Positions 1 through 64,000 of a stretch of 64,000 nucleotides of DNA are shown one piece after another. The stretch spans positions 62,001 to 126,000 of the forward strand of contig NZ_QYBC01000001.1 in the NCBI RefSeq assembly GCF_004137085.1, in the 5' to 3' direction. The notes below the pieces were generated by a model. That model made no database searches and was not told the origin of the DNA. It worked only from the letters and a program-made list of their open reading frames with translations. This DNA is from Lichenibacterium ramalinae. GTDB lineage: Bacteria; Pseudomonadota; Alphaproteobacteria; Rhizobiales; Beijerinckiaceae. Numbering within the stretch: the stretch's first letter is position 1; each line of letters opens with the position of its first letter. Made by a program: the position numbers and the translations under genes.

Positions 1-643
1 TGAGGTGGTACAGCACCATGTGGGGCGTGGCGTAGAAGCCGTGGTTCACGACCCGGTCGTGGATGCGGATCTCGTCGCCGCCGACATCCGCCTCGATGCG
101 GCGGATGAGGTGGAGGTCCTCGCCGAAGACCGCCGCCTGCTGCAGGATGCCCTCGCACCACAGGATGCAGCGGTCCCCGTCCCAGCGCTCGCCATAGCCG
201 GTCAGCCGCGCCGGCACGGTGGCGATGCGGCCGTGGATCGTGTGCTTCACGCTGGAGCGCGGGCCGTAATGGTAGTGGGCGGCGGGCTCCTCGGCGTTGA
301 AGCCGACATGGTCGAGGCCGCAGGTGACGAGCAGGCCCGAGAAGCTGCGCAGGAAGCCGAGCCCGCCTTCGCCCTCCGTCTCGTGCAGGCCGGGATGGCG
401 GAAGCCGCTGGCCGACTGCCAGCCGATCGCCCGGCCGCCGTGCTCGCAATCGCCGATGTCCATGGCGCGGTCGACCAGCACCGTGAAGGCGAGGCCGGAA
501 CCGGTGCGGAACTGCAGTGCCCGGATGCCGCGCTCGACGCCGTCGCCCAGGGTGACGAGGCGCACGCCGGCGAATTGCGCGAGGCTGCCGGCGCGCCGGG
601 CGAGGTCGAGGCGCGACAGTTCGCGTCCGTAGAGGGCCACCAT
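1..643 (-). CDS. DUF4432 / aldose 1-epimerase-like protein, 3' end outside window
   Basis: The frame is open from the ATG at 643 to the left edge, so only the first 214 codons are visible. The translation starts MVALYGRELSRLDLARRAGS and carries the family's recognisable stretches VDRAMDIGDCEHGGRAIGW, the CGLDHVGFNAEEPAAHYHYG block and HTIHGRIATVPARLTGYG. These match the DUF4432 group of galactose-mutarotase-fold proteins, which are thought to act on sugars, although no reaction is firmly assigned for most members. The gene starts 4 bases after the stop of the cupin gene upstream, so it is very probably the third gene of a gloB-cupin-DUF4432 operon. Specific substrate unknown. Confidence 0.8.
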   Translation of the reverse strand, partial: MVALYGRELSRLDLARRAGSLAQFAGVRLVTLGDGVERGIRALQFRTGSGLAFTVLVDRAMDIGDCEHGGRAIGWQSASGFRHPGLHETEGEGGLGFLRSFSGLLVTCGLDHVGFNAEEPAAHYHYGPRSSVKHTIHGRIATVPARLTGYGERWDGDRCILWCEGILQQAAVFGEDLHLIRRIEADVGGDEIRIHDRVVNHGFYATPHMVLYHL

Positions 644-647
644 GGCG

Positions 648-1097
648 CTATTCCCGCGGCATCGGCCGCCAATGGGGCGGCGCCAGTTCGAACCCCTCGA
701 AGCGGAAGCCGGGCGCCACCGTGCAGCCCACCAGCGTCCAGGCGCCGAGGCTCGCGGCGGTCTGCCAGCAGCGGGCCGGCACGGCGATCTGCGGGCTCTG
801 GCCGGCCCGGATGTCGGGGCCGAGGTGGTGGGCCGAGGCGTCGTGGCCGTTCGGCGAGAGCGTGATGACCATCGGGGCGCCGGCGTGGAAGTGCCAAACC
901 TCCGCAGCGTCCACCCGGTGCCAGTCCGACACCTCGTCGCCCGCCAGCAGGAACAGGATGGCGGTCGACGCCGGGCGCCCGTCGGGGTCGACGGCGGTGT
1001 CGCGAAAGGTTTCGCGGTAATGGCCGCCTTCCGGGTGCGGCGCGAGGTCGAGCAGGCGGGCGACCTCGCGAGCCGACAGGCCCGAGAGGCCGCTCAC
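648..1097 (-). CDS. cupin domain-containing protein (DUF985 / cupin_5)
   Basis: A 149-residue protein of the cupin_5 (DUF985) family, a single beta-barrel fold of unknown substrate. Visible family features are the N-terminal APHPEGGHYRETFRD, then STAILFLLAGDEVSDWHRVD, AEVWHFHAGAP and the C-terminal CTVAPGFRFEGFEL. The start is a GTG whose last two bases overlap the gloB stop (GTGA at 1097-1094), which implies translational coupling to gloB. A longer reading frame continues upstream but runs through gloB out of frame, so the GTG is the sensible start. The small spacing to the DUF4432 gene downstream supports a three-gene transcript. A regulatory or sugar-binding role is possible, but nothing in the sequence decides it. 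Confidence 0.85.
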   Translation of the reverse strand: MSGLSGLSAREVARLLDLAPHPEGGHYRETFRDTAVDPDGRPASTAILFLLAGDEVSDWHRVDAAEVWHFHAGAPMVITLSPNGHDASAHHLGPDIRAGQSPQIAVPARCWQTAASLGAWTLVGCTVAPGFRFEGFELAPPHWRPMPRE

Positions 1098-1864
1098 GCC
1101 TTGTTCTTCCGCTCGCGCAGCACGGCGAAGACCGCCGCCGGGTCGCCGCCCGGCAGGCCCGCCGCGGCCTGAACGGCGGGCTCGGCGCAGCGCAGGAAAG
1201 GGTTGGCGGCGAGTTCCAGCGCCATGGTGGTGGGCAGCGTCGGCCTGCCGTCGGCCCGCAGCGCCTCCACGGCGGCGGCGCGCTCGCGCAGCACGGCGTT
1301 CTCCGGCTCGACCGTAAGGGCGAACCTGGCGTTGCCGGCCGTGTATTCGTGGCCGCAGTAGACCTGGGCGTCGCCGGGCAGCTGCGACAGCTTCAGCAGC
1401 GAGTCCCACATGGTCTCGAGCGGCGTTTCCAGCACCCGGCCACAACCGAGCGAGAAGAGCGTGTCGCCGGCGAACAGCACGCCGGCCTCCTCGAACCAGT
1501 AGACGATGTGGCCGGCCGTATGGCCCGGCGTGGCGATCACCTTGGCGCCGAGGTGGCCCACCATCACCTCGTCGCCCTCGTGCACGCCGAGGTCGACGCC
1601 GCCGATCTTGGTGGCTTCCGCCGCCGGGCCCACGACGCGCAGCTTGGGAAACCGGGCCTTCAGCGCCGGGATGCCGTCGACGTGGTCGCCGTGGTGATGC
1701 GTCACCAGGATGTCGGTCAGCGTCCAGCCCGTCTCGTCGAGCGCCCGGAGCACGGCCTCGGCCTCGGGCGCATCGATGGCGGCCGTCGAGCCCGTCGCGG
1801 AATCATGGACCAGCACGCCGTAATTGTCCGACAGGCAGGGGAACTGGTGGAAATGCGCCGTCAT
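1094..1864 (-). CDS. gloB: hydroxyacylglutathione hydrolase (glyoxalase II)
   Basis: Hydrolyses S-D-lactoylglutathione to D-lactate and glutathione, the second step of methylglyoxal detoxification in the cytoplasm. The 256-residue protein shows the metallo-beta-lactamase metal motif THHHGDHVDG at about residues 55-64, followed by ATPGHTAGH, LFAGDTLFSLGCGR and VYCGHEYTAGNARFA, which supply the remaining His and Asp ligands of the binuclear centre. The C-terminal half ends in NPFLRC and VFAVLRERKN, typical of the family. I chose the ATG at 1864 (MTAHFHQFPCLSDNYG) because homologues begin there; 26 extra codons are open upstream. First gene of a tight cluster with the cupin and DUF4432 genes. 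Confidence 0.95.
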   Translation of the reverse strand: MTAHFHQFPCLSDNYGVLVHDSATGSTAAIDAPEAEAVLRALDETGWTLTDILVTHHHGDHVDGIPALKARFPKLRVVGPAAEATKIGGVDLGVHEGDEVMVGHLGAKVIATPGHTAGHIVYWFEEAGVLFAGDTLFSLGCGRVLETPLETMWDSLLKLSQLPGDAQVYCGHEYTAGNARFALTVEPENAVLRERAAAVEALRADGRPTLPTTMALELAANPFLRCAEPAVQAAAGLPGGDPAAVFAVLRERKNKA

Positions 1865-2046
1865 GCTGAGTCCTCGACTCGAAGGGTCGGGCCGACGCTC
1901 TACAGCGTCCCTCGTCCCACCGCACGCCACAACGCCCGACACGGTGACCGGGATCGTCGAAAAACCGACATAGAGCGCTTTCGCCTTCGGCCGCTCCGCT
2001 CCGGCACGGCGCCGGAGGCCGCGCTCCCGGTCCGGGGGCGCGGCGG

Positions 2047-4788
2047 TCAGTAGCGCTTCAGCAATCGCTCAAGATAGTCCTGCTCGACCTGGGGCCGGGA
2101 CGGGTCGCCGAGCCGCCGACGCAGCTCCTCCAGCACCTGGCGGGCACGGGCGGCGAGCCCGCCGGCGTGGATGTCCTTGCCGCCGAAGCTGTTGTCCGGC
2201 AGCGTGGAGTCGCGCTGGCGCCGCGGCCGGCCGAGCGGATCCGTCTCCTGCCCGTTCGGGCCGCCGGTGCCGTCGTCCTGTCCCTCGCCGTCCTGCGCCT
2301 GCTGCTGCCCGTCGCCCTGGCCCTGGCCTTGCGCCATCTGCTTGGCCAACCCCTGGGCGCCCTGCTGCAGGCCGCGCAGGGCGCGGCCCTGGGCCTCGAC
2401 GGCGCGGTCGTTGCCGCCCTGGCCTTCGCCGAGCGCGTTCTCGGCATCCTGCATGGCCCGGCCGGCTGCCTCGAACCCCTTCTCGCCCTCGAGCCCCATC
2501 TCGCGCATCTGACGCTGCAACTGCCCGAGCTTCTGGCGCAGCGCGTTCTGACGGCCCTGCAGGTCGCCGCCGGCGCCCGACTGGCCCTTGCCGGACTGGC
2601 CCCCTTTGCCCGACTGTCCTTGGCCGGACTGTCCTTGGCCCGACTGGCCCTGCTCCTGACCCTGCCCGGGCGCCGAGGGGTCGCCCTGCGCCTGATCGCC
2701 GTCCTGCCCGCCGCCCTGGCCGTCGTCCATCGGCGCGTCCTGGTCGTCGTCGCCCTCGCGCTGGGCCTTGCGGGCATCGCGCCCGTCCTTGAACGTCTGG
2801 TCGCGCAACGCCTGCTGGTCGCGCGTCATGCGGTCGAGGTCGCTCATCGCCTGGTTGGCCTGGCGCTGCGCCTGCTGCTGGGCCCCGGACCGGCGCTTGG
2901 CGGTCTTCAGGTTGTCGAGCACGCCCCGCAACTGGTCGAGCATGCGTTGCGCCTCGGCGACGTCGCCGTTGCGGGCCGCCTGCTCCATCCGGTCGACCAT
3001 GTCCTGGAGCTGCTTCGGCGTGACGGTGCGGGCACGGTCGTCGGGTCCCTGCCGGTCGGCGCGCTCGGAGGGCTCGGCCTTGCGGGCCATCTCGGCCAGG
3101 AACTTGTCGAGCTGCCGGCGCAGGGCTTCGGTGAGGCGCTTTATCTCCTCGGGCGGGGCGTTGCGGGCCAGCGCATCCTTCAGCTCCTGCTGAAGCGCCT
3201 TCAGGTCCTGCTCGGTCTTCGACAGGTCCCCCTCCTCGATCTGCAGCGCCATGGCCCAAAGGAGGTCGGACACGCCGACGAGGTCGGCATCCGAACGGGC
3301 GGCGTCGAGCCGCGCGCGGGCCGTGCGCAGCCCCAGGAAGACGGCCGGCGGCGTGTCGAACAGGTCCGGCGCCAGGGTCAGGGCGTCGAGCGCGGTGTCG
3401 ACGCCGCCGTGGTGGTCGGGGTCGAGCACGAGGTCGCGCCGCTGCTCGACGAGGGCGCGGGCCAGCGGCTGGGAAAAGCTGCGGGCCGGCAGCACCACGC
3501 TGACGGGCGCGCTGCGCCCGGTGTTGCCGCCCTCGTCCCGGGCCGTCAGAACCAGCGCCGCGGTGGCTCCCGCCCAGGGGCTGTCGGCGAGGTCGGCCGT
3601 CGTCTCGCCTGAGCCGAGACCGCGGGGCGCCGCCGGCAGTGCCAGGGACAGCTTGGGCGGCGGCACCAGGGTGCGGCCCGTGACGGGTTTGCCGGCGACC
3701 ACCGGGTCGGACAGCAGGCCCTCGGCGCCCACCACCCCGTAATCGTCGCCGATCTTGTAGCGCAGCGTCATCGAGCCGCGGGCATTGCGCTGGGGCCGCC
3801 CTTCGAGCGCGATGGTGGGCGGCTGGTCGGGGATGGCGGAGAGGGCGTAGACGGCGACCGGCGCGCCGTCGCGCTTCACCGTCACGCGCCCGTCGCCCGC
3901 CATGACGAGGCGCCGCTCGGTTTCGCCGGGCGCCTGGCCGGCACCGCCGGTCGGCAGCCGGGCGTCCGGCGCGCGACCGGCCGCCGGCACCGCGCCCGCG
4001 GCGACCTCGACCGGGGCCGGCTTGATGTCGCCCTCGGCTTCCACCTCCACCCGGCCCTCGCCCGAGGCGCGCACCACCAGGGCGGAGCCCACCGGCGCCG
4101 CGATGGCGCGCGGCGCGGCGGCGGAGGCGGCATCGGCCTGCACGCCCGGGCCCGACAGGACCACGGGCGGCCGGCCCGTGTAGGCGGGCGGGTCGATCCA
4201 GCTGTCGAGGCGGAACCCCGCCCCCGGCGCACCGGCGCCGAACCAGTCGAAGGCGGCGAGGAGCCGGCCGTCGCGCTCCGGCCCGGCCACGAAGGCGCCG
4301 GCCGCCAGCAGGAGGAGCGCCCCCGCCCGCAGGGCATAGCGGTCGCGCTCGACCATGCGGGGCGAGGGCGCCCGCACGCGCACGCGGCCGAGCGCCTCGT
4401 CGAGCCGCCGACGGTGCAGCGCCCAGAGGGCGCGCGTGGTCGGGTCGGCGGCGGCATCGGCCAGCGCGTCCTCGGCGGACGAGATGGGGCGATGCGGCAG
4501 GCCGGAGTCACGATCGAGCCGGGCGAGCGCGTCGCGTCGCCCCGGCAACCGGCCCTGCCAGGCGCGGTACAGCGCGAAGCCGAACGCCGCCGCGAAGAGC
4601 GCCACGCCGAGGGGCCGCACGGCATGGGGCAGGATCAGCCACAGTCCGAACCAGGACATGGCCAGGAACAGGGCAGCGACGGCCAGAACCGCGACGGCGA
4701 CGGGCCAAAGCCGCTCGAACACCAGGACGGCCAGGGCCCGGGCGACGAGCCCGTCCAGCACGCCACGCTTCTCATCTCGGTTCGGCAC
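2047..4788 (-). CDS. TIGR02302 / DUF4175 family large membrane-anchored protein
   Basis: About 913 residues. Two hydrophobic segments occur near residues 22-75 (VLAVAALFLAMSWFGLWLIL, LGVALFAAAFGFAL) and one near 165 (ALRAGALLLLAAGAFVAGP). A beta-rich middle follows, with DSWIDPPAYTGRPPV and MTLRYKIGDDYGV. The last third is Gln/Gly/Lys-rich low complexity with repeated GQGQSG units and coiled-coil-like helices. This layout matches the alphaproteobacterial TIGR02302 family, often near the lysA gene and of unknown function. The GTG at 4788 is preferred because GGAG lies 7 bases upstream; an ATG at 4833 is the alternative and adds 15 residues. The protein ends PQVEQDYLERLLKRY, a characteristic terminus. 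Probably an inner-membrane protein with a large periplasmic part. Confidence 0.85.
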   Translation of the reverse strand: MPNRDEKRGVLDGLVARALAVLVFERLWPVAVAVLAVAALFLAMSWFGLWLILPHAVRPLGVALFAAAFGFALYRAWQGRLPGRRDALARLDRDSGLPHRPISSAEDALADAAADPTTRALWALHRRRLDEALGRVRVRAPSPRMVERDRYALRAGALLLLAAGAFVAGPERDGRLLAAFDWFGAGAPGAGFRLDSWIDPPAYTGRPPVVLSGPGVQADAASAAAPRAIAAPVGSALVVRASGEGRVEVEAEGDIKPAPVEVAAGAVPAAGRAPDARLPTGGAGQAPGETERRLVMAGDGRVTVKRDGAPVAVYALSAIPDQPPTIALEGRPQRNARGSMTLRYKIGDDYGVVGAEGLLSDPVVAGKPVTGRTLVPPPKLSLALPAAPRGLGSGETTADLADSPWAGATAALVLTARDEGGNTGRSAPVSVVLPARSFSQPLARALVEQRRDLVLDPDHHGGVDTALDALTLAPDLFDTPPAVFLGLRTARARLDAARSDADLVGVSDLLWAMALQIEEGDLSKTEQDLKALQQELKDALARNAPPEEIKRLTEALRRQLDKFLAEMARKAEPSERADRQGPDDRARTVTPKQLQDMVDRMEQAARNGDVAEAQRMLDQLRGVLDNLKTAKRRSGAQQQAQRQANQAMSDLDRMTRDQQALRDQTFKDGRDARKAQREGDDDQDAPMDDGQGGGQDGDQAQGDPSAPGQGQEQGQSGQGQSGQGQSGKGGQSGKGQSGAGGDLQGRQNALRQKLGQLQRQMREMGLEGEKGFEAAGRAMQDAENALGEGQGGNDRAVEAQGRALRGLQQGAQGLAKQMAQGQGQGDGQQQAQDGEGQDDGTGGPNGQETDPLGRPRRQRDSTLPDNSFGGKDIHAGGLAARARQVLEELRRRLGDPSRPQVEQDYLERLLKRY

Positions 4789-4933
4789 GGCCACACTCCG
4801 ATCCCGTCTCCGGGCCGCGGCCAAGGCCGGCACCCCGGCCCCAATCTAGGGACAAACGGCGGGAAACGCGAATGAGCCGGCGCGCCCGCGCGGCGACACA
4901 GCCGCGCGGAGGGTCGCGTCGCCGGCCGGCGCG

Positions 4934-5644
4934 TCAGGCGGCGGCCGCGGTGTTCCCGCCGCCCTGGGCCGCATAGGCCTGGAGCGCCTGGAGCAGGCGT
5001 TGCAGCCTGGTGGTGTCGGCGGTCGAGCCCGAGGCGCCCGTCGCGGAGGTGTCGTCCGCCGCGCCCGACGCCGAGGCGACGGCTGCGCCGGAGGACGACG
5101 GGCTGGACGACGACGCCGTGGACGACGACGCGACGGACGAGGATGCGACGGAGGACGACGTCGCCGCAGTGGCGCCGCTCGTCGGTCCGGCATCGGCCGT
5201 GGCGGTGCCGAGGTCGTCGCCGATGGTGGTGAGCAGGCTCTGCAACTGCTTCAACGCGGCCGCCAGCGTGCTGCTGGCATCCGTGGAACCGGTCGCGGAC
5301 GTGCCGTCGGCCGAGGTGGACGGCGGCGGCCCGGGCGGCGGGCCACCGGGCCCACCCGGACCCCCGAGGCTGCCGGAGGCGGAGCTGTCGGCGTCCGCTC
5401 CGGAATCATCGCCCGCGTCCGCACCGGACCCGGTCTGGATCTGCGACAGGACGGACAGGAAGTTCGACAGGGCCGAGCTGGTGCCGCTGGCGTCAACGGC
5501 GGTGCTGCCGGCGGCGGTGTCGCTCGTCGTCGACGACGTGCCGCTGCCAGTCGCGGTATCGGCGGTCGCCTGGCCGATCGTCGCGCTCTGCTGGGTGCGG
5601 GCGATGTGATGGTGGTGGCTGTGCGTGCTGAGTGTCACCGACAT
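4934..5644 (-). CDS. Ser/Thr/Ala-rich low-complexity protein, unknown function
   Basis: A 236-residue protein starting MSVTLSTHSHHHHIARTQQS with four consecutive His near the N-terminus and no signal peptide. Most of it is Ser, Thr, Ala, Gly and Asp, including a Gly/Pro block (GGPGGPGGPPPGPPPS) and a serine run (VASSSVASSSTASSSSPSSS). Three short amphipathic stretches interrupt the low complexity: LSNFLSVLSQIQ, LAAALKQLQSLLTTIGDDLG and TRLQRLLQALQAYAAQ. Codon choice is as GC-rich as in the neighbours. An upstream reading frame adds 21 residues, but the ATG at 5644 gives the clean His-rich start. I do not recognise a family; a surface, holdfast-like or secreted linker protein is only a guess. 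A CtrA-like half-conserved box lies about 150 bases upstream. Confidence 0.6.
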   Translation of the reverse strand: MSVTLSTHSHHHHIARTQQSATIGQATADTATGSGTSSTTSDTAAGSTAVDASGTSSALSNFLSVLSQIQTGSGADAGDDSGADADSSASGSLGGPGGPGGPPPGPPPSTSADGTSATGSTDASSTLAAALKQLQSLLTTIGDDLGTATADAGPTSGATAATSSSVASSSVASSSTASSSSPSSSGAAVASASGAADDTSATGASGSTADTTRLQRLLQALQAYAAQGGGNTAAAA

Positions 5645-5791
5645 GGGACGGTCTCCGGCGTGTTGGCGCCGTCCCGGCATGGCGGGACGGGGGCTGACAA
5701 AGCCCACGGCGGCGGCTGTCCGGCCCGGCTCCCCAAAACCGGCCCGGGTCGATCGAAACCGTGGGACATTTACCCACGTACAGCGGTAAGG

Positions 5792-5806
5792 TTAAGTCGA
5801 GACTAA
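5792..5806. promoter_or_regulatory. weak CtrA-like box upstream of the Ser-rich gene
   Basis: TTAA-N7-CTAA on the plus strand; read on the minus strand it is TTAG-N7-TTAAC, one mismatch from the CtrA consensus TTAA-N7-TTAAC. It lies in the 233-base gap between the small membrane protein gene and the Ser-rich gene, roughly 150 bases before the latter's start. Only the sequence match supports it. Confidence 0.3.
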
Positions 5807-5877
5807 TGCCGGCGATGCCACGGCTCGGACGGGCCCGCTCTGGGTTTCAAGAAGAGCGGGCGTGCGTTCGCCGACCC

Positions 5878-6177
5878 TCAGCGCAGGACATCGCGGTTCG
5901 CCGGCCCCACCACGGGACTGGCGGCCTGGCAGGACCGGAGGTCGAGGTTGCCGTTGGCACAGAGGCGCACCTGCCAGCTGTCCGGCCCCGCACCGGTCAA
6001 GACCAGCAGGGCATAGCACCCGAAGGCGAGCAGCGCCGCCGGCAGGACGAGGCCCGGCGCGCAGGCCTCCCGCAGCAGCGCGAAGCCGCGCCGTGCAGCG
6101 TGATGGCGGGCGCTCCGGGCGGCGTAGAGGGCATTCGGCGACAGGACGTCGAGGTCGGTCGGGTGGATGCGGATCAT
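5878..6177 (-). CDS. small single-span membrane protein, unknown function
   Basis: A 99-residue protein with a basic, His/Arg-rich N-terminal part (YAARSARHHAARRGFALLRE), one clear transmembrane helix at about residues 43-61 (LVLPAALLAFGCYALLVL) and a short C-terminal tail with two cysteines (VRLCANGNLDLRSCQ), presumably outside the cytoplasm. The start ATG at 6177 has AAGGGAG about seven bases upstream, which supports real translation. Two TetR-type palindromes lie 27-66 bases before the start, so expression is probably repressible. No family recognised. Confidence 0.6.
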   Translation of the reverse strand: MIRIHPTDLDVLSPNALYAARSARHHAARRGFALLREACAPGLVLPAALLAFGCYALLVLTGAGPDSWQVRLCANGNLDLRSCQAASPVVGPANRDVLR

Positions 6178-6203
6178 GGCCAGCTCCCTTCGCGGTGAGG
6201 GGA

Positions 6204-6243
6204 GAATGAACGGTCATTCTCATCGTGTCAATGAACGTTCATT
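6204..6243. promoter_or_regulatory. paired TetR-type palindromic operators
   Basis: Two related palindromes: GAATGAACGGTCATTC at 6204-6219, with one mismatched centre pair, and the perfect AATGAACGTTCATT at 6230-6243. Their centres are 25 bases apart. They sit between the small membrane protein gene (start 6177, minus) and the GST-like gene (start 6331, plus). The half-site TGAAC/GTTCA is typical of TetR-family operators. No regulator gene is next to them, so the cognate protein would be encoded elsewhere. Confidence 0.55.
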
Positions 6244-6330
6244 CAGCGTCCGGCGGATGGCGGGCGCCGTGTCTTTCCGGACGCCGTCGGACCTGTTAAG
6301 GCGCCAGCACCCAACCGCGACAGGCCCGCC

Positions 6331-6927
6331 ATGATCCTCCGTTCCTCCCCCGCCTCACCCTTCGGCCGCAAGGTCAAGCTCGCCGCCGCCGTGCTGGGCG
6401 TCACCCTGTCGGTCGTGGAGGCCGACACGATGAGCCCGACGGATTCGCTGCGCCGCGAGAACCCGCTCGGCAAGATCCCGACGCTCGTGATGGAGGACGG
6501 CACGACGCTGTTCGATTCACGGGTGATCGTGGCCTATCTCGACGCGGTGGCGGGCGGCGGGCGGATCATCCCCGCCGAGATCGCCCCGCGCTTCGCCGCC
6601 CTGCGGCTCGAGGCCCTGGCGGACGGCATCGCGGACGCGGCCCTGCTGCAGGTCTACGAGGGGCGGTGGCGCGAGGAGCCGCGGCGGGACGCGACCTGGA
6701 CCGATCACCAGGCCGGCAAGGTGTCGCGTGGCCTGGCGGCGCTCGAGGCGGCCCCGCCGGAAGGTCCCGTCACGGTCGGCCACATCGCGCTCGCCTGCGC
6801 GCTCGGCTATCTCGACCTGCGCTTCGCCGGAGAGTGGCGCGACACCCATCCCGCGCTGGTGGCCTGGCTCGACGGTTTCGCGGCCGCTGTGCCGGCCTTC
6901 GAGACGACCCGCGTCAAGCCGACCTGA
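6331..6927 (+). CDS. glutathione S-transferase family protein
   Basis: A 198-residue GST-fold protein. The N-terminal thioredoxin-like domain carries SPASPFGRKVKLAAAVLG, then NPLGKIPTLVMEDGTTLFDS with the cis-Pro (KIPTLV) and the Asp-Ser pair that binds the glutathione gamma-glutamyl group. The C-terminal helical domain (about residues 85-198) is shorter and more divergent. The likely catalytic position is Ser in the SPASPFG region. Substrate not predictable. It shares a regulatory gap with the small membrane protein gene, and the TetR-type palindromes about 90-125 bases upstream may affect it too. Confidence 0.85.
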   Translation: MILRSSPASPFGRKVKLAAAVLGVTLSVVEADTMSPTDSLRRENPLGKIPTLVMEDGTTLFDSRVIVAYLDAVAGGGRIIPAEIAPRFAALRLEALADGIADAALLQVYEGRWREEPRRDATWTDHQAGKVSRGLAALEAAPPEGPVTVGHIALACALGYLDLRFAGEWRDTHPALVAWLDGFAAAVPAFETTRVKPT

Positions 6928-7040
6928 CGGGGCTCAGGCGCGCCGGGGCAGAGAACCGCGGCGCTCGTGGAGGCATGTCGCCGAGGTGCGTGGCGCCTAT
7001 CAGCGCGGCGCCCGAGGCCTCTCCCCTGCCCCCAACGGAA

Positions 7041-7069
7041 AGGGGCGCGGCGCCACGCGCCACGCCCCT
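7041..7069 (-). terminator. hairpin downstream of hpnH
   Basis: AGGGGCG and GGCGC pair with GCGCC and CGCCCCT across a three-base loop, with one internal mismatch. It lies 24 bases past the hpnH stop. The T tract that follows on the minus strand is short (CTTTCC), so termination strength is uncertain. Confidence 0.45.
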
Positions 7070-7092
7070 CGACCGGACGGAGATGGCGCTGC

Positions 7093-8277
7093 CTATTCGG
7101 CGGCTTCCATCGGCTTGACGCGGTCGTTGGCGACCTTGCTGAACGACTTGCCGGTCGTCTTCTCGAAGGTGTCGATCTCCTCCATCTTCGCCTGGACGTG
7201 GCGCGAGAAGACGAAATCGGCGGGACGCTGGTTGGCCAGCGAGATGTCGGGCGCGGTCGGGCCCTGGGTCCTGATGCCCTTCACCGCCAGTGTCAGCATC
7301 TTCCAGGGCGCCTTGACGGCATCCTTCACGGCCGTGGCCTCGAAGCCGCAGTGGACCATGCAGTCGGCGCATTTCTCGTAGTTGCCGGTGCCGTACTTGT
7401 CCCACTCGGTCGTGTCCATCAGCTCCGTGAAGCTCTGGGCATAGCCTTCGCCGAGCAGGTAGCAGGGCTTCTGCCAGCCGAACACCGTGAAGGTCGGGTT
7501 GCCCCAGGGCGTGCAGCTATAGGTCTGGTTGCCGGCGAGGAAGTCCAGGAACAGCGGCGACTGGAACCAGGGCCAGGCCTTGCCGCCCTTGCCGCGGGCG
7601 AAGATGCCCCGGAACAGCTCCTTGGTCTTGGCGCGGTTGAGGAAATGCTGCTGGTCGGGCGCGCGCTCGTAGGCGTAGCCCGGCGACACCGTGATGCCGT
7701 CGATGCCCATCTCCGTCATGGTGTCGAAGAAGCGCGCGGCCTTCTCGGGATCGGCGTCGTTGAACAGCGTGGTGTTGATGTTGACGCGGAAGCCCTTGGC
7801 CTTGGCGGCCTTGATGGCGGCGACGGCCTTGTCGTAGACGCCCGTCTGGCAGACGGACTTGTCGTGCATCGTCTCGTCGCCGTCGAGATGCACCGACCAG
7901 TTGAAGAACGGGCTCGGCTTGTACTGGTCGAGCTTCTTTTCCATGAGCAGCGCATTGGTGCACAGCGTCACGAACTTCTTCTTGGCGATGGCGCCGCGGA
8001 CGATCTCGGGCATCTCCTTGTGGAGCAGCGGCTCGCCGCCCGCGATGGAGATGACCGGCGCACCGCACTCGTCGATGGCCTTCATGGCATCGGCATAGGA
8101 CACGCGCTGGTTGAGGATCTTGTCCGGATAGTCGATCTTGCCGCAGCCCGCGCAGGCGAGGTTGCAGCGGAACAGCGGCTCGAGCATCAGCACGAGCGGG
8201 TAGCGCTTGCGACCGGACAGGTGCTGCTTCAGCACGTAGGCGCCGATGCGCGCCGTCTGGTGGAAGGGAATGCCCAA
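7093..8277 (-). CDS. hpnH: adenosyl-hopene transferase, radical SAM enzyme
   Basis: HpnH joins the 5'-deoxyadenosyl group of SAM to diploptene, the first step from C30 hopene to C35 bacteriohopanepolyols in the membrane. The 394-residue protein has the radical SAM cluster motif CNLACAGC (Cys 38, 42, 45) preceded by LMLEPLFR, the SAM-binding GGEP (ISIAGGEPLL), WSVHLDGDETMHD, and a Cys-rich C-terminal region (YSCTPWGNPTFTVFGWQKPC, KCADCMVHCGFE). The start is a TTG at 8277, chosen because AAGGAG lies six bases upstream and the product MGIPFHQTARIGAYVLKQ aligns with known N-termini. A TTG two codons earlier has no spacing to the ribosome site. It follows ispH by 44 bases, giving an isoprenoid-to-hopanoid transcript. 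Confidence 0.95.
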   Translation of the reverse strand: MGIPFHQTARIGAYVLKQHLSGRKRYPLVLMLEPLFRCNLACAGCGKIDYPDKILNQRVSYADAMKAIDECGAPVISIAGGEPLLHKEMPEIVRGAIAKKKFVTLCTNALLMEKKLDQYKPSPFFNWSVHLDGDETMHDKSVCQTGVYDKAVAAIKAAKAKGFRVNINTTLFNDADPEKAARFFDTMTEMGIDGITVSPGYAYERAPDQQHFLNRAKTKELFRGIFARGKGGKAWPWFQSPLFLDFLAGNQTYSCTPWGNPTFTVFGWQKPCYLLGEGYAQSFTELMDTTEWDKYGTGNYEKCADCMVHCGFEATAVKDAVKAPWKMLTLAVKGIRTQGPTAPDISLANQRPADFVFSRHVQAKMEEIDTFEKTTGKSFSKVANDRVKPMEAAE

Positions 8278-8321
8278 GTTCAACTCCTTCAGGCCGCGCA
8301 GCGATGCGGCCGGCCGTGGGG

Positions 8322-9281
8322 TTATTGTCCGATGTCGGCAAGCTCGGCCGGCAAGCGAAACGAGATCGTCTCCTCGATGCCCGGAAGGGTCGAGACTTCG
8401 ACCGGGCGGAGACGGCGGAGCGCGTCGATCACGTCCTCGACGAGGACTTCCGGCGCCGAAGCGCCGGCCGTGACGCCCACGACCTCGGCGTCCTTCACCC
8501 AGTCGGCCTCCAGCATGTCGCCGTCCGCCACGAGGTAGCTCGGGATGTCGAACTCGCTGCCGATCTCGCGCAGACGGTTGGAGTTCGACGAATTGTTGGC
8601 GCCGACGACCAGGATGACGTCGGCCACGCGGCCGAGGTCGCGCACCGAATTCTGCCTGTTCTGCGTGGCGTAGCAGATGTCGCGCGTTTCGGGACCCACG
8701 ATGTCCGCATAGCGCGCCTGCAACGCCGCGATGATGGCGCGGGTGTCGTCGACCGACAGCGTCGTCTGGGTGATGTAGGCGACGGGCGCGTCGTCCGGGA
8801 CGGTCAGCGCCGCGACGTCGGCGACGCTGGCGACGAGGTGGACCGGCTCGGGCACGCGGCCCAGCGTCCCCACCACCTCGGGATGGCCGGCATGGCCGAT
8901 GAGGACGACGGTGCGGCCCTGGGCGGCGTAGCGCGTGCCCTGCGCGTGCACCTTGGCGACGAGCGGACAGGTGGCGTCGAGCACCCGCAGGCCGCGGGCG
9001 GCGGCGGCATGCTCGACGGAGCGCGCCACCCCGTGGGCGCTGAACACCGTCACGGCGCCCGGCGGCACCTCGCCGACGTCCTCGACGAAGATGGCGCCCT
9101 TGCCCTTCAGGGTTTCGACCACGTGGCGGTTGTGCACGATCTCGTGGCGCACGTAGACCGGGGCGCCGTGCTTGGCGAGCGCGCGCTCGACGATCTCGAT
9201 CGCCCTGACCACGCCGGCGCAGAATCCGCGCGGCTGCGCCAGCACGACCTTCATCGCCCGCTGTGTCGGCTCACCGATCAT
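8322..9281 (-). CDS. ispH: 4-hydroxy-3-methylbut-2-enyl diphosphate reductase
   Basis: Last enzyme of the MEP pathway: reduces HMBPP to isopentenyl and dimethylallyl diphosphate using a [4Fe-4S] cluster. The 319-residue protein has the three ligand cysteines at about 21 (PRGFCAGVV), 105 (DATCPLV) and 203 (CYATQNRQ), the substrate-binding [13 protein letters not shown] and NNSSNSNRL motifs, and ends typically. The ATG at 9281 has GGGGA upstream; a second ATG at 9254 ([11 protein letters not shown]) is possible but lacks a ribosome site. Co-transcription with hpnH links precursor supply to hopanoid synthesis. Confidence 0.96.
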
Positions 9282-9584
9282 CCCGTCCCCATCCTGTGCG
9301 GGCGCGTCCTGACGCCCACGGCGTGCCCGAAAGTGACACACGATCTCATGTGGTTAGGCAAAAAGCCCCGCCGTCGCAACATCGCGCAGCGGCCCGGCGG
9401 CAGATCCTCGCCACCTGTTGCCGCCGCGAGACAGGCGGTCGACACTCGGCCGGAGGGTGCCGTTACGGCATCTATAGATCGTCCGTTAGGGTTAAACTCC
9501 CCTTAAGCAGTGCCTGCGATCCTGCCTCTATTGGCCGAATGCGAGGTGCCAGTGCCCCGCGCCATATCAAGAGGACTCCGAATC
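9282..9584. other. intergenic region between ispH and the first Omp31-like gene
   Basis: About 300 bases separating the divergent ispH and outer-membrane gene. It must hold both promoters. It contains the CtrA-type box at 9491-9506 and a small palindrome (TCTATAGA) near 9471. AAGAGGA at 9569-9575 is the ribosome site of the downstream gene. I see no small gene in it. Confidence 0.6.
9491..9506 (-). promoter_or_regulatory. CtrA-type box upstream of the first Omp31-like gene
   Basis: GTTAA-N7-TTAA on the plus strand, which reads TTAA-N7-TTAAC on the minus strand, the full consensus for the cell-cycle regulator CtrA. Its centre is about 86 bases before the ATG at 9585. The second Omp31-like gene has an equivalent box at nearly the same distance, which makes a chance match less likely. 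Confidence 0.55.
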
Positions 9585-10463
9585 ATGGGCAAGCTGAAAG
9601 CCCTTCTTCTCGCGGGAGCTGCGGCGTTCGGCGCCTTCGGCACGGCCCGCGCCGCAGACCTGCCCCCGCCCCCGCCCTTCGAACAGATCGAGCCCGAGCC
9701 CGTCGAGTTCGGCGGCTGGTACCTGCGCGGCGACGTGGGCGTCGGCTCCGCCCTCCGGCCCGACATCCGCTCCTCGTTCGACGCCGACGTGACGGTGCCG
9801 AACCCGCGCTTCGACGAGCGCAGCCTCGGCGACTCGGCCTTCGCCGGCGGCGGCGTCGGCTACCAGGTCAACAACTGGCTGCGCTTCGACGCCACCGGCG
9901 AGTACCGCACCAGCCAGGGCCTCAACGCCGTCGAGAGCTACAATTCCGGCTTCTTCAACGTGCCGCGCGATGCCGGCCGCTCCTTCGACACCTACACGGG
10001 CCAGGTGCAGAGCACGGTGGCCCTGGCCAACGTCTACATCGACGCGTTCCACTGGAACCGCTTCGGCGTCTTCGTCGGTGGCGGCGTCGGCGGCGCGTTC
10101 AACCGGGTCTCGAACCTCACCGACATCGGCGTCGGCGGCAGCAACACGGGCTTCGGCTACGCCCGCGAGCGCAGCGGCATCAACCTCGCCTACCAGGGCA
10201 CGGTCGGCATCGCCTACGACGTCACGCCCAACCTGAAGCTCGAACTCGCCTATCGCTACCTCGACATGGGCGATGTCCGGTCCGGCGCCATCAACTGCCA
10301 GAACACGGGCGTGTGCCCGCACGAGGTGCAGAAGATCGGCCTCGCCTCGCAGGACGTGAAGATCGGCATGCGCTGGCTCTTCGGCGACGCCGGCTATGCC
10401 GCGCCGGCCCCGGCGCCCTATTACCCGCCCCCGCCCGCCCCGCCGCTGGTGCGCAAGTACTGA
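9585..10463 (+). CDS. Omp31-like outer-membrane beta-barrel protein
   Basis: A 292-residue outer-membrane protein of the OMP_b-brl / Omp31 type common in Hyphomicrobiales. It starts with a signal peptide (LKALLLAGAAAFGAFGTARA, cleavage before ADLPPPPP), then a Pro-rich linker, GGWYLRGDVGVG as first strand, and alternating strands such as GGGVGYQVNNWLRFDATGEY and LKLELAYRYLDMGD. It ends in an extracellular or periplasmic Pro-rich tail and a terminal aromatic (LVRKY), typical of BAM substrates. AAGAGGA precedes the ATG. A paralogue lies directly downstream; a strong terminator after this gene suggests that the two are transcribed separately. Confidence 0.9.
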   Translation: MGKLKALLLAGAAAFGAFGTARAADLPPPPPFEQIEPEPVEFGGWYLRGDVGVGSALRPDIRSSFDADVTVPNPRFDERSLGDSAFAGGGVGYQVNNWLRFDATGEYRTSQGLNAVESYNSGFFNVPRDAGRSFDTYTGQVQSTVALANVYIDAFHWNRFGVFVGGGVGGAFNRVSNLTDIGVGGSNTGFGYARERSGINLAYQGTVGIAYDVTPNLKLELAYRYLDMGDVRSGAINCQNTGVCPHEVQKIGLASQDVKIGMRWLFGDAGYAAPAPAPYYPPPPAPPLVRKY

Positions 10464-10492
10464 TCCTCGGATCGACAGACGAGATTGCGACG

Positions 10493-10523
10493 AAACGGGC
10501 CCGAAGGGGCCCGTTTTCGTTTT
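10493..10523 (+). terminator. Rho-independent terminator after the first Omp31-like gene
   Basis: A perfect 10-bp stem (AAACGGGCCC with GGGCCCGTTT) closes on a GAAG loop and is followed by the T-rich TCGTTTT. It sits 30 bases past the stop codon at 10463. Confidence 0.9.
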
Positions 10524-10554
10524 ATGGTCGCCATCGCCACGTCCCGTCCACGTG

Positions 10555-10570
10555 GTTAAGCCCCGCTTAA
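10555..10570 (-). promoter_or_regulatory. CtrA-type box upstream of the second Omp31-like gene
   Basis: GTTAA-N7-TTAA on the plus strand, TTAA-N7-TTAAC on the minus strand. The centre is about 79 bases before the ATG at 10642, almost the same place as the box at 9491-9506 relative to its gene. Confidence 0.55.
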
Positions 10571-10641
10571 ACCCTGGCCGTTATGGTTTCCATGGGATTG
10601 ACGCGCGCCCCATCCGGCACGCGAACGGGGGATCTGGATCC

Positions 10642-11424
10642 ATGCGGCTCGGAACGGCATCGGTCGCGGCGGCATTGTCGGCCGCCGCCGCACTTCTCCC
10701 CGCGGCGCCGGCGACCGCCGCCGACATGCCGTCCTACTACGCCCCCGGCTCGACCCCCGCCCCGCCCGACGCGCCGTTGGAGTTCGGCACCGGCTGGTAC
10801 CTGCGCGGCGACGCCTCGTTCGGCCCCGAGGACAAGCCGCGGCTGTCGCTCCAAAGCGCCGCCCCGACCTTCGGGCGCGACAGCACCGCCTGGGGCTACG
10901 CCTTCGGCGGCGGCGGCGGCTACAAGTTCAACGACTGGTTCAGGGCCGACATCACCGCCGACTACCTCGACCCGTTCCATTACGCCGCCAACACGTCCTG
11001 CGGCACCGCCTGCACGGTCAACCACGAGACCAACGTGTGGCGGTGGGACGGGCTGGTCAACGGCTACGTCGACCTCGGCAACTGGTTCGGCCTGACGCCC
11101 TACATCGGCGCGGGCGCGGGCGTCGCCGGCACCCACCAGGACGGCAGCATCGGCATCAACGGCAACGCCCTGGCGAGCGGCATCACCGACCCCCGGACCG
11201 GGACCCTGGTGACGTCGAGCGTGCCGAGCCGCACCGACTACCAGTTCGCCTGGGCCGCCATGGCGGGCTTCTCCTACGCGTTCGGCCCCCACATGCTGGC
11301 CGACATCGGCTACCGCTACCTCGACCTCGGCCGCACCACGGTCCCGCTCTTCCCCGTGACCAGCACCACACGCTCCATCACCGAGCAGCAGGTCCGGGTC
11401 GGCCTGCGCTACATGATCGATTGA
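10642..11424 (+). CDS. Omp31-like outer-membrane beta-barrel protein, second copy
   Basis: A 260-residue paralogue of the preceding gene. Signal peptide (ASVAAALSAAAALLPAAPA, cleavage near ATAADMP), a Pro-rich linker, then the shared first strand GTGWYLRGDASFG. Later strands include GGGGGYKFNDWFRADITADY, GLTPYIGAGAGVAG and MLADIGYRYLDLG, with the terminal strand QQVRVGLRYMID. Two cysteines (SCGTAC) lie in one loop and could form a disulphide. The ATG has GGGGGAT about ten bases upstream. A longer upstream frame overlaps the terminator and is not coding. Role is probably structural or porin-like in the outer membrane; ligand unknown. Confidence 0.88.
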   Translation: MRLGTASVAAALSAAAALLPAAPATAADMPSYYAPGSTPAPPDAPLEFGTGWYLRGDASFGPEDKPRLSLQSAAPTFGRDSTAWGYAFGGGGGYKFNDWFRADITADYLDPFHYAANTSCGTACTVNHETNVWRWDGLVNGYVDLGNWFGLTPYIGAGAGVAGTHQDGSIGINGNALASGITDPRTGTLVTSSVPSRTDYQFAWAAMAGFSYAFGPHMLADIGYRYLDLGRTTVPLFPVTSTTRSITEQQVRVGLRYMID

Positions 11425-11514
11425 AGCTCGCAACGGGAGGCAGCCGCGTAGCGCGGAGTTAACCATCGCGTCTCAAGGTCTCCACGCGGATCGTCCAACA
11501 CGGAATCAGTCGCG

Positions 11515-12744
11515 ATGAGCTCCACCGACAGCCAGCCCGTCACCCATGCCTATTTCGACAGCTCGGCCGTCTTCGAGCCGGCGGACGGGCCCGGCACGGT
11601 CCTCATCACCGGAACCGCCACCAACGCGACAGACATTGCCAACATCGAGATCTCGGACGGCGGCACGCCGCTCGCCAGCACCGGCGGCTTCCAGTCGTCG
11701 AACGCGAAATGGGGCGTCATCGCCACACTGCCGGCCGGCAAGCACATCCTGACCGCCACCGTGACGGAGCTGACGGGCGCCAGCTACACGATCAACTCGC
11801 CCTACCGGCTGGTGACGGGCATCCAGAACCAGCCTTATGTCTACCAGGAACTCGACGAGAACAGCTCCGGCGTCTTCACCCGCATCAGCAACTACGACGG
11901 CTCCGGCACGCTGGTCAGCCAGACCGCGGTGGCGCTGAACGGCGATGCGGCCGCCCCCCTGTCCATCGCCTTCGACCCGACCGCGACCTTCGCAGGCTCG
12001 ACCGAGGCGCTGCTCACCGGCACCACCTCGGCTTATGGCAGCACCTCCGCCATCGAGATCTTCGACGGGTCAGCGGCATCGACCGTCGATCCCGCCAGCG
12101 GCGCTCTCCTGTCCAGCGCCAAACCCCTCGGCTACGCCACCCTCGGCACGGACGGCACCTGGTCTTTCGACGCCCACGTGGCCCCCGGCACCCACGTCTT
12201 CACCGCCGTGGCGATGGGCGTCTCGGGCCAGGTCGCCTCATCGCAAAGCTCCTTCACCATCACGGCCGGCGTGGTGGGCAGCCCCTACGTCTACCAGGAG
12301 GTCGACCACGGCGCTTCCGGCGGCGTCGCGGCGACGACCTCCTACGCGGCAGACGGCAGCGTAGTGGGCCGCAGCAACAACGGCGGCCCGACCATCAACG
12401 GCGGCTCGTCAACGGGCGCGGTGATCCGCAGCGCCTACGACGACGTGATGACCGGCGACGGCACCGGCGACACCACCTTCCTGTTCCGCCATGGCTTCGG
12501 CCAGGACGAAGTCACCAATTTCCAGTACCTCAGCGCCGCCCAAAGCCCGACGGGCATCGAACACGACGTCCTCAGCCTGCCTCAGTCCGTCTTCAGCACG
12601 CTGGCCCAGGTGATGCACCACACCACAACGGCGCTCGATGGCAGCGCGGTGATCCATCTCAGCCGGACGGATACGATCAAACTCGACGGGGTGACCAAGG
12701 CCGACCTGATCACCCACCCCAACGTGTTCCGCTTCCACGGCTGA
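11515..12744 (+). CDS. large repeat protein with Ig-like units and RTX-like C-terminus, probably secreted
   Basis: 409 residues with no signal peptide. Two Ig-like beta-sandwich units are visible, each followed by a related segment: QPYVYQELDENSSG and, about 145 residues later, SPYVYQEVDHGASGG. The first unit contains VLITGTATNATDIANIEI and the second ALLTGTTSAYGSTSAIEI, so the protein looks internally duplicated. The C-terminal 110 residues (YDDVMTGDGTGDTTFLFRHG, DEVTNF, DTIKLDGVTKADLI, ending PNVFRFHG) resemble the C-terminal part of type I-secreted calcium-binding proteins, though only one weak GDG turn remains. I infer export by an ABC-type secretion system encoded elsewhere and a surface or biofilm role. 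Exact family not recognised. Confidence 0.7.
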   Translation: MSSTDSQPVTHAYFDSSAVFEPADGPGTVLITGTATNATDIANIEISDGGTPLASTGGFQSSNAKWGVIATLPAGKHILTATVTELTGASYTINSPYRLVTGIQNQPYVYQELDENSSGVFTRISNYDGSGTLVSQTAVALNGDAAAPLSIAFDPTATFAGSTEALLTGTTSAYGSTSAIEIFDGSAASTVDPASGALLSSAKPLGYATLGTDGTWSFDAHVAPGTHVFTAVAMGVSGQVASSQSSFTITAGVVGSPYVYQEVDHGASGGVAATTSYAADGSVVGRSNNGGPTINGGSSTGAVIRSAYDDVMTGDGTGDTTFLFRHGFGQDEVTNFQYLSAAQSPTGIEHDVLSLPQSVFSTLAQVMHHTTTALDGSAVIHLSRTDTIKLDGVTKADLITHPNVFRFHG

Positions 12745-12784
12745 CGCGCGGACCCGGCCCGGTCGCGGGCGGGCCTCACGGGCT

Positions 12785-14116
12785 CTACCGGCGCGGGCTC
12801 CGCGCGACACCGGGCCTGGCCGAGGCCGGGGTCGTCGCCCGGCCGGCCGGCACGGCATAGCGCCGCGACGCCAGCGCCGCCACCAGGCTGATGGCGCCCG
12901 CCGCGGCGAGCCAGAGCGCCGGGGCGGCGCGGCTCCCGGTCACCTGGATGAGGTAGGTGGACACGAGCGGCGTCACGCCTCCGAAGATGGCGGTGGCGAG
13001 GCTGTAGGCGAGCGAGAAGCCCGCGGTGCGGATCTGCGGCGGAATGATCTCGGTGAGGTGCGGGATCATGGCGCCGTTGTAGAGGCCGAAGAAGGCCGAG
13101 AACATCAGCTCCACCGCCAGGAGCTTGCCGAAGCTCGGCGCGGACGCCAGCCAAGCCAAGGCGGGATAGGCCGTGACGATGGCGAGGATCGGTACCAGAA
13201 CCAGCAGCGGGATGCGGCCGAAGCGGTCGGACAGCGACCCGCCGACCGGCAGCCACACGAGGTTGGAGAGGCCGATGCACACCGTGACGCCCAGCACGCT
13301 GGTCGGGTCGAGGTGCAGGGCCTGGCTGCCGAAGGTCGGCGTGTAGATGGTGGTGAAGTAGAACAGCGTCGTCGTGGTGGCGACGAGGCCCAGCCCGGCC
13401 ACGACCAGCGCCCATTGGGCCCGAAGCAGCAGCAGCAGCTCGCCCGTACGCTTGGCCTTCTCCATGCGCCGGAACTCCTCCGTCTCCTCCAGCGAGCGGC
13501 GCAGCCACAGGATGATGGGGATGATGGCGCAGCCGATCAGCAGCGGCACGCGCCAGCCCCAGGCCGCCATGTCGGCCGGGGACAGGATGACCGAGAGCAG
13601 CGCGCCGAGCAGCGCCGCGAAGACCACGGCGACCTGCTGGCTGCCGCTCTGCCAGGATGTGTAGAAGCCGCGGCGGCCCGGCGTGGCGATCTCGGCGAGA
13701 TAGACCGAGACGCCGCCGAGCTCGGCCCCGGCGGAGAAGCCCTGCAGCAAGCGGCCCAGCACGATGATGATCGGCGCGGCGACGCCGATCGTCGCATAGC
13801 CCGGCGTCAAAGCCAGCGTCAGGGTGCCCAAGGCCATCAGCGCCAGCGTGACGATGAGGCCCTGGCGGCGGCCGTGCCGGTCGATGTAGGCGCCGAGCAC
13901 GATAGCGCCGAGCGGCCGCATGAGGAAGCTGATGGCGAAGGCCCCGAGCGACGCCATCAGGGAGGCGAACTCGTTCTCGGTCGGGAAGAACGTCCGGCCG
14001 ATATAGGCGGCATAGATGCCGTAGACGAAGAAGTCGTATTGTTCGAGGAAGTTGCCGGTGGCCACGCGGAACACGCTTCCGATCCTGCGGTTCCGGTCCT
14101 CGCGTGTCAGGCTCAT
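12785..14116 (-). CDS. MHS-family MFS transporter (metabolite:proton symporter)
   Basis: A 443-residue inner-membrane carrier with about 12 transmembrane helices. The MHS subfamily signature is clear: GNFLEQYDFFVYG in helix 1, IDRHGRRQGL in the 2-3 loop, GRLLQGFSAGAELGGVSVYL in helix 4, then TSWQSGSQQVA and a second DRFGRIPLL loop. Relatives carry citrate, tricarballylate, shikimate or proline with protons; a di/tricarboxylate is the likeliest substrate, but this is not certain. The ATG at 14116 has GGGAGGA upstream; a 45-codon extension in frame has no ribosome site. It is divergent from the Aas-like fusion gene. Confidence 0.9.
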   Translation of the reverse strand: MSLTREDRNRRIGSVFRVATGNFLEQYDFFVYGIYAAYIGRTFFPTENEFASLMASLGAFAISFLMRPLGAIVLGAYIDRHGRRQGLIVTLALMALGTLTLALTPGYATIGVAAPIIIVLGRLLQGFSAGAELGGVSVYLAEIATPGRRGFYTSWQSGSQQVAVVFAALLGALLSVILSPADMAAWGWRVPLLIGCAIIPIILWLRRSLEETEEFRRMEKAKRTGELLLLLRAQWALVVAGLGLVATTTTLFYFTTIYTPTFGSQALHLDPTSVLGVTVCIGLSNLVWLPVGGSLSDRFGRIPLLVLVPILAIVTAYPALAWLASAPSFGKLLAVELMFSAFFGLYNGAMIPHLTEIIPPQIRTAGFSLAYSLATAIFGGVTPLVSTYLIQVTGSRAAPALWLAAAGAISLVAALASRRYAVPAGRATTPASARPGVARSPRR

Positions 14117-14323
14117 CGACTCGATCCTCCCTCGTGGGCCCGCCGCGGGGCCAAGCCTCTTACCACCTCCGGGCGCGAATGGGCGCCCCGTTTGCGCCGC
14201 CGGGGCGCCCGTCCCCACCTCCGGCCCGTTGCCGTCCCGGGCATCCGCCATCTTGTCGGTCGTCAGGCGGCGGATTCACGGCTAAGAGGGTGTCCGCCGT
14301 CGACCCGGGGGGATAAGACCGTC

Positions 14324-17300
14324 ATGTTCCGATCGCTGATGACGTCGCGACGCTTCGCACCTTTGTTCTGGTGTCAGTTCTTCTCGGCCTTCAACGACAA
14401 CGTCCTCAAGAACGCCCTGGTGTTCCTGATCCTGTTCAAGGCCGACAAGGCCTCGGCGCCCATGCTGGTGACGGTGGCGTCGGCGCTGTTCGTGGCGCCG
14501 CCCCTCATCCTGTCGGGCCTCGGCGGCCAATGGGCCGACCGCTACGACAAGGCCAAGGTCGCGCAGCGGCTGAAGCTCGCCGAGATCGCGGCGGCGCTGT
14601 TCTCGGTGCTGGGCTTCGTGTTGGTGTCGCTGCCGCTGCTCTTCACCGCCCTGGTGCTGTTTTCCACCGTCGCGGCCCTGTTCAGCCCGGTGAAATACGG
14701 CATGCTGCCCGACCAGCTGCGCCAGGAGGAGCTGCCCACCGGCAACGCGCTCGTCGAGGGCGGCACCTTCATCGCCATCCTGCTCGGCACGATCGCGGGC
14801 GGCTGGGCGGCGGCGGACGGCCACGCCGTGGCCTACGGCATCGCGGTCTCGGCCTTCGCGGTGCTGTGCTGGGGGACGAGCCTGCTGATCCCCGCCACCG
14901 GCGAGGGCGACCACGACCTCGCCGTCGACCCCAACGTCTTCCGCTCCACGGGGCAGTTGGTCCGCCACCTCCATGCCGACCGGCGCCTGTGGTCCTGCGG
15001 CCTCTTCGTGAGCTGGTTCTGGCTCACCGGCGCGGTGGCGCTGACGCTGCTGCCGATCCTCGTCAAGGCCGACCTGCACGGCAGCGAGGGCGCCATGACG
15101 GCGGCGCTGGCCATCTTCTCCATCGGCATCGCGGTGGGGTCGGGCATCGCCTCCTGGCTGTCGGCGGGGCGCGTGGTCCTGCTGCCGACCGCCCTCGCCT
15201 CCGTGCTGCTCGGCCTCTTCTCGCTCGACCTCGCCTGGGGCTCGGGCCATTTCCTCAGCGCCGCGACGCTCGGCGCGCTCGACCTCGTGGCGCGGCGGGA
15301 CGGGCTCCACGCCGCCATCGACCTCTTCGGCATCGCGGTCTCGGGCGGCCTGTTCATCGTGCCGGTCTTCACCGCCGTGCAGGTTTGGAGCACCACCGAG
15401 GACCGGGCGCGCAACATCGGAGCCGTCAACATCCTGTCGGCCGGCTTCATGGTGGCGGGCGCCATCGCCACCGCCGCCCTGCAGGCCAGCGGCCTCACGA
15501 CGCCGGAACTCTTCGCCCTGCTCGGCGTCGCCAACCTGCTGGCGGCCTGGTGGATCTTCCACACGTTGCCGACCAGCGCCTTCCGCGACCTGCTGTCGGT
15601 CATCCTGCGCTGCTTCTACCGGCTCGACGTCACGGGCCTCGACCACGTCGCCAAGGCCGGCCCGAACCCCATCGTGGCGCTGAACCACGTCAGCCTGCTC
15701 GACGCCGGCCTCGCCCTGTCGCTGCTCGACCGGGACCCGGTCTTCGCCATCGACGCCACGATCGCGACGCGCTGGTGGGTGAAGCCCTTCCTGCGGCTCA
15801 CCAACGCCCTGCCCATCGACCCCTCGAAGCCCATGGCGACGCGGGCGCTCATCAATGCCGTGCGGTCGGGCGAAACGCTGGTGATCTTTCCCGAGGGGCG
15901 CATCACCCGCACCGGCAGCCTGATGAAGGTCTACGACGGCGCCGGCCTCATCGCCGACAGGACCGGCGTGCCCGTCGTGCCGGTGTGGATCGAGGGGCTG
16001 GAGCGCACGCCCTTCTCCTACCTGACGGAATGGCAGACGCGGCCCCGCATGCTGCCCAAGGTCACCGCGAAGGTGCTGGAGCCGCGCCGCGTCCACGTGC
16101 CCGACGGGCTCTTCGGCAAGAAACGGCGCCAGGCCGCCGGCGCCGCCCTCTACGACGTGATGTCGGACGCGGCCTTCCGCACGTCGCGCGTCGACCGCAC
16201 GATCGTGGAGGCCACGATCGCGGCCGGCGACGAGCACGGCTGGAAGCGCGTCGCCCTCGAAGATCCCGTGGCGGGCCCGCTGACCTACAAGCGCGTGGCC
16301 ATCGGCCTGCGGGTGCTGGGCGCCAAGCTCATGCCGCTGGCGCCGGTCGGCCAGGCGGTCGGCGTCATGCTGCCGACCGCGGCCGGCACGGCCATCACGG
16401 TGCTGGCGCTGCAATCGGCCGGTCGCGTGCCCGCCATGATCAACTTCACGTCGGGGATCGCCAACGTCATGGCGGCCTGCCGGGCGGCGGGCGTCGACAC
16501 GGTGCTGACGTCGCGGGCCTTCATCGCCAAGGCCAAGCTCGACAAGCTCGCCGCCGCCATGGCGGAGGGCGTCAAGCTCGTCTACCTCGAGGACGTGCGC
16601 GCCACCGTGACGGCGGCCGACAAGCTGCGCGGCCTGCTGGGCTATCGCGAGCCGCTGGTCCGGCGCGGGCCGGACGACCCCGCCGCCATCCTGTTCACGT
16701 CGGGCAGCGAGGGGGCGCCGAAGGGCGTGGTGGTGAGCCACCGCAACCTCCTCGCCAACGTCGCTCAGGTGGCGGCGCGCATCGACTTCGGCCGCGCCGA
16801 CAAGATCTTCCAGGTGCTGCCGATGTTCCACGCCTTCGGGCTGATGGCCGGGCTGGTGCTGCCGCTGGTGTCGGGCGTGCCGGTCTACCTGTACCCGTCG
16901 CCGCTGCACTACAGGATCGTGCCGGAGCTGGTCTATTCCATCAACGCGACCGCGATCTTCGGCACCGACACCTTCCTGGCCGGCTACGCGCGCTCGTCCA
17001 ACGCCTACGACTTCCGCTCGCTGCGGCTCGTGGTGGCGGGGGCCGAGGCCGTGAAGGAGGCGACGCGCAAGGTATACCTGGAGAAGTTCGGGCTGCGCAT
17101 CCTCGAAGGCTACGGCATCACCGAGACCGGGCCGGTGCTGGCCGTCAACACGCCGATGTTCAACCGCTTCGGCACGGTGGGCCGCTTCCTGCCCGACATC
17201 GAGCACCGCCTCGCGCCCGTCGAGGGCGTCGAGGACGGCGGCCGGTTGAGCGTGCGCGGCCCCAACGTCATGCTGGGCTACGTGCGGGGCGGCGACCTCG

Positions 17301-17731
17301 GCGCGCTCGAGCCGCCGCCCGGCGGCTGGCACGACACGGGCGACATCGTGGCGATCGACGCCGAAGGCTTCGTGTCGATCAAGGGCCGCGCCAAGCGCTT
17401 CGCCAAGATCGCCGGCGAGATGGTGTCGCTGGCGGCGCTGGAAGCCGTGGCGGCCGACCTGTGGCCCGACAGCGGCACCGCCATGACGACCCTGCCCGAC
17501 CCCCGCAAGGGCGAGCGCATCGTCCTGGTGACGGAGAAGAAGGACGCGACGCGCCAGGCCTTCGCCGCCTATGCCCGCGACCGCGGCGTGGCCGACGTCG
17601 CCATGCCGTCCGACGTGGTGGTGGTCGAGGCCCTGCCGCTGCTCGGCTCCGGCAAGCTCGACCACCCGGCCGTGGGGCGCATGGTGCGGGAGCGCGCCGA
17701 AGCCAAGCAGCCGGAGCCCGCCGTGGGGTGA
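14324..17731 (+). CDS. MFS / acyltransferase / acyl-ACP synthetase fusion (Aas-LplT type)
   Basis: One 1135-residue protein that combines three activities usually encoded by lplT and aas. Residues 1-410 form an MFS transporter of the lysophospholipid type (FNDNVLKNALVFLILFKA, GGQWADRYDKAK). Residues about 425-640 are a PlsC-type acyltransferase with NHVSLLDAGL and FPEGRITRTGS, where the usual NHxxxxD His-Asp pair reads NHVSLLD. Residues about 650-1135 are an AMP-binding acyl-ACP or acyl-CoA synthetase (LFTSGSEGAPKGVVVSHRN, GYGITETGPV, GWHDTGDIV, GRAKRFAKIAGEMVS). Likely job: flip lysophospholipids across the inner membrane and re-acylate them. GGGGGGATAAG precedes the ATG. The open frame extends upstream through the divergent gene but is not coding there. 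Confidence 0.93.
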   Translation: MFRSLMTSRRFAPLFWCQFFSAFNDNVLKNALVFLILFKADKASAPMLVTVASALFVAPPLILSGLGGQWADRYDKAKVAQRLKLAEIAAALFSVLGFVLVSLPLLFTALVLFSTVAALFSPVKYGMLPDQLRQEELPTGNALVEGGTFIAILLGTIAGGWAAADGHAVAYGIAVSAFAVLCWGTSLLIPATGEGDHDLAVDPNVFRSTGQLVRHLHADRRLWSCGLFVSWFWLTGAVALTLLPILVKADLHGSEGAMTAALAIFSIGIAVGSGIASWLSAGRVVLLPTALASVLLGLFSLDLAWGSGHFLSAATLGALDLVARRDGLHAAIDLFGIAVSGGLFIVPVFTAVQVWSTTEDRARNIGAVNILSAGFMVAGAIATAALQASGLTTPELFALLGVANLLAAWWIFHTLPTSAFRDLLSVILRCFYRLDVTGLDHVAKAGPNPIVALNHVSLLDAGLALSLLDRDPVFAIDATIATRWWVKPFLRLTNALPIDPSKPMATRALINAVRSGETLVIFPEGRITRTGSLMKVYDGAGLIADRTGVPVVPVWIEGLERTPFSYLTEWQTRPRMLPKVTAKVLEPRRVHVPDGLFGKKRRQAAGAALYDVMSDAAFRTSRVDRTIVEATIAAGDEHGWKRVALEDPVAGPLTYKRVAIGLRVLGAKLMPLAPVGQAVGVMLPTAAGTAITVLALQSAGRVPAMINFTSGIANVMAACRAAGVDTVLTSRAFIAKAKLDKLAAAMAEGVKLVYLEDVRATVTAADKLRGLLGYREPLVRRGPDDPAAILFTSGSEGAPKGVVVSHRNLLANVAQVAARIDFGRADKIFQVLPMFHAFGLMAGLVLPLVSGVPVYLYPSPLHYRIVPELVYSINATAIFGTDTFLAGYARSSNAYDFRSLRLVVAGAEAVKEATRKVYLEKFGLRILEGYGITETGPVLAVNTPMFNRFGTVGRFLPDIEHRLAPVEGVEDGGRLSVRGPNVMLGYVRGGDLGALEPPPGGWHDTGDIVAIDAEGFVSIKGRAKRFAKIAGEMVSLAALEAVAADLWPDSGTAMTTLPDPRKGERIVLVTEKKDATRQAFAAYARDRGVADVAMPSDVVVVEALPLLGSGKLDHPAVGRMVRERAEAKQPEPAVG

Positions 17732-18000
17732 CGGGCCTGCGCCAGCATGGCCCCGGAAGCCTCGCCATCGCCTACGAGGTCCGGGCCATGACCAGGCGTA
17801 CGTCGTTGCGCGGGACCGTGCGACCGGTGGAGGGAGCGGCAGACGGCCAGCGTAGGGACGTCGGCTCAGCTCGGACGAAGCGCTGAAACATCGGCGCCAA
17901 CCCCATCCCTTTCGCAGGCGTTCATCTCCGCTACCGTAGCTGCATGCAGCCGGTCACGAACTTCTCTCCCGAGAAGGCGATCGGCACAGGGAAACGACAC

Positions 18001-18228
18001 ATGAAGATCAAGGCCCTCATCGTTGGCTGCGTCCTCGCCGCCACCCTCGGCGCGGCTGCCGTCCCCGCCCAGGCCGACGCGGTCGACCGTCGTCTCCACC
18101 ACATGCAGATGCGCCACGACATGCATCGCATGATGCGTCACGAGAGAATGCGTCATGAAATGCATCGCATGATGCGGCACGAGCGCATGCGGCACCGCAT
18201 GCATCACATGATGCGCAACGGCATGTGA
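18001..18228 (+). CDS. secreted His/Met/Arg repeat peptide
   Basis: 75 residues: a 25-residue signal peptide (IKALIVGCVLAATLGAAAV, cleavage AQA before DAVDRR) and a 50-residue mature part of which 38 residues are His (11), Met (14) or Arg (13). The mature part is nearly three copies of one 13-residue unit, MHRMMRHERMRHE, at precursor residues 41-53, 54-66 and a degenerate 67-75. The matching 39-base DNA units are 18121-18159 and 18160-18198. Mature length is far below known multicopper or RcnB-type proteins. Methionine and histidine clusters suggest binding of copper, silver or nickel in the periplasm; this is inference. The gene stands alone, with its own terminator. Confidence 0.75.
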   Translation: MKIKALIVGCVLAATLGAAAVPAQADAVDRRLHHMQMRHDMHRMMRHERMRHEMHRMMRHERMRHRMHHMMRNGM

Positions 18229-18254
18229 TCGCAGGCCGACCGCCTGAGCCAATC

Positions 18255-18286
18255 GGACCGGTGCCTCCGGGCGCCGGTCCTCTTTA
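18255..18286 (+). terminator. terminator after the His/Met/Arg peptide gene
   Basis: GGACCGGTGCC pairs with GGCGCCGGTCC (one G-U type mismatch) around a TCCG loop and is followed by TCTTTA. It lies 26 bases after the stop. Confidence 0.75.
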
Positions 18287-18570
18287 TTCCGGGTTTGTCG
18301 CACTCCAAGCCTGCGACGCTGTCGCTGCCTGGCTCACTGAGCGCATCGGGGCGACCTCCGCTCCCAGCGAAGAGCAGGCGGGTGCTCAAGGGCGGGACCG
18401 GGCCGGGAGCCTTGTGGCGGCTCGGATGAAACGAGATCGCGCGGACGCCCCCACGGGCGACACGGGCAGGACCTCGCGCGAGATCGTTAACATTCGACGA
18501 AAACCGAACATTACAAATCGCATGGCTGCCTTGCAGTGAGCGGGCGCTCATGCGAAGTGAAGCTCCAGAC

Positions 18571-18596
18571 AAAAAAAGACCGCCCTGGAGGCGGCC
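18571..18596 (-). terminator. Rho-independent terminator, minus strand
   Basis: GGCCGCC pairs with GGCGGTC across TCCAG and is followed by seven T on the minus strand. It would end the transcript of the DUF1684 and possibly Rrf2 genes. Confidence 0.8.
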
Positions 18597-18697
18597 TCGA
18601 GTCTAGGGAGGAAACGCCCAAGAAGGGCATGCGCCCGAAGGCGCGAGATCGAATCTACGCTGCACTGCGAAATCCGCAAGCCCCTTCACGGGGCTAT
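18571..18697 (-). ncRNA. candidate 3'-UTR small RNA with anti-Shine-Dalgarno stretch
   Basis: Read on the minus strand, this stretch after the DUF1684 gene forms AGCCCC/GGGGCT (18679-18695), GCGCC/GGCGC with a UUCG loop (18631-18644), GCCC/GGGC (18616-18628), then a single-stranded UUUCCUCCC (18606-18614), and ends in a terminator stem at 18578-18596 with seven U (18571-18577). The terminator stem contains a G-U pair that is only possible on the minus strand, which fixes the direction. CCUCC stretches in loops are a known feature of alphaproteobacterial sRNAs. No promoter was recognised, so processing from the DUF1684 mRNA is likeliest. Alternatively this is only a structured 3' UTR. Confidence 0.4.
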
Positions 18698-18753
18698 TTT
18701 CGTCGGTGCCGCCATCGGGGCGGGCCGGCTCCGCGACCCCCGACAGCCAGGCT

Positions 18754-19401
18754 TCACCCCAGCCGCGGCGCCTTCTCGCCCGCCCGCACGGGGACGCGCA
18801 GCCGGTTCGCGGGCGGCGACAGCGGGCACACCCAGGCCGGCGAGTAGGAGCAGGACGGGTTGTAGCTGAAATTGAAGTCGAGCACCGCCCGGCCTTCAGC
18901 GTCCGGACCCAAGTCCGAACCAAGATCGGCGCCCTTGATCGTGTCGAGGAGGTAACGGCCGCCGCCGTAGGTTTCGTCGCCCGCGGTGGCGTCGGCGAAA
19001 GGCAGGAACACGCCGCCGCCGTAGCCCGCCACCCAGAACAGGGTGAGTTCGGCGCCGAACGCTTCGGCGAGCCCCCGCGTCCGCCCGAACGGTTTCAACG
19101 ACAGTGCGCCGTCCCGTCCCGCTTCGGCGGAGACGGGCTCGGCCTCCAGCGGGTCGATGGCGACGGCGAAGCGCAGGGCCGGGTCGTAATCGAAGAACGG
19201 CAGCCCCGCGAAGCCGCGACGGGCTTCGGGCTGCAGCGGAGACTGGGAATGGTGGCGGAACAGCCCGTCGCGCGCCTCCCGCCACAGCGCCCAGGCCCGG
19301 CGCGGGTCGGGTTCGGCCCGCACGGCGCCGTAGAGGTCGGACACGCGCCGCCGCCAGTCCCACAGCGCCGGGTAGCCGCCCGCCGCATCCCAATCCGCCA
19401 T
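18754..19401 (-). CDS. DUF1684 domain-containing protein
   Basis: 215 residues, cytoplasmic. The C-terminal signature of DUF1684 is clear: GGGRYLLDTIKGAD, then LDFNFSYNPSCSYSPAWVC, then PLSPPANRLRVPVRAGE. The centre carries FFDYDPALRF and FGRTRGLAEAFGAELTLFWV. The family is widespread, found in bacteria and archaea, and its function is unknown. The cysteine pair in NPSC and WVC is conserved in relatives. It starts 30 bases after the Rrf2-type regulator's stop, in the same direction, so the two may be co-transcribed. Confidence 0.9.
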   Translation of the reverse strand: MADWDAAGGYPALWDWRRRVSDLYGAVRAEPDPRRAWALWREARDGLFRHHSQSPLQPEARRGFAGLPFFDYDPALRFAVAIDPLEAEPVSAEAGRDGALSLKPFGRTRGLAEAFGAELTLFWVAGYGGGVFLPFADATAGDETYGGGRYLLDTIKGADLGSDLGPDAEGRAVLDFNFSYNPSCSYSPAWVCPLSPPANRLRVPVRAGEKAPRLG

Positions 19402-19431
19402 CGCCGTCCCCTTCGCGCCGCGCCGACGCGG

Positions 19432-19884
19432 TCAGATGTGATAGGTGTAGTGCTCGACGACGGCCGCGGCGCGACCGCGCATCTCGGCGATCGAGGTTCC
19501 GTCGAGCAGCTTGGCCGACAGGTCGCGCACCTCGGTCATCAACAGCCGCACCGAGCAGCTTTCCACGTCGCCGCAATCGTCGCAGGGCCGGTAGCGCGTG
19601 CGGCTGGCGCAGCCGATCGGCGCCAGCGGCCCGTCGAGCGCCCGGATGGCGGCGCCCGCCATGATCTCGGACGGCGGGCGCGACAGGCGGTAGCCGCCGT
19701 TCTTGCCCTTGCGTGCCACGACGAGGCCAGCATTGCGCAGGTCGCCCAGGATGGCGTCGAGGAACTTCTTCGGGATGGCTTCGGCGGTGGCGATCTCCAT
19801 CGACTGCGCCGTCGCGTCCGGCGGCAGGCCGGCGAGATGCACCAGGGCCTTGAGGCCGTATTTGCCCTTGTTGGTCAGCATCAC
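19432..19884 (-). CDS. Rrf2-family transcriptional regulator
   Basis: 150 residues. The N-terminal winged helix (MLTNKGKYGLKALVHLAGLP, IPKKFLDAILGDLRNAGLVV, ARKGKNGGYRLSRPPSEI) is typical of Rrf2 proteins such as IscR, NsrR and RirA. Four cysteines follow at about residues 92, 101, 104 and 110 (CASRTRYRPCDDCGDVESC). That is one more, and differently spaced, than the three that hold the IscR cluster, but an iron-sulphur or other redox sensor is still plausible. Target genes cannot be told from the window; the DUF1684 gene downstream is the obvious candidate. Two Met codons at the start are equally possible. Confidence 0.9.
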   Translation of the reverse strand: MMLTNKGKYGLKALVHLAGLPPDATAQSMEIATAEAIPKKFLDAILGDLRNAGLVVARKGKNGGYRLSRPPSEIMAGAAIRALDGPLAPIGCASRTRYRPCDDCGDVESCSVRLLMTEVRDLSAKLLDGTSIAEMRGRAAAVVEHYTYHI

Positions 19885-20049
19885 GATCCGCGGGTCGCGG
19901 CGCGACCGCGCCGACGACGGTCCGGCGGATCGCCGCGCCGGCGATTGTCGCCTTGATATAGCGATGCGATGCCGCGCGCGGAAGCGCCTGCTCCACGCGA
20001 GAGCATCATCGGCCTCGGCGAGGCGATGTCGGAGACCGGCGACCCTCTT

Positions 20050-20307
20050 CTAACGCGGGCCCGCCGCCGAGGGTGCCGGGGCCGGACGCCAAAGGTGGCG
20101 CATCACGCCGGCCCAGAAGCCATCGCGCTCCGGCGCGTCGTCGTCCGGAAACGCGGTCTGCGGGGCGGCGCCATCGGTGGCGTTTTCGGGATGTTGCGCC
20201 CCGAGCAGCGTGCCCTCGGGCCAGAAGAAGGTGGCAGCCAGCATGTCGACCGTCATGACATCCTCCATCGCGGGAGCCAGCCAGGGGCTGGCGGCAAAGT
20301 TCAGCAT
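20050..20307 (-). CDS. doubtful small ORF, unknown function
   Basis: An 85-residue frame starting MLNFAASPWLAPAMEDVMTV and ending APAPSAAGPR. A GTG four codons earlier is another possible start. No ribosome site is visible before either, no signal or membrane segment is apparent, and I recognise no family. The middle (LAATFFWPEGTLLG, DGFWAGVMRHLWRP) has a protein-like mix of residues, which is why it is listed. It lies 115 bases downstream of the EmrB-type gene on the same strand and could be the last gene of that operon or noise. Confidence 0.3.
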   Translation of the reverse strand: MLNFAASPWLAPAMEDVMTVDMLAATFFWPEGTLLGAQHPENATDGAAPQTAFPDDDAPERDGFWAGVMRHLWRPAPAPSAAGPR

Positions 20308-20421
20308 GAACCGTGCCACGATGGCCGTCGAGTCGGCCGAGCCCGCGCTCCGCCGTGGCGGGAGCCAACGGCGGCACGCCGCCGGCCCCGACGCCGCGCA
20401 GGGCCGGCCGGAGTGATCACC

Positions 20422-21996
20422 TCAGTGGGCGTCGGCGCCCGCGCCGGCCCGGCCGGGCCGGCTCATCAGCGGCGTCACCGCCACCAGGGCCAGGAACAGC
20501 AGCGTCAGGGCGAGGAACACGTCGCCGAGCGACATCACCAGCGCCTGGCCGCGCACGATCTGGGCGAGCTTCTTGGTGGCTGCCGCGGCGGCGCCCGACC
20601 CGTAGGCCGCATAGGCCTGGGTCAGCGCCGCCAGCGTCGCCTCGGCCTGCTCGTGTCCCCAGGCGACGCTCTCGTGCAGGCGCTGCAGGTGCAGGTCCCA
20701 GCGGTCGTTGATCAGCGTGTTGATGCAGGCGAGGCCCACCGCGCCGCCGAGGTTGCGAGTGAGGTTGTAGAGGCCGGAGGCGTTCTTGAGCCGGGCCGGC
20801 GGCAGCGTGCCGAGCGCCACGTTGTTGATCGGCACCATGGCGGTCATCAGCGAGAAGCCGCGCAGCATCTGGGGCACCAGCAGTTCCCAGAAGTCCCAGT
20901 CCTTCGTGATGCCGGAGGCCAGCCAGGTGCCGAGCGCGAAGCCGGCGAAACCGAGCGCGATCAGCAGCCGCGGGTCGACCTTGCCCATGAGCCGGCCCAC
21001 GACCGGGGCGGCGACGAACATGCACAGGCCGGACACGAACATGGTTTCGCCGATCTGCAGCGAATCGTATCCCCGCACCCGCGACAGGTAGATCGGGTAC
21101 ACGTAGGTCAGGCCGTAGAGGCCGATCCCCATCACGAAGGAGAAGACCGAACCGAAGGCGAAGTTGCGGTTCTGGAAGGCGCTGAGGTCGACGATCGGCT
21201 GGCGCGCCGTGAAGGCCCGCCAGAAGAACAGGGCGGCGCCCAGCACCGAGACCACGAAGCAGACCAGCACGAGCTCTTCGGAGAACCAGTCCTTCTGCGG
21301 CCCCTCCTCCAGCACGTATTCCATGCCGCCGAGGAACCCCGCCATGCCGAGCAGGCCCCACCAGTCGAAGCGCTCCAGCAGCGACAGGTCGGGCTCGTCG
21401 AAGTCGATCAGGAACCAGGCCATCAGCGACACGACGATGCCGGGCCCGACGTTGACGAGGAACAGCCAGTGCCAGGAGAAGAGGTCGGTGAGGTAGCCGC
21501 CGACCGTCGGGCCGATGGTGGGGGCCAGCGTCGCCACGAGGCCGATGAGCGGGCCCACGATGGGCTGCTTCTCGCGCGGGAAGATCGTGTAGGAGGCGGC
21601 GAAGACCGTCGGGATCATGGCGCCGCCGACGAAGCCCTGCAGGGCGCGGTAGACGATCATCTGGCCGATCGTCGTCGCCGTCGAGCACATGAAGCTCATG
21701 GCGGTGAAGCCCGCGCAGCTGGCGAAGAACAGGTAGCGGGTCGAGAAGGCGCGCGACAGGATCCCGCTCAGCGGGATCATGATGACCTCGGCGATGAGGT
21801 AGCTGGTCTGCACCCAGGCGACCTCGTCGGACGAGGCCGACAGGCCGGCCTGGATCTCCGACAGCGACGCCGACACGATCTGGATGTCGAGGATCGCCAT
21901 GAACATGCCGAAGACCATGGCCACGAAGGTGACGAGGCGGCGCGTGTCGGTGGCGGCCGGGGCGGAGGGCGCCGCCGCGGAGGTTGGGGCGGCCAT
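20422..21996 (-). CDS. DHA2-family drug efflux MFS permease (EmrB type)
   Basis: 524 residues with 14 predicted transmembrane helices, the inner-membrane pump of a tripartite efflux system. DHA2 features: FGMFMAILDIQIVSASLSEI in helix 1, DEVAWVQTSYLIAEVIMIPL, then GALQGFVGGAMIPTV-like sequence (RALQGFVGGAMIPTVFAASY), and GPLIGLVATLAPTIGPTVGG, the antiporter motif C. It lies 13 bases after the HlyD-type adaptor gene, so both are expected to be translated from one mRNA under the TetR regulator encoded divergently. An outer-membrane partner (TolC type) is not in the window. Substrate not predictable; hydrophobic toxins or drugs are typical. Confidence 0.93.
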   Translation of the reverse strand: MAAPTSAAAPSAPAATDTRRLVTFVAMVFGMFMAILDIQIVSASLSEIQAGLSASSDEVAWVQTSYLIAEVIMIPLSGILSRAFSTRYLFFASCAGFTAMSFMCSTATTIGQMIVYRALQGFVGGAMIPTVFAASYTIFPREKQPIVGPLIGLVATLAPTIGPTVGGYLTDLFSWHWLFLVNVGPGIVVSLMAWFLIDFDEPDLSLLERFDWWGLLGMAGFLGGMEYVLEEGPQKDWFSEELVLVCFVVSVLGAALFFWRAFTARQPIVDLSAFQNRNFAFGSVFSFVMGIGLYGLTYVYPIYLSRVRGYDSLQIGETMFVSGLCMFVAAPVVGRLMGKVDPRLLIALGFAGFALGTWLASGITKDWDFWELLVPQMLRGFSLMTAMVPINNVALGTLPPARLKNASGLYNLTRNLGGAVGLACINTLINDRWDLHLQRLHESVAWGHEQAEATLAALTQAYAAYGSGAAAAATKKLAQIVRGQALVMSLGDVFLALTLLFLALVAVTPLMSRPGRAGAGADAH

Positions 21997-22009
21997 GGCG
22001 CGGCGCCCG

Positions 22010-23320
22010 TCAGCGCGCGGCGGTGTGCCGGGGCGGCGATGCCTCGGCGGCGACGAGCCCGAGCGAGGCGGCGGCGTCCCGCACCGTGCGGGTGACGCGG
22101 TCGACGAGGGGCGCCACCGCCCCGGCGATGGTCGGGGCCGGCTCGCCCGGATCGCGCGTCTGCACGGCGACCTCGACCGACAGGCCGGGCCGCAGGATGC
22201 CCTCGCGGGCCACCTCGGCCGGCACGGCGATGCGGACGGGCAGGCGCTGGACGATCTTGGTGAAGTTGCCGGTGGCGTTCTCGGGCGGCAGCATGGAGAA
22301 TTCCGCCCCCGACGCCGGCGCGATGCTTTCCACCGTGCCCATCACCTCCCGCTCGCCGTAGGCGTCGGGCTTGATGACGACGCGCTGGCCGGGCTTCAGC
22401 CGCGCCACCTGGGTCTCCTTGAAGTTGGCCTCGACATAGGCGCTGTCGAGCGGGACGAGCGACAGCAGGCGGCCGCCGGTCTGCACGTATTGCCCGGGCT
22501 GCACCGACTTGTTGCCCACCACGCCGTCGAACGGCGCCCGGACCGTGGTGAAGCCGAGGTCGCGGTCGGCGCGGGCGAGCGTCGTGACGAGTTCGGCGCG
22601 GACCTTCTCGGCCTCCACGCGCTGCGCCTTCAGCACGTCGATGGCGGCTTCCGCCGACGTGACGGCGGCCTGGGCATTGGCGACGGCGGCGTCGGCCCGG
22701 TCGCGGTCGGCGCGCGCCTGGTCGAGGCGCTGCTGCGTACCGTAGGACGAATGCATCAGGCTTTCGGCGCGGGCGAACTCGGCGGCGAGGCGCGTCGCGT
22801 CGGCCCTGGCGGACTGCAGCATGGCCCCCGCCTGGTCGACCGCGGCGGCGCCGGCCGCCACCTGCCGGCCGATGCGGGCGACGGTGGCGTCCTGCGTGTC
22901 GATGCGCGCCTGGGCGGCGTCCACGGCGTTGCGATAGTCGCCGTCGTCGATGCGGGCCAGGACCTGCCCCTTGGTGACCACGGTGTTGTCCACCACCGGC
23001 ACGAGCGTGACATAGCCCGCCACCTTGGCGGCGATGGTCGACATGTCGGCCTTCACGTAGGCGTCGTCGGTCGACACCAGGAAGCGGCCCTCGACGAAGT
23101 AGCGATAGCCCTCGTAGCCGCCGCCGCCGAGGCCGGCGACCAGGAGAAGCGGCAGCACCACGCGCTTCTTCCGGCGCCGCGGCGCCGCGATCCCGGCGGC
23201 CGGCGGCAGGATCTCGCCGGTGCGGGGCTGCGACGGCGCCGTGGCGGCCCGCAGCGCGACCGTGCCCTCGCCCGTTCCGGTCCCGGTCGCGGCGGTCGTC
23301 GTCGTCTGCGTATCGGCCAT
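22010..23320 (-). CDS. HlyD-family efflux adaptor (EmrA type)
   Basis: 436-residue periplasmic adaptor subunit. One N-terminal membrane anchor (RVVLPLLLVAGLGGGGYEGY near residue 60), a biotinyl-lipoyl-like half-motif (VSTDDAYVKADMSTIAAKVA), a long coiled coil (AQARIDTQDATVARIGRQV to EVKAELVTT region), then the second half (GFTTVRAPFDGVVGNKSVQP) and a barrel-sandwich. It connects the EmrB-type pump to an outer-membrane channel. The ATG at 23320 is preferred (GGGGA upstream); two earlier ATGs, at 23332 and 23365, lack a ribosome site. The N-terminal 30 residues are Thr/Ala-rich and probably disordered. Confidence 0.9.
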   Translation of the reverse strand: MADTQTTTTAATGTGTGEGTVALRAATAPSQPRTGEILPPAAGIAAPRRRKKRVVLPLLLVAGLGGGGYEGYRYFVEGRFLVSTDDAYVKADMSTIAAKVAGYVTLVPVVDNTVVTKGQVLARIDDGDYRNAVDAAQARIDTQDATVARIGRQVAAGAAAVDQAGAMLQSARADATRLAAEFARAESLMHSSYGTQQRLDQARADRDRADAAVANAQAAVTSAEAAIDVLKAQRVEAEKVRAELVTTLARADRDLGFTTVRAPFDGVVGNKSVQPGQYVQTGGRLLSLVPLDSAYVEANFKETQVARLKPGQRVVIKPDAYGEREVMGTVESIAPASGAEFSMLPPENATGNFTKIVQRLPVRIAVPAEVAREGILRPGLSVEVAVQTRDPGEPAPTIAGAVAPLVDRVTRTVRDAAASLGLVAAEASPPRHTAAR

Positions 23321-23378
23321 CGTCGTCCCCATCGCGCGGCCCGGAGTCGGCGCGGCCCCCAGCATGACCGACGGATAT

Positions 23379-23452
23379 GACTGAACCGTTCGGTCAGCGG
23401 TTGACTAACGCGAAGCCGACCCCCAATCAAGTCCTGACCGAACGGTTCGGTC
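23379..23452. promoter_or_regulatory. double TetR operator in the efflux intergenic region
   Basis: GACCGAACGGTTCGGTC at 23436-23452 is a perfect 17-base palindrome around a central G. GACTGAACCGTTCGGTC at 23379-23395 is the same site with one mismatch. Their centres are 57 bases apart, between the divergent efflux operon and TetR gene. This is the classic arrangement for autoregulation and repression of both promoters. Confidence 0.85.
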
Positions 23453-23556
23453 GCCGTCCCCAGCCTCGTCCGGCCCGGCGCCTTGCGCGGGAGGCGGCCT
23501 TGCGGGACCATGGTCGGGCGCCCCGTCCCCGCGGCCGCCGACCCGAGGAGCAGCGC

Positions 23557-24219
23557 TTGACTTCATCGCTTTCGTCGCATGCCGCCCTGGAGCCCGACGA
23601 TGCCGCGGCGCCGGCGCGGCAGGACAGCGCCAAGCGCCGGCAGATCATCGACGGCGCCCGCCGCGTCTTTCTGGCGCTGGGCTTCGACGGCGCCAGCATG
23701 AACGAGGTGTCGCGCGCGGCCGGCGTGTCGAAGGGCACGCTCTACGTCTACTTCGCCAGTAAGGAGGAATTGTTCGCCGCGCTGCTGCGGGACGAGAAGC
23801 AGGCCCAGGCCGAACAGCTCTGCCACTTCGACGACGACGGCCCCGACGTCGACGCGGCCCTCCAGGCCATCGGCTCGCGCTTCATCGACCTCGTGCTGCG
23901 GCCGGATTCGCTCGCCCACCTCAGGACCGTGATGGCGGTGGCGCCGAAGTTCCCCGAGATCGGCCGCGCCTATTACGAGGCCGGGCCCCAGACGGGACGC
24001 CGGCGGCTGGCCCGCTACCTGGACCGGCAGGTGGCGGCGGGCCGTCTCGCCATCCCCGACACGGTGCTGGCCGCCCAGCAGTTCTTCGACACCTGCAAGG
24101 GCGACATCTTCCTCAAGGTCCTGCTCGGCGTCGGGCCGCTGCCGACCGCCGCGGAGCGGGCCGGCCATGTCCGCCGCGCCGTCGACCTGATGCTGCGGGC
24201 CTACGCGCCGGCGCGCTGA
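23557..24219 (+). CDS. TetR/AcrR-family transcriptional regulator of the efflux operon
   Basis: 220 residues. N-terminal helix-turn-helix at about 24-75 (RRQIIDGARRVFLALGFDGA, NEVSRAAGVSKGTLYVYF, SKEELFAALL), then an all-helical ligand domain. The start is a TTG at 23557 because GAGGAG lies six bases upstream and all longer in-frame starts would run through the two operators. It is divergent from the EmrAB-type genes and almost surely represses them, and itself, through the palindromes at 23379-23452. The C-terminal domain resembles the AcrR-like group with QFFDTCKGDIFLKVLLG. Inducer unknown. Confidence 0.9.
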   Translation: MTSSLSSHAALEPDDAAAPARQDSAKRRQIIDGARRVFLALGFDGASMNEVSRAAGVSKGTLYVYFASKEELFAALLRDEKQAQAEQLCHFDDDGPDVDAALQAIGSRFIDLVLRPDSLAHLRTVMAVAPKFPEIGRAYYEAGPQTGRRRLARYLDRQVAAGRLAIPDTVLAAQQFFDTCKGDIFLKVLLGVGPLPTAAERAGHVRRAVDLMLRAYAPAR

Positions 24220-24269
24220 AGGCGCCGGCGACCTCGATACGATGCGCCGGCGCGCTGAAGGCGCCGGCG
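24205..24269. repeat. 39-base tandem duplication at the 3' end of the TetR gene
   Basis: A 26-base stretch beginning GCGCCGGCGCGCTGAAGGCG occurs at 24205-24230 and again at 24244-24269, offset by 39 bases. The first copy contains the last codons and stop of the TetR gene; the second lies in the gap before the convergent LLM gene. Confidence 0.85.
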
Positions 24270-24282
24270 CCCGGAAACCCCG

Positions 24283-25299
24283 TCAGGCGGCGTTCGAGAT
24301 GGGCGCCGACGCCGCCATGGCGTCGCGCACCTCGGCGACGATCTCGAAGGAGCGCCGCCGCGCCGCATGATCGTGGATCATGGCGGTGACCAGGATCTCG
24401 TCGGGCCGGTGCTCGGCCACGAAGGCCTCGAGCCCCCGCCGCACCGTCTCGCGCGAGCCGACGATGGCTTCGGACAGGGCGCTCTGCAGCACCATCTGCT
24501 CGCGGGCGCCCCAGCGGTGGTGGCGGTCCGGCAGGGGCGCCGGCAGCTTGCCGGGCGTGCCGAGGCGCAGGTTGATGAACTGCTGCTCGACGGAGGTGAA
24601 GAGGTGGCGCGCTTCGGCGTCGGTGTCGGCCGCCGTGACGTTCAGGCAGAACATCATGTGGGGCTTGGGCCAGCGCTCCGACGGCTGGAACTGCTGCCGG
24701 TAGACCGCCGCCGATTCGCGCATCTGCGCCGGGGCGAAATGCGACGCGAAGGCGTGGGGCACGCCGAGCGCGGCCGCGAGTTGGCCGCCGTAGGTGCTGG
24801 AGCCCAGGATGTACAGCGGCACGTCGAGCCCCGCGCCCGGCACCGCCTGGATGCGCTGGCCGGGCTCGGACGGCGCGAAGTAATGCTGCAGCTCCAGGAC
24901 GTCGCGCGGGAAGTCGTCGGCATCGGCGAGGCCGCGCCGCAGCGCCCGGGCGGTGAGGCCGTCCGAGCCCGGCGCCCGGCCGAGGCCGAGGTCGATGCGG
25001 CCCGGATAGAGCGCCGCCAGCGTGCCGAACTGTTCGGCGATCACCAGGGGCGAATGGTTGGGCAGCATCACGCCGCCCGAACCGACCCGGATGGTGCGGG
25101 TGCCTTCGGCGACGAAGCCCGCCACCACGGCCGTCGCCGCCGAGGCGATGCCGGTCATGTTGTGGTGTTCGGCGAGCCAGTAGCGCCGGTAGCCGAGGCT
25201 TTCGGCGAGCCCGGCGAGGTCGCGCGTGTTGCGCAGGGCCTGGCCGGCATCCGAGCCGTCCGGCACGGGGCAGAGGTCGAGGACGGAGAAGGGTATCAT
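24283..25299 (-). CDS. LLM-class flavin-dependent oxidoreductase
   Basis: 338 residues of the luciferase-like monooxygenase fold. Characteristic stretches are [15 protein letters not shown] at the start, [40 protein letters not shown] and [17 protein letters not shown]. This is the large group typified by E. coli YhbW/MsnO8, close to bacterial luciferase alpha, using reduced FMN. Real substrates are mostly unknown. It is convergent with the TetR gene and not obviously part of the efflux unit. Confidence 0.92.
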
Positions 25300-25406
25300 G
25301 GCGCATCCCGAAGGTGGCGGCGGGCCCGGGCAGCCCGTCCCTCACCGCCGAGATGGGGATGCACCCGGGGTGCGTTCAACCGGGGGCGAGGCATCGACCG
25401 ACGGGA

Positions 25407-27791
25407 TCAGGCCGCGAGGGTGCCGAGGTCGGCCGCCTCGCCGCGCGTCGCCGCCGCGAAGGTTTCGATCGGGGCCGGGCGGCCCAGGAGGTAGCCCTGA
25501 ACCTCGTCGCAGAGTTCGGCGCCGAGGAAGCCGAGTTCCGCCTTGGTCTCGACGCCCTCGGCCAGGATGGCGAGGTCGAGCCCGCGTCCGAGTTCCAGGA
25601 TGGCCCGCACGATGGCGGAGGCCTGCTGGTTGGCGTCGACGGACTGGACGAAGGACCCGTCGATCTTGATGCGGTCGAAGGGAAAGGCGCGCAGGTTCGA
25701 CAGCGAAGAATAGCCCGTGCCGAAATCGTCCATGGCGATCTTCACGCCGAGCTGCTTCAACCGGGTCAGCGCCGCCAGCGCCCGGGTGATGTCGCGGATC
25801 AGCGCCGTCTCGGTCACTTCGAGCTCGAGGCGCCGCGGATCGATGCCGGTCTCGGCGAGCACCGCCTCGACGCTGTCGGCGAAGCCCGGCGCGTGGAGCT
25901 GCACGGCCGACACGTTGACGGCCACGCGCAGGGGCACCCGCCACCCGGCGGCCTCGGCGCAGGCCGTGCGCAGCACCCAATCGCCGATCTGCAGGATCGT
26001 GCCGGTCTCCTCCGCGACCGGGATGAACAGCGCCGGCGAGACGAAGCCGTGGGCGGGCCGGTTCCAGCGCAGGAGCGCCTCGAAGCCCACGATGGTTCCG
26101 GTGGCGACGGCCAGCTGGGGCTGGTAGACGAGGCTCATCTCGCCCCGCGCCACGGCCGTGCGCAGCTCGTGCTCCATGAGGCGCCGGCCGCGGACCTCCG
26201 CCCCCATGCCGGATTCGTAGAAGCGGTGGGTGCCCCGCCCTTCCGCCTTGGCGCGATAGAGCGCGGTATCGGCGGCGTTGAGCAGGTGCTGCCGGTCCTC
26301 GCCGTCCCCCGGAAAGAGCGCGACGCCGATGCTGGTGGCGAGGGCCGGGCCCGAGTCCCGCCCGACGTTGAGCTCCGCGAGGGCTGCCAGGATGTCGAGG
26401 GCGAGGCGCCCCGCCACGGCGGGCTCGCCGGCGTCGGGGACCAGGACGGCGAACTCGTCCCCGCCGAGCCGGGCCGCCACGCGCCCCCCGCCGGCGAAGC
26501 CCGCGAGGACGCGGCCCACCGTCTTCAGCGCCTCGTCGCCGGCCCCGTGGCCGAAGAGGTCGTTGATTTCCTTGAACCTGTCGAGGTCGAGGCACAGGAC
26601 GGCGAAGCCGTGGCCGCGCCGCCCCGCGCCCGTCACGGCGTCGTCGAGCACCGCGTCGAACAGCGCGCGGTTCGGCAGGCCGGTGAGCCCGTCGTGATGG
26701 GCCATGAACCGCATGCTGTCCTCGGCGCGCTTGCGGGCACCGAGGTCGCGGAGCGCGATGGCCTGGTGGCGCTTGCCGGCGAATTCGATGTCGTTGACCA
26801 ACACCTCGACGGGCACGCGGCCGCCGTCGCGCGCCAGCAGCACGGTCTCGACGGGGGCGCCGCCGCGACGCGGCCAGGCGTCGCGGCGGTCCGCGTCGGG
26901 CAACAGCTCGCACAGCGCCATGCCGACCACGGCGGCGGAGGAATGGCCGCTGAGCAGGGCGAAGCTGGTGTTGGCGGTGACGACGCGGTCGCCGTCGCAG
27001 ATCATCAGCCCTTCCACGGCGGCATCGGCGAGCGAGGTCATGCGCAGCACCTCGGCCGCGGCCCGGCGGCGCAGGCGCAGGTCGGCGCCGAGCGCCACGA
27101 CGGCGAGCAGCAGGATCAGCACGCTCGCCACCGCCACCGGCCCGATCAGCTGGTCCGGCGCCAGGGCGCCGGGAGCCACGCCGGTGCCGGGCGCCGGCAG
27201 GATCGCGATGGCCTTGAGGGCGATGAGGTGATGGGAGCAGATGGCCAGGGCCAGCAGCATCGCGCAGGCGAGCCGCCCGCGCAGCCCGCCCCGACGCCCG
27301 ACCACCACGGCCGCCGCCGCCAGCACCAAGGCCAGGACCGTGGCCAGGGCGAGCAGGGCCAGGCTCGGGTCGAGGACACCGGCAACCTCGTAGCCCGCCA
27401 TGGCGCAGCCATGCATGGCCACGGCACCGGCGCCGACCGTCGCCCCGCCCGCCATGGCGCCGCCGCGGCCCTGCGCGCGGGCCGCGATGGCGAGGCCCGC
27501 CACCGTGCCGCCCACCGCGATGACCAGCGCCGCCACCATCGGCACCACGTCGTAGCCGCTCCGCAGGCCGGTGTTGAGGCCCAGCATGGCGAAGAAGTGC
27601 GTCGCCCAGATGCCGGTCCCTCCGGTGAGGCCGGCGATGGCGAGCCAGGCGGCACGGGCCCGGCCCCGGCTGGCCCCGACCTGATCGTTGAGGTTGACCA
27701 GCGCCAGGGTCGACAGGAGGCACAGGATGACGGCGACGCCGAGGAACGGCGCGTCGTACCGGATGTCGAAATGTCCGTCGTTGCTCAGCAT
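25407..27791 (-). CDS. MHYT-GGDEF-EAL protein, cyclic-di-GMP synthesis and breakdown
   Basis: 794 residues. Residues 1-250 form a seven-helix MHYT sensor with the His/Met motifs in degenerate form: WATHFFAM, MHGCAM and SHHLIAL, thought to bind a metal and sense oxygen, CO or NO. A short PAS-like segment follows (about 260-365), then the GGDEF domain (about 370-530) with an intact RLGGDEFAVLV, then the EAL domain (about 540-785) with intact GFEALLRW, NVSAVQL, DDFGTGYSSL and ILAEGVET. Both enzymatic sites look complete, so the protein may switch between making and degrading cyclic-di-GMP. The I-site RxxD before the GGDEF is not evident. Confidence 0.94.
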   Translation of the reverse strand: MLSNDGHFDIRYDAPFLGVAVILCLLSTLALVNLNDQVGASRGRARAAWLAIAGLTGGTGIWATHFFAMLGLNTGLRSGYDVVPMVAALVIAVGGTVAGLAIAARAQGRGGAMAGGATVGAGAVAMHGCAMAGYEVAGVLDPSLALLALATVLALVLAAAAVVVGRRGGLRGRLACAMLLALAICSHHLIALKAIAILPAPGTGVAPGALAPDQLIGPVAVASVLILLLAVVALGADLRLRRRAAAEVLRMTSLADAAVEGLMICDGDRVVTANTSFALLSGHSSAAVVGMALCELLPDADRRDAWPRRGGAPVETVLLARDGGRVPVEVLVNDIEFAGKRHQAIALRDLGARKRAEDSMRFMAHHDGLTGLPNRALFDAVLDDAVTGAGRRGHGFAVLCLDLDRFKEINDLFGHGAGDEALKTVGRVLAGFAGGGRVAARLGGDEFAVLVPDAGEPAVAGRLALDILAALAELNVGRDSGPALATSIGVALFPGDGEDRQHLLNAADTALYRAKAEGRGTHRFYESGMGAEVRGRRLMEHELRTAVARGEMSLVYQPQLAVATGTIVGFEALLRWNRPAHGFVSPALFIPVAEETGTILQIGDWVLRTACAEAAGWRVPLRVAVNVSAVQLHAPGFADSVEAVLAETGIDPRRLELEVTETALIRDITRALAALTRLKQLGVKIAMDDFGTGYSSLSNLRAFPFDRIKIDGSFVQSVDANQQASAIVRAILELGRGLDLAILAEGVETKAELGFLGAELCDEVQGYLLGRPAPIETFAAATRGEAADLGTLAA

Positions 27792-27961
27792 CGGCCCGAA
27801 AGCTCACAGGAGATGACGGATAGTATCGGCCCCGAGCCCTTAACAGACGTTGCAGGAGGGGAAGCCCGGACGTCTCGGCCGCTTTCGCCTTGGCGCGGCG
27901 GTTGCGGAGGTCTAGAACCGCTCCCAAATCCGCAAGAGCCGCCCACAGCGAGACCAGCCCC

Positions 27962-29800
27962 ATGCCTCCCTATCGTTCACGCACCACGACCCACGGCCGC
28001 AACATGGCCGGCGCCCGCGGATTGTGGCGGGCGACCGGGATGAAGGACGGGGACTTCGGCAAGCCCATCATCGCGGTGGTGAACAGCTTCACGCAGTTCG
28101 TGCCCGGCCACGTCCACCTCAAGGACCTCGGCCAGCTCGTCGCCCGCGAGATCGAGAGCGCCGGCGGCGTCGCCAAGGAATTCAACACCATCGCGGTCGA
28201 CGACGGCATCGCCATGGGCCACGACGGCATGCTGTACAGCCTGCCCTCGCGCGAAGTCATCGCCGACAGCGTCGAATACATGGTCAACGCGCATTGCGCC
28301 GACGCGATGGTGTGCATCTCCAACTGCGACAAGATCACCCCCGGCATGCTGATGGCGGCGCTGCGCCTCAACATCCCGGCGGTCTTCGTGTCGGGCGGCC
28401 CGATGGAGGCCGGCAAGGTCGACCACCGGGGCAAGATCAAGGCGCTCGACCTCGTCGACGCCATGGTGGCGGCCGCCGACGACGACTATACCGACGAGGA
28501 GGTGACGGTCATCGAGCGGTCCGCCTGCCCGACCTGCGGCTCCTGCTCGGGCATGTTCACGGCCAATTCGATGAACTGCCTCACCGAGGCGCTCGGCCTC
28601 GCCCTGCCGGGCAACGGCTCGACGCTCGCCACCCATGCCGACCGCAAGCGCCTCTTCGTCGAGGCCGGCCACCTCATCGTCGACGTCACGCGCCGCCACT
28701 ACGAGCAGGACGACATGAGCGTCCTGCCGCGCGCCATCGCCAGCTTCGAGGCCTTCGAGAACGCCATGACGCTCGACATCGCCATGGGCGGGTCGACCAA
28801 CACGGTGCTGCACCTCCTCGCCGCCGCCCACGAGGGCGAGGTGAACTTCACCATGTCGGACATCGACCGGCTGTCGCGCCGCGTGCCCTGCCTGTGCAAG
28901 GTCGCGCCCGCCAAGAGCGACGTCCATATGGAGGACGTGCACCGCGCCGGCGGCATCATGGGCATCCTGGGCGAACTCGACCGCGCCGGCCTGCTGCACA
29001 GCCATTGCGGCTCCGTCCACGCCGAGTCGCTCGGCGCCGCGCTCGACCGCTGGGACGTGAAGCGCACCGAAAGCGAGACCGTGCGGGACTTCTTCCGCGC
29101 CGCGCCCGGCGGCGTGCCGACCCAGGTCGCCTTCAGCCAGAGCCGCCGCTACGAGGACCTCGACACCGACCGCCAGGGCGGCGTGATCCGCGACAAGGAG
29201 CACGCCTTCAGCCAGGACGGCGGCCTTGCAGTGCTCTACGGCAATCTGGCCGAAGAGGGCTGCATCGTGAAGACGGCGGGCGTCGACCCCTCGAACCTCG
29301 TCTTCGACGGCACCGCCCGGGTGTTCGAGAGCCAGGACGCGGCGGTCGACGCCATCCTGACCAACCGCGTGTCGCCCGGCCAGGTGGTGCTGATCCGCTA
29401 CGAGGGCCCGCGCGGCGGTCCCGGCATGCAGGAGATGCTCTACCCGACGAGCTACCTGAAGTCGAAGGGCCTCGGCAAGCTCTGCGCCCTGGTGACGGAC
29501 GGCCGCTTCTCGGGCGGCTCCTCGGGCCTGTCCATCGGCCACGTTTCGCCGGAAGCCGCCGAAGGCGGCACGATCGCGCTGGTGCAGGAGGGCGACCGCA
29601 TCGCCATCGACATCCCGAACCGCTCCATCCACCTCGACGTGGCGGACGCCGAACTGGCGCGCCGCCGCGCCGCGCTGGAGGAAGGCCGCGGCTTTAAGCC
29701 CGCGGAGGTCCGCAAGCGCAAGGTCACGACGGCGCTCAAAGCCTATGCCGCCATGACGACCAGCGCATCCAAGGGGGCGGTGCGCAAGCTGCCGGAGTGA
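27962..29800 (+). CDS. ilvD: dihydroxy-acid dehydratase
   Basis: 612 residues. Dehydrates 2,3-dihydroxyisovalerate and its isoleucine homologue in branched-chain amino acid synthesis. Features: [20 protein letters not shown] at the start, [13 protein letters not shown], the cluster cysteines in [10 protein letters not shown] and [20 protein letters not shown], and [20 protein letters not shown] near the end. Length and order fit the [4Fe-4S] (E. coli type) enzyme. The ATG at 27962 gives the standard N-terminus; 24 codons are open upstream. It stands alone, with a toxin-antitoxin pair downstream. Confidence 0.97.
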
Positions 29801-29841
29801 GGTGACGATCTGCCCGCCCGTCGTGAAGGAGCATCTCCAGC

Positions 29842-30132
29842 GTGCAGATCTCCTTCGACTGGGATCAGGCCAAGGCCTCCTCGAACGTCGGCAAGCACGA
29901 TGTGACGTTCGAGGAAGCCATGTCGGTCTTCCGTGATAGCCTGATGTTGTCTGTCCAGGACGACAGTGCTTCGGAGGAGCGTTGGATCACGATCGGCGAA
30001 AGCTCTGTCGGCCGCCTGGTCCTCCTTGTCCACACATGGACGGAACACGATGAAGACCGCGTGGTGGTTCGCCTGATCTCGGCAAGGCGTCCGACCCGCA
30101 ACGAAACGAGGCAGTATCGCGAGGGCGCATGA
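29842..30132 (+). CDS. brnT: BrnT-family toxin
   Basis: 96 residues of the BrnT type, an RNase-like toxin of type II modules. The signature is good: FDWDQAKASSNVGKHDVTFE, EEAMSVFRDSL, EERWITIGES, RLVLLVHTWTEHDEDRVVVR and LISARRPTRNETRQYREG, with the C-terminal Arg/His cluster of the family's active site. The stop overlaps the antitoxin start (ATGA at 30129-30132), so the toxin is the first gene, as is normal for BrnTA. Lies 41 bases after ilvD. Confidence 0.9.
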   Translation: MQISFDWDQAKASSNVGKHDVTFEEAMSVFRDSLMLSVQDDSASEERWITIGESSVGRLVLLVHTWTEHDEDRVVVRLISARRPTRNETRQYREGA

Positions 30133-30341
30133 GGGACGAGTACGACTTTTCGACCGGTCGACGAGGGCGGTTCTTCCACCAGGACGCGACCTTGGCTCCG
30201 CCAGTCCATCTCGATGCCGATATCCTGGTCTCGCTCGAGGGACGCGCGGAGCGGCAGGGCGTGACACTCGACGCTTTGGTCAACGCACTGCTCCGGCAAG
30301 CTCTCGACCTGTCCATCGCGGCGAGGCATCCTGAACCTTGA
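30129..30341 (+). CDS. small ribbon-helix-helix antitoxin, BrnA-like
   Basis: 70 residues. It starts MRDEYDFSTGRRGRFFHQDA, a motif common in antitoxins next to BrnT, then VHLDADILVSLEGRAERQGV and TLDALVNALLRQALDL, a CopG/ribbon-helix-helix pattern. It is short and lacks the usual BrnA ending (DGYQTRINAVLR), so it belongs to the alternative antitoxin type rather than classic BrnA. Translationally coupled to brnT. Expected to neutralise BrnT and repress the module. Confidence 0.8.
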   Translation: MRDEYDFSTGRRGRFFHQDATLAPPVHLDADILVSLEGRAERQGVTLDALVNALLRQALDLSIAARHPEP

Positions 30342-30563
30342 AACGTGCGAGCCTGTTCGCAGGCTCGGCTGTCGTCGGCATCGGACGACGCGAGCCATGT
30401 CGTCGGGCAATACGGACCGCGGCGGCATCGAAGACGCCTGGTCATCGCGGACCGGCACCACCGTCGCATTCAACGACCCGACAGGACCAAGCCCAAGCTC
30501 GACGGCGTCCCGGTGGCCAGCTTAGATAGCGTCGTGGCCGACGTCCGGCTCGGAGCGATGGCG

Positions 30564-31433
30564 ATGACCGACGGGACCAGCAGCACCGCCGCCCCCAACG
30601 CCGACCAAGTCGCCTATTGGAACGGCGATGCCGGGGACAAATGGGCCCGATTGCAGGCGCACCTCGACGGGCTGTTCGCCCCGATCAGCGCGGCCGCCGT
30701 CGCGGCGGCGGCGCCGCGCCAGGGCGAACATGCGCTCGACATCGGCTGCGGCTGCGGCGCCACCGTGCTGGCGCTGGCCGAGGGCGTCGGGTCGCTCGGG
30801 CGCGTCACCGGGGTCGACATCTCGGCGCCGATGCTGGCGGTGGCGGAGCACCGCATCGCCGCAAGCGCGCTGACCCAGGCGGCCGTGCTGAAGGCCGATG
30901 CCGCGACCGAGCCCTTCGCACCGGGCTCGTTCGACCTCGCCTTCTCGCGTTTCGGCGTGATGTTCTTCGACGCGCCCGTCGAAGCCTTCATCAACATCCA
31001 CCGCGCGCTCAAGCCGGGCGGGCGGCTGGTCTTCGCCTGCTGGCGGCCCTTCAAGGCCAATCCCTGGTTCTCCGTGCCCTACAGGGCCGCGGTGCCGCAC
31101 CTGCCCGAGCAGGAAAGGCCCGAGCCCGAGGCGCCCGGGCCCTTCGCCTTCGCCGACCCCGACCGGGTCGGGCGGATCCTCGGCCTGGCGGGCTTCGCGG
31201 AGGTGCGGGTCGAGGCCTTCGACGCGCCGCTGACCTTGGGCCGACACGGCGAGGTCGAAGAGGCGATGCGCTTCACCGTTCAGGTCGGCCCCGTGTCGCG
31301 GGCGCTGGCGAGCGGCACGGAAGCGCAGCGTGCGGCCGCCGAGCGCGCGGTCGCGGCGGCGCTGGCGGAGGTCGACGGGCCGGAGGGCATCCGGCTCGGC
31401 GCCCAGTGCTGGTTCGTCTCGGCGCGGGCCTGA
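30564..31433 (+). CDS. class I SAM-dependent methyltransferase
   Basis: 289 residues with the Rossmann-type SAM fold. Motif I is ALDIGCGCGATVLALAEGVG, motif II VTGVDISAPMLAVAEHRI, then DAATEPFAPGSFDLAFSRFG and NIHRALKPGGRLVFACWRPF. This is the UbiE/Methyltransf_11/25 group acting on small molecules; no target is evident. The ATG at 30564 has GGAG eight bases upstream; an earlier ATG at 30558 is too close to it. Convergent with hslU. Confidence 0.9.
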   Translation: MTDGTSSTAAPNADQVAYWNGDAGDKWARLQAHLDGLFAPISAAAVAAAAPRQGEHALDIGCGCGATVLALAEGVGSLGRVTGVDISAPMLAVAEHRIAASALTQAAVLKADAATEPFAPGSFDLAFSRFGVMFFDAPVEAFINIHRALKPGGRLVFACWRPFKANPWFSVPYRAAVPHLPEQERPEPEAPGPFAFADPDRVGRILGLAGFAEVRVEAFDAPLTLGRHGEVEEAMRFTVQVGPVSRALASGTEAQRAAAERAVAAALAEVDGPEGIRLGAQCWFVSARA

Positions 31434-31460
31434 GCCTTCTCCCGCGGCGCGGGAGGAGGC
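31434..31460 (+). terminator. hairpin between the methyltransferase gene and hslU
   Basis: GCCTTCTCCCGC pairs with GCGGGAGGAGGC (one U-G pair, possible only on the plus strand) across GGC. No T run follows, so it may work as a bidirectional barrier between convergent genes. Confidence 0.5.
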
Positions 31461-31470
31461 CGGCCCACCG

Positions 31471-32781
31471 TCACAGGATGAAGCGCGACAGGTCGGCGTT
31501 CTTGGCGAGGTCGCCGACGTTGGTCTTCACGTAATCGCGCGTGATGGTCACCTCCTGGCCCGAGCGGTCCGAGGCCGTGAAGGAGATCTCGTCGAGCACC
31601 CGCTCCATCACGGTCTGCAGCCGCCGCGCCCCGATGTTCTCGACGGTGGAATTCACCTCCACCGCCACCCGCGCCAACTCGTCGATGGCTTCGGGGTCGA
31701 AGGCCAGCGTCAGGCCCTCGGTCTCCATCAGCGCCACGTATTGCTTGATGATCGAGGCCTCGGTCTCGGTGAGGATGCGGCGGAAATCGTCCTCGGTCAG
31801 GGCCGCCAGTTCCACGCGGATCGGCAGCCGCCCCTGCAGTTCCGGCAGGAGGTCGGAGGGCTTCGACACGTGGAAGGCGCCCGAGGCGATGAACAGGATG
31901 TGGTCGGTCTTCACCGGCCCGTGCTTGGTCGGCACGGTGGTGCCCTCGATGAGCGGCAGCAGGTCGCGCTGCACGCCCTCGCGCGAGATGCCGCCGTCCC
32001 CGCCCCGGCCGTCGCGGGCGCAGATCTTGTCGATCTCGTCGAGGAAGACGATGCCGTTGTTCTCCACCTCGTGGATGGCCTGGCGCGTCACCGCCTCGGG
32101 GTCGAGCAGCTTCTCGCTTTCCTCGGCGAAGAGCGGCGCATGGGCCTCCTTCACGGTGGTGCGGCGCGGCTTGGTGCGCGCCCCGCCCATCTTGCCGAAG
32201 ATGTCGCCGATCGAGATGGCGCCGATGGAGGCCCCCGGCATGTTGGGAAGTTCCATCATGGGCATGGTGGGCCCCGGCGCCGCCACCTCGATCTCCACCT
32301 CCTTGTCGTCGAGTTCGCCGGCGCGCAGGCGCTTGCGGAAGCTGTCGCGGGTGGCGGGCGACGAGGTTTCGCCCACCAGGGCGTCGAGCAGGCGCTCCTC
32401 GGCGGCGAGATGGGCCTTGGCCTCGACGTCCTTCTTCTTCGCCTCCTTGACGAGGCCGATGCCGATCTCGAGCAGGTCGCGCACGATCTGCTCGACGTCG
32501 CGGCCGACATAGCCGACCTCGGTGAACTTCGTGGCCTCGACCTTGAGGAAGGGCGCGTTGGCCAGCCGGGCGAGCCGGCGCGAGATCTCGGTCTTGCCGC
32601 AGCCGGTCGGCCCGATCATCAGGATGTTCTTGGGCAGCACCTCGTCGCGCATGGCGCCGGTGAGCTGCAGGCGGCGCCAGCGGTTGCGCAGCGCGATGGC
32701 GACGGCGCGCTTGGCGTCGTTCTGGCCGATGATGTGGCGATCGAGTTCGGAGACGATCTCGCGGGGTGAGAATTCGGTCAT
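31471..32781 (-). CDS. hslU: HslU ATPase subunit of the HslUV protease
   Basis: 436 residues. AAA+ unfoldase that feeds substrates to HslV in the cytoplasm. It starts [20 protein letters not shown], has Walker [11 protein letters not shown] near residue 56, the I-domain inserted after it, Walker [11 protein letters not shown] near 250, and the C-terminal tail [10 protein letters not shown] that docks into HslV. The start overlaps the hslV stop by four bases (ATGA), so the two subunits are translated together. Length is standard. Confidence 0.97.
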
Positions 32782-33356
32782 GGTCCCTCAGCCCCGATGC
32801 TTTCGACGACGAGGTTGTCGTTGGTGTAGATGCAGATCTCGGCCGCGATCTTCATGCCCTTGCGCACCACGGCCTCGGCTGGCAGCCCGGTGTCGATGAG
32901 GGCCCGGGCCGCCGCCAGAGCGTAATTGCCGCCCGAGCCGATGGCCGCCACCGACCCGTGCTCGGTCGCCTCCGGCTCCAGCACGTCGCCGGTGCCGGTG
33001 AGCACCAGCGCGGTCTTGTCGTCCGCCACCAACATCATGGCTTCCAGGCGGCGCAGGTAGCGGTCCGTCCGCCAGTCCTTGGCGAGTTCGACCGAGGCGC
33101 GCATCAGCTGGCCGGGGAATTGTTCGAGCTTGGTTTCGAGCCGCTCGAACAGCGTGAAGGCGTCGGCGGTGGCGCCGGCGAACCCCGCGATGACGTTGCC
33201 CTTGGCGAGACGCCGCACCTTGCGGGCCGTCGACTTCATCACGGTCTGGCCGAACGAAACCTGGCCGTCGCCACCGATCACCGTCAGCCCACGCTTCTTC
33301 ACCATCAGGATGGTTGTGGCGTGGAAGGGCTGGCTCGGCTCGTTCCCCTGGACCAT
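32778..33356 (-). CDS. hslV: HslV peptidase subunit
   Basis: 192 residues. Threonine peptidase of the HslUV complex. The mature N-terminal Thr is in [12 protein letters not shown] (about Thr14); [48 protein letters not shown] and [16 protein letters not shown] follow. The propeptide of about 13 residues ([13 protein letters not shown]) is a little longer than in E. coli. The ATG at 33356 was chosen; an 89-codon in-frame extension runs through a tandem repeat and is not protein-like. First gene of the hslVU operon. Confidence 0.97.
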
Positions 33357-33721
33357 CGACGTCTCCGGCTGACCAAAGCGCTTCCGCCGTCGGCGAATCC
33401 GCTCCGGCTCCAAATCAGGAACAGTGTCATCGGCTTGGAATCGCCGAGGCGATTGCGGGACAGCCGATCCTGTTCGAGGCCCGGACGTATGGTGGCACGG
33501 GGGAGCTTGCAAGTGCGACGCCGAGTGCGGCCCCGAGTGCGACCTCAGGTGCGGCTGGCAGGTGCGGCCCGCAAGCCCGGCCCGGCCCGGCCGGCCGCGC
33601 TCCCATCGCTCCCGGCGCGACATCGTGCCGAAAGATGCCGCTTTCCTGGCGCAAGCTCCGCGGGTTAACCCTGCTGTCGAGACAGCTTCGCCCTGCGCGG
33701 CCCCCCCGAGATGCCGATCCG
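33357..33721. other. intergenic region between hslV and the DUF3108 gene
   Basis: 365 bases between divergent genes. It holds a short palindrome (AATCGCC-GA-GGCGATT at 33439-33454) and a 12-base tandem repeat at 33512-33570. I could not identify a convincing heat-shock promoter for hslVU. No small gene is supported. Confidence 0.45.
33512..33570. repeat. 12-base degenerate tandem repeat
   Basis: About five units of the type AGTGCGACGCCG, AGTGCGGCCCCG, AGTGCGACCTCA, GGTGCGGCTGGC and (shifted one base) GGTGCGGCCC lie head to tail. GCTTGC before and GCAAGC after form an inverted pair that brackets the array. Confidence 0.7.
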
Positions 33722-34573
33722 ATGAGAAGCCCCGTTCCGGCCCTGGCGAGTGCCGCCGCCGTGCTGCTGGCCGCGACGGCCCCGGCCCTCGCCGCCGCCC
33801 CGCACGCGGCGCCGGCCCCCGACGCCACCCCCGTCCACCTCCGCTACGGCGTGGCGCTGATCGGCCTGCCGATCGGCACCGCCACCGTGGACGGCAGCGT
33901 GGGCGCCAAGGACTACCGGCTGCTGGGGACCGGCAAGCTCACCGGCATCGCGGGAGTGCTGGTCGACACCAAGGGCGCCGTGACGGCCACGGGCGCCCAC
34001 CGGGACGGCCACCTGACGCCCTCGGGCTTCGCCGCCACGGCCGGCACGCCGCACTACCTCCTCACCATCCGCATGGCGGAGGAGAAGAATGCCGCCACCC
34101 AGGTCGAGATCACCCCGCCCTACCTGCAGTCGCCGGACCGCATCCCGGTATCCCCGGCGGACAAGCGGGGCATCATCGACCCCATGAGCTCGTTCATCAT
34201 GCCGGTTCCGGGCACCGGCGACGTGCTCGGGCCGGCGGCCTGCGACCGCACGCTGCCGCTCTTCGACGGGGGCGTGCGCTTCAACGTGGTGCTGAGCTTC
34301 AAGCGCCTGCAGCAGGTGGCCAGCCCCGCCTACACGGGTCCCGTCGCGGTCTGCGCGGCGCGCTACCAGCCCATCTCGGGCTATCGGCCCGACCGCCCGG
34401 TCAACAAGTTCATGATCGACAACAAGGACATGGAGACCTGGCTGGCGCCCCTCGGCACCACGCGCTTCGTTTATCCCTACCACGTCGCCGTGATGAGCAT
34501 GATCGGCATGGTGACGATCGAGGCGACGGACGTGTCCTTCGCCGCCCCCCTCAAGGCCGCCGGGGCGCAGTGA
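33722..34573 (+). CDS. DUF3108 domain-containing periplasmic protein
   Basis: 283 residues. A signal peptide ([20 protein letters not shown], cleavage AAA before PHAAP) is followed by a beta-rich DUF3108 domain: [35 protein letters not shown]-like sequence near residue 220, and [20 protein letters not shown] near the end. The family is common in alphaproteobacteria and has no assigned function; some members are thought to be envelope-associated. Two cysteines ([18 protein letters not shown]) may form a disulphide. No partner gene evident; divergent from hslVU. Confidence 0.85.
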
Positions 34574-34755
34574 CGTCGGAAGCCGTCCGGGAGGCGGACC
34601 GGACCGGGTCGGTGGGCGCGGGTTGATTTGCGGGCACCGCAGCCCGACATTCACCAGGAGCGGTCGTTCATGGGCCGCGCCTGCGAACCGGGTCCCGGCT
34701 CAAGAGCCGGAACCGTGCGGTCGTCACAAGCAGCGCCAAGAGGCCCGGCCGCTCG

Positions 34756-37700
34756 ATGCATCATCCGAACCGCAGCACGCCGGGTGCTTTCGCCGGCGCC
34801 CTCAGCGGTGTCCGCGACCAGATCCGGGCCCGCACCGTCACGGCCGTCCTCGGGCCGACCAACACCGGCAAGACGCATTTCGCCATCGAGCGGATGCTGG
34901 CCCACCCGTCCGGCATCATCGGACTGCCGCTGCGGCTGCTGGCGCGCGAAGTCTACGGCCGCGTCGTCGAGAAGGTCGGGGCCGAGCAGGTCGCGCTGAT
35001 CACCGGCGAGGAGAAGATCAAGCCCAAGCACCCGCGCTACTGGGTCTGCACCGTCGAAGCCATGCCGCGGGACCTCGACGTGTCCTTCGTCGCCATCGAC
35101 GAGATCCAGCTGTGCCAGGACTTCGACCGCGGCCACGTCTTCACCGACCGGTTGCTGCACCGCCGCGGGCTCGACGAGACCCTGGTGCTGGGCGCCTCCA
35201 CCATGCAGCGCATGATCGAGCGGCTGCTGCCCGGCGTCAGCATCGTCAACCGGCCGCGCCTGTCGAACCTGACCTTCGCGGGCGAAAAGAAGCTGTCGCG
35301 CCTGCCGCACCGCACCGCCATCGTGGCCTTCTCGGCCAACGAGGTCTACGCCATCGCCGAGCTGATCCGGCGCCAGCGCGGCGGCGCCGCCGTGGTGCTG
35401 GGCGCCCTGTCGCCGCGCACCCGCAACGCCCAGGTGGCGATGTACCAGAACGGCGAGGTCGACTACCTCATCGCCACCGACGCGATCGGCATGGGGCTGA
35501 ACCTCGACGTCGACCACGTGGCCTTCGCGGGCGAGCGCAAGTTCGACGGCTGGCAGTACCGCCGGCTCAACCCCGCCGAGATCGGCCAGATCGCGGGCCG
35601 GGCCGGGCGCCACGTCAAGGACGGCACCTTCGGCACCACGGGCCGCTGCCCGGCCTTCGAGGAGGACCTCGTCGAAGCCCTGCAGGAGCACCGCTTCGAC
35701 CCCGTCACGACGCTGCAGTGGCGCAACTCCGACCTCGACTTCACCTCGATCGCGTCCCTGCAGGCCTCGCTGGAGATCTTCCCCAACGAGCCGGGCCTGA
35801 CGCGCGCGCCGCTCGCCGAGGACGTCATGGTGCTCGACATCGCGGCGCGGGACGAGACGGTGCGGCGCGTCGCCAAGACGCGCGCCGACGTGCAGCGGCT
35901 GTGGGACGTGTGCCAGGTGCCCGACTACCGCAAGGTGTCGCCGGCCGCCCATGCCGACTTCGCCCTGGCGCTCTACGGCTACGTGGTGCGGGCCGGGCGC
36001 GTGCCGGACAGCTGGTACGCCCAGCAGGTCGCCCTCTACGACCGGACCGAAGGCGACATCGACGCCCTGTCGGCGCGGATCGCCCAGGTCCGCACCCTCA
36101 CCTACATCGCCAACCGGCCCGACTGGCTCGGCGATCCGGAGCATTGGCAGGGCGTCACGCGTCAGCTAGAGGACAGGCTGTCCGATGCCTTGCACGAGAG
36201 ACTGGCCCAGCGCTTCGTCGACAGGCGGACGAGCGTGTTGATGCGGCGCTTGAGAGAGAATGCGATGTTGGAAGCGGAGATCACGGCCGGCGGCGACGTG
36301 ATGGTTGAAGGCCAGCACGTGGGCCAGCTGCACGGCTTTCGGTTCACGCCCGACCCGCAGGCCGCGGGCGAGGCGGCGAAGGCGCTGAACGCGGCCGCGC
36401 TGAAGGCCCTCGGCGGCGAGATCGAGGCCCGGGCCGAGCGCTTCGCCGCCGCCGTGGACGAGAGCTTCGCCCTCGCCAACGACGGCACGATCCGCTGGCT
36501 CGGCGACCCCGTGGCCAAGCTCGCCGCTGGCGACAAGCTGCTGCAGCCCCGTGCCCGCATCGTGGCGGACGAATACCTCACCGGACCCGCCCTCGAGACG
36601 GTGCAGCGGCGGCTCGATCTGTGGCTCGGGCAGCACATCAAGAAGCACCTCGGCGTGCTCTTCGAACTCGAAGCCGGCGACGGGCTCGACGGCATCCTGC
36701 GCGGCATCGCCTTCCAGGTGGCGGAATCGCTCGGCGTTCTGGAGCGGTCCCGCGTCGCCGAGGAGATGAAGGGCCTCGACCAGGCGGCGCGCGGCACGCT
36801 GCGCAAGCTCGGCCTGCGCTTCGGCGCCTACCACATCTACCTCCCGGCGCTGGTCAAGCCGGCGCCCCGCGCCCTGGCGGCCCAGCTCTGGGCCCTGCGC
36901 CACGGCGGCGTCGAGAGCGTCAAGGGCCTCGACGAGGTGCCGCATCTCGCCGCCTCCGGTCGGACCTCCTTCGTGGCCGACCCCGACGTGCCGAAGGGCC
37001 TCTACCGCGCCGCCGGCTTCCGCGTCTGCGGGACCCGGGCCGTGCGGGTCGACATCCTGGAGCGCCTGGCGGACCTCATCCGTCCCGCCATCGCCTACCG
37101 GCCCGGCACGACGCCCGGCACGCCGCCGGCCGGCACGGCCGATTCCGACGGCTTCGTCACCACCGTCCAGATGACCTCCCTGGCGGGCTGTTCGGGCGAG
37201 GACTTCGCCTCCATCCTGAAGGCCCTGGGCTACGTGCTCGACCGTCGACCCGGCCCCGCCATCACGGTGCCGCTGGTGCCGGCCGCGCCCATCGCGCCGG
37301 TCAAGCCGGTGGCGATCGCACCCGAAGCCGCATCGGCCGACGCACCGGCAGAAGCGTCGCCGGACGCGGGGGACGCCCCGGCCGACGAGGCCGCCCCTGC
37401 TGCCGAGCCCGCCGAGGCCTTGGCGCCCGACGCGGAAACGTCTTCGGTCGAAGCCGCCGCGCCGGAAAGCGCCGACATTCCGGTCGACGACGGCGCCCTC
37501 ATCGAAGGGACGGGCCTGTCCCGCACGCCTGCCCCGGCTCCCGAGCCCGTTGCCGTGACGGTGACGGATGCGGAGGCGGCCTCGCACGAGACGGCGCCGC
37601 ACGAGGCGAACGAAACGACGACGCCCGAGACCGGCGAGGCTGCTGCGCCCGAGGCGCCGGAAGCCGAAGCCGTGGTCCAGGCGCCGCAGGACGGGATCGA

Positions 37701-38424
37701 AGCTCCGCAGGACGGGACCGAGCCGACCGTTTCCGAGACGGCCGACGACGAGACGACCCACGACGCCACCGCCGGCTCCGACGCCACCGCCGGCTCCGAC
37801 GCCACCGCGTCCGACTCGGCCGCTGTCGAGGCCGTTCCGGCAGAGCCCGTGCTGATCGAAGTGTGGCGGCCGCACCGGACCAACCACCACGCCCAGCGCC
37901 GTCAGGACGGTCGCGGGGCTCCGCGCCGGGACGGCAGGGCCGATGGACGCCGGGGAGCGCCCGCCCAGGGCGGCGAACCCGCGGTCGCGGCCGAAGGTCA
38001 CGCGGGCGAGCGCCAGGACGAGCGCAGGTCGCAGCGGCCGCGCCCCGACAACCGCGGCCCCAACGGGCGGCCGGGCGGCGGCGAGCGCCGCTTCGATCGC
38101 GACCGTCGGGGACCGGGCGGCGAAGCCGCACCGGCCGCCCAGGCCGGCCAGGTGCCCGAGGGTGGTGCCCGGCCGGCGCGGGACGGCGGTGCGCCCGCCC
38201 GCAACGGCAAGGCCCGGTTCGAGAACCGGGCCGGCGGCGGCGAGCGCGGCGGGTTCCGCGGCGGCGAGGGTCGCGGCGAGAACCGCCGCGAGGGCCGTGG
38301 ACCGCAGAACTTCTCCACCGAGACGCGCCCGCCGGCGCGGGACCGGCAGCCCGACCCGAACTCGCCCTTCGCCAAGCTCATGGCTCTGAAGGTCGAACTC
38401 GAGCGCGGCAAGAAGGAGTCCTGA
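34756..38424 (+). CDS. Suv3-type helicase with long disordered C-terminal tail
   Basis: 1222 residues. The N-terminal 560 residues match mitochondrial Suv3-like Ski2 helicases: GPTNTGKTHFAIERML (Walker A), LPLRLLAREVYGRV, ITGEEKIKPKHPRYWVCTVE, the DEIQ box (IDEIQLCQD), IATDAIGMGLNLDVDHVAF and GQIAGRAGRH. A middle helical part follows, up to about 840. From about 850 to 1050 the chain is Ala/Glu/Pro/Asp-rich with repeated DATAGS units, and the last 160 residues are Arg/Gly/Asp-rich (RGG-like) with a final PFAKLMALKVELERGKKES. Expected role: RNA unwinding in degradation or ribosome assembly. The bacterial protein is longer than the mitochondrial one because of the tail. Confidence 0.93.
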   Translation: MHHPNRSTPGAFAGALSGVRDQIRARTVTAVLGPTNTGKTHFAIERMLAHPSGIIGLPLRLLAREVYGRVVEKVGAEQVALITGEEKIKPKHPRYWVCTVEAMPRDLDVSFVAIDEIQLCQDFDRGHVFTDRLLHRRGLDETLVLGASTMQRMIERLLPGVSIVNRPRLSNLTFAGEKKLSRLPHRTAIVAFSANEVYAIAELIRRQRGGAAVVLGALSPRTRNAQVAMYQNGEVDYLIATDAIGMGLNLDVDHVAFAGERKFDGWQYRRLNPAEIGQIAGRAGRHVKDGTFGTTGRCPAFEEDLVEALQEHRFDPVTTLQWRNSDLDFTSIASLQASLEIFPNEPGLTRAPLAEDVMVLDIAARDETVRRVAKTRADVQRLWDVCQVPDYRKVSPAAHADFALALYGYVVRAGRVPDSWYAQQVALYDRTEGDIDALSARIAQVRTLTYIANRPDWLGDPEHWQGVTRQLEDRLSDALHERLAQRFVDRRTSVLMRRLRENAMLEAEITAGGDVMVEGQHVGQLHGFRFTPDPQAAGEAAKALNAAALKALGGEIEARAERFAAAVDESFALANDGTIRWLGDPVAKLAAGDKLLQPRARIVADEYLTGPALETVQRRLDLWLGQHIKKHLGVLFELEAGDGLDGILRGIAFQVAESLGVLERSRVAEEMKGLDQAARGTLRKLGLRFGAYHIYLPALVKPAPRALAAQLWALRHGGVESVKGLDEVPHLAASGRTSFVADPDVPKGLYRAAGFRVCGTRAVRVDILERLADLIRPAIAYRPGTTPGTPPAGTADSDGFVTTVQMTSLAGCSGEDFASILKALGYVLDRRPGPAITVPLVPAAPIAPVKPVAIAPEAASADAPAEASPDAGDAPADEAAPAAEPAEALAPDAETSSVEAAAPESADIPVDDGALIEGTGLSRTPAPAPEPVAVTVTDAEAASHETAPHEANETTTPETGEAAAPEAPEAEAVVQAPQDGIEAPQDGTEPTVSETADDETTHDATAGSDATAGSDATASDSAAVEAVPAEPVLIEVWRPHRTNHHAQRRQDGRGAPRRDGRADGRRGAPAQGGEPAVAAEGHAGERQDERRSQRPRPDNRGPNGRPGGGERRFDRDRRGPGGEAAPAAQAGQVPEGGARPARDGGAPARNGKARFENRAGGGERGGFRGGEGRGENRREGRGPQNFSTETRPPARDRQPDPNSPFAKLMALKVELERGKKES

Positions 38425-38430
38425 CCCCGC

Positions 38431-38802
38431 TTGCCCGGCACCGCCCCTCCTCCGGCGGGTCCCGAGCCCGCGCGCCAGCGCCTCGACAAGTGGCTGTGGT
38501 TCACCCGCGTGGTGAAGACCCGCTCGCTGGCGGCGCGGCTCGTGACCGAAGGTCACGTCCGGGTCAATTCGGTGCGGGTGGAGACGGCGGCCAAGGCCGT
38601 CAAGCCGGGCGACGTGGTGACGGTGGCGCTGGAGCGCCACGTGCGGGTGCTGAAGGTGCTGTCCTCGGGCGAGCGGCGGGGGCCAGCGCCGGAAGCCCGC
38701 ACCCTCTACGAGGACCTCGCGCCCCGGCCCGCCGCCACCCCGGGCGACGATGCGGGCGAGGGTCCGGACGACGAGGCCGAGGCGGACGGGACGGAAGATT
38801 AA
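38431..38802 (+). CDS. S4-domain RNA-binding protein (HslR-like)
   Basis: 123 residues. An S4 domain spans about 15-85 (QRLDKWLWFTRVVKTRSLAA, LVTEGHVRVNSVRV, AVKPGDVVTV) and an acidic tail follows (EGPDDEAEADGTED). The family, represented by E. coli HslR/Hsp15, binds stalled 50S subunits carrying nascent chains. It begins with a TTG six bases after the helicase stop; AAGGAG lies 12 bases upstream, inside the end of the helicase gene. The spacing is a bit long, so the start is not fully certain. Translationally coupled to the helicase gene. Confidence 0.88.
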   Translation: MPGTAPPPAGPEPARQRLDKWLWFTRVVKTRSLAARLVTEGHVRVNSVRVETAAKAVKPGDVVTVALERHVRVLKVLSSGERRGPAPEARTLYEDLAPRPAATPGDDAGEGPDDEAEADGTED

Positions 38803-38944
38803 CTCCCGCCCGGTCATTCTGGCCGCGGGTCGGGCGCTTGCACGCGCCCCGCAAAGCCATTAGCACGGGCTGTTGGCGGACGTTCCGTTCGCGCCGCGCC
38901 CTCGATCGTGCCCGCACCGCCGGAAGCGCGTCAAAGGATAGGAT

Positions 38945-39280
38945 ATGACCTACGTCGTCGTCGAGAACTGCATCAAGTGCAAGTACATGGATTGTGTCGA
39001 GGTGTGCCCCGTGGATTGTTTCTACGAGGGTGAGAACATGCTCGTGATCCACCCCGACGAATGCATCGACTGCGGCGTGTGCGAACCCGAGTGCCCGGCC
39101 GAGGCCATCAAGCCCGATACGGAGTCGGGCCTCGAGAAATGGCTCGGGATCAACGCCGAATACGCCAAGTCCTGGCCCAACATCTCGGTCAAGAAGGACG
39201 CGCCCGCCGACAGCAAGGACTGGGACGGCAAGCCCGGCAAGGCCGAACTGTTCTCCCCGGCCGCCGGCACCGGCGACTGA
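38945..39280 (+). CDS. fdxA: 7Fe ferredoxin FdxA
   Basis: 111 residues. Seven-iron ferredoxin with one [3Fe-4S] and one [4Fe-4S] cluster. Cysteines at 9, 17 and 50 fit the [3Fe-4S] site and 21, 40, 43 and 46 the [4Fe-4S] site ([29 protein letters not shown]). The C-terminal part ([19 protein letters not shown]) is the usual extension of the alphaproteobacterial FdxA, which is often encoded next to the S4 gene and a CarD regulator. Here CarD is not adjacent. Terminator follows. Confidence 0.96.
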
Positions 39281-39308
39281 CGGCTCGCCCCTTCGGCACC
39301 ATCGATCG

Positions 39309-39339
39309 AGCCCCCGACGGCCCTGCCGTCGGGGGCTTT
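39309..39339 (+). terminator. Rho-independent terminator after fdxA
   Basis: Perfect 13-bp stem AGCCCCCGACGGC with GCCGTCGGGGGCT around CCT, followed by TTTCCT. It closes the helicase-S4-fdxA region. Confidence 0.92.
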
Positions 39340-39428
39340 CCTCGTCATGGGGGCGGTTGGGCTCGTGCCGGCGGGATCGGCGACGAGCGGGCGGGACGGC
39401 CGGGCCGCCGAGTGGCCCGACAGGCGGG

Positions 39429-40193
39429 TCAGCCCGCCAAGAGGCCCAGCGTGGCGGCGGCGCGCATGTCGGCCCAGCGGCGGTCGCGGCGCTCCAGGGC
39501 TTCGGCGTCGCTGCCCCACTGGGACTCCTGGAACGTCTCGTCGACATGGGCAGCAGCCCAGGCGGCTTCGGGCGACAGGCGGCCGTGCATCACGGCGAGG
39601 GCCAGCAGCGCCGAGCCCGTCAGCGTCGTCATGACGTTGAGGGCGGCGAGCCGGAAGGGGGCGGCGGGCCCCTGCCCGACCAGCCCATCTATCACCTGCC
39701 CGAGCGCCGCCAGCGTCGCGGGCGGCTGCGCCACGAAGGTCACGCCCTCGGCCAGGATGAACCGCGCCCCGTAAGCCTGGCGCGCCCAGTCGAGCACGGG
39801 ATCCCAGGCCGCCGCCTGGGCGGCGACGAGCGGCGCGGGATCGGCGGCGCGGTAGACCAGGAGGTCGGAGCCCAGATAGGTGGCGACCTCGGCGGCGACG
39901 GCGTCCCTCTGTTCCGCCACGCCGTCGATGGCGCTGTTGGCGATGCGGGTCAGCGGCATCTTCGCGGGGTCGATGACGGCGACCTGCGCGTTCCATTCGC
40001 CCGCCACCGCCGCCGCGACCGGCTCCGACGGCAGCGCCAGCGGACGGCGGGCGGGGGTGCGGGCCGCCCGCCCATCGAGCAGCAGCGCGAAGCCGCCGTC
40101 GCGTTCGGCGACGCTCGCCAGCGCGTAGAAGCGCTTCGGCTTGGCGGGCGGGGCCTGGCGCCCCGGGATCATGGGTCCGGGCTCGTCCACCAT
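39429..40193 (-). CDS. ATP12-family F1-ATPase assembly chaperone
   Basis: 254 residues. ATP12 is the chaperone for the F1 alpha subunit in mitochondria and alphaproteobacteria. Clear features are KPKRFYALASVAERDGGFAL, LLDGRAARTPARRPLALP, AGEWNAQVAVIDPAKMPLTR, IANSAIDGVAEQRDAV and LAALNVMTTLTGSALLALAV. The protein starts MVDEPGPMIPGRQAPPAK. It lies 4 bases after the pseudouridine synthase gene's stop, so they share a transcript. Presence together with atpHAGDC 6 kb away fits F1 assembly, though they are not linked operonically. Confidence 0.92.
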   Translation of the reverse strand: MVDEPGPMIPGRQAPPAKPKRFYALASVAERDGGFALLLDGRAARTPARRPLALPSEPVAAAVAGEWNAQVAVIDPAKMPLTRIANSAIDGVAEQRDAVAAEVATYLGSDLLVYRAADPAPLVAAQAAAWDPVLDWARQAYGARFILAEGVTFVAQPPATLAALGQVIDGLVGQGPAAPFRLAALNVMTTLTGSALLALAVMHGRLSPEAAWAAAHVDETFQESQWGSDAEALERRDRRWADMRAAATLGLLAG

Positions 40194-40197
40194 CGCG

Positions 40198-41259
40198 TCA
40201 GTCCTCGGGGGCGTTCTCGATCGGGTCGAACTGCTTCGTGTCGAAGCCGAACAGGTCCCAGCTCTTCTGCATATGGGGCGGCAGCGGCGCCGTCACGTCG
40301 AGCGTGCCGCCGCGCGGGTTCGGCAGCACGAGGCGGCGCGCCAGCAGGTGGAGCTTGCGCTCCACGTCGGTCGGCACGGCGCGGGCGGGGTCGACGTGCT
40401 TGGCACCGCCCGGCGGCGCCACGAAATATTTCGGGTCGCCCACGATGGGGTGGCCGATGGCCTCGGCATGGGCGCGAAGCTGGTGGGTGCGGCCCGTGAT
40501 GGGCTTCATCGACAGCCAGGCGAGCCGCGGCAGCACGCGGTCCACGGTGGCATAGAGCGTCACGGAATGCTGCGCGTCCGGGTCGCCGTGCTTGGCGACG
40601 CGCATGCGCTCCATGGCGGCGCGGTCGCCGCCCTTGGGGCGATCCGCCCGGTCGTTGCCCATGCCCTCGCCCTTGGCGAGGAAGAGCGAGATGCGGCCCT
40701 GGGCGGGCTTGGGCACGCCCTCGACCAGCGCCCAGTAATGCTTGCGGGCCTGGCGCGAGCGGAACACTTCGCCGAGGTCGGCCGCCATCTTGCGGCTGCG
40801 GGCGACGAGCAGCACGCCCGACGTGTCGCGGTCGAGCCGGTGCACCAGGAGCGGCCGGTTGCCGGCGGCGTCGGCGAGACTCGCCAGCATGCCGTCGACA
40901 TGCTGCACGGTGCCGGAGCCGCCCTGCACGGCGAGGCCGTAGGGCTTGTTCAGCACCAAGACGTCGCGGTCCTCGAACAGCACCATCTCGAGGATGGCGC
41001 GTCGGTCCTCCTCGGAATGGGTGGGGCGCCGCACGACGGGCGCGGGGAAGTCCGCCATCTTCAGCGGGGGCACCCGCACGGTCTGGCCGGGCGCGACCCG
41101 GGCCGAGGTCTTGGTGCGGGCGCCGTCGATGCGGACCTGGCCGGTGCGGACGATCTTGTTGAGGTGGCCCAGCGTCAGTTCCGGGTGGCGCCGCTTGAAC
41201 CAGCGGTCGAGGCGCATGCCGTCCTCGTCCGCGGTGACGACCAGGGTCTCGACGCTCAT
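40198..41259 (-). CDS. RluA-family pseudouridine synthase
   Basis: 353 residues. An N-terminal S4 domain (MRLDRWFKRRHPELTLGHLN, GQVRIDGARTKTSARVAPGQ) is followed by the RluA catalytic domain with HRLDRDTSGVLLVARS, whose Asp is the catalytic nucleophile, and RTHQLRAHAEAIGHPIVGDP. RluC or RluD type is likely, modifying 23S rRNA; the fragment does not tell which uridines. GGAG lies seven bases before the ATG at 41259. The frame is open upstream, but no ribosome site supports a longer form. Confidence 0.92.
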   Translation of the reverse strand: MSVETLVVTADEDGMRLDRWFKRRHPELTLGHLNKIVRTGQVRIDGARTKTSARVAPGQTVRVPPLKMADFPAPVVRRPTHSEEDRRAILEMVLFEDRDVLVLNKPYGLAVQGGSGTVQHVDGMLASLADAAGNRPLLVHRLDRDTSGVLLVARSRKMAADLGEVFRSRQARKHYWALVEGVPKPAQGRISLFLAKGEGMGNDRADRPKGGDRAAMERMRVAKHGDPDAQHSVTLYATVDRVLPRLAWLSMKPITGRTHQLRAHAEAIGHPIVGDPKYFVAPPGGAKHVDPARAVPTDVERKLHLLARRLVLPNPRGGTLDVTAPLPPHMQKSWDLFGFDTKQFDPIENAPED

Positions 41260-41378
41260 CGGTTCACTCCATATCGGGGGGCAGAGGGACCGATATGATC
41301 GCGCCACGCCAACAGCCGCGCCGCGGCGGGTCCCGGGACGGGCGCCGGCCACGGCACGCCATCGACATGGCGCCCCGC

Positions 41379-41430
41379 GACGCGGGATGCAAGCCTATTT
41401 CGGCGACGCGGGACGCCTCTCTATTTCGGC
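41379..41430. repeat. 26-base tandem duplication across the TPR gene stop codon
   Basis: GACGCGGGATGCAAGCCTAT and the next bases at 41379-41404 recur, diverged, at 41405-41430 (GACGCGGGACGCCTCTCTAT and on). The unit contains CTATTTCGGC, the complement of the stop-containing GCCGAAATAG of the TPR gene, so the stop motif is duplicated downstream. Confidence 0.7.
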
Positions 41431-43268
41431 GGCGTGGACCCGGCCGGCGCCGACCCTTCCGGGGCCTTGGGGGACGTATCGACGGCCGGGGCGGCGGTGG
41501 GGGCGGCAGGCTCGGGGGCGTTGCCGTCGGGTGCCTTGCCCTCGGCGGCGGCCGTGGGCTTCAGGTCCGGCAGGCCATGGGCGATCTTGTCGAGGATCGC
41601 CGGCAGGTCGTCGGCCTCGGGCTTGAGGTCGCGCGCGTGGTTCCACTGGAACTGCGCCTCGAGCTTGTGGCCGGTTCGCCAGTAGGCGTCGCCGAGATGG
41701 TCGTTGATGGTCGGGTCGCCGGGCTTGAGCACGATGGCGCGCTCCAACTCCTTCACGGCCCCGGCGTAATCCCCGAGGCGGTAGTCGGCCCAGCCCAGGC
41801 TGTCGACGATGAACCCGTCCTCCGGGCGCAGCGCCACAGCCTTGCGGAGCATCTTGAAGGCCTCGTCGAGGTGCTCGCCCCGGTCGACCCAGGAATAGCC
41901 GAGGTAGTTGAGCACCACCGGCTGATCCGGGTTGAGGCGCAGGGCTTCCTGGAAATCGGCCTCGGCCTTGGGCCACTGCTTGTCGCGCTCGTAGGAGATG
42001 CCGCGGAAGTAGAGCAGCGTCCAGGCGGCCTTGTCGCCCGGGGCCAGCGTGGCGAGGGCCTGGCCGTAGGTGGCGGCCGCCGGGCCGTACTGCTTCTGCT
42101 CGCGCTGCACGTTGCCGAGCGTGGTCAGGGCGTCGATGTCGGCGGGGTGCCGCGCCACGATGTCCTTGAGGTAGCGGATCGCGTCTTCGGGCCGCCCCAT
42201 CACGTCGAGCGTGAGGCCGGTCTGCACGTCGGCATTGTCGCGCAGGGCGCTGGCATCCGGCACCCTGTTGTAGACCGCGATGGCCTGCTCGTTCTGCTTC
42301 AGCCGCCCGTACAGGTCGGCCAGCGTGATCTGGGCGAGGCTGTTGTTGGGGGCGAGGAAGAGCGACAGGCGCAGGTAGATCATGGCGGCGAGTTCGTCGC
42401 CCTGGCGGCCGCCCGCCGCCCCCAGGCCGTAGAGCACCTCGGCGGCGCCTTCCTGCGCGGTCTTGACGAGCGGCTGGATGGGCTTGCCGGCCGTGATGTC
42501 GGCGGTCAGCGCCTCGATCTGCGGATGGTGCGGCAGGATCTCGCCGAAGGCGGCGAGCGCCCGCAGCGCCTCGTCCTTGGCGCCGTGGCGCGCCTCGAAC
42601 CGCGCATAGGCGTCGACGAGCCGCAGGATCGTGTGGTCCTCGGCATAGGCGGTCTTAAAGCGCTTCGTGGCCTCGGGCAGGTCGTTGGCCATGTCGGCGA
42701 TCAGGGCGGCGTGGTAGTCGCGGAAGACCGCGAAGCCGGTGTCCTTCAGCTCGTCGATGGCGGCGAGGCCCTTCTTCTCGTCGCCCTGGCCGGCGAAGGA
42801 CCAGGCGGTGAGCAGCGTCGCCGTGATGTCGTGCTCGCGGCCGGCGCCGCCCGAGCTGAACTCGCGCCGGGCCGCCATCCAATGGCTGTCGCGCAACTGG
42901 CCGAGCCCCAGCACCATGTGGGCGAGGCCGTTCTTCGGGTCGGCCTTGACGAGGCGGCGAGCGAAGTCGAGCGCGTCATCGACGTCGCCGTTGGACAGGG
43001 CGGCCACGAAGGTCCGCTCGATGAGTTCCGGGTTGCGGGGATCGGACCGCAGGACTTCCTTGAAATAGGCCGAGGCCGCCTGGGTGTCGCGGTCCGCGCC
43101 CGCCACCAGCGCCGAAAGGTAGTTGCCCGTCACGCTGCCGCTGACGTCGGGGGGCGGCGGCAGGGCGATGGATTCGCGCGCCTGGACGGGGAGGGTCAGG
43201 GCCGTGCCGGCGAGCAGGAGGGCCGCGAGGCAGGCCGCGGCGCGGCGCGGAAAGAAGAGTTCGGGCAC
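41421..43268 (-). CDS. TPR-repeat periplasmic protein
   Basis: 615 residues from a GTG at 43268 (AAGGT upstream). Signal peptide FFPRRAAACLAALLLAGTAL, cleavage near VQARESIALPP. The mature part is a string of tetratricopeptide repeats, clear examples being AAATYGQALATLAPGDKAAW, AEADFQEALRLNPDQPVVLN and GAVKELERAIVLKPGDPTIN. The C-terminal 70 residues are Ala/Pro-rich. Relatives are annotated only as tetratricopeptide repeat proteins; an outer-membrane or periplasmic scaffolding role is likely. An ATG at 43337 adds 23 residues without a signal-like start, which is why I prefer the GTG. Confidence 0.85.
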   Translation of the reverse strand: MPELFFPRRAAACLAALLLAGTALTLPVQARESIALPPPPDVSGSVTGNYLSALVAGADRDTQAASAYFKEVLRSDPRNPELIERTFVAALSNGDVDDALDFARRLVKADPKNGLAHMVLGLGQLRDSHWMAARREFSSGGAGREHDITATLLTAWSFAGQGDEKKGLAAIDELKDTGFAVFRDYHAALIADMANDLPEATKRFKTAYAEDHTILRLVDAYARFEARHGAKDEALRALAAFGEILPHHPQIEALTADITAGKPIQPLVKTAQEGAAEVLYGLGAAGGRQGDELAAMIYLRLSLFLAPNNSLAQITLADLYGRLKQNEQAIAVYNRVPDASALRDNADVQTGLTLDVMGRPEDAIRYLKDIVARHPADIDALTTLGNVQREQKQYGPAAATYGQALATLAPGDKAAWTLLYFRGISYERDKQWPKAEADFQEALRLNPDQPVVLNYLGYSWVDRGEHLDEAFKMLRKAVALRPEDGFIVDSLGWADYRLGDYAGAVKELERAIVLKPGDPTINDHLGDAYWRTGHKLEAQFQWNHARDLKPEADDLPAILDKIAHGLPDLKPTAAAEGKAPDGNAPEPAAPTAAPAVDTSPKAPEGSAPAGSTPPK

Positions 43269-43469
43269 GGGGACCTTGTCGGGTTTGGGGGCGGCTCCCA
43301 CCCCGGCAGGGGCACGGGCGCGCGCCGTCCGCAGCACGGTGAGGAGCGAAGATGTCCTTTTTGCGCTGGTGCCGCAAGGGCGCCCCCCCGCCGCCGAGGC
43401 GTGGCGGTTGACGCCCGGGGCCGCCGCGCGTTCTCATCGCGGGAAACCGACGAGGGACAGGAAACCACC

Positions 43470-44459
43470 ATGGGCACCTTCAAGGCGCTGCGCATCGACC
43501 GGACGGAATCCGGGCAGACCGTGGCCCCCGTCGCCTTCGACGAGGCCGACCTCATGCCGGGCGACACGCTGGTGCGGGTCACCCATTCCACCGTCAACTA
43601 CAAGGACGGGCTCGCCATCACGGGGCGGTCCCCGGTGGTGCGGCGCTTCCCCATGATCCCGGGCGTCGACTTCGCCGGTATCGTCGAGGAGACGAGCCAT
43701 CCGGGGCTGAAGGCGGGCGACGCCGTGGTGCTCAACGGCTGGGGCACGGGCGAGACGCATCTCGGCGCCTACGCGGAGCGCTCGCGCGTCAAGGGCGAGT
43801 GGCTGGTGCCGCTGCCGCCGACCTTCACGGCCGCCGACGCCATGGCGATCGGCACGGCCGGCTATACCGCCATGCTGGCCGTGATGGCGCTGGAGAAGGC
43901 GGGCGTCACGCCCGAGCACGGCGCCGCCATCGTCACGGGGGCGGCGGGCGGCGTCGGCTCGGTCGCGGTGGCGCTGCTCAGCCGCCTCGGCTGGCGGGTG
44001 ATGGCGTCGACGGGCCGGCCCGAGGAGGAAGGCTTCCTGCGCGACCTCGGCGCCGCCGAGATCGTGGCGCGCGACGAATTGTCGAAGCCCGGCCGCCCGC
44101 TCGGCAAGGAGCGCTGGGCCGCCGGCGTCGACGCGGTCGGCTCCCACACGCTCGCCAACGTCATCGCGCAGACCCGGTCGAACGGCGCCGTGGCGGCCTG
44201 CGGGTTGGCGCAGGGCGCCGACCTCCCCGCCACCGTGATGCCCTTCATCCTGCGCGGCGTGTCGCTGCTCGGCATCGACAGCGTCATGGCGAGCCGGGAG
44301 CGTCGCATCGCCGCCTGGGACCGCCTGGCGCGGGACCTCGACAAGGACAAGCTGAAGGCGCTGACGACGACGATCGGCTTCGACGCCATCGTGCCGACCG
44401 CGCACACCATCCTCGACGGCAAGGTGCGGGGGCGCGTGGTGGTGGAGATCGGGGGCTGA
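43470..44459 (+). CDS. acuI: acrylyl-CoA reductase AcuI / YhdH-type oxidoreductase
   Basis: 329 residues of the medium-chain dehydrogenase family. NADPH-dependent reduction of acryloyl-CoA to propionyl-CoA is the known reaction of AcuI. Diagnostic stretches: STVNYKDGLAITGRSPVVRR, FPMIPGVDFAGIVEETSHPG, LNGWGTGETHLGAYAERSRV, GTAGYTAMLAVMALEKAGV, VTGAAGGVGSVAVALLSRLG and PATVMPFILRGVSLLGIDSV. No structural or catalytic zinc ligands, as expected. It is divergent from the TPR gene. Context does not show dmd or other DMSP genes. Confidence 0.93.
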   Translation: MGTFKALRIDRTESGQTVAPVAFDEADLMPGDTLVRVTHSTVNYKDGLAITGRSPVVRRFPMIPGVDFAGIVEETSHPGLKAGDAVVLNGWGTGETHLGAYAERSRVKGEWLVPLPPTFTAADAMAIGTAGYTAMLAVMALEKAGVTPEHGAAIVTGAAGGVGSVAVALLSRLGWRVMASTGRPEEEGFLRDLGAAEIVARDELSKPGRPLGKERWAAGVDAVGSHTLANVIAQTRSNGAVAACGLAQGADLPATVMPFILRGVSLLGIDSVMASRERRIAAWDRLARDLDKDKLKALTTTIGFDAIVPTAHTILDGKVRGRVVVEIGG

Positions 44460-44465
44460 GGACCG

Positions 44466-44492
44466 GCCCTCTCCCGCCGGGCGGGAGAGGGC
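44466..44492. terminator. long hairpin between acuI and the Sua5-type gene
   Basis: GCCCTCTCCCGCC pairs perfectly with GGCGGGAGAGGGC across one base. The same CCCTCTCCCGC type of hairpin lies after the methyltransferase gene at 31434, so it is a recurrent element. It separates convergent genes and can work in both directions. Confidence 0.65.
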
Positions 44493-44502
44493 GACGGGTC
44501 CG

Positions 44503-45477
44503 TCACCGCTCCGCGGCGGCCCGCGCCAGCCTGTCCCGGAGCGCCTCGCCGAGCCCCTCGGCCGGGATCGGGGCGACCGCGATGCTTCCGCGCCCGGCCA
44601 GCTGCCCGTCGAGGCCGCGCAGGTGGCCGAAGAGGTTGGCGGCGGCCTCGGCAAGGTCCCGCCGCCGCGACAGGTCGAGCACCGGCCCGCCCTGCCCCAC
44701 GAAGATCCCGCCGAAGTCGAGCCCGGCCTCGCCGGCCCGCAATGCCAGGGCGTCGAGCCGCACGGCCGCCCGCGGCGCATAATGGGAGGCCAGCATGCCG
44801 GGCGCCACCGTGGCGCCGCCCGCCGCCGCATCGGCGAGCCGCCGGCCCAGCACGGCCTCGATCGCCTCGCGCGTCACGCCGCCCGGCCGCAGCAGAATCG
44901 GGGCGCCGAGGCAGGACACGATGGTGGATTCCACGCCGACCTCGGTCGGCCCGCCGTCCAGCACGGCGTCGATGCGTCCCTCGAGATCGTCGAGGACGTG
45001 GCCCGCCGCCGTCGGGCTGATGCGGCCCGAACGGTTGGCCGAAGGGGCCGCGACCGGGACGCTGGCGGCGGCGATGAGGGCCCGGGCCACGGGGTGGGCC
45101 GGCACCCTCAGCGCCACGCTGTCGAGGCCGGCGCGGGCCAGGTCCGACACCGTGCAACGGGGACCGACCGGCACCACCAGCGTCAGCGGGCCGGGCCAGA
45201 AGGCGCGGGCCAGCGCCAGGGCGTCGGGGCCGAAATCGCCCTGCTCCCGGGCGGCATCGAGGTCCGCCACATGGGCGATGAGCGGGTTGAAGCGGGGCCG
45301 ACCCTTGGCGGCGTAGATGCCGGCCACGGCCTCGGCGCTCCCTGCATCGGCGCCGAGGCCGTAGACGGTCTCGGTCGGGAAGGCCACGAGGCGCCCGCCG
45401 CGGAGCAGGCCGGCGGCCGCGGCGATCCCGGCAGGGTCTGCTGAAAGGCGTGCCGTGGGTCTGGGGTCGTGCGTCAT
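44503..45477 (-). CDS. L-threonylcarbamoyladenylate synthase (Sua5 type)
   Basis: 324 residues. Makes threonylcarbamoyl-AMP for the t6A37 tRNA modification. The N-terminal YrdC domain carries GGRLVAFPTETVYGLGADAG, KGRPRFNPLIAHVADL, FWPGPLTLVVP and VPVAAPSANRSGRISPT; the C-terminal Sua5 domain follows from about residue 215 (APGMLASHYAPRAAV). The two-domain length marks it as Sua5/TsaC2 rather than the short TsaC. Its start is 90 bases... upstream of nothing on this strand, so it is transcribed alone; the atp operon terminator lies just beyond its start. Confidence 0.94.
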   Translation of the reverse strand: MTHDPRPTARLSADPAGIAAAAGLLRGGRLVAFPTETVYGLGADAGSAEAVAGIYAAKGRPRFNPLIAHVADLDAAREQGDFGPDALALARAFWPGPLTLVVPVGPRCTVSDLARAGLDSVALRVPAHPVARALIAAASVPVAAPSANRSGRISPTAAGHVLDDLEGRIDAVLDGGPTEVGVESTIVSCLGAPILLRPGGVTREAIEAVLGRRLADAAAGGATVAPGMLASHYAPRAAVRLDALALRAGEAGLDFGGIFVGQGGPVLDLSRRRDLAEAAANLFGHLRGLDGQLAGRGSIAVAPIPAEGLGEALRDRLARAAAER

Positions 45478-45503
45478 GGTCCGACGATACCGACGGTGCC
45501 GAC

Positions 45504-45544
45504 AAAAAGCGAAGGCCGCGCGCCCCTCACGGAGCGCGCGGCCT
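45504..45544 (-). terminator. Rho-independent terminator of the atp operon
   Basis: On the minus strand AGGCCGCGCGCTCC pairs with GGGGCGCGCGGCCT (one U-G pair) across GTGA and is followed by TCGCTTTTTG. It lies 23 bases after the atpC stop. Confidence 0.9.
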
Positions 45545-45566
45545 CGGGCTGGAACCGGCGGTCGGG

Positions 45567-45968
45567 TCAGATCGACAGGGCGCCGCGCAGCTCCTGGAGC
45601 TGGTTCAGCTTCTCGGTGGCGAGGCGGCGACCCTCGTCGGTCGAGGCGTCGTTCACGTCGTCCTGCGCATCCTTGATCTCGGCATCGAGCTTGGCGGCGT
45701 CGAGCTGCTCGACCGGCACGGAGCTTTCGGCCAGGATCGTCAGGCCCGTGGGCGCCACGTCGGCGAAACCGCCGCGGACGAACAGGCGCTGCGCCCGGCC
45801 GCCCGTCTCCGTCACGGTGACGATGCCGGGCTTCAGCGTCGTCATGAGCGGGGCGTGGTCCTTCAGGACCGTCAACTCGCCTTCCGAGCCCGGCACGACG
45901 ACGGACTCGACCTCGCCCGTGAAGAGCAGGCGCTCGGGCGACACGAGTTCGAACGGAAAGGCGGCCAT
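45567..45968 (-). CDS. atpC: ATP synthase F1 epsilon subunit
   Basis: 133 residues. Central-stalk subunit that couples rotation and can inhibit hydrolysis. [40 protein letters not shown] and [20 protein letters not shown] give the beta-sandwich; the C-terminal two-helix part is present. AAGGGA precedes the ATG. Last gene of atpHAGDC, with a strong terminator after it. Confidence 0.96.
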
Positions 45969-46036
45969 CTCACATCCCTTGCGAAAAGCGCGGCGCCGCC
46001 CGGAGGCGCGCCGCGCGTCGTCTCAGACCCGAAGCC

Positions 46037-47593
<1,557 letters not shown>

Positions 47594-48472
47594 TTACAGC
47601 GCTTCGGCGCCCGAGATGATCTCGATCAGTTCCTTGGTGATCATCGCCTGGCGGGAACGGTTGTAGATCTGCGTCTGCTTCTTGATCATCTCGCCGGCGT
47701 TGCGGGTGGCGTTGTCCATGGCGCTCATGCGCGAGCCCTGCTCGGACGCGGCATTCTCCAGCAGCGCGCGGAACACCTGGATGGAGATGTTGCGCGGCAG
47801 CAGCGCCGCCAGGATCTCCTCCTCGCCGGGCTCGTAGTCATAGGCGGCGCCCGTCCCCGTCGCGTCCGTTTCCTTCGGCAGTTCGGCCGGGATCAGCCGC
47901 AGCGCCGTCGGGATCTGCGAGATGACGGAGCGGAAGCGCGAGAAGAACAGCGTGCAGACGTCGAACTCGCCCGCCTCGAACATGGCGATGACCTTCTTGC
48001 CGATGGGATCGGCGTCGCCGAACCCCATCTGCTTGACGTTGCGAAGCTCGATCACCTCGACGATGTTCTGCTCGAACTGGCGGCGGAGCTGCTCGAAGCC
48101 CTTCTTGCCGACGAGCAGCATCTTCACGGTCTTGCCCTCGCGCAGCAGCGCATTGGCATGTTCGCGGGCGAGGCGCACGATGGAGCCGTTGAAGGCGCCG
48201 CAGAGGCCGCGCTCGGCCGTGCAGACCACGAGGAGGTGTGTCCGGTCCTGGCCGTTGCCGGCCAGCAGCGGCGGCGCCTGCGTGCCGGCACCGATGCCGC
48301 GCGCCAGGTTCGCCAGCACCTTCTCCATGCGTTCGGCGAAGGGACGCGCGGCTTCGGCCGCCATCTGGGCGCGGCGCAGCTTCGCGGCCGCGACCATCTG
48401 CATGGCCTTGGTGATCTTCTGGGTCGACTTGACCGAGGAGATCCGGTTCCGCAGGTCCTTCAAGGACGGCAT
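47594..48472 (-). CDS. atpG: ATP synthase F1 gamma subunit
   Basis: 292 residues. Rotor shaft of F1. [36 protein letters not shown] and [20 protein letters not shown] at the N-terminal half and [40 protein letters not shown] at the C-terminus are textbook family motifs. 100 bases separate it from atpA. Confidence 0.97.
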
Positions 48473-48572
48473 GTCGAGGGCTCTTGTCGGAGAAGGAGGC
48501 GCCCCGGGCCTTCACGGCCCGGGATGGATCGGTTGTCGTGGCCGTGCGGGCGCCGGGGCGACCCGCGCCGGT

Positions 48573-50102
48573 TCAGGCGAAGGACTTGGTGTAGCCCTCG
48601 ACGACGCCCTTCAGCTTGCCGGCCGAGTCGTCGCTGAGGTCCTTCGAGGTGCGGATGGCGTCGAGCAGCGGCATGTGGCTGGACCGCAGCAGGGCCAGCA
48701 GCCCGTCCTCGTAGGAGCGGATGCGGTTCACCGGCAGGGCGTCGAGGTAGCCGTTCACGCCCGCGTAGATCACGCAGACCTGCTCTTCCATCTTCAGCGG
48801 CGAGAACTGCGGCTGCTTCAGCAGCTCGGTCAGGCGAGAACCGCGGTTGAGCAGCTTCTGCGTCGTGGCGTCGAGGTCCGAGCCGAACTGCGCGAAGGCC
48901 GCCATCTCGCGGTACTGCGCGAGCTCGCCCTTGATCTTGCCGGCGACCTTCTTCATCGCCTTGGTCTGGGCGGCGGAGCCGACGCGCGACACCGACAGGC
49001 CGACGTTCACGGCCGGGCGGATGCCCTGGTAGAACAGGTCGGTCTCAAGGAAGATCTGCCCGTCGGTGATGGAGATCACGTTGGTGGGAATGTAGGCCGA
49101 CACGTCGTTGGCCTGGGTTTCCACCACCGGCAAGGCGGTCAACGAGCCGTTGCCCTCCTTGTCGTTAAGCTTGGCGGCGCGCTCCAGCAGGCGGGAATGC
49201 AGGTAGAACACGTCGCCCGGATAGGCCTCGCGCCCGGGCGGGCGGCGCAGCAGCAGCGACATCTGGCGGTAGGCGACGGCCTGCTTGGACAGATCGTCGT
49301 AGACGATCAGGGCATGCATGCCGTTGTCGCGGAAGAACTCGCCCATGGCGCAGCCGGCGAAGGGGGCCAGGAACTGCATGGGGGCCGGGTCGGAGGCGGT
49401 GGCGGCGACCACGATGGAATAATCCATCGCGCCCTGCTCCTCCAGCACCTTCACGAGCTGGGCGACGGTGGAACGCTTCTGGCCGACCGCGACGTAGACG
49501 CAATAGAGCTTGGAGCCCTCGTCCGTGCCCTGGTTGACGGCCTTCTGGTTCAGGATGGCGTCGAGCGCCACGGCGGTCTTGCCGGTCTGGCGGTCGCCGA
49601 TGATGAGCTCGCGCTGGCCGCGGCCGATCGGGATCAGGGCGTCGACGGCCTTGAGGCCGGTCGACATGGGCTCGTTGACCGACTTGCGCGGGATGATGCC
49701 GGGGGCCTTCACGTCGACGCGGGCGCGCCGCGTGGCGGCGATCGGGCCCTTGCCGTCGATGGGGTTGCCGAGCGCGTCGACGACGCGGCCGAGCAGCTCC
49801 TTGCCGACCGGCACGTCCACGATGGCGCCGGTGCGCTTGACGGTCTGGCCTTCGCCGATCTCGCGGTCCGAGCCGAAGATCACGATGCCGACGTTGTCGG
49901 CCTCGAGGTTCAGCGCCATGCCGCGCACGCCGGTCTCGAACTCGACCATCTCGCCGGCCTGGACGTTGTCGAGGCCGTAGATGCGGGCGATGCCGTCGCC
50001 GACGGACAGGACCTGGCCGACCTCGGTGACCTCGGCCTCGGTGCCGAAGTTCTGGATCTCCCGCTTGAGGATGTCGGAAATCTCAGCAGCGCGGATGTCC
50101 AT
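48573..50102 (-). CDS. atpA: ATP synthase F1 alpha subunit
   Basis: 509 residues. Non-catalytic nucleotide-binding subunit of F1. [20 protein letters not shown] at the start, Walker [61 protein letters not shown] and [20 protein letters not shown]. The ATG at 50102 overlaps the atpH stop by one base (TGATG), so the two are translationally coupled. ATP12 chaperone for this subunit is encoded at 39.4 kb. Confidence 0.98.
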
Positions 50103-50665
50103 CAGCCGACCTCTTTCATGCGTGTACGGATTGAGTTGAGCTTGGTCTTGATCGAGGCGTCGACCATGCGGCTGCCGAGCCGCACGACGATGCCGCCGAT
50201 GATCTCGGGATCGACCTTCACGTCGAGCTCCACGCTGCGGCCGCCCGTGGCCTCGGCGAGGGACTGCTTCAGCGCGGCGAGCTGGGCGTCGTCGAGCGGG
50301 GCCGCCACCGTGACGGCGGCGCGCGACACGCCGCGGTCGGCGTCGTCGAGCGCCAGGAAGCCGCGGATCATGGTGCGGACCGCGAAGAGCCGCCGCTTGG
50401 AAGCGACCAGCAGCAGGAAGTTGGCGGTGAGGCCGGAGATGCCGACCCTGTCCAGCACGGCCTTCAGCGCCCGCGACTGGTCCTCGGCGGAGAAGGCCGG
50501 GCTGCGGACCAGGAGCTGCAGGTCGGGGTTGGACTCCACGAGCGCGTCGAAGCTCCTCAGCTCCTGCGCGACGCGGTCGATGGAACGCGAATCCTTGGCC
50601 AGCGAGAACAGGGCGGAGGCGTAACGGCCAGCCATCCCGGATACGATGTTTTCGGCATCGGCCAC
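50102..50665 (-). CDS. atpH: ATP synthase F1 delta subunit
   Basis: 187 residues. Peripheral-stalk subunit (OSCP). [20 protein letters not shown] at the start and [36 protein letters not shown] at the end define the family. First gene of atpHAGDC; the F0 genes atpIBEF are not in the window, as is usual in alphaproteobacteria where they form a separate operon. The promoter must lie in the 269-base gap before it. Confidence 0.96.
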
Positions 50666-50934
50666 GGCGTTTCACCCTCGACGAAGACGGTCCAGCGTGT
50701 TTCGGGACGGCGGCATGCGCCAGCCCCGGCACCATGGGTGGCCATGGATTGCCGCTGTTGCAATCACGACCGGTGCGGTCGTTGCAGGGCGGGGACTAAC
50801 ATAGCGATTTGGCCGGTGCAAGCACACGGCGCCTTGGAAAGGCCGCCGGCGAGGCAAGGCCGCGACCACGAAAACGGCAGGGTCGTGGCGGCGCGCGGTG
50901 GGCCTGCCGCGGGTTCGGGCGGCGGCGCCCGGGG

Positions 50935-52254
50935 TCAGCCGTCGCCGCGGCGCCGGACCTTCCGCAGCGCCACCACGGCGCGCTTGAGCGCGCCGCGCAG
51001 CCGACGCAGGCCGCGTTCCGCAGCGACCGCGGCCGCGAAGGTCCTGAACGGGCCGGGGCGGCTCGCCACGGCGATGTCCTCGAGCCGCAGCCGGTCGCGC
51101 CACAGGCGGTCGATCATGGGGTGGCGGGGCACGGCGCAGGAATCGGTGAGCGACACCGCGTCATCGCCGAGCTGGGCCTCGGTGATGTGGAGCACGAGCT
51201 GCACGCCGGGCGAGAGCCGCGCCGCGTCCTCGCGATAGGCGATCTTCCACAGGAAATCCACGCTGCCGGCCCGCAGCAGCAGCGCCATGGCGATCGGTTC
51301 GCCGTCGAGCGCGAGACTGTCGACCCGCCACAATCCCCGGGGGCCGAGGAGGCGGGACGTCGTACGGGCGAAGGCCGTGTGGCCGGTGCGGGCGAGCAGC
51401 GCCGTGCCGGCCGCTCCCTTCCAGCCGGCGGCCTCCAGGGCGAGGAAGCGCTCCACGCCACTCCGCAAGGCGTCGCCGTCGCGGGCCGAGGCATAGGCGA
51501 GGGCGCCGCGTTCGGCGAGGCGGCGGCGCTGGCGCCGGAGGTCCTTGGCGCCCTTGGCCGAGAGCGCGGCGAGGCCGGCGCGCGGAGACCCGCGCCGCAG
51601 CACGGCCCGTTCCACCGAATCGAGCACCGCGACGGCGTGGCCGGCCCCCGCCGCGGCCCTCCGCAACGCCGCCGCCGTGGGGCCGTCGGCGGGCATCGCA
51701 CGGACGACGAGGCCGCGGGCGCCCGGCACTCCCTTGGCGGCCCAGCGCAGCAGCGCCCGCAACGCGGCATCGGCCCGCTCGCCGTCGAGCAGCGGCATCC
51801 CCAGCGTCGAGAACTCATGCAGCCAGGAGACCGCCAGCGCCCGGCCGGGGCCGGCCCGGTCGACCACCGCCCAGACGGCCAGGAGATCGGTCGGCCCCCG
51901 GGCGGCATCGGCCCAGACGAGGATCAACCAGGGCCGGCGGCGGACGTCGAGGTGCTGCGCCGCCGGCAGGGCGAAGTCGGGGTCGAGGAAGACGTTGGCT
52001 TCGAGCGCCCGGCCCATCAGGTCGAGCCAGGCGTCGCGGTGGCGCGCGGCATCGGCGGGCGCGACGCGCTCGACCACGAGGTCCGGGACGGCGCCGGGCC
52101 GCGCGCCGGTCGCTTCGAGCCGCACGGCGGTCGGCTGGGGCCGCGCGGACGGACGGGCCGTCGCCTGCGACGCTTCGGGCAGGTCCCAGACGGTGCGGGC
52201 CGCGACGTCGCGCGCGGGTGTCGGCGCGGTCGGCCGGCGAGGCAGCAAGGGCAT
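50935..52254 (-). CDS. BioF2-like / CelD-type N-acetyltransferase family protein
   Basis: 439 residues. The fold is the GNAT_acetyltr_2 (BioF2-like) double-GNAT type found in CelD/BcsL proteins. Typical segments: DAWLDLMGRALEANVFLDPD, DSVERAVLRRG, FLALEAAGWKGAAGTALL, DSLALDGEPIAMALLLRAGS, FLWKIAYREDAARLSPGVQL. The WKGxxGTA stretch is characteristic. Relatives are linked to polysaccharide or cellulose modification, but no such genes are near. The N-terminal 60 residues are Pro/Arg/Ala-rich and probably disordered. The ATG at 52254 follows a frame that is open 145 codons further up without coding character. Confidence 0.85.
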   Translation of the reverse strand: MPLLPRRPTAPTPARDVAARTVWDLPEASQATARPSARPQPTAVRLEATGARPGAVPDLVVERVAPADAARHRDAWLDLMGRALEANVFLDPDFALPAAQHLDVRRRPWLILVWADAARGPTDLLAVWAVVDRAGPGRALAVSWLHEFSTLGMPLLDGERADAALRALLRWAAKGVPGARGLVVRAMPADGPTAAALRRAAAGAGHAVAVLDSVERAVLRRGSPRAGLAALSAKGAKDLRRQRRRLAERGALAYASARDGDALRSGVERFLALEAAGWKGAAGTALLARTGHTAFARTTSRLLGPRGLWRVDSLALDGEPIAMALLLRAGSVDFLWKIAYREDAARLSPGVQLVLHITEAQLGDDAVSLTDSCAVPRHPMIDRLWRDRLRLEDIAVASRPGPFRTFAAAVAAERGLRRLRGALKRAVVALRKVRRRGDG

Positions 52255-52561
52255 GACCGGCACAGCCTCCAGATCCGCGTCGCTTCGGGGGGACCGGAGA
52301 CACCGCCACCCGCCCCTGAAGACCCCCGCGCCGTCGCGGCACGGGCAGGCAGCCCCCGCGTCGACGGGCGGGCCCGGTCCACGATCCGGGCCACCCGTTC
52401 GGGACGGAGTCCAACACCGCGCGCCTAAGGAAGCCTTAATGATAAGGAGCGCGGCGCGGCGCGGGCTTGGGGCGTTGGACGCGCGCTCGGCCGGGCCGGT
52501 TTGCCGATCCGGCGCCGTCGGGGATATGACTGCCGCCCTCCCGACCCCGCGATGGACCGCC
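52255..52561. other. intergenic region before psuG
   Basis: About 300 bases between divergent genes. It holds the small inverted repeat CCTTA-ATGA-TAAGG at 52434-52447. Nothing else recognisable; both promoters should be here. Confidence 0.5.
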
Positions 52562-53503
52562 ATGACCCAGCCCCCGCGCCCCGACGCCGCCGCGAGCCTG
52601 CCGCTCGACCTGTCTCCCGAGGTTGCCGAGGCGCTGGCACGCGGACTGCCGGTGGTGGCGCTCGAATCCACCATCATCACCCACGGCATGCCCTACCCCG
52701 ACAATGTCGCGACGGCCCGGGCCGTGGAGGAGGCCGTCCGGGCGGGCGGCGCCGTCCCCGCCACCATCGTGGTGCTGGGCGGCCGCATCCGGGTGGGGCT
52801 GTCGGCGGCGGAGATCGAGCGCCTGGGCCAGGCCACGGACGTGATGAAGCTGAGCCGCGCCGACCTCGCCTATGCGGTGGCGCGACGGCGCGACGGCTCC
52901 ACAACCGTCGCCGCCACGATGATCTGCGCCCGCCTCGCCGGCATCGCGGTCTTCGCCACGGGCGGCATCGGCGGCGTGCACCGCGGCATGGAGACGACGC
53001 TCGACGTTTCGGCCGATCTCGACGAACTGGGCCGCACGCCCGTCACGGTGGTGTGTGCCGGCGCGAAGGCGCTGCTCGACCTGCCGCGCACGCTCGAATA
53101 TCTCGAAACGCGCGGCGTGCCCGTCGTGGGCTACGGCACCGATCGCTTCCCGGCCTTCTGGAGCCGCGACAGCGGGCTACCGGCGCCGCTGCGGCTCGAC
53201 ACGCCGGCCGAGGTGGCGGCGCTGGTGCTGGCGCAGCGCGGCCTCGGCCTGTCCGGCGGCGTGCTGGTGGCCAACCCCGTGCCGGCCGCCGACGCGATCC
53301 CGGCCGACGAGATCGCCGGTTTCATCGCGCAGGCCGTGGCGGATGCGGGGCGGCAGGGCATCGGCGGCAAGGCCGTCACGCCCTTCATCCTGTCACGCAT
53401 GCTGGAGCTGACGGGCGGCCGCAGCCTGCGCACCAATGTCGCGCTGATCCTCAACAACGCCCGTCTGGCCGCCGGGATCGCGGTCGCGCTCGCGGCCGCT
53501 TGA
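52562..53503 (+). CDS. psuG: pseudouridine-5'-phosphate glycosidase
   Basis: 313 residues. Reversibly cleaves pseudouridine 5'-phosphate to ribose 5-phosphate and uracil. Good motifs: LPVVALESTIITHGMPYPDN, TIVVLGGRIRVGLSAAEIER, STTVAATMICARLAGIAVFA, TGGIGGVHRGMETTLDVSAD, VVCAGAKALLDLPRTLEYLE and VANPVPAADAIPADEIAGFI. The kinase PsuK, usually its neighbour, is not in the window. Length is standard. Confidence 0.95.
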   Translation: MTQPPRPDAAASLPLDLSPEVAEALARGLPVVALESTIITHGMPYPDNVATARAVEEAVRAGGAVPATIVVLGGRIRVGLSAAEIERLGQATDVMKLSRADLAYAVARRRDGSTTVAATMICARLAGIAVFATGGIGGVHRGMETTLDVSADLDELGRTPVTVVCAGAKALLDLPRTLEYLETRGVPVVGYGTDRFPAFWSRDSGLPAPLRLDTPAEVAALVLAQRGLGLSGGVLVANPVPAADAIPADEIAGFIAQAVADAGRQGIGGKAVTPFILSRMLELTGGRSLRTNVALILNNARLAAGIAVALAAA

Positions 53504-53621
53504 GGCGGCGGCGCTCCGCCGTCGCCGCGCCGGCCGGGGCGGTCAGAGACCGTGGATGCCCGCCGAAACCCGAAGATCGCGCTCTTCGCTGTCGGGCAGC
53601 GCGGGTTCCGTCCGCAAATGG

Positions 53622-53849
53622 TCAGCCGTCGAGCGGGCGCGCTTCCTCGGGCAGCATGATGGGGATGCCGTCGCGGATCGGGTAGGCGAGCTTCGCGGCC
53701 TCCGACACGAGTTCCTGGCGGTCGGCGTCGTAGGTCAGGCTGCCCTTGGTCACCGGGCAGACCAGGATCTCGAGCAGGCGGCGGTCGACCCGGGTCGCGC
53801 CGCCCGGGGCCGGGCTGGTGGTGGGCAGGTCGTCCGGTGTGGTCGGCAT
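53622..53849 (-). CDS. Trm112-family protein
   Basis: 75 residues. The zinc-ribbon-derived Trm112 fold is seen in [20 protein letters not shown] and [20 protein letters not shown]. The usual metal cysteines are reduced to a single one (VCPVTKG), as in most proteobacterial members. Some members activate methyltransferases, but that role is not shown here. The frame is open upstream; the ATG at 53849 ([13 protein letters not shown]) is the first reasonable start. Lies 58 bases after the Lon-N-like gene, in a minus-strand run. Confidence 0.88.
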
Positions 53850-53907
53850 GGGGTCGGTCTCGATGGCGGGCGCGGGCCGCGATGCCGGGCCCGTCGGCCC
53901 TGCTGTA

Positions 53908-54573
53908 TCACTGCAGGGTCGCCGACGCACCGTCCCGGCCGAGGTCCATCTCGGCGATGGCGATCAGCACATCGGCCCGCGTCTTGAGGTCGGGCGCCTC
54001 CAGCAGGGCCTGCTTCTCCTTGGGCCCGAAGGGGCTCATCATCGACAGCGCGTTGACCAGCAGGTCGCTCGGAGCGGCGTCGATGCCTTCCCAATCCACC
54101 GACAGCCGGTGCACTTCGGCGAAGCGGCGCAGCGCCTGGATGACGCCGTCCCGGTTCACGGCGTCGCGCTCGACGGATTCGTCGAAGTCCCGCGCGAAAG
54201 GGGCGAAGTCGACCCGCGCCTGGCGATAGGGCGTCACCGTCGAAAGCTCCTCGACGATGCGGTATCGGGCGACACCGGTCAGCGTGACGACGTAGCGGCC
54301 GTCGCCCGATTCTTCCAGCGAGGTGATCCGCCCCGCGCAGCCCATGTCGTAGAGGGCCGGCCGCGACCCCTGCCCCGGCGCGTCGGACAGGAGCTGCACC
54401 ATGCCGATGATCCGGTCGCCCTTCATGGCGTCGTCGATCATGGCGAGGTAGCGGGGCTCGAAGATGTTGAGCGGCAACTGGCCCAGCGGCAGCAAGAGGG
54501 CGCCGCTGAGCGGGAACACCGGGATGGCCTGGGGCAGGTCGTCCGGCCCGCGGTAGGGTTTGTTGATGCTCAT
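53908..54573 (-). CDS. LON peptidase substrate-binding domain protein
   Basis: 221 residues that match only the N-terminal substrate-binding domain of Lon, without ATPase or protease parts. [40 protein letters not shown] and IGMVQL are the recognisable parts, with [19 protein letters not shown] behind. Such stand-alone proteins are common in alphaproteobacteria, next to thioredoxin-like genes; their function is unclear. It lies 38 bases after the CnoX-like gene and is probably co-transcribed with it. Confidence 0.93.
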
Positions 54574-54611
54574 GTTCCGATCCCCGCCCGCCGTTCAACC
54601 GAGATGCGCCG

Positions 54612-55526
54612 TCACCGGAAGAGGAGGCCCGACAGCTTGCGCCGACCGGCCGCCGACGCCGGATCGGCGAAGCCCCACTCCTCGAAGAACTTGAGGAGCT
54701 GCACGCGCGCCCCGTCCTCGTTCCAACTGCGGTCCGCCTTGATGATGTCAAGGAGGGCATCGGCGGCCTCGTCGCGCCGACCCCTGGCGTTCAGCGCCAG
54801 CGCGTAGTCGAAGCGCGCCTGGTGGTCGGACAGGTCGGCCGTCATGCGACGCTCGAGATCCGTTACGTCGCCGAGGTCGGCGCTCTGCTCGGCGTTCTCG
54901 AGGGCGGCGCGCGCCGCCGCGACGGCGGGATCGGCCGCGGCCGAGCCGGTGGCCAGCGCCAGGACGGCCCTGGCCTGGTCGAGGTCGCCGGCTTCGAGGT
55001 GGAGCCGGGCGAGGCCGGCGAGGGCCGGGCCATTGGCCTCGTCCTCGGCGAGGATCTCGGAATAGATCGCCGCCGCCGTCTCGGCATCGCCCGCCGCCGC
55101 CGCGGCGGCGGCCTCGTCGAGCATCTCCTTCAGCGGATCGCCCATCGGTCCGGCGATGCGCTCCAGGAACTGCCGGATCTGGGATTCCGGCAGCGCCCCG
55201 ACGAAGCCGTCGACCGGCTGGCCGCGCTGGAACGCGATGACGGCCGGGATCGACTGGATGCCGAGCTGGCCGGCGATGTCGGGGTGGTCGTCGATGTTCA
55301 TCTTGACCAGCTTGACCTTGCCGTTCGAGGCCGCGACGGCCTTCTCCAGCACCGGGCCGAGCTGCTTGCACGGGCCGCACCAGGGCGCCCAGAAGTCGAC
55401 CAGCACGGGCTGGCGCGCCGATTCGGCGATCACGTCCTGGCGGAATGAGGCCGTGGTGACGTCCTTGGCGGCGCTTGCGGCGCCGGCGGGCGCACCGGCC
55501 CCGATCGTGACATTCCCAAACGACAT
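54612..55526 (-). CDS. thioredoxin-TPR chaperone, CnoX/YbbN type
   Basis: 304 residues. An N-terminal thioredoxin domain (PVLVDFWAPWCGPCKQLGPV, with the active WCGPC) is fused to a TPR-like C-terminal half (AAAAAAAGDAETAAAIYSEI and after). CnoX in Caulobacter keeps this redox-active CGPC, unlike the E. coli protein, so a chaperone with oxidoreductase activity is expected. The partner is the Lon-N-like protein downstream. The ATG at 55526 gives MSFGNVTIGAGAPAG; a longer open frame has no support. Confidence 0.92.
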   Translation of the reverse strand: MSFGNVTIGAGAPAGAASAAKDVTTASFRQDVIAESARQPVLVDFWAPWCGPCKQLGPVLEKAVAASNGKVKLVKMNIDDHPDIAGQLGIQSIPAVIAFQRGQPVDGFVGALPESQIRQFLERIAGPMGDPLKEMLDEAAAAAAAGDAETAAAIYSEILAEDEANGPALAGLARLHLEAGDLDQARAVLALATGSAAADPAVAAARAALENAEQSADLGDVTDLERRMTADLSDHQARFDYALALNARGRRDEAADALLDIIKADRSWNEDGARVQLLKFFEEWGFADPASAAGRRKLSGLLFR

Positions 55527-55638
55527 CGACGTTCCCCGAAATCCTGCGGCCGGCGCACCGGCCCCCGTGCCGGAAACATGGGGCGGGCGCGGCGGCTGTG
55601 CAACACGGGCGCGGCAGCCCTCTCGGGTGCCGGGCGCG

Positions 55639-56700
55639 TCAGTCGGCCATCCAGGCGACGGGGTCGCCATGCGGCCCGGCCTCGGCCAGGACGGCCTCGC
55701 GCCCGCCGGGCCAGAGCGTGAGGCGCAGCGTCGGACGCAGGTCCTCCCGGAGGGATTCGAAGCGCAGCCAGGCGAGCGGAGCGTCCGCGGTGGCGAGCGC
55801 TCCCGCCGCCCGCAGGCCATCGACGATGTCGTCCTGCGTCGCCGCCGGGAGGTACTTCCAGACGATCGAATGGTAGACGACCGTGGCGTGCCCCGATGCC
55901 GGCTCCGCCAGGCGGTCCCGCAGCCAGGGCGCGGCATCGGCGCGCTCCACCCGGAGGCCGTCGGCCAGCGCCAGGCCCACGGCGCCGTCGAGCCGGGCGA
56001 GCCGCTCCGGCTGGTCGGGCCACACATAGGACCTCAACCTCAGCCGCTGGGCGGGATCGCCGAGGTCGATCGGCTCCCGGTCGCAGCCCCGCCACTCTGC
56101 CACGGCGAGCGGGGCATCGAGCTGCGGCAGCCACCCCTGCCATTGCGGCGCCAGGCGGACCGGGCTGGCGGCATCTCCCCAGCTCCGGTCGCCGATGCGG
56201 TAGTGGAAGGCGGGCCAGCGGCCGTTCAACCCCGCGCTGGCGCCGATCTCGAGCAGGCGCAGCGGCAGGCGGGTCTCGTGGGCGACGCGCAGGAAGCCGC
56301 CGAGCAGCACGGCGGCGCGGCCGACCTCGTTGGTCTGGGGCGGGGAGCCGAGGCCCGCGAGGATGGCGGCGCGGTGCCGGGCCAGGGCGCCGGCGACGAG
56401 CGCGCGCAGGGGCTCGGGCGCGGGACGCGGCTCGGGCGGATAGGCGGCGGCGAGGTCCGGCGCGGCCCCGGCGAGCACGAGGCCGTTGAGCGCCCCGGCG
56501 AGCCGCAGCGGCAGGGCGTCGGCGAGCGGGTCGCCGGGCCAGGCCTCGGTCAGGGCGGCCGCGATCCCGTCCGCCGCGATGTCGTCGGCCACCGCCCGCA
56601 GCACGGCGGCCGTGAAGGGCGATCCCAGCGCCTCGCACCAGCCGACCTGGGTGTCGAAGGCCGCGAGAACGCCCGCACGCCGCTCCGATCGCCCCGTCAT
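55639..56700 (-). CDS. DUF2332 domain-containing protein
   Basis: 353 residues. The DUF2332 family is recognised from RAGVLAAFDTQVGWCEALGS, SPFTAAVLRAVADD, NEVGRAAVLLGGFLRVAHET, LRLLEIGASAGLNGRWPAFH, GCDREPIDLGDPAQRLRLRS and YHSIVWKYLPAATQDDIVDG. The motif LEIGASAGLN suggests a methyltransferase-like Rossmann fold. Function unknown. It lies in the minus-strand run that includes galE upstream, with an 82-base gap. Confidence 0.88.
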   Translation of the reverse strand: MTGRSERRAGVLAAFDTQVGWCEALGSPFTAAVLRAVADDIAADGIAAALTEAWPGDPLADALPLRLAGALNGLVLAGAAPDLAAAYPPEPRPAPEPLRALVAGALARHRAAILAGLGSPPQTNEVGRAAVLLGGFLRVAHETRLPLRLLEIGASAGLNGRWPAFHYRIGDRSWGDAASPVRLAPQWQGWLPQLDAPLAVAEWRGCDREPIDLGDPAQRLRLRSYVWPDQPERLARLDGAVGLALADGLRVERADAAPWLRDRLAEPASGHATVVYHSIVWKYLPAATQDDIVDGLRAAGALATADAPLAWLRFESLREDLRPTLRLTLWPGGREAVLAEAGPHGDPVAWMAD

Positions 56701-56782
56701 GGCACGCCCTCCGGGACGGCCCGCCGCCGCCGTCAGCCTTTATGGACCGCGCCGCGCGGGAACGCGAGGGGCCGGGCGGTGG

Positions 56783-57772
56783 TCACCCGGCATCGCGGTT
56801 GTGCAGGCGCCGCTCCCAGTCGAGCGCCTGGGCGACGATCTCCGACAGGTCGTCGTGCTGGGGGACCCAGCCGAGCTCGGCCCGGATCCGGTCGTTGGAC
56901 GCCACGATGGCGGCGGGGTCGCCGGCGCGGCGCGGCGACATGACGGCCGGCACGGCGGCGCCCGACACCTTGCGGACTACGTCCACCACCTCCTTCACCG
57001 AATAGCCGCGCGCGTAGCCGACGTTGCAGGTGAGGCTGGCGCCGCCGGCCCGCAGGTAGCGCAGGGCGTCCATGTGGGCCTGCGCCAGATCGGTGACCTG
57101 GATATAGTCCCGCAGGCAGGTGCCGTCGGGCGTCGGATAGTCCTGGCCGAAGATTTCGAGCTGCTTGCGCCGTCCCAGCGCCGTCTGCACGGCGACCTTG
57201 ATGAGGTGGGTGGCGTCGCGGGTCGACTGCCCGGCCCGGCCCTTGGGATCGGCGCCCGCGACGTTGAAGTAGCGCAGCACGACGGAACGCAGCTCATAGG
57301 CGCGGCCCGCATCCTCCAGCATCCATTCCACCATCAGCTTGGAGCGGCCGTAGGGCGACACGGGCTTCAACGGCCGGTCCTCGGTGACCTGGCCGGAGTC
57401 GGTCTCGCCGTAGACGGCCGCCGTCGAGGAGAAGATGAACTGCCCGATGCCGGCCCGCACCGCGCTCTCGATGAGGTTGCGGGCCTTGGCGGTGTTGTTG
57501 AGGTAATAGCCGAGCGGGTCCGAGACCGATTCCGGCACCACGATGCGGGCGGCGAAATGCGCGACGGCGTCGACGCCGTGCTCGGCGAAGGTCCGCTCCA
57601 TCAGCGCCTGGTCGCCGAAATCGCCCTCCACCAGGGTGGCGGCCTCCGGCACGGCGGTGCGAAAGCCGGTCGACAGGTCGTCGACGACGACGACGGCCTC
57701 GCCCGCATCGAGCAGCGCCAGCACCATGTGGCTGCCGATGTAGCCGGCGCCGCCCGTCACCAGAACCGCCAT
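56783..57772 (-). CDS. galE: UDP-glucose 4-epimerase
   Basis: 329 residues. NAD-dependent interconversion of UDP-glucose and UDP-galactose. NAD-binding GGAGYIGSH near residue 8, VVVDDLSTGF, catalytic YGRSK (Tyr141, Lys145), and LRYFNVAGADPKGRAGQSTR plus TPDGTCLRDYIQVTDLAQAH from the substrate side. ATG at 57772 begins MAVLVTGGAGYIG. Divergent from galU, and the two enzymes work on the same nucleotide sugar pool. Confidence 0.95.
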   Translation of the reverse strand: MAVLVTGGAGYIGSHMVLALLDAGEAVVVVDDLSTGFRTAVPEAATLVEGDFGDQALMERTFAEHGVDAVAHFAARIVVPESVSDPLGYYLNNTAKARNLIESAVRAGIGQFIFSSTAAVYGETDSGQVTEDRPLKPVSPYGRSKLMVEWMLEDAGRAYELRSVVLRYFNVAGADPKGRAGQSTRDATHLIKVAVQTALGRRKQLEIFGQDYPTPDGTCLRDYIQVTDLAQAHMDALRYLRAGGASLTCNVGYARGYSVKEVVDVVRKVSGAAVPAVMSPRRAGDPAAIVASNDRIRAELGWVPQHDDLSEIVAQALDWERRLHNRDAG

Positions 57773-57964
57773 GGCCCACTCCCATCCATCCCGATTCGGG
57801 TAGCCCCTGCCCCCGATGCAACGCAACGTAAACCGGCGCATTGAACAAATCGAATGCGCTCTCTCTCACGAGGTTGCGATTTTCACAGTTCAGCCCCCAT
57901 TCACGACGCGCGGGACCGAATGGCGGACAGGCACGGCCCGGAAGATGGTGAGATGGACGGTCCC

Positions 57965-58849
57965 ATGAGAAAGATTCGGAAAGCAGTGTTCCCCGTGGCG
58001 GGGCTCGGCACGCGGTTCCTGCCCGCCACCAAGTCGATCCCTAAGGAGATGCTCACAGTCGTCGACCGGCCCGTGCTGCAGCACGTGGTGGACGAGGCGC
58101 GCGAGGCGGGGATCGAGCATTTCGTCTTCGTGACGGGGCGCAACAAGGCCGTCATCGAAGACCATTTCGATATCGCCTACGAGCTCGAGGACACGCTGAA
58201 GCGGCGCGGCAAGGAGAAGGAATACCAGGCCATGATGGCCGACCTTCCGGCGGCCGGCGCCACCAGCTTCACGCGCCAGCAGTCGCCGCTCGGCCTCGGC
58301 CACGCCATCTGGTGCGCGCGCGACATCATCGGCGACGAACCCTTCGCCGTGCTGCTGCCCGACATGGTCACCCTGCCGGGCCGCCGCGGCGGCCGCTGCC
58401 TCGCCCAGTGCATCGAAACCTACGAGCGCCACGGCGGCAACGTCATCGCGGTCGAAGAGGTGCCGATGGACCAGACGAACCAGTACGGCATCGTCTCGAT
58501 CGGCGCCGACAAGGGGGCCGAGTTCGAGATCAACGGCATGGTCGAGAAGCCGCCGCTGGGCACCGCGCCCTCGACCTCGATGATCTCGGGTCGCTACATC
58601 CTGGACCCTTCCGTGTTCGAGGTCCTGGGACGGGGCGAGAAGGGCGCGGGCGGCGAGATCCAGCTCACCGACGCCATGAAGAAGATGCTGGGCAGCCAGC
58701 CCTTCCACGGCACCCGCTTCGACGGCAGCACCTACGACACCGGCTCCAAGCTCGGATTCCTCGCCGCCAACGTGGCCTTCGCCATGTCGCGGCCCGAACT
58801 CGCCGAAGGGTTCCGGGCGGAACTGCGCAAGATCGTCGGCACGCTCTGA
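57965..58849 (+). CDS. galU: UTP-glucose-1-phosphate uridylyltransferase
   Basis: 294 residues. Forms UDP-glucose from UTP and glucose 1-phosphate for exopolysaccharide and trehalose synthesis. [20 protein letters not shown] with the [17 protein letters not shown] nucleotide motif, [35 protein letters not shown] and [20 protein letters not shown]. The ATG at 57965 is preferred (GGACGG upstream); another at 57953 adds four residues. Divergent from galE by about 190 bases. Confidence 0.95.
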
Positions 58850-58976
58850 GCGAGGCGAGGCCGGCGGCCTCGTGACCGACGGCTTTGGGATCGACGGCGC
58901 TGCCGCCTTTGAATCGGCGGCGCCGCTACAATATAACGCTGGCGCGACGGCCCGGTCCGCGCCATCGGAGACCATC

Positions 58977-59996
58977 ATGGACAAGATTCCCGTCACCGTG
59001 CTCACCGGCTATCTCGGGGCCGGCAAGACGACCCTGCTGAACCGCATCCTGACGGAGCCGCACGGGAAGAAATACGCCGTCATCGTCAACGAGTTCGGCG
59101 AGATCGGCATCGACAACGACCTCGTGGTGGGCGCCGACGAGGAAGTGTTCGAGATGAACAACGGCTGCATCTGCTGCACGGTGCGGGGCGACCTCATCCG
59201 CATCCTCGAAGGGCTGATGAAGCGGCGCGGCAAGTTCGACGCCATCATCGTGGAAACCACCGGCCTCGCCGACCCGGCCCCGGTGGCGCAGACGTTCTTC
59301 GTCGACCAGGAGGTTCAGGACAACGCGCGCCTCGACGCCGTCGTGACGGTGGCGGATGCCAAATGGCTCAGCGAACGGCTGAAGGACGCGCCCGAGGCCA
59401 AGAACCAGATCGCCTTCGCCGACGTCATCATCCTCAACAAGATCGACACGGTGGAGCCCGCCAAGCTGCGCGAGGTCGAGGCCCGCATCCGCGCCATCAA
59501 CCCCTATGCCAAGCTGCACAAGGCCGAGCGTTGCGCCGTGCCGCTCGACGCGGTGCTGGATCGCAACGCCTTCGACCTCAACCGCGTGCTCGAGATCGAG
59601 CCGGACTTCCTGGTCGAGGACGACCACGATCACGACCACGACCACGGTCATCACGACCATGGCCACCACGGCCACGGCGGGCTGAAGCACTATCACGACG
59701 AGGAGATGCAGTCGGTCGCCATCGCCCACGATGGCGACGTCGATCCGGCGAAGTTCATGCCCTGGCTGAACGACCTCGTGCAGCGCGAGGGCGGCAAGAT
59801 CCTGCGCTCGAAGGGCATCCTCGCCTTCAAGGGCGAGCCCAAGCGCTTCGTGTTTCAGGGCGTGCACATGATGCTCGACGGCGACGTCCAGCGCGACTGG
59901 AAGCCGGACGAGAAGCGCCTGTCCAAGGTCGTGTTCATCGGGCGCGACCTGCCCGAGGCGGCCATCCGCGAGGGTTTCCGCGCCTGCACGGCCTGA
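58977..59996 (+). CDS. CobW/COG0523-family GTPase, metal chaperone-like
   Basis: 339 residues. P-loop GTPase: Walker [11 protein letters not shown] at 11-20, [14 protein letters not shown], the metal-binding CICC ([12 protein letters not shown], Cys64, 66, 67), and the NKID guanine motif ([10 protein letters not shown]). A His/Asp-rich insertion of about 25 residues ([20 protein letters not shown], from about 215) precedes the C-terminal domain ([20 protein letters not shown]). Such His loops mark proteins that handle zinc, cobalt or nickel; zinc is most common. CGGAG precedes the ATG. Not next to a Zur box or metal-dependent enzyme that I can identify. Confidence 0.94.
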
Positions 59997-60015
59997 CGGC
60001 CCCCAGAAACGACGA

Positions 60016-60036
60016 AGGCCGGCGGGAAGCCGGCCT
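60016..60036. terminator. hairpin between the CobW gene and infC
   Basis: AGGCCGGC pairs with GCCGGCCT across GGGAA, between convergent genes. T run after it is weak on both strands. Confidence 0.5.
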
Positions 60037-60074
60037 CGTCACGACGGTCAGGGTGCCCGCGGCGGGGCACCGGG

Positions 60075-60614
60075 TCACTTCGGCGACAGCACCATCACCA
60101 TCTGGCGGCCTTCCATCGACGGCTCGGATTCCACCTTGGCGATGGCGAGCGTCTCGGTCTTCACGCGGTCGAGCAGCCGGTAGCCGATGTCCTGGTGCGC
60201 CATCTCGCGCCCGCGGAACCGCAGCGTCACCTTGACCTTGTCGCCCTCGTCGAAGAAGCGCTTCACGGCCCTCATCTTGACGTCGTAGTCGTGCTCGTCG
60301 ATGCCGGGGCGGAGCTTGATCTCCTTGACCTCGACGATCTTCTGCCGCTTGCGGGCCTCGGCCTGCTTCTTCTGCTCGGTGAAACGGTGCTTGCCGTAGT
60401 CGAGCAGCTTGCAGACCGGCGGGTTGGCGTTCGGCACGATCTCCACGAGATCGAGGCCGGCCTCTTCGGCGATGCTCAGCGCTTCCGTGATCTCCGTGAC
60501 GCCCCGGTTCTGACCCTCGGCATCGATCAGCATCACCTCTCGGACGCGGATGTCGCGATTGATCTTTGGCCCGTCCTTCTGCGGGACCGGAGCGGCTTTC
60601 ATGGGGCGGCGAAT
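60075..60614 (-). CDS. infC: translation initiation factor IF-3, AUU start
   Basis: 179 residues. IF-3 controls start-codon selection on the 30S subunit. [60 protein letters not shown], then the C-terminal domain [20 protein letters not shown] and [21 protein letters not shown] place the start at ATT (60614-60612) because GAGGAG lies exactly six bases upstream; an in-frame ATG four codons later (60602) has no ribosome site at proper distance. An AUU start is known for infC of E. coli, where IF-3 discriminates against it to limit its own synthesis. rpmI and rplT are not downstream. Confidence 0.93.
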
Positions 60615-60955
60615 GGTTCTCTCCTCGACTGAGACATCGGGCGGGCGGCAGCGACGACGAAATGCCCCGCCACGGCCATGGCGACGGGGGTTCGACTGGT
60701 GAAGATCGGCGCGACTCCCCCAACAGTCAAGCCCGCATCGACGCTTCGGAACAGGATTGACAGGGGGCGCCTCGCGCGAGCCTAGTGCGCCGGCCCGAAA
60801 CGCAAGCGGCCCTGCCTGGTACGGGCGGGCGCGCTCGGCCGACGGACGCAACGGCGCAGGGCGTCCAAGGTGGCGGGGGCCGGCCGAAGCGCGTAAGCTC
60901 GGCCGCGAAGATTGTCCCCGCGCGCGGCGGGGCCGCTGCGGTGAGGGTTGGTTTG
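60615..60955. other. intergenic region between infC and the first response regulator
   Basis: 341 bases between divergent genes, holding both promoters. I see no small gene. The infC ribosome site (GAGGAG, 60621-60626 minus) is at one end and GAGGG at 60943-60947 for the regulator at the other. Confidence 0.5.
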
Positions 60956-61342
60956 ATGGTGGACGGCGACGGTCGCGGGGTTCTCCAGGGCAAGAAGGTG
61001 CTGGTCGTCGAGGACGAAGCGCTGATCACCATGCTGTTCGAGGACATCCTGGGCGACTTCGACTGCGAGGTCGTGGGACCGGCGATGAACATCCGCCAGG
61101 CGACCGAACTTGCCGAGGCCGCCGACATCGACCTCGCCATCCTCGACGTCAACCTCAACGGGGAGCCGAGCTTCCCGGTCGCCAGCAAACTCCGCTCGCG
61201 CGGCGTGCCCCTGGTCTTCTCCAGCGGCTACGGCTCGCACGGCCTGCCGCCCGAATGGCAGGACACGCCGACCCTGCCGAAGCCCTTCACGTCGGACGAG
61301 GTGGGCCAGACGCTCGCCCGCCTGGTGGCCGGCGCCCGCTGA
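60956..61342 (+). CDS. single-domain response regulator
   Basis: 128 residues, receiver domain only. [20 protein letters not shown] has the acidic pair (Glu19, Asp20), the phosphoacceptor is Asp64 in [15 protein letters not shown], the switch Ser is in [10 protein letters not shown], and Lys109 is in [12 protein letters not shown]. No output domain, so it likely signals through a phosphorelay or protein contacts. The FSSGYG and LPKPF stretches are typical of receivers linked to HWE/His kinases. Its 3' end is convergent with another receiver gene and shares an 18-base inverted repeat with it. Confidence 0.93.
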
Positions 61343-61376
61343 CGGCGGCGGCCGTCCGCGTCAGCGGGCGCCGGCC
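61327..61376. repeat. 18-base inverted repeat at the convergent ends of two receiver genes
   Basis: GGCCGGCGCCCGCTGACG at 61327-61344 is the exact reverse complement of 61359-61376, with a 14-base spacer. Each arm encodes the last residues and stop (AGAR-stop) of one gene, in opposite directions. The hairpin could act as a bidirectional terminator. Confidence 0.9.
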
Positions 61377-61732
61377 GCCTGTTCCACGAAGGCGATGACT
61401 TCCCCGGCCTTCCACGGCTTCGGCATGAAGCGGGCGTTGCGCGGCAGGCGATAGGGTCGCTCCAGCGCCACGCCGGACGTCACGCAGATGGCGATCGTCG
61501 GCCAGCGCACCGCCACGAAGGCGGCGAGTTCGACGCCGTTCAGCGGCCCCTTCAGCCTCACGTCCGAGAACATGGCGGCGACGCGCTCGGCATGCTCCTT
61601 GAGGTAGTCGAGCGCGGCATCGACGGAATCGACCGCGACAGCCGGGAGGCCGGCTTCCCCGATCATCTCGAGAGCCATCTCGGCCAGCAGCGGATCGTCC
61701 TCGACGATCAGAACGATGGACGGCTTCTCCAT
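61361..61732 (-). CDS. single-domain response regulator, convergent partner
   Basis: 123 residues, receiver domain only. Acidic pair in IVLIVEDDPLLAEMALEMIG, phosphoacceptor Asp57 in MFSDVRLKGPLNGVELA, switch Thr85 in AICVTSGVAL and Lys105 in FMPKPWKAGEV. FSDVRLxGxxNGxELA is the signature of receivers tied to HWE/HisKA_2 kinases. It ends AAGAR, like its convergent partner (VAGAR). No output domain. The two receivers are otherwise not close in sequence. Confidence 0.93.
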   Translation of the reverse strand: MEKPSIVLIVEDDPLLAEMALEMIGEAGLPAVAVDSVDAALDYLKEHAERVAAMFSDVRLKGPLNGVELAAFVAVRWPTIAICVTSGVALERPYRLPRNARFMPKPWKAGEVIAFVEQAAGAR

Positions 61733-62235
61733 GGTCGACGCCCTTCACACTCAACGGACCGCAAGCCCCGCCGCGGTCGCGGGACGCTCAAAGCATGTCG
61801 CGTTCCCGCGACGACACTCCAGCTCGAAAAACCCAGCGCCGACGCCGACTTGAGTCGGATCGCCGCTTCAACCCCGGTTCCGCTGACGACCGGCCTGCAA
61901 CGCCGCCGGAGCCGTATCACTTCGTCCCCGCCGTCGCCACGGGCAAGAGTCGCCACAGGCAAGAGTCGCCTCGGGCAAGAGTCGCCCCGGCCAGGAGTCG
62001 CCCTGGCCAAGAGCAGCATCGGATCGCCCGGGATCGCCCCGGCGGTCCCGATCAGGCGCCACGGGCGACCGGCGGGGTACAAACGTCACCTACCCCGACC
62101 TGCAACAGAAGATAAGGCCCGGGCGCGGCGATTTGTGGATCGCACGCGCGCTCCGCCCTGTCATTGGCCGCTCCGCGGCCGACATATCCCGAGCGGGGCG
62201 GCGAGGGCCGCCGCGCCAGCGAGGGAGAGGTCGGG
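61733..62235. other. 503-base gap with a 16-base tandem repeat
   Basis: Between the receiver gene and the monooxygenase-like gene. Apart from the repeat at 61933-62012 no feature is recognised, and no frame here looks coding. GAGGGAGAGG at 62221-62230 is the ribosome site of the next gene. Confidence 0.5.
61933..62012. repeat. five tandem 16-base units
   Basis: Units GTCGCCACGGGCAAGA, GTCGCCACAGGCAAGA, GTCGCCTCGGGCAAGA, GTCGCCCCGGCCAGGA and GTCGCCCTGGCCAAGA follow each other without gaps. Sixteen is not a multiple of three, which argues against coding. Confidence 0.9.
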
Positions 62236-62568
62236 ATGTTCATCGCCATGAACAGGTTCAAGGTGGTCAAGGGCGAGGAGAAAGCCTTCGAGGACCTGTG
62301 GCTCAACCGCGAGAGCCACCTCGACACGGTGCCGGGCTTCGTCGAGTTCCACATGCTGCGGGGCCCCGAGCGCGACGACCACACGCTCTACTCGTCCCAC
62401 ACGATCTGGGCCGACCGGGACAGTTTCTCGGCCTGGACGACGTCCCAGCAGTTCCGCTCGGCCCACGGCGGCGCCGGTTCCACGCGGCAGATGTACCTCG
62501 GCCACCCCGAGTTCGAGGGCTTCGACGTCATCCAGACCCTGGCGAGCCGGAGCGGTGCGGCGACGTGA
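62236..62568 (+). CDS. antibiotic biosynthesis monooxygenase / IsdG-HmoA-like protein
   Basis: 110 residues. The dimeric alpha/beta-barrel ABM fold, with FIAMNRFKVVKGEEKAFEDL, WLNRESHLDTVPGFVEFHML, HTLYSSHTIWADRDSFSAWT and SQQFRSAHGGAGSTRQMYLG. The Asn (MNRF), Trp and His positions fit the heme-degrading IsdG-type subgroup. Heme iron release is the probable role, not proven. GAGGGAGAGG is a strong ribosome site. The stop is followed directly by ACCGAAC-C-CTTCGGT, a near-palindrome. Confidence 0.85.
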   Translation: MFIAMNRFKVVKGEEKAFEDLWLNRESHLDTVPGFVEFHMLRGPERDDHTLYSSHTIWADRDSFSAWTTSQQFRSAHGGAGSTRQMYLGHPEFEGFDVIQTLASRSGAAT

Positions 62569-62723
62569 ACCGAACCCTTCGGTACGGTTAAGCGTTGGTT
62601 GCCCGCATGTCCTTGCGGCATTGCCTTGGGGCGAAAGTCGGTCGATGTCTATCGCGAGGCGTGCGACGGTGCGAATCGCTCGCGCGGCCGGCCGCCGGAC
62701 GATCTTTTTGGGGAGATAGGGTG

Positions 62724-63233
62724 ATGCGCGTGAACGGCGATCGTTTCGGGCTCCGCGGGCTCGCCGCGGCCCTGCCCCTCGCGGCTCTGCTGACGGGCGC
62801 GAGCCTGGCCCCGGCCTTCGCGGCCGGGCCCTTCACGGGCTTTCCGGGCGAGTGGACGGGCTCGGGCGACATCACGATGTCGGACGGCTCGCACGACCGG
62901 ATCAAGTGCAAGGCGAGCTACTCGGTCGGGCCGAGCGGCCAGGCGCTGAACATCAACGTCAATTGCGCCAGCGACAGCTACCGGGTGAACATCATCGCCA
63001 ACGTCGTGGCGCAGGGGGAGAACTTCTCGGGCACCTGGCGCGAAACCACGCGACAGGTCGACGGCGACGTTTCCGGGCGGGTGCCGGCGCCGGGCCAGTA
63101 CCAGGCCAGCCTCAAGGGCACGGGCTTCGGGATCGAGCTCGCCGCCAGCAGCAACGGGCACCAGCAGGCCATCACCATCGTGTCGCAGGGCACCGACGTC
63201 CAGAACGTCAAGATCACGCTGCGCAAGGCCTGA
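62724..63233 (+). CDS. small secreted protein, unknown function
   Basis: 169 residues. Signal peptide GLRGLAAALPLAALLTGASL, cleavage near AFA before AGPFTG. The mature part looks like a small beta-barrel: FPGEWTGSGDITMSDGSHDR, IKCKASYSVGPSGQALNINV, NCASDSYRVNIIANVVAQGE, NFSGTWRETTRQVDGDVSGR, with one Cys pair. WTGSGDI and NFSGTWRE resemble lipocalin-like starts, but I know no family name. The ATG at 62724 lies after GGGGAGATAGGG. Follows the IsdG-like gene by about 155 bases; a common role is possible. Confidence 0.7.
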   Translation: MRVNGDRFGLRGLAAALPLAALLTGASLAPAFAAGPFTGFPGEWTGSGDITMSDGSHDRIKCKASYSVGPSGQALNINVNCASDSYRVNIIANVVAQGENFSGTWRETTRQVDGDVSGRVPAPGQYQASLKGTGFGIELAASSNGHQQAITIVSQGTDVQNVKITLRKA

Positions 63234-63240
63234 GCACCGC

Positions 63241-63269
63241 CCGGGCGCGGCACGGCCGCGCCCGGCGGT
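63241..63269. terminator. hairpin between the secreted protein gene and cpaE
   Basis: CCGGGCGCGG pairs perfectly with CCGCGCCCGG across CACGG, followed by CGGTTT on the plus strand. It separates convergent genes. Confidence 0.7.
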
Positions 63270-63270
63270 T

Positions 63271-64000
63271 TCAGGAGGCCTTGAGGCGGGCGAGCCGGGA
63301 CACCAGCGGATCGAACAGGGTCCGCTTGCCGCGGCGCGGCTCGCTGCGCCCCATGACGGTCCGGGCGATCTCGTTGAAGGTTTCGGCGACGCGGCCGCCG
63401 GGCTCGACCTCCCCGAGCATCTGGCCGTTGTTCGACGCCGTGCCGAACAGCTTGGCGTCGAAGGGCAGCGTGGCGCTCGGCTGCAGGTCCAGGGATTTTG
63501 CGAAATCCGAGGCGGCGATCTCGGGCCGCTTGGGCACGCCGATGCCGTTCAGCACTAGCTTGGGGACGGCGTCGTTCGGCCGCCCGTTCTTCAGGACGTC
63601 GATGAGGTTCTTGGCGTTGCGCAGGTTGGCGAGGTCCGGCGCCGCCACCACGATGACCTCGTCGGCCCCGATCAGGGCCCGCCGGCTCCAGGCCGTCCAG
63701 CCGTGCGGCACGTCCAGCACCACGACCGGCACGGTCGCCCGCAGGATGTCGAAGAGGCCGTCGAAGGCCGTCTCGGTGAAGTCGTAGGGCCGCTCCAGCA
63801 GGGCCGGGGCGGCCAGGATGGAGAGACGGTCCGTGCACTTGGACAGGAGCCGGTCCACCAGGTTGGCGTCCAGCCGGTCCGGGGCGAAAACCGCCTCGGC
63901 GATGCCCTGGGGCGGGTCCTGGTTGAAGTCGAGTCCGGCCGTCCCGTAGGGCAGGTCGAGGTCGACGATGGTGGTGGCGACGTCGAAGAGGCGCGAGATC
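63271..64000 (-). CDS. cpaE: CpaE/TadZ-type pilus assembly ATPase, 5' end outside window
   Basis: The last 242 codons are visible; the start lies beyond the right edge. CpaE-type features are LFDVATTIVDLDLPYGTAGL, DFNQDPPQGIAEAVFAPDRL, ILAAPALLERPYDF and VPVVVLDVPHGWTAWSRRAL, then VIVVAAPDLANLRNAKNLID. It is a MinD/ParA-like protein that positions type IVc (Flp/Tad) pilus machinery at the cell pole. The other cpa/tad genes should follow upstream, outside the window. It is oriented towards the small secreted protein gene. Confidence 0.9.
   Translation of the reverse strand, partial: ISRLFDVATTIVDLDLPYGTAGLDFNQDPPQGIAEAVFAPDRLDANLVDRLLSKCTDRLSILAAPALLERPYDFTETAFDGLFDILRATVPVVVLDVPHGWTAWSRRALIGADEVIVVAAPDLANLRNAKNLIDVLKNGRPNDAVPKLVLNGIGVPKRPEIAASDFAKSLDLQPSATLPFDAKLFGTASNNGQMLGEVEPGGRVAETFNEIARTVMGRSEPRRGKRTLFDPLVSRLARLKAS

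Follow-up and report, generated by a model that had tools for sequence, protein, structure and literature searches.

What does a 75-residue reading frame made up largely of methionine, histidine, and arginine encode, and is it a gene at all? The question is raised by a locus within the window (the whole 64,000-nucleotide stretch of DNA that was analyzed). The frame is a real, conserved gene for a small secreted bacterial peptide that consists mostly of Met, His, and Arg, and the likeliest role of the product is to shield the cell envelope against oxidants or soft metals as an expendable sponge. The parts of the gene are collected in Table 1.

Table 1. Parts of the peptide gene and its immediate flanks, in window coordinates.
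Feature	Position	Strand	Basis
CDS, 75-residue secreted peptide with Met/His/Arg repeats	18001..18228	+	intact 83%-identical orthologue; support for purifying selection
Sec signal peptide, residues 1-25, cleavage after AQA	18001..18075	+	sequence; cleavage by inspection
Mature peptide, 50 residues, 14 M / 11 H / 13 R	18076..18225	+	residue counts
Tandem repeat, 39-base / 13-residue unit, 2.7 copies	18109..18215	+	Tandem Repeats Finder, score 144, 82% match
Shine-Dalgarno-like AGGGA, 8 bases ahead of ATG 18001	17988..17992	+	sequence
Conserved promoter/leader region common with the G003 orthologue	17862..18000	+	alignment start at 17862
Intrinsic-terminator-like hairpin, then TCTTTATT	18255..18288	+	by eye; similar hairpin in G003

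The translation consists of MKIKALIVGCVLAATLGAAAVPAQA followed by the mature part, in which Met, His, and Arg account for 38 of the 50 residues (76%) and Met and His together for 25. The mature peptide lacks Cys, carries a net charge of +7 (R+K minus D+E), and is built on the repeat unit MHRMMRHERMRHE, the DNA copies of which differ synonymously (e.g., CGC, CGT, and CGG for the same Arg). As a chance control, ten 64-kb sequences were generated with a first-order Markov model. The richest 50-residue stretch in the open frames of at least 60 amino acids of each held 7-9 His and Met residues, or 22-26 with Arg included, compared with 25 and 38 in the peptide; the best stretch in the rest of the real window reached 15 and 28. 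AlphaFold2, run on the single sequence with no alignment, predicts one helix spanning residues 2-72 (best pLDDT 86.3, five models 66.8-86.3, pTM 0.44), which for a repeat peptide modeled in this way is weak evidence. Judged by its layout, the gene looks monocistronic.

One congener, G003, carries an intact orthologue. Homology runs from the upstream region through the gene and, weakly, into the terminator; on either side the two genomes carry different genes. Another genus genome, G001, gave no protein match to the peptide. Between the window and G003, dN is 0.088 and dS 0.549 over the whole gene, and 0.101 and 1.05 over the mature part, where 10 of 50 codons are replaced and 12 are changed synonymously. 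The substitutions at sense codon positions 1, 2, and 3 number 5, 7, and 20, respectively. For this one close orthologue pair, purifying selection on the peptide is thus supported. An earlier note on this DNA had suggested selection at the peptide level from the synonymous changes between repeat copies, and the values for the mature part of the pair bear it out; its coordinates, frame, signal peptide, count of His, Met, and Arg, and nearly three 39-base copies were likewise recovered. The same note held that a missing orthologue or a broken frame in relatives would speak against the gene; the frame in G003 is unbroken.

In the window/G003 pair, His is kept at 22 of 23 positions, Asp/Glu at 11 of 12, Arg/Lys at 24 of 27, and Met at 24 of 29, while pooling of six orthologue sets gives kept fractions of 0.89 for Met, 0.83 for His, 0.80 for Arg/Lys, 0.71 for Asp/Glu, and 0.59 for other residues. 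Because both residues are conserved in the pooled and pairwise comparisons, Met and His both appear to matter. Two other readings of the DNA were rejected. A longer frame from the ATG at 17944 (94 amino acids) is unsupported, since this codon is ATA in the G003 orthologue; between it and the next start, G003 has 1- and 2-base indels, and the frame nonetheless stays open there. The antisense strand of the gene is also stop-free and rich in His and Met, because CAT and ATG are mutual reverse complements, but in the comparison with G003 the antisense frame is conserved at 49 of 75 positions against 62 of 75 for the sense frame.

The peptide is not an isolated case. Relatives were sought with a DNA pattern (MMxH, a gap of 3-33 bases, and MMxH again) that does not enforce the reading frame, such that not every match is a peptide. 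The pattern occurred in all six genomes of the genus and, across the family (which includes Methylobacterium), in 53 of 397. In an order-level sample it was found in 21 of 397 genomes: 9 of the 20 sampled from the gene's own family and 12 of the 377 from other families. A reversed control pattern matched once per search. A pattern scan of genome contigs returned at least 117 stretches at 80 or more loci, most of the 80 being, as judged by reading, chance matches or other kinds of proteins. Among 45 loci that were fetched, 40 had a Met/His-rich ORF passing the filter, mostly with a signal peptide visible by eye (the exceptions are L099, L100, L101, L107, and L115). The 40-member set used below comprises the window peptide and 39 others, with L119 left out. 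At least five Met/His-rich secreted peptide genes reside in the window genome (the window gene, C11, C39, C61, and C58), and separate signal peptides joined to the same composition recur at other loci. In some Methylobacterium-type members, His outnumbers Met. Cys is absent after residue 27 in 38 of the 40 members. The C-terminal residue is Met in 32 of 40, against 11 expected from composition, a comparison that counts orthologues as independent and hence inflates the significance. An odd low-complexity ORF thus becomes part of a family of several envelope-peptide genes that is open to testing, with no Pfam or NCBIfam model above cut-off for the window peptide and seven relatives.

Some of the leaders also appear to be related. 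Compared with four signal peptides of the paralogues here called group A, that of the window peptide reaches scores of 42-56, and with that of a paralogue at 2105 kb in G004 it reaches 60; its best score against a background of 84 signal-like N-termini is 35. The leaders of C61 in the window genome (35) and of G005 (25) lie within the background range, and therefore not every family member has the common leader. The scores support common ancestry of some leaders, and not identity of function.

Group A consists of C11 and C58 in the window genome, C10 in G002, and two loci in G004, with synteny common to them. At all five, an Oxidored_molyb protein and a cytochrome b561 are encoded within ~3 kb of the peptide; the best NCBIfam match of the molybdoprotein tested, that of G004, is MsrP (95 bits; cut-off 207). 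A relative of a PAS-HWE histidine kinase is likewise present at all five loci, truncated in one G004 copy, and two ferritin-like proteins are encoded at G002 C10 and both G004 loci, with a 41-residue match being all that C11 keeps. In G004, an MMRHE-repeat peptide has a sulfite-oxidase-like protein ~3.3 kb away. The two G004 group A clusters (L024 and L025; MsrP-like protein, cytochrome b561, ferritin, and peptide) are very similar, lie in opposite orientation on one chromosome ~480 kb apart, and encode identical peptides. Of the 15 peptide loci of the genus found by pattern or homology, five have one of the 46 listed MsrP-family places no more than 5 kb away, against 0.22 expected; C58 (found through the MsrP search) is excluded, and orthologues are treated as independent, which inflates the significance. 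As four of the five represent one orthologous locus type, the independent support amounts to two locus types. True MsrP, above cut-off, is encoded in all six genus genomes.

A second link is to NrsF, which is also present in all six genomes. In G002 and G005 the gene after nrsF encodes an MXKDX peptide (L258 and L262; 52.7 and 43.8 bits against TIGR02953, cut-off 41), and the G005 locus in addition has an MsrP-like gene, the product of which is 40% identical to the group A one. At a second G002 locus, L259, a His-rich intermediate that follows nrsF scores 25.2 bits and so fails the TIGR02953 cut-off. This intermediate makes MXKDX and MMxH peptides a continuum, as far as sequence goes, and lies between the MXKDX oxidant sinks and His/Met peptides with the look of metal binders. 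For the group A peptide L266 there was no match to TIGR02953. At their NrsF loci, G000 (the window genome), G001, G003, and G004 showed no Met-rich peptide.

These neighborhoods suggest a reading, to which we tentatively assign a probability of about 0.45: the window peptide would be a sacrificial periplasmic (or surface) Met/His sink that works as MrpX and BcrX do. The product of bcrX, according to PMC8315932, is a methionine-rich MXKDX protein; the gene is transcribed together with bcrQP (MsrQP) and induced by HOCl, and the bcrX-bcrQP operon contributes to HOCl resistance. The window leader resembles those of paralogues that have an MsrP-like molybdoenzyme and a cytochrome b561 next to them, which is the logic of MrpX and BcrX, Met-rich oxidant sinks that MsrPQ recycles. 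Upon export and signal cleavage, the Met/His/Arg chain would reside in the envelope and intercept oxidants such as HOCl and possibly singlet oxygen. Met would be converted to Met-sulfoxide, and His would react too, while Arg would maintain the solubility of the peptide and tether it to the anionic envelope. Met-sulfoxide reductases of the envelope, both true MsrP and the MsrP-like/cytochrome b561 pair encoded beside the sister peptides, might then recycle it. What the sequences establish is the gene, its conservation, the multigene family, the kinship of its leader with those of sisters linked to MsrP-like genes, and the MXKDX peptides at NrsF loci of two congeners. The window gene is solitary, so that its sharing of the sisters' function is inferred, as are the location, oxidation, and recycling of the peptide and the substrate of the MsrP-like enzyme. 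Photosynthesis was considered as a reason for a singlet-oxygen sink and set aside; reaction-centre genes are present in three of the six genus genomes, and the window genome is not one of them. Should the sink be confirmed, the genus and other Methylobacterium relatives would be spending resources on several expendable Met/His sponges, some of which come with dedicated candidate enzymes for recycling.

The likeness to the MrpX/BcrX group (MXKDX proteins, TIGR02953) is partial. Shared features are the small size, the signal peptide, Met-rich repeats, the lack of Cys, and, for relatives of the window peptide in the genus, an association with MsrP-like/cytochrome b pairs or sigma-NrsF genes. However, the repeat is not MxKDx: His and Arg replace Lys and Asp, the unit is 13 residues long, and the peptide is cationic. 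The window peptide has no MXKDX motif and no TIGR02953 match at E<=1, and its gene is not next to MsrPQ/YedYZ or ECF sigma/NrsF genes, with no MsrP-like, ECF, or NrsF gene among its near neighbors. Also against the sink, Met is less well kept than His, Asp/Glu, and Arg/Lys in the window/G003 pair. The members with more His than Met, the four genomes whose NrsF loci showed no Met-rich peptide, the leaders within the background range, the metal ATPase near the G003 orthologue, and the lack of sigma-F/BcrS-type promoters (both described below) count against it as well.

The peptide might instead be a soft-metal sponge, i.e., a disordered chain whose Met thioethers and His imidazoles would hold Cu(I)/Ag(I), or else Cu(II)/Ni(II)/Zn(II), and so buffer periplasmic metal before export. 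This is a serious possibility, although we would bet against it. It stands close to the sink because of the high content and conservation of His (Met and His are half of the mature residues, and His is the best kept in the window/G003 pair), the ATPases near a few members, and the metal-responsive sigma-F/NrsF loci of Caulobacter. Caulobacter sigma-F, according to PMC3511200, is a heavy-metal-response regulator that partly controls a YedY-family gene, a point in favor of the sink, and also controls bufferin-type (DUF2282/DUF692) operons; since it responds to heavy metals, the NrsF linkage leaves room for a metal role. Relative to shuffled sequences, HxM (8 vs 3.0), MxH (6 vs 3.0), and HxxM (6 vs 3.0) are enriched, counts that the tandem repeat inflates, but MxxH (2 vs 3.0) is not. 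Like SilE and PcoE, the peptide is secreted and rich in His and Met that could bind soft metals, and SilE binds Ag+ through His/Met motifs (PMC5008109). Unlike them, however, it is a tandem repeat dominated by Met, His, and Arg, it has zero matches to either motif (MxxHx5-6HxxM and HxxMx3HxxM, from the same paper), and the neighbors examined at the window gene include no silver or copper efflux genes of the sil, pco, or cus kind. Its strongly cationic character is a further point against metal binding.

A YHS-HMBD P-type ATPase is encoded ~2 kb from the G003 orthologue, but it is not adjacent, has no counterpart beside the window gene, and has relatives at three of the 57 loci searched, that of G003 included. 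In the Methylobacterium member G284, the peptide is flanked on one side, ~230 bases away, by a ZntA-like heavy-metal ATPase that scores under the cut-off for ZntA, and on the other by a DUF4396 gene. In a Hyphomicrobiaceae MAG, ~80 bases separate the peptide L119 (= L167) from an ATPase with 59% identity to that of G003. Metal binding, as proposed in the earlier note, thus retains some backing from the G003 and Methylobacterium ATPases. The scanned group A neighbors, on the other hand, include redox enzymes and no metal exporter, and on balance the gene neighborhoods of the relatives seem to favor an oxidant sink, a possibility that the earlier note does not raise, slightly more than metal binding. 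At 25 loci outside the genus (90 proteins), no common neighbor theme emerged in the best 25 of 120 families, where AAA domains and PhoH (three members) ranked top; PhoH adjoins members of one orthologous group.

Bufferins (BufA1/BufA2, modified by MNIO enzymes) offer a further comparison. They too are small, Sec-exported envelope peptides, often encoded beside sigma/NrsF genes, and depend on conserved Cys, as set out in PMC12452194. The window mature peptide has no Cys, and no MNIO gene is among the neighbors examined. At the sigma-NrsF locus L259 of G002 (6705-8193), the His-rich MXKDX-like peptide directly precedes a bufferin cluster, in which one peptide resembles BufA2 weakly (16 bits against a cut-off of 60) and the maturase BufB is recognized above threshold (369 bits against 310); parts of an oxidant sink and of a copper buffer thus occur together in one cluster, and a peptide of this composition ahead of a maturase gene fits metal binding. 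An unlikely and bolder combination of the two functions is a redox-gated buffer, in which the Met/His chains would hold Cu(I)/Ag(I), oxidants would form sulfoxide and free the metal, and the MsrP-like/cytochrome b561 pair would restore the sites. If true, copper-buffer and methionine-sink systems would share a single mechanism, which in some Beijerinckiaceae has expanded to several divergent copies in each genome.

Release from the cell as a cationic peptide that acts on other microbes or on a host found no support and is improbable; an antimicrobial-like role had also been raised for this locus. The peptide's shortness, secretion, charge, and weakly predicted helix would suit such a function, but among the few neighbors examined there is no immunity, processing, or export gene, the copies are several per genome and variable in sequence, and group A paralogues adjoin redox and stress genes. 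Moreover, a 13-residue period would give no constant helix face. Least credible is a functionless by-product of an expanding ATG/CAT repeat that is translated by chance: the DNA repeat is indeed in tandem and the reverse complementarity noted above makes both strands Met/His-rich, but the gene-wide dN and dS, the intact orthologue, the signal peptide, ribosome site, and terminator-like hairpin, and the same composition behind separate signal peptides at other loci all argue otherwise.

Database searches gave no named family for the peptide. Pfam and NCBIfam have no model above cut-off for the window peptide, nor for seven relatives; matches to FUSC, Amj, and GerD (Pfam) and to TruD, GerD, StpX, and FKBP (NCBIfam) fell below cut-off and were discarded. 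No relative was found among PDB chains or PLSDB plasmids, tblastn against named GTDB r220 genomes confirmed no orthologue among 592 stretches (very near genomes were possibly left out), and literature searches turned up neither a named family nor a publication that describes the repeat. The earlier impression of a pattern with no named family therefore holds for Pfam, NCBIfam, PDB, and PLSDB; the peptide is nevertheless not isolated, being one of a larger set of similar secreted peptides.

The gene is preceded by an MFS/acyltransferase/AMP-ligase fusion ending at 17731 and followed by a DUF1684 gene on the opposite strand (18754-19401) and then an Rrf2 regulator. Within the conserved upstream region lies GTTCAT, found in the 150-bp upstreams of 9 of the 40 members against 19 of 656 other genes, where several of the nine are orthologues and the background includes upstreams inside operons. 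GGAAC-N-CGTT, which we take to resemble the general stress (EcfG) promoter motif, is absent upstream of the window gene. With a spacer of 16 or 17 bases it occurs 84-111 bases ahead of four Methylobacterium-type orthologues (L093, L094, L097, and L105). The sigma-F/BcrS-type promoter GTAA[CG]-N14-18-CGAA was found in none of the 400-bp upstreams of the 40 members.

Two further elements were seen in the window. A 16-base repeat at 61933-62013 (five copies, 87% match), where the gene caller placed no gene, is probably non-coding because its period is not a multiple of three. The sole Rfam match above gathering score is an mmgR/suhB small RNA (RF00519) on the minus strand at 18563-18635 (60.3 bits, gathering 41), ~335 bases downstream of the peptide gene.
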